Below are positions 1 to 21,413 of a stretch of 21,413 bases of DNA, in pieces. The position numbers were made by a program, and so were the translations under genes. A model generated the notes under the pieces. That model saw nothing but the letters and a program-made list of their open reading frames with translations, did not search any database and was not told where the DNA came from. The stretch is from a virus. How positions within the stretch are numbered: the stretch's first letter is position 1; every line of letters starts with the position of its first letter. The DNA is taken from positions 1-21,413 of the IMG/VR virus record IMGVR_UViG_3300044731_000867, one strand, 5' to 3'.

Positions 1-132
1 ATTATCAGTATTAACTTCTGGATTAGAAACCGGAATGTCCGAATTTATAAAATTTTGAGATTTCTTACCATCTTCTAAATCTTGAAGATGTCTTTTTAAG
101 TAATCTTCTTCACTCATTTCATTTTGTGACAT
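1..132 (-). CDS. 5' end of an unknown acidic protein, cut by the window edge
   Basis: An open frame begins with ATG at 132 and stays open through position 1, giving 44 residues. They start MSQNEMSEEDYLKRHLQDLE and are rich in acidic and polar residues. No family is recognisable. The start is supported by an A-rich leader without a Shine-Dalgarno sequence, like the other genes here, and by a 17-nt promoter-like element 13 nt upstream. That element is identical to one in front of the 1910-residue structural gene at 11732, so this may be another late virion gene. This is inference. The function and the C-terminus cannot be seen. Confidence 0.7.
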   Translation of the reverse strand, partial: MSQNEMSEEDYLKRHLQDLEDGKKSQNFINSDIPVSNPEVNTDN

Positions 133-145
133 ATTTAATTATTAT

Positions 146-162
146 TTTTTTGATATATATTA
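146..162 (-). promoter_or_regulatory. Candidate late promoter element, 17-mer copy A
   Basis: On the minus strand this reads TAATATATATCAAAAAA. It is identical over 17 nt to plus-strand 11704-11720. In both places the element ends 11-13 nt before an ATG, which is a fixed spacing relative to a gene start. That positional match is the main evidence, because AT-rich DNA yields such strings by chance. It may be the site read by the gp55-like sigma factor encoded at 7620-7985, whose T4 relative reads TATAAATA. Confidence 0.4.
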
Positions 163-256
163 TATTATATCTTTTCCTATGAATTATATTCAAATAAAAC
201 TTTTTGTTTAAACAATCCGTAAAAATTAATATATAATATTATAATAAATAGAAATT

Positions 257-634
257 ATGATTCTCACAAGAGAAATAAATATAAAAATTAATATAAATAA
301 TTTAAATTATTTTACCAATCTTGGATATGAAACCACGATAGGAGAAACTATTGTTATACCACCTGAACTACTCTCAAAAGGATCTCACTTTAAAATAAAA
401 TGCAAATGTGATTCTTGTGGAATTGAGAAAAGTATAATCTATAAAAACTATTTACTATATGATAATGAAAAATGGGGAGATTATCTTTGTAGAAAATGTT
501 CAGAACCAAAAAGAAAAGACACTCTCAGAAAATCATTTGGAGTTGACTATCCAATACAAAATAATGAAGTAATGGATAAAATGAGGAAAACTCTAGATAC
601 AAAACGAGATAAAAATAAAAACCAAAATGGCTAA
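257..634 (+). CDS. Zinc-knuckle protein with a nuclease-associated (NUMOD-like) motif
   Basis: This 125-residue protein has a CKCDSCG motif (Cys49, Cys51, Cys54) and a CRKC pair (Cys78, Cys81), which together look like a C4 zinc knuckle. A lysine-rich segment, FGVDYPIQNNEVMDKMRKT (about residues 94-112), resembles the short DNA-binding modules found in phage homing-type and free-standing endonucleases. In those proteins the zinc module and such repeats usually precede a nuclease domain. Here the protein stops straight after one copy, with a basic tail, and no catalytic domain is visible. It may be a DNA- or RNA-binding remnant or a minimal stand-alone module. Its last 8 bases overlap the start of the RNase R gene, so the two are probably translated from the same transcript. 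The leader is A-rich. Confidence 0.7.
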   Translation: MILTREINIKININNLNYFTNLGYETTIGETIVIPPELLSKGSHFKIKCKCDSCGIEKSIIYKNYLLYDNEKWGDYLCRKCSEPKRKDTLRKSFGVDYPIQNNEVMDKMRKTLDTKRDKNKNQNG

Positions 635-2531
635 ATATAAAGAAGGAGATATAATAGAATCTCAAATAGAATTTTCAATATCCGGAAATGGAACATTAAA
701 ATTTGAAGGAAAAGAATTTTTTATTCACAAAAAAAGAACAAGTAACTCACTACATTTAGATACAGTAAAAGTTAAACTATTTGATAATGGTAAAAAACTA
801 GAAGCAGAAGTGATAGAAGTTGTGAAAAGATTTAAAACAGAATTTGTAGGAACAACTCAAGTAAAAAAGGATCACACATTTGTTATACCAGATAATCCAA
901 AAATACATGTTGATTTCTATATAAAAGGATCTCACAAAGCTGATGATAATCAAAAAGTTTTAGTTGAATTTATTGGATGGGAAAATGGACAAAAATCACC
1001 AAATGCTAAAATTACTAAAATTTTAGGATCTATAGGGGAGAATGAAACCGAAATGAATGCTATAATGTATGAATATGGCTTACCTGTTGATTTCCCTCAA
1101 GAAGTTTTAAATGAGGCAGAAATAATGCCTGAAGTAATAACAGAAAATGAAATATCAAGAAGAAGAGATCTAAGAAATGTACCAACAATTGGAATAGATC
1201 CACATGACTCAAAAGACGCAGATGATACTATAGGATTGGAATTTAAAGATGGTAAAAGATTTATTTCTATAAACATAGCGGATGTCACACATTATATAAA
1301 ACCAGGATCAGAATTAGACAAAGAAGCATTAAGAAGATCAACATCTGTTTATTTAGTCGATAGATGTGTTCCAATGTTACCAAAGAGGTTGAGTAATGGT
1401 ATATGTTCACTCAAATCTGGAAGTGATAAATTATGTTTTTCAGTGATTGTAGAGTTAAATAATGATGGGAGAATAGAAAGTACTTGGTTTGGTAAAACCA
1501 TAATAAATGTAGATAGAGACTATTCTTATGAAATGGCTCAAGAAGTTATCGACAGAGGAACACCATCAGAAGAATGGAAAGATTGTGATTCAGCAATTCT
1601 AGAATTAAATAGATTAGCTAGAAAAATGAGAAAGAGAAGAATTTTGGGTGGTTCTATGGAAATAGGAGGAGTTGAGGTTAAATTTAAATTAGCAGATGAT
1701 GATAAAAAACCAATAGGGGTTTATTTAAAAGAACAAAAAGAGGCTAATCATTTAATAGAAGAATATATGTTATTAGCAAATAGAGAAGTTGCTAAATTTA
1801 TAAAGTCTAGAAATCTACCATGTGTCAATAGAATACACGAAGAACCTGAAGAAAGTAAATTAGAACATTTCAAATCATTTGTATCCGGTTTAGGATATAA
1901 TATACACTTTGGTGATACGGTTGAAAAGACAAAGTTGGTTATAAATGAATTAATCAAAACGATAAAAGGAGAACCTGAAGAGAATATAATAACAACTCTA
2001 ATAATAAGAGCTCAACAAAAGGCTAAATACTCTACCAGAGACTTAGGTCATTATGGATTAGGTTTCCAACACTATTCACATTTTACATCACCAATTAGAA
2101 GATATAGTGATATTCTAACACATAGATTATTATCTAAAGCATTAGGACAAGAAAAATATAAAGGTGAGTTAACACCAGCTGATTTAGCTAGCAAATGTGA
2201 ATGGATTTCAAAACAAGAAGTTGTTTCATCTAAAGCTCAAAGAGATTCGATTAAATATAAACAAGTGGAATATTTAAGTGATAAAATCGGTAAAGTATTT
2301 GATGGTATAGTTTCAGGTGTATTGGATAGAGGTATTTATATAGAATTAGAAGAAAATAAATGTGAAGGTCTAATAAGATTATCAGAACTACCAGGAAAAT
2401 GGATGGCATATCCAGATAAATATGTTGCGATAAGTCAATTAGGAGAGGAAATAAGATTAGGTGATAAAATTAAAGTTGTTGTAAAATCAACAAATTTAGA
2501 AAAGAAACAGATAGATTTTTTAAAATTTTAA
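627..2531 (+). CDS. rnr: RNase R / RNase II family 3'-5' exoribonuclease
   Basis: This 634-residue protein is predicted to degrade RNA processively from the 3' end in the cytoplasm. Two cold-shock-like OB domains lie at about 20-68 and 72-133. The RNB catalytic domain (about 178-510) holds DPHDSKDADD with Asp191, Asp197, Asp199 and Asp200, the same spacing as the four metal-binding aspartates of E. coli RNase II. It also has HLIEEYMLLAN (375-385) and FTSPIRRYSDILTHRLL (486-502), both family signatures. An S1 RNA-binding domain follows at about 553-625. Bacterial RNase R is usually over 700 residues; this copy lacks the N-terminal helix-turn-helix region and the basic C-terminal tail. All core motifs are intact, so it is likely active. 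It sits between a zinc-knuckle gene (8-nt overlap) and an unknown gene 3 nt downstream. Whether it acts on host or phage RNA is unknown. Confidence 0.93.
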   Translation: MAKYKEGDIIESQIEFSISGNGTLKFEGKEFFIHKKRTSNSLHLDTVKVKLFDNGKKLEAEVIEVVKRFKTEFVGTTQVKKDHTFVIPDNPKIHVDFYIKGSHKADDNQKVLVEFIGWENGQKSPNAKITKILGSIGENETEMNAIMYEYGLPVDFPQEVLNEAEIMPEVITENEISRRRDLRNVPTIGIDPHDSKDADDTIGLEFKDGKRFISINIADVTHYIKPGSELDKEALRRSTSVYLVDRCVPMLPKRLSNGICSLKSGSDKLCFSVIVELNNDGRIESTWFGKTIINVDRDYSYEMAQEVIDRGTPSEEWKDCDSAILELNRLARKMRKRRILGGSMEIGGVEVKFKLADDDKKPIGVYLKEQKEANHLIEEYMLLANREVAKFIKSRNLPCVNRIHEEPEESKLEHFKSFVSGLGYNIHFGDTVEKTKLVINELIKTIKGEPEENIITTLIIRAQQKAKYSTRDLGHYGLGFQHYSHFTSPIRRYSDILTHRLLSKALGQEKYKGELTPADLASKCEWISKQEVVSSKAQRDSIKYKQVEYLSDKIGKVFDGIVSGVLDRGIYIELEENKCEGLIRLSELPGKWMAYPDKYVAISQLGEEIRLGDKIKVVVKSTNLEKKQIDFLKF

Positions 2532-2534
2532 ACA

Positions 2535-2990
2535 ATGGGACAATTATTTAGAATAGAAGAAGATTCTCATTTAAAAAATAGAAAATATAAGTTCTATTTA
2601 GATGGAATTAAATTATCACAGTTTGAAAAAAATTTTCAAAAGTGGCCACAATGGACACAATTTAAAAGAGAAATTAAATTAAATACTCTATTGGAAGGTA
2701 AAAGAATTCAATTTAACATTGAAGATATTAATGAATATGGGAAACTAAGTGGAAAGGCTTTTGATCCGATGATGTCTGATATAGTTTTCACAGTTAAAGG
2801 AATATCAATGATTCTTAAAGATGACTTTGTAGAAGAATTAGAAATTGAGTGGAGACCATTACAAACAGAATTAGGTAGGACAATAATTGGAGTATTAGAC
2901 TCCGGAATAGAACTTGATTTATCAATATACTTCGATGATACTGGTCAGTTTGTTTATTTTTATATAAAAGAAGAAAAAAATATAGCATAA
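2535..2990 (+). CDS. Unknown 151-residue protein downstream of RNase R
   Basis: The start lies 3 nt after the RNase R stop, so the two genes are almost certainly co-transcribed and probably translationally coupled. The protein is mixed alpha/beta and rich in aromatic and charged residues, with a WPQWTQF segment near residue 37 and the motif EIEWRPLQTELG near residue 113. There is no signal peptide, membrane segment or recognisable catalytic motif. It could be a partner of the ribonuclease, but that is only a guess from position. A bidirectional terminator follows its stop codon directly and ends the plus-strand unit. Confidence 0.8.
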   Translation: MGQLFRIEEDSHLKNRKYKFYLDGIKLSQFEKNFQKWPQWTQFKREIKLNTLLEGKRIQFNIEDINEYGKLSGKAFDPMMSDIVFTVKGISMILKDDFVEELEIEWRPLQTELGRTIIGVLDSGIELDLSIYFDDTGQFVYFYIKEEKNIA

Positions 2991-3019
2991 AAAACCTCTC
3001 AAATTGAGAGGTTTTTTTT
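2990..3019. terminator. Bidirectional intrinsic terminator
   Basis: An A-run leads into CCTCTCAAATTGAGAGG (2995-3011), followed by a T-run. The stem has six pairs plus an A-T pair, with A and T tracts on either side that let it work in both directions. It ends the RNase R unit on the plus strand and the portal gene on the minus strand. Confidence 0.88.
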
Positions 3020-3032
3020 ATAGTAATTATTA

Positions 3033-4763
3033 TTAAAATTCAAATTCTGATCCTCCTCCTTGAGCTGGTGGAGTTTCAGTAGCGGCTTGACCACCTTGAG
3101 CAGGTGCCTGTGCACCTCCTTGAGCACCCATTTCAGAACCACCTTGAGCACCCATTTCAGAACCACCTTGAGCACCCATTTCAGAACCACCTTGAGCACC
3201 CATTTCCATTCCAGCCTGGGCACCACCAGAACCAACACCGGAACTATCTTTTGCCCAGTATTTTTGATTTTCTGCTTTTTCCTCCGGAGTCAATTTAAAC
3301 ACATGATCCATAATCCACTCAATGTGAAAGTAAGGCTTATCACCATTCATAATTCCGGTCAATGTACCAATTGCCTCGGCTCTTTTTGCTAAATTGTTTA
3401 TTTTTTTCCATTCTTCAAAAATTTGATTAGAGTTGAAATTAATATCTATTTCATTCATTGCAACTTCATCTTCAATAAGTTCTGGAAACTCAACCAACAT
3501 TTGCAATTTTATAGGTTTAACAATCAATTCTTTAAAATTGGCTCTTAATCTACCAATAAAGTTGTGAAATTTAACCTCATCATTGGTTAACCCAGATTGT
3601 TCTGATACAAATGTACCACCACCACTCTCAGCCTCAAACCTAGTAACCGGTATCTTAGAAGCTCTTTTAAGTGCTTGATGAAACCACTTTAACATAGACT
3701 CTTCATTTAAATCATGTCCTTGTGGTGTCATTAATTCCATATTAGGTGTACCTGCGTCACCTTCAGGAAACCAAACTTGTTTATTATAAGGTATATGTTT
3801 TGCACCATTAACTTGAATAGTACCTAATGATTCATCAAATTCAATCTCTTCTGAATAATCCTGTATCAGTTGACCTATTTGTTCTTCGGCCTTTTGACGA
3901 GACATACCTTTAATTGGAATAGTGAATTTTTGATAAATTGTCGCATTCATAATGTTAAACATAATTCTAGTTTGTTCTAGAATTTTTAACTGATTATAAG
4001 GCTTAATCAAACCCTCAACATATGATGTCTCAGAATAATCATTCTGAGAAGAATAGGATATAAAAACAATTTGTGAATCTAAAAATATTCTTCTCAACTG
4101 AGGATCTTCTGGAAATTGAATCCATAAGTGACCAACATTTGGCTCATAAGCAGGAACTATACTTTCAGGTCTTAACCTATTGAAAGCAATTATATTTTTC
4201 TTTTTATCATCCCAAACCAATTCAATTGCAATATAACCATCGATGAGAAAGTCTTTCATCATTTGATAAGCAGTAACACTATCAGAAAATCCAAATTTAT
4301 TGTAAACTTTCTCAAAGTATTCTTGATACTTATCAGTTATTTCTTTAGAATAATCATTTGAAAGAGGAGATGGTGAACAGAAATCTTTTGTATCATTATA
4401 AACAATTGATTCATCAGCAATAGCGCTCACAAAATCCCTAATTTCATCTTTAATTGAATATTCTCTTAATATCCTTCTTTTATCTGGATAAGATCTATCT
4501 AAATATGGAACGGATTTTCTATTCAAAACAGATGCCACAGCTCTCTGCGAAAAGAAATTATACATCGAATCACCTTTAGCACTATAAGGATCTTCATTAA
4601 TACCAACACCAACTTGGTTTCTAATTATCATATCATCATAATTCATACCATAATTGGATAAATTACGAAGTATTCTATTAAAAAGACCTTTATTTTCAAC
4701 AGCGGAATTGACAAAACCCATTCCATCACCACTGTTATTATTTCTATAATTATAAGAAGCCAT
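3033..4763 (-). CDS. 20: Portal vertex protein, T4 gp20-like
   Basis: This 576-residue protein would form the dodecameric ring at one head vertex through which the packaging motor threads DNA and to which the neck and tail attach. The match to the T4 gp20 family is clearest in residues 256-425: a helix around YNQLKILEQTRIMFNI, the KAEEQIGQLI segment, a PQGHDLNEESMLKWF loop, and the stretch IPVTRFEAESGG followed by LTNDEVKFHNFIGRLRANF. T4 gp20 is 524 residues; the extra length here is a Gly/Ala/Gln tail (about 510-576) with perfect 8-residue repeats of GAQGGSEM. The ATG at 4763 has an A/T-only leader with a TATATATA element about 20 nt upstream. The terminator at 2990-3019 lies just downstream. 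Confidence 0.93.
   Translation of the reverse strand: MASYNYRNNNSGDGMGFVNSAVENKGLFNRILRNLSNYGMNYDDMIIRNQVGVGINEDPYSAKGDSMYNFFSQRAVASVLNRKSVPYLDRSYPDKRRILREYSIKDEIRDFVSAIADESIVYNDTKDFCSPSPLSNDYSKEITDKYQEYFEKVYNKFGFSDSVTAYQMMKDFLIDGYIAIELVWDDKKKNIIAFNRLRPESIVPAYEPNVGHLWIQFPEDPQLRRIFLDSQIVFISYSSQNDYSETSYVEGLIKPYNQLKILEQTRIMFNIMNATIYQKFTIPIKGMSRQKAEEQIGQLIQDYSEEIEFDESLGTIQVNGAKHIPYNKQVWFPEGDAGTPNMELMTPQGHDLNEESMLKWFHQALKRASKIPVTRFEAESGGGTFVSEQSGLTNDEVKFHNFIGRLRANFKELIVKPIKLQMLVEFPELIEDEVAMNEIDINFNSNQIFEEWKKINNLAKRAEAIGTLTGIMNGDKPYFHIEWIMDHVFKLTPEEKAENQKYWAKDSSGVGSGGAQAGMEMGAQGGSEMGAQGGSEMGAQGGSEMGAQGGAQAPAQGGQAATETPPAQGGGSEFEF
3123..3194. repeat. Three perfect 24-bp tandem repeats in the portal tail
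   Basis: The 24-bp unit beginning AGCACCCATTTCAGAACCAC occurs three times without a mismatch at 3123, 3147 and 3171, and a partial fourth unit begins at 3195. It encodes GAQGGSEM in frame on the minus strand. Length is a multiple of 3, so gain or loss of units would keep the portal frame open. Perfect identity points to recent expansion or active slippage. Confidence 0.93.
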
Positions 4764-4813
4764 TAAAAAATTAATTTTAATGTTATATATAAAAATAATA
4801 ACTCCCTAAAATG

Positions 4814-4836
4814 AAAAAAGAGGTTTTTAAACCTCC
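4814..4836 (-). terminator. Intrinsic terminator after the 4839-5063 gene
   Basis: On the minus strand a GAGGTTT / AAACCTC stem (4820-4835, two-base loop) is followed by a run of six T (4814-4819). It lies directly after the stop codon of the 74-residue gene and insulates it from the portal gene's promoter region at about 4764-4800. Confidence 0.8.
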
Positions 4837-4838
4837 TT

Positions 4839-5063
4839 TTATATTCCTAATTCATATAGTTTATCATCACGCAGTTTTTCGTTTAGTCTTAATTCATAAT
4901 CATCTAACTTAACACTAAATTTATTTGACCATATAAGTTCTCTATAAGGAGCCATTATCCACTCTCCTGACATATAAACATTTTCAAAAATGATATTTTT
5001 TCTATTTACGGTAGGATCTTTTTCAATAATAAGATCTTTTATAACTTCATAATTAAACTTCAT
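4839..5063 (-). CDS. Unknown 74-residue protein
   Basis: The frame is open up to an ATG at 5111, but I prefer the internal ATG at 5063 (protein MKFNYEVIKDL...). It sits 4 nt after the stop of the upstream gene, whereas the longer version would overlap that gene by 44 nt and start with a poorly fitting segment. The protein is acidic and basic in alternation, with WIMAPYRELIWSNKF near the middle, and has no membrane segment. No family is recognised. It is the last gene of a two-gene minus-strand unit that ends at the terminator at 4814-4836. Confidence 0.7.
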   Translation of the reverse strand: MKFNYEVIKDLIIEKDPTVNRKNIIFENVYMSGEWIMAPYRELIWSNKFSVKLDDYELRLNEKLRDDKLYELGI

Positions 5064-5067
5064 AATA

Positions 5068-5514
5068 TTAGATATAAAATGTTCGGTTTGAAAATTTAAG
5101 ATTAGTTTCATTTAGTGACAATTCATCCAATAATTTTATTATATCCTTTTTATAATTTCTTAGATGTTTAAATAACTTAATAAAACTATTAACAGATTGT
5201 CTGTTTGAAAATTTATTACCATCCAACCAAGCAACAGAACCATCTTTATTAACAGTTACATTAACACGGTGAGTATTATCACCGGATGAGAAAATAAATA
5301 TAATAGTATTACCCTCTTTCTCTCTAATAACTCGAGCTGATTGAAATTTAGCATTGTTAAAAGATTTGACTTCACCTACTAAAATATCAAATTTCATATC
5401 AACTATTTTCATTTCTTCCAATAATTCAGCATGTTTGATAAATCTTAAAGATAAATCCTTTTGACCTAGAGTAGATACTTGTTTTGCAGCAGAGATATAA
5501 ATTTTATAGTCCAT
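5068..5514 (-). CDS. Unknown 148-residue protein
   Basis: This soluble-looking protein starts MDYKIYISAAKQVSTLGQKD. It has an N-terminal helical part (1-40) and then a strand-rich part (about 45-95) with FDILVGEVKSF, NTIIFIFSSG and HRVNVTVNKDGSVAWLDG, followed by a C-terminal helix. The beta region resembles a small sandwich or barrel, but no family is recognisable. The leader is A-rich without a Shine-Dalgarno sequence and contains TATATTTG about 30 nt upstream, which fits the Bacteroidota -7 motif TAnnTTTG, although no clear -33 element was seen. It lies between the portal and the gp4-like gene, so a role in head assembly is possible but unproven. Confidence 0.78.
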   Translation of the reverse strand: MDYKIYISAAKQVSTLGQKDLSLRFIKHAELLEEMKIVDMKFDILVGEVKSFNNAKFQSARVIREKEGNTIIFIFSSGDNTHRVNVTVNKDGSVAWLDGNKFSNRQSVNSFIKLFKHLRNYKKDIIKLLDELSLNETNLKFSNRTFYI

Positions 5515-5562
5515 TTTTTAGATTTTTAATATATACAAATATACTAAATTTTTTAGAATATT

Positions 5563-6249
5563 TTAAAATCTTCTTAAAGAATTTTGTATTCTTTGTATAT
5601 GACCTTTAAGAACTTGATATTGTTCTTTAATTTTACCATCCATTTCATAAAAATCAGAAATTAAGGAATTCATCATTTCATTATGTCTCTGATCTCTAGT
5701 CTCTAATTTTTTAGTCCAGATTTGAATTAACTTTTGAGGATCATATTTAGTCAATGGGTGACCAGACATTAAAAATCTAGGAACGGAATTCATTTCTATC
5801 TGATGAACCATTCTTATCTGAATTGCATTATATTCAACCAAAGAATACTCAAAACCCCACTTCAACAATTCATCATACATTCCTTTATAATTAACCTTTA
5901 ATGGTAAATTAATATCAAAGTTTTTTTCAATAAAATAAGGATCAAAAATAACTGTCCGAATCTCAAGTGGTATAAAATTTAAATTAACCCCAAATATAAC
6001 TATTTTATTATCAAACTTTTTTGAGTCAACAATAAAAACTGGAGACCATTTCATCCAATTTGATGGATCTTGATATTGAATAAAACAAAAACTACCGACT
6101 TTTATATCGGTAACATTTATAGCGGTATATTCTTTATCACTCTTTGTTATTTTTTCCATTAAATGTAGAGCATTATTTTTATAGTTATCCGGAAGTCCAT
6201 TACCATTAACTAATAAACTCAATTTAACTCGATCATCTAATAAACCCAT
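5563..6249 (-). CDS. Putative T4-like virion protein of unknown role
   Basis: This 228-residue protein has a central segment, VGSFCFIQYQDP...SPVFIVD then IFGVNLNFIPLEIRTVIFD (about residues 51-103). Its pattern of aromatic strand, proline and FGVNLNFIPL resembles a conserved protein of T4-like phages whose typical form contains GFLGLNFHYL. I recall that family only as a conserved structural or unknown protein, so the link is tentative. The C-terminus (about 170-228) is a basic helix, possibly a coiled coil, ending QRIQNSLRRF. The gene is divergent from the gp4-like gene and shares a dyad-symmetric promoter region of 44 bases, so both are probably expressed together during head completion. Confidence 0.75.
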   Translation of the reverse strand: MGLLDDRVKLSLLVNGNGLPDNYKNNALHLMEKITKSDKEYTAINVTDIKVGSFCFIQYQDPSNWMKWSPVFIVDSKKFDNKIVIFGVNLNFIPLEIRTVIFDPYFIEKNFDINLPLKVNYKGMYDELLKWGFEYSLVEYNAIQIRMVHQIEMNSVPRFLMSGHPLTKYDPQKLIQIWTKKLETRDQRHNEMMNSLISDFYEMDGKIKEQYQVLKGHIQRIQNSLRRF

Positions 6250-6259
6250 AGAAAGTTTT

Positions 6260-6285
6260 TTTCTTTTATATATAAATAAAAGAAA
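6260..6285. promoter_or_regulatory. Dyad-symmetric divergent promoter candidate
   Basis: Ten-base arms TTTCTTTTAT (6260-6269) and ATAAAAGAAA (6276-6285) flank ATATAA. The plus strand contains TATAAATA at 6271-6278, a perfect match to the T4 late promoter box, 15 nt before the gp4-like ATG. The minus strand contains TTTATATATAAAA about 17 nt before the gene at 6249. The symmetry would let one site serve both genes. This is strong in pattern, but AT-rich composition makes it less certain. Confidence 0.5.
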
Positions 6286-6293
6286 TTTATTTT

Positions 6294-6818
6294 ATGTTAA
6301 ATTCAAAACCCAATAATAATAAATACCACGGTGGTCTATTTGTACCAAAAAATAAAGAAAAAGTGATTAAATTAAATACACAAGGTGGTTTATTTTATAG
6401 AAGTTCATGGGAGAAAAAAATAATGATTTGGCTAGATCTTAAACCAGAAATAACTAAATGGGGAGCAGAATGCTTACAAATTCCATATCAAATGACTCAC
6501 TTTGAAAATGGAGACACTAAAATAAAAAGTCATGTTTATCATGTTGATTTCTATTATGAAATGAGAATAAATGGAGTTTTAAGACAAGTAGTTGCTGAAG
6601 TCAAACCACAAAAAGAATATAACTTCGTACAAGCTTTAACAGAGGGTAGATTACAAGTCCCAGAAGATAAAGGTAAAAAGTTAAAAAACTTTGAATATGA
6701 TTTAAAAATGGCGTACAAGAATAAACAAAAATGGGAAACTATGATAAATTGGTGCAATAAAAAAGGTTATGATTTTATAATCATAACCGAAGAACATTTA
6801 AAGAAATTTAATGTTTAA
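6294..6818 (+). CDS. 4: Head completion nuclease, T4 gp4-like
   Basis: This 174-residue protein matches T4 gp4 (also called gp50/4), needed to finish DNA-filled heads before the tail joins. It opens with KYHGGLFVPKN, then FYRSSWEKKIMIWLD and KWGAECLQIPY, followed by VDFYYEM and VVAEVKPQKE. The Asp of VDF and the Glu and Lys of EVKP form a PD-(D/E)xK-type nuclease site, consistent with the reported nuclease activity of gp4 in T4-like phages. T4 gp4 is about 150 residues, so this one has a modest C-terminal extension of helical, basic sequence. The plus-strand gene lies alone among minus-strand genes and ends immediately next to the stop codon of the convergent gene at 6819, with no terminator between them. 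Confidence 0.92.
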   Translation: MLNSKPNNNKYHGGLFVPKNKEKVIKLNTQGGLFYRSSWEKKIMIWLDLKPEITKWGAECLQIPYQMTHFENGDTKIKSHVYHVDFYYEMRINGVLRQVVAEVKPQKEYNFVQALTEGRLQVPEDKGKKLKNFEYDLKMAYKNKQKWETMINWCNKKGYDFIIITEEHLKKFNV

Positions 6819-7115
6819 TTATTCTTTAATGGTTATTTCATCCATTAATATAAGATTATTAAGTTGATTTTGAGATAGTCTTATTGTTTTGAAATTTTCA
6901 ACTTTTTTAAATAGATCATCTTCTACAAAAGCTATTAATTTATCACCAATTACTCTATCATATTCTTCTGGGATATCATTTAAATCACGAGTAGAGTAAA
7001 TACTATCAACCCATCTATTAAACTCAATCTCATCTATGTGTATAGAACAACCATCAGGTATAACATCAACATTCTCTATAGAATTTTCCCAAAATTGAAA
7101 TATAACTTTATTCAT
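6819..7115 (-). CDS. Unknown 98-residue acidic protein
   Basis: This small acidic protein starts MNKVIFQFWENSIENVDVIP and has no recognisable motif, signal peptide or membrane segment. Its stop codon abuts that of the gp4-like gene, so transcripts from both sides run into each other. The leader is unusually informative: TATAAATA lies at 7123-7130 and an 18-mer shared with the 18894 gene lies at 7151-7168. Both point to its own promoter separate from the late-sigma gene unit. The function is unknown. Confidence 0.78.
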   Translation of the reverse strand: MNKVIFQFWENSIENVDVIPDGCSIHIDEIEFNRWVDSIYSTRDLNDIPEEYDRVIGDKLIAFVEDDLFKKVENFKTIRLSQNQLNNLILMDEITIKE

Positions 7116-7122
7116 AATATAA

Positions 7123-7130
7123 TATTTATA
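7123..7130 (-). promoter_or_regulatory. Perfect T4 late-promoter box TATAAATA
   Basis: The minus strand reads TATAAATA, identical to the T4 late -10 box. It lies only 7 nt before the ATG at 7115, which would place transcription start within 2-3 nt of the start codon and give a nearly leaderless message. The short spacing lowers confidence; the 18-mer at 7151-7168 is the alternative promoter. Confidence 0.3.
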
Positions 7131-7150
7131 TTTTCTATAAAATTACTAAA

Positions 7151-7168
7151 AAAAGTTTATATAAAAAA
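7151..7168 (-). promoter_or_regulatory. Shared 18-nt leader element, copy A
   Basis: The minus strand reads TTTTTTATATAAACTTTT, identical to minus-strand 18934-18951. The two copies end 35 and 39 nt before the start codons at 7115 and 18894. Equal orientation and near-equal spacing from a gene start suggest a promoter or regulatory element rather than chance, though base composition is a caveat. Confidence 0.4.
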
Positions 7169-7190
7169 ATGTATCATAAAGAAAATCCAA

Positions 7191-7601
7191 TCATTCAATT
7201 GAATTTTCTTTTTTATGATATCTAAAATAATATTTTACTTCACTACCAAATGAAATATCACTATTCAAACAAACATCAACATAGATATAAAATCTAAACT
7301 GATGCATATACACTTCTAAAATATCTTTCAATATTTCTCTACTTATATACCTATAATCATATGCATCATTTATATATGAGGAAAATCCAAGTGAGTATTC
7401 AATTTCTTTATTATAAGGAAGTGAATATGGATCCGTTTTAACAATAGCATTTATATTTAATTTATTAAATATTTCTAAAAGGTGTTTTTCAACACTTCTT
7501 TCAAATTTATAAATCTGATTTTTATAGTTTTCTTCTGTTTTATCATCACCTACAATTGGTGATAATAAAAAAGATTCTAATTTGGGTATTTTTCTTTCCA
7601 T
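7191..7601 (-). CDS. Unknown 136-residue protein in the late-sigma gene unit
   Basis: The gene starts 18 nt after the stop of the gp55-like sigma gene on the same strand, so it is probably in the same transcript. The protein is rich in Tyr and Phe (for example YINDAYDYRYISREI and MHQFRFYIYVDV), with an N-terminal charged helix (about 20-50) and a strand-rich C-terminal half ending in a basic stretch. There is no membrane segment or catalytic motif, and no family is recognised. An accessory role in late transcription is conceivable from position only. Confidence 0.78.
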   Translation of the reverse strand: MERKIPKLESFLLSPIVGDDKTEENYKNQIYKFERSVEKHLLEIFNKLNINAIVKTDPYSLPYNKEIEYSLGFSSYINDAYDYRYISREILKDILEVYMHQFRFYIYVDVCLNSDISFGSEVKYYFRYHKKENSIE

Positions 7602-7619
7602 ATATTTTTTATTATAAAA

Positions 7620-7985
7620 TCATAATGAGTGTAGTCCCATCCCATCATTACTACCCTCAATTGAGATTAACCTTATCTGGTGTTCATTATCACCCTTCTT
7701 TTTATACAAATCATTATATCCCTTCGCAATCCCTCGCTTAAATATCTCAGTAAAATATGCAAAAGCGTTAACTGATTTATCCTCATTAAAGTTATACCAA
7801 TTTTGGAAAATATAAAGTAATCCACTTTGATAACAATCCATTTTATCATCATTGGACCAATACCTCATTTTTTTTATTGTTTTTTTTGCTAAAAGCTCTA
7901 ACATTTTTTGAGCGTTTCTTGTTAATCTACCCTGTGACTTACTCACCACTAATTCTATATACAATTCTTTATTATTTAAATACAT
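7620..7985 (-). CDS. 55: Late transcription sigma factor, T4 gp55-like
   Basis: This 121-residue protein resembles T4 gp55, the small sigma-like factor that replaces region 2 function and directs RNA polymerase to late promoters. The shared features are the opening YLNNKELYIELV, the helix WSNDDKMDCYQSGLLYIF (about 43-60), the aromatic NWYNFNEDKSVNAFAYFTEIFKRGI (62-86) and a basic NDLYKKK. This corresponds to the sigma region 2 core. T4 gp55 is 185 residues; this version is shorter after the core and lacks an obvious long acidic tail. The leader is long (110 bases to the tail tube terminator), holds a 9-bp dyad, and has TTTATATGTGTATATAACA farther up. No SD sequence is present. Its presence implies a late promoter class in this phage. 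Confidence 0.82.
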   Translation of the reverse strand: MYLNNKELYIELVVSKSQGRLTRNAQKMLELLAKKTIKKMRYWSNDDKMDCYQSGLLYIFQNWYNFNEDKSVNAFAYFTEIFKRGIAKGYNDLYKKKGDNEHQIRLISIEGSNDGMGLHSL

Positions 7986-8004
7986 CCATAATCGTTTATT
8001 TTTT

Positions 8005-8028
8005 TAAGTTTATGACATTATAAACTTA
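8005..8028. promoter_or_regulatory. Nine-bp inverted repeat in the sigma gene leader
   Basis: TAAGTTTAT (8005-8013) and ATAAACTTA (8020-8028) are perfect inverted copies around a 6-base spacer, 20 nt upstream of the gp55-like start. There is no T-run after it on the minus strand, so it does not look like a terminator. It could be a protein-binding dyad or an RNA hairpin near the start of the sigma gene message. Confidence 0.35.
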
Positions 8029-8063
8029 TGATTTTCGATGTCCCTCATGTTATATACACATAT

Positions 8064-8095
8064 AAAAAAAAGTTCACTATGTGAACTTTTTTTTA
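8064..8095. terminator. Symmetric terminator after the tail tube gene
   Basis: AAAAGTTCAC (8068-8077), loop TAT, GTGAACTTTT (8081-8090) form a 10-pair stem flanked by A and T runs, so it can act in both directions. It directly follows the tail tube stop codon and keeps strong tail tube transcription out of the sigma gene. Confidence 0.88.
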
Positions 8096-8716
8096 TTAAT
8101 AACCAGTTATCATACTTGGTGAAATACCTGTACCTCCATCGATATATTCATCTAAGAAGTAATCCCATACGAAATCAACTTGTAGAGTTTCAATTGTACC
8201 ATTTGTTGACCAGTCTAATGAATATCCATTAATTTTTTTAATCTGAGCATTTTGGAATGTAACTCTTCTCAAAACAACACCCTTTTTATCATGTTGATTG
8301 ACAATAATAGTTCCGATTATATCAGATTTATAATGCATTGTCCCATCTTGAGAATTAAATACTAAGTCATACCATGCTTTTAACGTAGACCAAGTTTCCA
8401 TAGAACCAACTTGATTAACATTCACTTGAAATTTAATACTAATCTCACCACTAGTCTTAGCTGGCGTAGTTTGAAATACTCTAGTTGAATATTTAAATCT
8501 TTGTTCTTTTTGTGTGAAGTCAAACTCAGTAAGGTTGAAGTCAACACTAGTGGCATTTTCCAATAATAATACCGAGTTTCTTTGTTGATTTTTCAAAATA
8601 GTAGGCAATATAAAAGTAATCTCAAATAAGTTAGTGTAAACTATCTCATCTGGGAACGTACCTGGCCCACCCGGTTGTCCAACTTGACTCAATTGTGTGT
8701 AATGTGGTAGTGGCAT
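8096..8716 (-). CDS. 19: Tail tube protein, T4 gp19-like
   Basis: This 206-residue protein would polymerise into the inner tube of the contractile tail through which DNA passes. It has the family layout: a flexible Gly/Pro-rich N-terminus (residues 1-24), strand-rich NLFEITFILP, then VLLLENATSVDFNL, a long loop, and the C-terminal block GTIIVNQHDKKGVVLRRVTF followed by QIKKINGYSLDWSTNG and ETLQVDFVWDYF. That last block, with Asp-Lys before the strand and a final Asp-Tyr-Phe, is typical of gp19-type tubes. T4 gp19 is 163 residues, so this copy carries extra sequence, mainly at the ends. It is monocistronic, with its own terminator, as expected of a highly expressed structural gene. Confidence 0.85.
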   Translation of the reverse strand: MPLPHYTQLSQVGQPGGPGTFPDEIVYTNLFEITFILPTILKNQQRNSVLLLENATSVDFNLTEFDFTQKEQRFKYSTRVFQTTPAKTSGEISIKFQVNVNQVGSMETWSTLKAWYDLVFNSQDGTMHYKSDIIGTIIVNQHDKKGVVLRRVTFQNAQIKKINGYSLDWSTNGTIETLQVDFVWDYFLDEYIDGGTGISPSMITGY

Positions 8717-8863
8717 ATTTTTTTATTTTTTTTTTTAATTGTTTCCAATTATAAAGTATATATTTTTTTTATTTATTTCTCTTGTTTTTCTATACTTTCA
8801 TATGTATATATTAAGTTAAAAAACTAATTTTTTTCATTTTTCAACTTAAATAAACTCAAATAA

Positions 8864-8871
8864 TATAAATA
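8864..8871 (+). promoter_or_regulatory. TATAAATA box before the gp47-like gene
   Basis: A perfect match to the T4 late -10 box lies 18 nt before the ATG at 8890, which would give a leader of about 13 nt. The T4 gene 47 is normally early, so either this copy is also read late or the match is fortuitous. The rest of the 173-base gap (8717-8889) is T-rich on the plus strand with no other structure seen. Confidence 0.35.
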
Positions 8872-8889
8872 AGAAATAATAAATTATGA

Positions 8890-10020
8890 ATGAGTAAAAT
8901 TTTTCTTATAGGAGACTCACATATAGGTCTTGGTTACCCAAACTCAGTTGATAAATGGTATAAAATACACAAACAATATTTTTCAGAATTTCTAATTCCA
9001 CTATTAAAAAAAGAAGTAAAAAAAGGAGATATAATCGTACACTTAGGTGATTTGTTTGATAACAGAAATGTTATTCCAATCAATCTCCTAAATTATGGAA
9101 TGGATATTGTAGAAGAAATATCTAAAATAGCACCATTTCACATAATAATCGGAAACCACGACTTGTATTCAAAAAGCGCATCTGAAATAAATTCAGTAAG
9201 ACCATTTAAATACATACCAAACGTTAAAATATATGATAAACCAACAATTTTAGAATATAATGATCTGAAGATTTTAATGATGCCTTATATTGAAAAAAAA
9301 TTGGAACAAGTAAATATCATAAATGATAATAAAAATTGTGATTATTTATTCTGTCACTCAGATTTAAATGGTTGTAAAATGCACCTAACATCAGTGGCTC
9401 ATAAAAATAATGATAAGATTGATATAGATGATTTTAAATCATTCAGAAAGGTTAGATCAGGACACATACACTTAGTTCAAAGTAATTCTAATTTTACATT
9501 TGTTGGTTCTATTTTTCAAATGGATAGAAATGATACTGGAGATCAAAAGGGAATATTTGTAATAGACACAAATAATGATGAGGAAGTATTCTATCCAAAT
9601 AAAATATCTCCAATATTTAGAAAATTTAAAGTCATTACAGAAGAAGATATTGATAAATTAGATGAAATAAGCGATACTAAAGATTATATTGATATATCAA
9701 TCTCAAATAACCTACTTATAAACAATCGAAAACTAAGAAGAAAATTGGAGATGATGTTAGAGAAGGGTAACTTCTCATCAGTTGAATACATAGATGATAT
9801 TGTACAAAAAGGCGAAGATGGTGAAGATGTTATATCAGAAGCAGTAGAAATTGATGAAGAATCATTAGACATATCAATTAAACTAGAATATGAAAGTTAT
9901 ATCAAAGAATATATTTTAAAACAAAAATATGAAAATGATGATTTTAAGAATGGAGTCCTAAACGAATATGATGAAATAATTAAAGTTTATAGTGATAATT
10001 ATAAATTAAAAGGAGATTAA
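8890..10020 (+). CDS. 47: Recombination/repair nuclease subunit, SbcD/Mre11 type (T4 gp47-like)
   Basis: This 376-residue protein is a calcineurin-like metallophosphoesterase that, with an SMC-type ATPase (gp46/SbcC), resects DNA ends for recombination-dependent replication. The five metal motifs are all present: GDSHIG (Asp9, His11), GDLFDNR (Asp54, Asp57), GNHD (88-91), CHSD (His156) and GHIH (191-194). The C-terminus (about 250-376) contains an acidic stretch, GEDGEDV, and a helical region expected to bind the ATPase partner. T4 gp47 is 339 residues. No gp46-like gene is in the window. The preceding ATGAATGAGTAA makes a three-codon reading frame whose end overlaps this start at 8890; this could weaken initiation or simply be chance. 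Confidence 0.92.
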   Translation: MSKIFLIGDSHIGLGYPNSVDKWYKIHKQYFSEFLIPLLKKEVKKGDIIVHLGDLFDNRNVIPINLLNYGMDIVEEISKIAPFHIIIGNHDLYSKSASEINSVRPFKYIPNVKIYDKPTILEYNDLKILMMPYIEKKLEQVNIINDNKNCDYLFCHSDLNGCKMHLTSVAHKNNDKIDIDDFKSFRKVRSGHIHLVQSNSNFTFVGSIFQMDRNDTGDQKGIFVIDTNNDEEVFYPNKISPIFRKFKVITEEDIDKLDEISDTKDYIDISISNNLLINNRKLRRKLEMMLEKGNFSSVEYIDDIVQKGEDGEDVISEAVEIDEESLDISIKLEYESYIKEYILKQKYENDDFKNGVLNEYDEIIKVYSDNYKLKGD

Positions 10021-10052
10021 AAAAAAACCACTCAAATTAGAGTGGTTTTTTT
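10021..10052. terminator. Bidirectional terminator overlapping a gene end
   Basis: CCACTC (10028-10033) and GAGTGG (10040-10045) with loop AAATTA are flanked by seven A and seven T. The same architecture, with a similar loop, is seen at 2995-3011. The stop codon and last codons of the minus-strand gene at 10037-10303 lie inside the hairpin. Confidence 0.88.
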
Positions 10053-10303
10053 ATTAATTTTATTTTCAAGTCACCTGTTCCCTTTATCAATCTGTGATAA
10101 ACACCCATAGGTATAAATACTTCACCTTCTATTTTTATCGGAAGTTGATTATCTAATTGAATACCCCAATCAGTATCACCAATTGATTCAATTACACGAG
10201 ATTCTCGATCACGATGCCAAACAAACTCTTCAGAATCTGTATTTTGATTAAACTCTCTTATAAATACATTATCACTTATTTTAGTCTCTTGAAATGGCAT
10301 CAT
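10037..10303 (-). CDS. Small cupin-like phage protein
   Basis: This 88-residue protein has the pattern WHRDRESRVIES...DWGIQLDNQLP...EGEVFIPMGVYHRLIKG. It reads as a compact beta barrel, with His30 and Asp32 early and His69 late as candidate metal or ligand residues. This is the spacing expected of a minimal cupin. I recall similar small proteins with a WHRD motif and a GxWHR ending in T4-like marine phages, without a known function. It starts with two consecutive ATGs, one base after the stop of the upstream gene, and is the last gene of a minus-strand trio. Its final codons form one arm of the terminator at 10021-10052. Enzyme activity is not established. Confidence 0.72.
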   Translation of the reverse strand: MMPFQETKISDNVFIREFNQNTDSEEFVWHRDRESRVIESIGDTDWGIQLDNQLPIKIEGEVFIPMGVYHRLIKGTGDLKIKLIKKPL

Positions 10304-10304
10304 A

Positions 10305-10718
10305 TTAATTAATTATCAATTTATAGTCATTTTTAATTTTATCTATCCTTTTTAACCAAGATTCTTTATAATTTAAGCCATTTTTAGCTGGCTCATCAGT
10401 TACAAATTGTTTAATTCTTGGTTCGATATAAATTAAAAAACCTCTAATAATACCCAAAAGAGATGAAAGTAATTTAGGATTATTTGGGATTGTATTAATA
10501 TTATCTTTCAGGAAATCAAAGTAGTTTAGACCATTTATTATTGGTTTTCTAAGTTGTTGCATCATAAGAGTAAGTTCTTTTGTCGCATTTTCATCTTTAC
10601 CCATTTTAGTAATTTGACTAAAGTTAAGAGATATAAGAGTTCCAAAATCTGTTAAAAAGTCCTTAACAAATTTTTTGTCAACCGATTCAAATAATTTATA
10701 TGTTTTTAAGTGTTTCAT
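10305..10718 (-). CDS. Unknown 137-residue protein with capsid-targeting-like N-terminus
   Basis: The protein begins MKHLKTYKLFES, close in form to the N-terminal capsid targeting peptide of T4 internal proteins (MKTYQEFIAEA type), where the prohead protease cuts after LxE or IxE. Leu-Phe-Glu at residues 9-11 would be such a site. The rest is helical, with no membrane segment or enzyme motif. The upstream gene in the same unit starts MRFLKFFE, a similar peptide. I infer that it may be packaged in the head or be part of the prohead core. It lies 18 nt downstream of that gene and 1 base upstream of the cupin-like gene. Confidence 0.76.
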   Translation of the reverse strand: MKHLKTYKLFESVDKKFVKDFLTDFGTLISLNFSQITKMGKDENATKELTLMMQQLRKPIINGLNYFDFLKDNINTIPNNPKLLSSLLGIIRGFLIYIEPRIKQFVTDEPAKNGLNYKESWLKRIDKIKNDYKLIIN

Positions 10719-10736
10719 AATTTATTTATTTTTATC

Positions 10737-11645
10737 CTACCAATATTTACCGCCACCTGATTTCACTAAATTTTTATATCTATTTAATCGACATGACCAA
10801 TACCCAGCAGTAGTTTTATCTTTCTTTAAATGACATTTATGCCTAGCAGCAAATGATTTTCTAGATTTAGCATTACTAGACTTTGATTTTAAACCACCTT
10901 TAACATCACCAAAGTTAACACACATAACTCTATCAGTCTTTGGATTTTTAACATATACTTTATACTTTTTAGGACCAGTACTTCTCATAGGTTTATTCAA
11001 TTTAACATCTCTACCCTTATACTCCGCCTCATTTAATTCTTCAAAGTTTTCCATTGGAAGATCCAAAGGAACTAACTGACCTCTAAAGTATCCAAATTTA
11101 CCAATATCGGTATTTTCAAATAAATGTCTATCGAATTCATTAAAATTAAACTCATTAGTTTCAAATAACTTTCTACCTTCTTCTAATAAATTAAAAAACT
11201 CATCAGATCCGGGTCTGAATATATTCTCAATAACAGAAAGTGAATTCTGAAAATGATACTTAATATTCTCGGAAATATAACCATCATTATGTTCTTCTTC
11301 ATCAAACTCACACACACAATCAGGACAACCACATTCACAATCTTTATCACCAGTGCAATATGAACAACACCCACAACCATTATTATCAATTTGAACAAAA
11401 TCGTCAGAAATACCTAACTCATCAGAAAACTCTTCAAATTTCTTGATAGATTTCTTCAAACCAGGTGTATTACCATCATTCTGAATTTCTTTTTTTATTT
11501 TATTTTCTTCCTTATCAGTAACATCTTCTAGATCACTAACAAATCCAACTAAATCGTCATTTTTTGGTTCAAAAGATTCAATATCAAAACCAGAAAAAGT
11601 ATCATCTTTTTCTTTTTTATTTTCAAAAAATTTAAGAAATCTCAT
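10737..11645 (-). CDS. Two-part putative prohead-associated protein with nine-cysteine cluster
   Basis: This 302-residue protein starts with a targeting-like peptide, MRFLKFFENKKEK, followed by an acidic region (14-85). A metal-binding-type cluster follows, with nine Cys in 22 residues (91, 93, 94, 97, 103, 105, 107, 110, 112). An acidic, helical middle part (113-203) leads to LNEA (204-207), which fits the LxE/A cleavage pattern of T4-type prohead proteases. The C-terminal part (208-302) is strongly basic, with GPKKYKVYVKNP, VNFGD, RKSFAARHKCH and GYWSCRL. That block resembles a conserved domain in T4-like phages that I recall near prohead core genes, without a known function. Processing would free a basic, possibly DNA-binding, fragment. 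The gene is first in the trio and divergent from the 1910-residue gene. Confidence 0.72.
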   Translation of the reverse strand: MRFLKFFENKKEKDDTFSGFDIESFEPKNDDLVGFVSDLEDVTDKEENKIKKEIQNDGNTPGLKKSIKKFEEFSDELGISDDFVQIDNNGCGCCSYCTGDKDCECGCPDCVCEFDEEEHNDGYISENIKYHFQNSLSVIENIFRPGSDEFFNLLEEGRKLFETNEFNFNEFDRHLFENTDIGKFGYFRGQLVPLDLPMENFEELNEAEYKGRDVKLNKPMRSTGPKKYKVYVKNPKTDRVMCVNFGDVKGGLKSKSSNAKSRKSFAARHKCHLKKDKTTAGYWSCRLNRYKNLVKSGGGKYW

Positions 11646-11668
11646 ATTATTAATATTTTTTATAATTG

Positions 11669-11682
11669 TATATATTAAAAAT
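11669..11682 (-). promoter_or_regulatory. Candidate promoter element of the 11645 gene
   Basis: The minus strand reads ATTTTTAATATATA, 23 nt before the ATG at 11645. The divergent plus-strand promoter at 11699-11713 has the closely similar TTTTTTAATATATAT. The two genes therefore appear to be driven by the same kind of element in opposite directions within an 86-base gap. Confidence 0.4.
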
Positions 11683-11703
11683 AATTATCAAAGAATGGTT
11701 TTT

Positions 11704-11720
11704 TAATATATATCAAAAAA
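11704..11720 (+). promoter_or_regulatory. Candidate late promoter element, 17-mer copy B
   Basis: TAATATATATCAAAAAA is identical to the minus-strand copy at 146-162 and ends 11 nt before the ATG of the 1910-residue structural gene. The shared sequence and spacing are the basis for the call. Confidence 0.4.
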
Positions 11721-11731
11721 GTATTAAATAA

Positions 11732-14700
11732 ATGTCCGAATCATTAATTTTCTTTAACAAAGAAGGGGATAGCCTAAATTTCAAATATGATCAATTTGAT
11801 GAAAGATTTGAAGGTGATATTCTATTTCATGAAAACTCATCAGATACATATAAAACATTTGGACTATATACGATGGAGAAAGTACCGTCAATTGAGTTTG
11901 AATCACCATCAAGATTAACACTAGATAAATTTCAACTATTTAATGAGTTTGGTATACATTTTTATCAAAAAACTTTAGACAAACAGATAATTAAAAATAT
12001 CGAACCAGTAAACAATGATTGGAACTTCTATTCAAAATGGATATATGGTGATAACTTCGATATTAAATTTCCAATTGGAACACTAGTTAGTTTTAATAAC
12101 CCAATATTAGAATTTTCAGATGAGATGAGAATTTACACAGTAATATCATCTAAGAAAGACACGATAATGATAATATCAGATGTAGACAACGCATCTTTTG
12201 AATCAAAATATTCAAATATTTATTCCAATCCAACAACATGGGAAGATTTATATCTACTAAACTCAGTAAATTCCATAGGTATTTATGATTATGTTAATTC
12301 AAAATTCGAAAATAACTTATCAAATTGGAATGAACCTAATTTTTATGATAAACTATTTAATGGTAAAAAGTTAAATGTATCAAATACCAACTCAAACAAC
12401 GGAACATATACAATACTAAATAATAAATTAATTGATTTAACTCATTTTGAGTACTCAACAGGAGTTAACAATTTAACAACAAATTCAAAATTAATAATTG
12501 AGGTTGTAACTAAAAGTGATCTACCAAGAATATATGATGGCGAATTAGATATAAAAGACAATAGAATATATTTTAATAATTTCTTAGATGTACCATCTAA
12601 TTTAAAACCAGGGACTGAATTTACTATAAAAGGATCACAATTGAATACAAATTATTACACCATATCAAATGTACCGGTTTTCTCAAAAAGTATTAATTTA
12701 ACTTATTACGCAACACAATCACAAGTTATTTATAATAATCAAATATGGGAATGTGTGAAAGCATATACACAAGATCAGATAAATAATTCATCAATAACTC
12801 CTGAAAATTCAGAATATTGGAACAAAACATCATTTCTACCAATAAAAGGTAGTATAAATAAAGAATATATTCAAAAATGTCAAATTTATTTAACAACAAA
12901 TAGAGAATATTTTGAATATGAATGGACACAAAGTTCGAAAACAACTCTCTCATCAGCTGCTGAAAAGTACAAATCAAACTTAGAATTATATAATATAGAT
13001 TTATATTTTTTAAATGATGAATTAAAAGCTGATTTAAAATACTCAACCAAGTACGCAGAGGTAAACTTCTATCAAAAATCAATATTATCTAGTAATCTAA
13101 TATCAAAGACAATTAAAAAAAATGAAAGATTAATTGAGGTCCAAGAGAATCTAACCAATGAATTTAACTATGATTATTCAAATAATTCGAAATATAATAT
13201 CGTCTTTACTGATATTGATGATTGGGGAATTAAATTAATCATAAACGGACAAATATACGAATCTGATGTCATTTGGATATACAACGCAGGCGAACCAGAT
13301 TTAGAAAGAACCATAGATCGAACTCTTAGAAATTGGTTAACAATTAACTATGTTAAACTATACACATTAGGAATAGTAGCTGAAATAGATTTCATCGGAA
13401 ATTACTCCAATTTTCAAAACTCTATAATACTTAAAACGTTTTTTCCAAATGTCCCAATATCAATAAAAGTAGAAGTTGGTACCGGCGGAGACTATTATGT
13501 TGAAAACTCTATTTTAGTCTTTAAAGAAATATCGAATTTATCGAATTTATCAAAACTATTAACTATTGATATAAATGATAAATTATATACAACCAACACA
13601 TCAATTAGCATACAATCAACATTATATGATTGGACACTAAAACACAAATCAGATCTTTTTGAATATGGAATAATCGTCACACACATAAACAACTCAATTA
13701 AGGTAGATACAAAATACCCAGATCGAAGATTAGATATAAAGATAAATATTGGTAAAATACAAATACCAGGAAATGAAGATTTTTATATCATTGATAAAAA
13801 TACAGGAAATACAGGTATTATTATTTCATCAAATGAAATAACTCTCAAAGATGATCAAATAGATACTAAAAATTTTGAAAATATAGGATTATCAACTGGT
13901 ATGTTAATATCAATTAACAATTCTGGATTTGTATATGATAACCAAGAATATAACATACAATATGTAGATAAAAACAGAGTTGGATTAAGTTACCAAGGAC
14001 CATTTTGGGGATTAACCAATTCAATTTATAACTCATCAGCATATTCAACACTAGGATTTAGCCTAGGATTCGGAATAACAGCTAGTTATACACCTGATTT
14101 TATAAAAAACTCCGATTTAAATCTAAACCATTTTAATAAAACTCTTTTTTCAGCTCGAATAGATTCTGCAGTAAAGGGAATTGAATTATCCGAGATTTTA
14201 GTATCAACAGATAGTATCTATGATATACTAACGGTTCAATTATCAAACTCTTATTATATTTTAGCAAAAAAATCAACATCCACAATTTTATTAAAAGTAG
14301 ATTCAATTACAAATAGAGTTAAAAATACAATAAATTTAGGATTAGAAACAACAGTAGGAACTGGTGTTAAATTAGAATATAATAAATACGATAATTTTAT
14401 TTATTGTTTTTTAACAAAATATATAATAAAAGTTGATCCAATAATTGATGTAAAAACAAATATAAAGTCATTAACAACAGCACCAAAATATTTATCTATA
14501 AATAATATAAATGGTTATAAATATATCATATACACAGACAACACATTATTAATACTAAATGGATCTAATTCAACAACGACATTAAATGGAATAATAAATA
14601 CAAATCTTTTTAATATAAAAACAAATAATAAAGAAAATAATTTTTATATATTAGGAGTTGATAAAATATATCAAATAGGATTTGATCCAAAACAAATATC

Positions 14701-17464
14701 TCCAATTCTAACCAAACTAAACGAATTTACTCTATCTAATTTAGATAGGACGTTTATCGAATATGATCAAGTAAATAATAGTATCATAATAAAAGATACA
14801 TCAAAAAACCTATATAGAATATCAAATAATACATTATTACCAATAAATACAAAAGGTGATAATATATTATCAAATAATATCGGTGAAAATTTAATAACAA
14901 CAGATGGCTCTTTAATTAAATTTATAAATGGTAATAATCAAATTGAAGTTTCAAACACATACACAGCCACTCCGATATCATGGAGTATAAACTACTATGA
15001 CTCATTTATATACATTTATGAAAATGGGAAAATTTCAATATTAGATTTATTTGGAAAGACATTAAAATCAATAACTCTAACTGGTGGGATAAAGTTGATT
15101 TTTAACACCGAAAGAAATTCAATGTTAATATCAACAATAAATAAGTTATATGAAATTCAAGTTTATTATGATAACGCAATTGATTACAATAGTTTAATAA
15201 ACGAAACTATCAATGATGATATGTACGGAACATTAGATTCAAATTACAAAAATAAAAATAATGTCTGGATAAAAACTAGAGAATATGTCAGAAAACCAAG
15301 AGAAAATTATATTGGAGAAGTTCCAGTTAAGTATTATTGGCAATGGCTTACTGATGAAAATCCGGAATTTTTTCTTTACGACATATCTGGAGATCAAATA
15401 TCAACAGGTACAAGTTCATATGTCTATAACGGACCAACACCTTTAATCGATGTACCATTAAATAAAAATGCAAATAAAGATCTAAATAAATTAGACTCTC
15501 CAGAATTTCAACAAACAATATTTGACGTTGTAACCAAATCATTAGATTATATAAATGATTCTGAGAATTTTTCAGCGGATCCAGAAGCGATAGAATTATT
15601 TATCGGATTTAAATCATCCGAAGAAGGATCCAAATCTTCTACATTACAAATGTATAAAAAAGAGGATGTTGAATTTACTATAAACTCAACACCCACAAAT
15701 GGATTAAAATTAAAGTTCAAAACATTAGGATTAGTTGTACCTAGTTTAGATACCGATAAAAGAGGCGTCATAACAATGGAAAGTGTTGGTGAATATTTTA
15801 CAGGTAGAGGATTAAAAACCGGTCAATTAATAGCTATATATTTCAAAGATTTAACAAATAATGAAAATCAATACACATCTAAAAATAACGGATCAATATT
15901 TAAAATAAGAGAGATATACTCAAGTGAATTGATTGTTGATTTTCTAAATATAGCATATGATATGCTATATCCAGAAGAAAGTGTTTTATACTACCCAACC
16001 ACAAACATAACATATCTAGGAGTGACATTTAAAGTATTGGATAAAGAAATAGGTAGATTTACTGTTTATGGACAAACTGAAATAGAAGATTTTAGATTTA
16101 AAACACAACTAAATAATATTGGTAAAAATATATCACCAAATGAGATTTTCATATTTAAAGATTATGACATATATGAAGGTGGTATAGATTGGACATTTCT
16201 AAATAAAAAGAGGAAAGAACTTCTTTTAATGAGACATGAAATATTTCCATACGTTGGTTCATACAAATCTATAATAAATTCTATAAATTATTTTGGTTAT
16301 AATGATTTGAAACTAAACGAATATTATAAAAATATAGATACTAAATCGCCAAACTTTTTGAAACTTTTCAAAGTAGAAATTCCGGATATATTTGATAATA
16401 CAATAGAAGGTTGGAATGATAATGATTTTCTAAAACATACAATGCCAAATGAAAATTATGAAGAAACCAATCTATTTAATTTATCATATGATATAACAGA
16501 CAAAAGTGGTAATATAAAACTCAATTACACATTAGATGAAGTAACTATAAAACTACAAGGTCTTAAAGGATGGTTAAAAAGAAATATAATTCCAATAACT
16601 CATAAAATTTTAGATGTAACAGGAAACTCATATTTAAACACAGAAACAAATATATCTCATAAATTATCAGATGTTATGATATTCAAAAATAGAGAAAATA
16701 TGACTCCAATATCATTTAAATTAAATGAGGCTTATCTAATGCCAATAAACTCAGGTTCGACCGTCTATAATTGCGTATTAGACTTATACACAATTGTGAA
16801 TAATAAAATGAATATAAAACCACATAATGATTACTCAGATAATATAGTTTTACCGGACTACTTCGATATAAAAGTTAGAACGTGGAAAACGTATAAAGAA
16901 TGGGAAGCATTTAAAGAATATTCAAAGGGAGACAAGGTCGTATACTATGGAAATATATACATATCTTCTATAAATTCAAATAAAATGAATAGCCCTATAA
17001 AATGGGACTCACTAATAAAGGACTGGGACCCAAAAGGTGAATATGAATCAGGTAATATTGTTAGACATGAAAATCAATACTACTCATATACTGGATTAGG
17101 AAATGAATCCGAAAATCCATTAACTTATCAATTAGATGGATTTGAATTCCAATACCCACCACCATCAATAGATAATGGAGATGGTTATAATTGGGCAATT
17201 ATAACAGAATGGGAGAAAATAAATTATGAACCAGTACAAACGATTAACGAATATAGAAAAGGAGATAATTTGACACCTTTTAATTTTACATTAGATGCTA
17301 ATATAGATCCATTTGTAACAATAGAATTAACTTGTGACAATGGATATGGAATGATATTTAGAGACAGAAAAAATTATGAAATTAGAACTCTAAAAGATTT
17401 AAACTCACCTTTAAGATATATAGAGTCTATTGGACCATTTGAACCGATATCATATATAAAATAA
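11732..17464 (+). CDS. Very large baseplate-type structural protein (1910 residues), mosaic
   Basis: This is the longest gene here and is probably a tail or baseplate component. Residues about 325-375 hold a CBM5/12-like motif (VIYNNQIWECVKAY). About 405-690 contain a repeated domain with the pattern TLxxW...L...GI...P...IKIxxG, clear at about 527-590 and 627-675 and weaker near 407. About 830-1150 are strand repeats that look like a beta-propeller (YYILAKKSTS, YNKYDNFIYCF, YKYIIYTDN). About 1183-1317 (YYWQWL, LNKLDSPEFQQTIFD, LFIGFKSSEEG) resembles a domain in large virion proteins of T4-like phages. About 1483-1630 (RKELLLMRHEIFPYVGSY, INYFGYNDLKL) recalls tail protein I / baseplate wedge folds. 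Two more carbohydrate-binding-like modules (YSKGDKVVYYGNIYIS; YESGNIVRHENQYYSYTG) lie at about 1718-1790. It could be a gp7-like wedge or a fibre-bearing plate protein. It is monocistronic, with a strong terminator. Confidence 0.75.
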   Translation: MSESLIFFNKEGDSLNFKYDQFDERFEGDILFHENSSDTYKTFGLYTMEKVPSIEFESPSRLTLDKFQLFNEFGIHFYQKTLDKQIIKNIEPVNNDWNFYSKWIYGDNFDIKFPIGTLVSFNNPILEFSDEMRIYTVISSKKDTIMIISDVDNASFESKYSNIYSNPTTWEDLYLLNSVNSIGIYDYVNSKFENNLSNWNEPNFYDKLFNGKKLNVSNTNSNNGTYTILNNKLIDLTHFEYSTGVNNLTTNSKLIIEVVTKSDLPRIYDGELDIKDNRIYFNNFLDVPSNLKPGTEFTIKGSQLNTNYYTISNVPVFSKSINLTYYATQSQVIYNNQIWECVKAYTQDQINNSSITPENSEYWNKTSFLPIKGSINKEYIQKCQIYLTTNREYFEYEWTQSSKTTLSSAAEKYKSNLELYNIDLYFLNDELKADLKYSTKYAEVNFYQKSILSSNLISKTIKKNERLIEVQENLTNEFNYDYSNNSKYNIVFTDIDDWGIKLIINGQIYESDVIWIYNAGEPDLERTIDRTLRNWLTINYVKLYTLGIVAEIDFIGNYSNFQNSIILKTFFPNVPISIKVEVGTGGDYYVENSILVFKEISNLSNLSKLLTIDINDKLYTTNTSISIQSTLYDWTLKHKSDLFEYGIIVTHINNSIKVDTKYPDRRLDIKINIGKIQIPGNEDFYIIDKNTGNTGIIISSNEITLKDDQIDTKNFENIGLSTGMLISINNSGFVYDNQEYNIQYVDKNRVGLSYQGPFWGLTNSIYNSSAYSTLGFSLGFGITASYTPDFIKNSDLNLNHFNKTLFSARIDSAVKGIELSEILVSTDSIYDILTVQLSNSYYILAKKSTSTILLKVDSITNRVKNTINLGLETTVGTGVKLEYNKYDNFIYCFLTKYIIKVDPIIDVKTNIKSLTTAPKYLSINNINGYKYIIYTDNTLLILNGSNSTTTLNGIINTNLFNIKTNNKENNFYILGVDKIYQIGFDPKQISPILTKLNEFTLSNLDRTFIEYDQVNNSIIIKDTSKNLYRISNNTLLPINTKGDNILSNNIGENLITTDGSLIKFINGNNQIEVSNTYTATPISWSINYYDSFIYIYENGKISILDLFGKTLKSITLTGGIKLIFNTERNSMLISTINKLYEIQVYYDNAIDYNSLINETINDDMYGTLDSNYKNKNNVWIKTREYVRKPRENYIGEVPVKYYWQWLTDENPEFFLYDISGDQISTGTSSYVYNGPTPLIDVPLNKNANKDLNKLDSPEFQQTIFDVVTKSLDYINDSENFSADPEAIELFIGFKSSEEGSKSSTLQMYKKEDVEFTINSTPTNGLKLKFKTLGLVVPSLDTDKRGVITMESVGEYFTGRGLKTGQLIAIYFKDLTNNENQYTSKNNGSIFKIREIYSSELIVDFLNIAYDMLYPEESVLYYPTTNITYLGVTFKVLDKEIGRFTVYGQTEIEDFRFKTQLNNIGKNISPNEIFIFKDYDIYEGGIDWTFLNKKRKELLLMRHEIFPYVGSYKSIINSINYFGYNDLKLNEYYKNIDTKSPNFLKLFKVEIPDIFDNTIEGWNDNDFLKHTMPNENYEETNLFNLSYDITDKSGNIKLNYTLDEVTIKLQGLKGWLKRNIIPITHKILDVTGNSYLNTETNISHKLSDVMIFKNRENMTPISFKLNEAYLMPINSGSTVYNCVLDLYTIVNNKMNIKPHNDYSDNIVLPDYFDIKVRTWKTYKEWEAFKEYSKGDKVVYYGNIYISSINSNKMNSPIKWDSLIKDWDPKGEYESGNIVRHENQYYSYTGLGNESENPLTYQLDGFEFQYPPPSIDNGDGYNWAIITEWEKINYEPVQTINEYRKGDNLTPFNFTLDANIDPFVTIELTCDNGYGMIFRDRKNYEIRTLKDLNSPLRYIESIGPFEPISYIK

Positions 17465-17492
17465 AAAAACCCTCTTTAAAGAGGGTTTTTTT
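17465..17492. terminator. Bidirectional terminator between convergent late genes
   Basis: CCCTCTTTAAAGAGGG (17470-17485) is a perfect palindrome flanked by seven A and seven T. It ends the 1910-residue gene on the plus strand and the tape-measure operon on the minus strand. Confidence 0.9.
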
Positions 17493-17493
17493 A

Positions 17494-18165
17494 TTAATTT
17501 GTAGTTTCAGTAACTTCTTCTTTTTTAGTTTTTTTCTTTTTAGGTTCAAATATTACACCCTCTTCAAAAGAAGTAACCCAATTTTGAATATCAATTGATA
17601 AATTTTTACCAGTTGTATCATAATAATTGAAAACTTTAGAAATAGAACCAATTCTTTTTAGTACTTGTGAAAACATATAAGCTTCTTTTGTTAATCCTTT
17701 AACTTTATATTGAGCGATTAAATGATATACATAAGTTATCTCAGTAGCATCAACTGGGAAAGAAACCAATTCAGTATCATTAGTATATTTAGCATCTCTC
17801 ATAGATCCTAAAAGATCAGTTAATTCGATAGCAAAAAATACAGAGTTAACATCATACTCTAATTTAGAAAGAACTAAATCAGTTAAGAATTTCCACTGTG
17901 ATCTATTTAAATGAAAATTATATTTAGTATTTCTTAAAGTATTTGTATAATTATTCCATAATTCTTGAGCATTTTTATAAAAATCATCTTGCTCTTCTTC
18001 AGTCTTACCTTTACCAGTATTATTAGTAATATAGTTTTCGATTAAAGAAATTTTATTCTCTAACTCACTCTCATAAAAAGGTGTTAAAATTAAATTGTTA
18101 GTTTCATTTTCAAAAAATGAAATTTCAGGTCTAACTACATTTGTCTCAATTGTTTGATTTGACAT
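17494..18165 (-). CDS. Unknown 223-residue protein, last gene of the tape-measure unit
   Basis: This mostly helical soluble protein has a central segment NRSQWKFLTDLVLSKLEYDV (about residues 88-107) and a lysine-rich tail, PKKKKTKKEEVTE, near the C-terminus. No family is recognisable. It starts 25 nt after the stop of the 84-residue gene with an A/T-only leader and no Shine-Dalgarno sequence. Its position two genes away from the tape-measure candidate, before a terminator, suggests a tail assembly or virion role. In many myoviruses, tail assembly chaperones lie beside the tape measure, but no frameshift site or chaperone motif was seen here. Confidence 0.8.
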   Translation of the reverse strand: MSNQTIETNVVRPEISFFENETNNLILTPFYESELENKISLIENYITNNTGKGKTEEEQDDFYKNAQELWNNYTNTLRNTKYNFHLNRSQWKFLTDLVLSKLEYDVNSVFFAIELTDLLGSMRDAKYTNDTELVSFPVDATEITYVYHLIAQYKVKGLTKEAYMFSQVLKRIGSISKVFNYYDTTGKNLSIDIQNWVTSFEEGVIFEPKKKKTKKEEVTETTN

Positions 18166-18190
18166 ATTTTATTTTTTATTTTTTTACAGA

Positions 18191-18445
18191 CTAGCTGTTG
18201 ATTCTTTCACTTGATTTTAATTGTGATGGATCTGTTAAATCCAATGACTTCAAAGTCTCTAATTTATCTTTAGCATTTGTGTATTTCTCAATCCACTTAT
18301 CTTGCTCTTCCATTAAATCAGAATGTTCTCCAATAGCAGCTAAATTACTATTAGATAAGTAAAGAGATAAATTAGCTTCAGCCTCTGCCATTTCAGCCTC
18401 ATATCTTTTACTTAATGCTGTTATATATTTGTTTCCTACACTCAT
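18191..18445 (-). CDS. Unknown 84-residue helical protein
   Basis: The sequence is almost entirely predicted helix, with alternating charged and alanine residues (YEAEMAEAEANLSLYL and QDKWIEKYTNAKDKLETLKSL), and looks like a short coiled coil. The start lies 2 bases after the stop of the 148-residue gene, a tight operon arrangement. There is no membrane segment and no recognised family. A small structural or chaperone role in tail assembly fits the neighbourhood but is not shown. Confidence 0.75.
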   Translation of the reverse strand: MSVGNKYITALSKRYEAEMAEAEANLSLYLSNSNLAAIGEHSDLMEEQDKWIEKYTNAKDKLETLKSLDLTDPSQLKSSERINS

Positions 18446-18447
18446 AA

Positions 18448-18894
18448 TTAAATAATAAATTGTTCATCACTTTTTGAATCTTTTTGTTGTTCCACAAATA
18501 ATTCCTCAACCTTATTGGCTCTCGCCACTTTTTCCACTCCCCACTTATTAACAATTGATGAGAATGTGTTCAAATCAGTTCCAACCAATTTAATTTTTCC
18601 ACTCTCCATATTAATGTTAATTTTATCAATCTCTTGCTCAATTAGAATTGTAATTGAATCATCATCAAATACATTTAGAAGATCTTCATTAACAGAAATT
18701 AATAATTCTTTTCCCAATGCAAATGCATATTGATCAGAAATTTTTGATACTTTTACTAATTGCTTTTGTTTTGAATTTCCCTGAAACAGGAATTTGATAT
18801 TCATAGGAAATGATTTTCTATTAAAAATATCCATAAATAATTCCTCAGTTGTGGAATCAACCACATAGTAAGTTTCTTTACTTTCTTTTGCCAT
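18448..18894 (-). CDS. Unknown conserved-looking 148-residue phage protein
   Basis: This protein has an N-terminal strand-rich part (YYVVDSTTEELFMDIFNRK), a middle with FALGKELLISVNEDLLNVFDD followed by ILIEQEIDKININMESGKIKL, and a C-terminal helix, KVARANKVEELFVEQQ. I have the impression that the EQEIDKI...SGKIKL pattern recurs in proteins of T4-like phages of this type, but I cannot name a function or verify it. The leader carries an 18-mer identical to the one before the 7115 gene, so this gene may have its own promoter inside the operon. It is followed after 2 bases by the 84-residue gene. Confidence 0.8.
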   Translation of the reverse strand: MAKESKETYYVVDSTTEELFMDIFNRKSFPMNIKFLFQGNSKQKQLVKVSKISDQYAFALGKELLISVNEDLLNVFDDDSITILIEQEIDKININMESGKIKLVGTDLNTFSSIVNKWGVEKVARANKVEELFVEQQKDSKSDEQFII

Positions 18895-18933
18895 TTTATA
18901 ATATTGTTTTTTATTTTTATAAATAAAAAATAT

Positions 18934-18951
18934 AAAAGTTTATATAAAAAA
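18934..18951 (-). promoter_or_regulatory. Shared 18-nt leader element, copy B
   Basis: TTTTTTATATAAACTTTT on the minus strand is identical to the copy at 7151-7168. It overlaps the last codons and the stop of the 144-residue membrane protein gene and ends 39 nt before the ATG at 18894. If it is a promoter, it would be internal to the operon. Confidence 0.38.
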
Positions 18952-19374
18952 TAATAAAAGTGATAATATTAAAACTGATAATAAAGAAATTGGCAATAGT
19001 CTATAATAGATCTTATCATAATATTCATTAGACTTAAATAATTTAAACCCAATAACTAATTTCCAAGAAAACTTATCCTCCTTAGATAGTTCATAGAAAT
19101 CATACATTTCACTCAATCCCTTAGAATTCAAAAAACCACCTAATTCATTGGTATATTCTTTTATATAAGGTTCTGATATTCTATCTATATCAGACTTTTT
19201 AAGAGAAAATGCCTCACCAATTAACTCTTCTGGTATATTCAAAATTGTATATAATCTATATGCTCTATCAACTCTGATACCATAATTGACACTTAGCTCA
19301 TTTTTATTATCATTAATAATCTTTTTAAAAAGTCTAAAAAGTTTTATTCTTTTAAACAATCCTACATTTTTCAT
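18940..19374 (-). CDS. Tail-anchored membrane protein beside the tape measure
   Basis: This 144-residue protein has a basic N-terminus (MKNVGLFKRIKLFRLFKKII), then YGIRVDRAYRLYTILNIPEELI, which seems a conserved core. It ends in one strongly hydrophobic segment (about residues 126-144, LLPISLLSVLILSLLLFFI) with nothing after it. A single C-terminal membrane segment with the bulk of the protein on the cytoplasmic side is the expected topology. It follows the tape-measure candidate by 38 bases. Possible roles include tail assembly, or virion-membrane contact during DNA entry. A lysis role is less likely because there is no second segment or signal peptide. No family name can be given. Confidence 0.78.
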   Translation of the reverse strand: MKNVGLFKRIKLFRLFKKIINDNKNELSVNYGIRVDRAYRLYTILNIPEELIGEAFSLKKSDIDRISEPYIKEYTNELGGFLNSKGLSEMYDFYELSKEDKFSWKLVIGFKLFKSNEYYDKIYYRLLPISLLSVLILSLLLFFI

Positions 19375-19412
19375 AAAATATTATATGAAATTAAATTAAA
19401 AAGTTTGAAAAA

Positions 19413-21413
19413 TTAGCTCTGAGCAGCACCACCACCACCACCACTTTCACCTAGTTTCTTATAGATAAAGTCTTCAAATGCAGAACCTTCAGAGAATAGA
19501 GTATTCAAATTATACAATAAACTAGCGATAACACCTAATTTAATTAATTCCGGACTTTTTTTACTTTGTTTATTATTAATAACCTTAGTATTAACACCAA
19601 CCTCTTTTTTCTTAACATCAACAGATGATTTACCACCATCTCGATCCAATATCTTAGAAAGGGCGGCTGATTTAGATTCCAAAACTTTTAAAACCTTATC
19701 CAAAGATTTAGAATCAACTGCGGATAAAGTAGCAATATTAGTTGTCAATCCATTAAGTTGGTTTAATTTATCAGTATCTATATTTTTAATAGATGATGTA
19801 AATTTACTTAAAGATTTTGACAATTTATCAAATGACTTAGCCATCTTAACTATTCCATCTGTTATATTATTTATTGACTTATTATTAAATGATTTGTCAT
19901 TTATAAGACCAGATTTCTTACTCTTCTCAATCATTTTTAAAAGTTTTATATAACTGGATATATTTCCAATTATATTTTTCATATAATTAGGTGAAATATT
20001 ATTAGAAAAATATTTAGAATTTATACCAAACTTCTTAGAAATACGTATCATGTCATCAGCGACTAAATCAACAGAAGATTTACCAAAATTGTATTTCAAA
20101 CTATTTCTAAAGAGAACAAATTTTCTCATACTAGAAACCATATCAGATAAACTCTTATTGATATTGTTGTTAAATTTAACAGCTGATAATTTTTTAGAGG
20201 TATCAACAATAGACTTAACCAACTTATTTAAATTAGAAATTTTCACAAAATCAAACATTGAAGTTGAATTTAACAATCTTCTAAAAGATTTAATAGCACT
20301 AGAAATACCCTTAGACCATTCAGAATTTGGATAATTATCAAATTTACCACTTGATAAAATCGAACCAACTCTTTTTATACCATATGATATAGAAATAATA
20401 GAATCTTTAAACTCATCCACATCAGGACCAGATCCAAATAAACCACTACTATCACTCAACATCTTATAAACAGGCATAAATCCTTTAATCGATTCAGAAA
20501 CTCCCTTAGACCACTCATATGTAGGTCCATTTTTATAAATATCACCCAATGCTAATGATTTTGCAGCTGTGACGATACCGGTTGATATTGTTTGAATAGC
20601 ATTTGAAAATTCACTAATAGATGGAGCAGAACTAAACCAACTTTGAGAATCAGATAACATCTTATAAACAGGCATAAATCCTTTAATCGATTCAGAAACT
20701 CCCTTAGACCACTCATATGTAGGTCCATTTTTATAAATATCACCCAATGCTAATGATTTTGCAGCTGTGACGATACCGGTTGATATTGTTTGAATAGCAT
20801 TTGAAAATTCACTAATAGATGGAGCAGAACTAAACCAACCATCACTATCTGCCAACATTTTATAAACAGGCATAAATCCTTTAATCGACTCAGAAACTCC
20901 TTTACCCCATTCGTAGGTAGGTCCATTTTTATAAACAACACCAACTGCTAATGATTTTGCAGCAGTGACTATACCTGTTGATATTGTCTCAATCGAATTT
21001 GAAAAATCTTCAATAGAAGGTGCAGAACTGAACCAACCTTGTGAATCAGATAACATTTTATAAACAGGCATAAATGCCTTAATTGCCGAACCAACACCAG
21101 ATGCCCATTCAACACTAGGACCATCTTTATAAAGAACACCAACTGCTAATGATTTCGCAGCTGTGACGATACCTGTTGATATCGACTCAATCGCTTTTGA
21201 AAAATCTTCAATAGATGGCGCAGAACTGAACCAACCATCACTATCTGCCAACATTTTATAAACTGGTGAAAATGCTTTAATTGCCGAACCAACACCAGAT
21301 GCCCATTCAACACTAGGACCATCTTTATAAACAACACCAACTGCCAATGATTTTGCAGCAGTAACTATACCGGTCGATATCGATTCAATCGCTTTTGAAA
21401 AATCTTCAATAGA
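19413..21413 (-). CDS. Tape-measure protein candidate, 5' end outside the window
   Basis: The frame is open across the right window edge, so at least 667 residues are C-terminal sequence of a longer protein. The visible N-terminal part is made of 66-residue tandem repeats (pattern VYKMLxDSxxWFSSAPS, then ISTGIVTAAKSLA), hydrophobic and helical. A long Lys/Ser/Asn helical region follows (about 20450 down to 19600), then a hydrophobic LGVIASLLYNLNTLF and a Gly-rich end, GGGGGAAQS. A long repetitive helical protein leading a tail gene unit fits a tape-measure protein, which sets tail length. An internal TTG at 21345-21347 can be read as a start but lies within a repeat and is rejected. Another large tail or adhesion protein is the main alternative. 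Confidence 0.68.
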   Translation of the reverse strand, partial: SIEDFSKAIESISTGIVTAAKSLAVGVVYKDGPSVEWASGVGSAIKAFSPVYKMLADSDGWFSSAPSIEDFSKAIESISTGIVTAAKSLAVGVLYKDGPSVEWASGVGSAIKAFMPVYKMLSDSQGWFSSAPSIEDFSNSIETISTGIVTAAKSLAVGVVYKNGPTYEWGKGVSESIKGFMPVYKMLADSDGWFSSAPSISEFSNAIQTISTGIVTAAKSLALGDIYKNGPTYEWSKGVSESIKGFMPVYKMLSDSQSWFSSAPSISEFSNAIQTISTGIVTAAKSLALGDIYKNGPTYEWSKGVSESIKGFMPVYKMLSDSSGLFGSGPDVDEFKDSIISISYGIKRVGSILSSGKFDNYPNSEWSKGISSAIKSFRRLLNSTSMFDFVKISNLNKLVKSIVDTSKKLSAVKFNNNINKSLSDMVSSMRKFVLFRNSLKYNFGKSSVDLVADDMIRISKKFGINSKYFSNNISPNYMKNIIGNISSYIKLLKMIEKSKKSGLINDKSFNNKSINNITDGIVKMAKSFDKLSKSLSKFTSSIKNIDTDKLNQLNGLTTNIATLSAVDSKSLDKVLKVLESKSAALSKILDRDGGKSSVDVKKKEVGVNTKVINNKQSKKSPELIKLGVIASLLYNLNTLFSEGSAFEDFIYKKLGESGGGGGAAQS
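20461..21413. repeat. 198-bp tandem repeats within the tape-measure candidate
   Basis: The same landmark (GCTAATGATTTTGCAGC or close variants) recurs at 20551, 20749, 20947, 21145 and 21343, each exactly 198 bp apart, equal to 66 codons. The array continues past the window edge, and a degenerate copy precedes it toward 20240. Copies at 20461-20641 and 20659-20839 are identical over 181 bases, while others differ at many third positions, so that pair is a recent duplication. Confidence 0.95.

Follow-up and report, generated by a model that had tools for sequence, protein, structure and literature searches.

In Escherichia coli, the N-terminal helix-turn-helix (HTH) of RNase R is required for Lon/HslUV recruitment, and a K/R-rich C-terminal tail recruits the enzyme to tmRNA-SmpB ribosomes (PMC12320835). 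The RNase R of Bacteroidota has the domain order CSD1-CSD2-RNB-S1 and the catalytic aspartates, is mostly devoid of the K/R-rich tail, and is the closest cellular relative (~40-47% identity) of the phage protein described here. RNase II (CSD-CSD-RNB-S1) resembles this phage protein in having no HTH, but matches it much more weakly in sequence.

Bacteriophage T4 relies on the RNase II, RNase R and PNPase of its host (PMC3014915). As to enzymes encoded by phages themselves, an "exoribonuclease" of unspecified type is listed in a gut phage genome of the phAss-1 group (PMC10607447), while PHROG 13933 ("nuclease") and orf16 of Lactococcus phage Q54 are phage-encoded RNB proteins, the latter differing by its length (528 aa) and by its grouping with Firmicutes (98/64, on a long branch). 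SmpB and tmRNA have been reported in huge phages, in an article whose main text does not mention RNase R (PMC7162821), and a literature search that covered articles without their supplements, and few subscription papers, found no paper discussing RNase R in megaphages. An earlier, sequence-only reading of the DNA studied here had placed a phage RNase R outside the known T4 toolkit. This is right for T4, which uses host exoribonucleases, but phage-encoded RNase R is contained in public phage genomes and in the PHROGs (phrog_13933), and is therefore uncommented rather than unknown.

Here we describe an RNase R gene (rnr) in a 21,413-nucleotide stretch of viral DNA (IMG/VR record IMGVR_UViG_3300044731_000867), hereafter the window. 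Overall, the enzyme itself is known and its setting is new: it is encoded by a megaphage core gene, is an HTH-less variant and, in one sublineage, comes from a split gene. Should our reading hold, some of the largest phages would not depend on borrowed host RNA decay alone: a processive 3'-5' exoribonuclease of their own would be among their core genes, accompanied by ribosome-rescue parts. The means by which giant phages maintain a supply of ribosomes and nucleotides throughout infection would then become testable.

The RNase R gene of the window

The rnr product (Table 1) shows the domain order CSD1-CSD2-RNB-S1 by Pfam and in an AF2 model, CSD1 being recognised chiefly from structure; its Pfam match (CSD1/OB_RNB) is weak (4.7e-5, slightly below the curated cut-off). 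The best solved relative by sequence is B. subtilis RNase R (8cdu; PDB search, E = 1.1e-106), while the match to RNase II is far weaker (5e-33). The AF2 model (pLDDT 79; 17 phage sequences) comprises two OB folds, an RNB core, a long terminal helix and an S1 fold, and in the fold search it matches 8cdu with a TM of 0.88 (E = 2.8e-53) and 5xgu with a TM of 0.84-0.85; RNB core and fold are thus those of the E. coli and B. subtilis enzymes. An alignment of 24 RNase R (phages, Bacteroidota, Firmicutes, Gammaproteobacteria) shows no variation at the four catalytic aspartates, nor at R491/R492 of the HFTSPIRRY motif and Y301. A profile search found rnr on at least 80 related phage contigs. Judged by these comparisons, the gene encodes a genuine RNase R with intact active-site residues and chance similarity is excluded; Pfam, the alignment and the fold match agree with the earlier statement that the four aspartates and the RNB and S1 signatures are intact. 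The protein is assigned to RNase R and not to RNase II on the basis of the E-values and of its nesting among bacterial RNase R, in trees that contained no RNase II row.

Table 1 Position of rnr, its domains and the adjoining features in the window
Feature	Position	Strand	Basis or remark
F0: 125-aa CxxC protein, DUF7487-like, akin to homing-endonuclease N-termini	257..634	+	phrog_5104 / phrog_12131
rnr: HTH-less RNase R exoribonuclease, 634 aa, ATG start	627..2531	+	ORF, Pfam, PDB/fold matches
CSD1-like OB fold, residues 1-67	627..827	+	five strands in AF2 model; weak OB_RNB Pfam match
CSD2 cold-shock domain, residues 85-157	879..1097	+	Pfam CSD2 4.6e-22
RNB catalytic domain, residues 179-506	1161..2144	+	Pfam RNB 3.6e-100
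Catalytic aspartates D191, D197, D199, D200	1197..1226	+	invariant across alignment
Loop, residues 511-519; split site in six related phages, uninterrupted in the window	2157..2183	+	split coordinates and model
S1 RNA-binding domain, residues 552-631	2280..2519	+	Pfam S1 1.7e-10
F3: 151-aa conserved protein	2535..2990	+	3' of rnr in 77/81 loci; weak prohead-protease fold match
Intrinsic-terminator-like hairpin, F3/portal gap	2989..3017	.	-15.2 kcal/mol, z = -6.8, T-run
T4 gp20-type portal gene, convergent to rnr	3033..4763	-	Pfam Portal_T4 2.2e-57

Absence of the HTH and of the basic tail

In the alignment, 29 residues precede the FFIHKK column in the phage protein versus 101-114 in most Bacteroidota. 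With a start ~75-80 residues further along than in Bacteroidota RNase R, the phage protein has no HTH, and among 81 phage loci no ORF longer than 644 aa was found at rnr. At the other end, the window protein extends 3 residues past the last S1 strand, where the rows for Firmicutes and Gammaproteobacteria continue for 70-90 K/R-rich residues. Yet almost every Bacteroidota RNase R sampled likewise stops at S1 or shortly after it, and long charged tails occur only in L078 and L086; the K/R-rich tail therefore does not define the RNase R family as a whole.

The residue counts at both termini bear out the earlier observation that the HTH and the basic tail of cellular RNase R are missing. The proposal that this minimal form is a phage adaptation stands for the HTH, whose loss is phage-specific, and falls for the tail, the absence of which is already the normal state in Bacteroidota. 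The phage protein thus differs from the E. coli and B. subtilis enzymes at both ends, but from the Bacteroidota enzymes only by its N-terminus and by being encoded beside a portal gene and, having no N-terminal HTH, it is classed as an HTH-less RNase R variant. Given that the HTH of the E. coli enzyme is needed for Lon/HslUV recruitment, the phage form may be under less proteolytic control than its cellular counterpart, in which case it would be a naturally occurring example of catalysis uncoupled from regulation.

A core gene beside the portal in Mahaphage-type megaphages

Of the window phage, a single fragment of 21.4 kb is on record; relatives lie on contigs of up to 508 kb. According to Pfam and PHROGs, the neighbours of rnr in the window include a gp20-type portal, a head-closure protein, a tail tube, a late sigma factor and an SbcD-like nuclease. 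The adjoining portal, head-closure, tube and late sigma genes explain why the phage had been labelled T4-like; the label describes these morphogenesis genes, but the phage belongs to the lineage of >500-kb Mahaphage-type megaphages. In a first search, orthologues of rnr with 51-98% identity were found on 38 IMG/VR contigs, and the nearest named genomes are LR745206 (635 kb, 54%) and LR756502 (642 kb, 48%). The gene order F0-RNR-F3-F2-F4-F5-F7 is common to the window and LR745206 (locus L040); within the stretches compared, the shared order around rnr and portal was not seen in LR756502 or in the 508-kb contig (L035). By the gene order shared with LR745206, the window phage is assigned to the Mahaphage-type megaphage lineage. 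Michniewski et al. grouped Mar_Mega_1 (OU342829) with LR745206 and LR756502 (PMC9723777), and Bacteroidetes hosts were predicted for the genomes >634 kb, all of which belong to the Mahaphage clade (Al-Shayeb et al., PMC7162821).

F0 lies upstream of rnr in all 77 loci with enough sequence, F3 downstream in 77 of 81, and portal next to rnr in 81 of 81, many of these loci being on the same contigs as in the 38-contig search. The cassette F0-rnr-F3 is also present in the 635-kb megaphage LR745206. F0 (125-156 aa), rnr and F3 (~150 aa) share one strand, which is mostly opposite to that of the flanking genes. In the window and in most relatives, the 3' end of F0 and the beginning of rnr share 8 nt, which suggests translational coupling of the two genes; no Shine-Dalgarno-like stretch is evident ahead of rnr. 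The hairpin between F3 and portal was not listed by a consensus terminator scan. Comparison of the loci identifies rnr as a core gene of the megaphage lineage, carried within the head-gene cluster as part of a cassette of three genes.

F0 evolves under a low dN/dS (0.068) and F3 faster (0.29). The view of F0 as a decaying endonuclease remnant was rejected as a general picture, since its length, position and low dN/dS are conserved; that F0 is a partner of RNase R is speculation. The F3 model weakly resembles prohead (core) proteases (Foldseek, E just above 0.001), and no conserved Ser/His was seen in F3.

Two repeat-bearing ORFs were observed elsewhere in the window. The portal translation ends in tandem GGSEMGAQ-type repeats, and the ORF at 19413-21347 contains long internal repeats of ~65 residues (VYKDGPSVEWASGVGSAIKAF...) with no Pfam match; its product is possibly a tape-measure-like protein.

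Origin and selection

In a tree of 73 proteins, which included 30 hits from 198 Bacteroidota genomes and was sampled from Bacteroidota, Firmicutes, Gammaproteobacteria and a few MAGs labelled Chlorobiota, the phage RNase R rows form one clade (100/100) within Bacteroidota (node 97/94) on a stem of 0.63 substitutions per site. L043 adjoins the phage clade in a smaller tree (98/93), but not in the larger one. The RNase R of LR756504 (L042) is very divergent (601 aa, 31% identity, long branch) and may belong to the phage clade (support 62/99, not starred). The best cellular identity to the phage RNase R is ~47%. The GC3 and codon use of rnr match those of the remaining window genes (RSCU r = 0.975), i.e. 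the gene is ameliorated. The median dN/dS of rnr, 0.063 against 0.082 for portal in pairs that share branches and hence are not independent, indicates strong purifying selection.

These data point to a single old capture of rnr from a Bacteroidota host, followed by retention, and not to a recent pick-up. They uphold the earlier suggestion of a phage-adapted lineage: the proteins form a long-stemmed phage clade instead of falling inside one host genus with near-identical sequences, and codon use agrees. Recent host contamination or pick-up has some precedent in that several rnr hits in INPHARED are host chromosome, but the ~47% best cellular identity, the fully supported phage clade and the invariable adjacency of portal leave it practically no probability, and we reject it. 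The INPHARED hits in question (H9, H27-H30) are apparent host chromosomal rnr, with for instance smpB, purA or tRNA neighbours; because several such "phage" records carry host-like chromosomal rnr, the record labels overcount phage RNase R.

Split rnr genes in one sublineage

At six loci (L026, L028, L030, L031, L033 and L034), rnr is in two pieces, the first ending at residue 511 and the second beginning near 519-524. In the AF2 model, this is the loop that joins helix 493-506 to helix 517-553; the split yields an RNB piece and a helix+S1 piece. In four of the six, the pieces are separated by a 1.3-1.5 kb insert with an antisense ORF of 362-432 aa (interrupted in L028), which matches phrog_559 "HNH endonuclease" (1e-103) in the two copies scanned; in L030 and L031 the gap measures 40-47 nt and holds no endonuclease. 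The six loci form one clade (98/100). Purifying selection is seen in the two pieces alike (median dN/dS 0.114 and 0.066, again from non-independent pairs), which argues that both are in use.

A group I or II intron at the split gave no Rfam match, an intein is discounted by the ATG of the second piece and the lack of intein-like sequence, and L030 and L031, whose adjacent pieces have offsets (1540 and 1538 nt) that correspond to different relative frames, speak against a single conserved frameshift or bypass that would join the pieces. The split rnr is therefore classed, from its sequence features, as genes-in-pieces: two ORFs with a homing endonuclease or its scar between them, both apparently maintained. 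In phage Aeh1, insertion of mobE into nrdA resulted in a working two-piece enzyme, and T4 gene 60 is split as well (mobA); like rnr here, both are phage enzyme genes broken in two by a homing endonuclease gene of the HNH type (PMC2988022). What differs here is the enzyme concerned, RNase R, the antisense orientation of the endonuclease gene, and the occurrence of two split relatives that lack an endonuclease. Whether two chains can make a functional RNase R, and the role of its S1 domain, could be tested on these naturally split copies.

Proposed role and the ribosome-rescue genes

We propose, as the probable course of events, that an ancestor of the Mahaphage-type megaphages captured an intact rnr once, anciently, from Bacteroidota, that the gene was then inherited vertically as a core gene, and that its product clears RNA from the 3' end. 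The phage RNase R would be made during infection, removing host transcripts as well as spent ones of the phage, even structured RNAs, and allowing their nucleotides to be recycled. Phage-supplied 3'-5' RNA clearance during infection is most likely its main use. No PNPase-family gene was found in eight rnr-bearing phage records.

SmpB is encoded in LR745206, LR756502, LR756504 and the 508-kb contig (Pfam, E ~1e-50) and, with the addition of G205, G207 and G215, in every examined rnr-bearing phage record >350 kb. The latter three are the RNB-bearing ones among 12 SmpB-bearing contigs chosen from an SmpB search, and thus form a biased sample for rnr/SmpB co-occurrence. The association is real but not strict, since rnr was not detected by tblastn in the SmpB-bearing Lak phages or in the 735-kb LR756501. 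A tmRNA above the Rfam threshold is present in the 508-kb contig (called by ARAGORN, too), LR756504 and G215; in LR745206 and LR756502 no match reached that threshold. G003 (248 kb), the rnr of which is 73% identical to that of the window, has a full-length tmRNA match below the threshold (32.8 bits, E 9.5e-11; L110 1501-1871, - strand), ~10 kb from rnr, which ARAGORN did not call. In the window's own subclade, whose contigs are fragments, G003 is the only contig with tmRNA, and none has SmpB. Although rnr and smpB usually lie far apart, in G215 (a 362-kb contig; L152/L197) they are ~2.5 kb from each other on one strand (rnr end near L152:913, smpB at L152:2962), with sigma-factor-like ORFs, the tmRNA being elsewhere; its RNase R is a 641-aa HTH-less protein whose phage-clade placement is not starred.

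The fact that the same megaphages carry SmpB, and some also tmRNA, makes it probable that part of the work of RNase R would be the decay of non-stop mRNA and of rescued-ribosome messages during phage translation. A trans-translation link is plausible, and it would need another contact, as the K/R-rich tail is absent (likewise in most Bacteroidota RNase R). The same missing recruitment tail and the usual distance between rnr and smpB are consistent with a general scavenger, which would break down the host's mRNA and rRNA, thereby recycling nucleotides and shutting off the host, with no particular SmpB/tmRNA link; bacterial RNase R is able to degrade structured RNA and 30S subunits (PMC12320835). 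In view of the co-occurrence with SmpB and tmRNA and of the clustering in G215 and G003, we regard this as quite possible, albeit short of probable. At the other extreme, RNase R, SmpB and tmRNA, which are found together in single records (the 508-kb contig, LR756504 and G215), could constitute a phage-owned trans-translation system dedicated to non-stop mRNA decay, which would keep ribosomes free after mRNA is cut by endonucleases of phage or host. This is rather unlikely considering the lack of the recruitment tail, the presence of SmpB in Lak and 735-kb phages that show no rnr, and the failure of LR745206 and LR756502 to yield an above-threshold tmRNA. A part of RNase R in crRNA processing in the type III CRISPR system of Staphylococcus epidermidis (PMC12320835) raises a further option, counter-defence or regulator processing, whereby the enzyme would trim phage RNAs or destroy crRNA or tRNA fragments derived from RNA-targeting defences; we hold it to be improbable, given that neither defence nor anti-defence genes were recognised in the cassette and that a core-gene pattern would be less typical of arms-race genes.

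RNA clearance from the 3' end thus remains our preferred reading. A broader picture, a megaphage-owned RNA quality control composed of HTH-less RNase R, SmpB and tmRNA, with a two-chain RNase R in one sublineage and F0 as a possible partner, is offered tentatively and is, taken as a whole, unlikely. The tag that ARAGORN reads in the 508-kb contig, AKSKTTATQVEELEIA (listed for the tmRNA at L109 1502-1894, - strand), has an ending other than the usual LAA.
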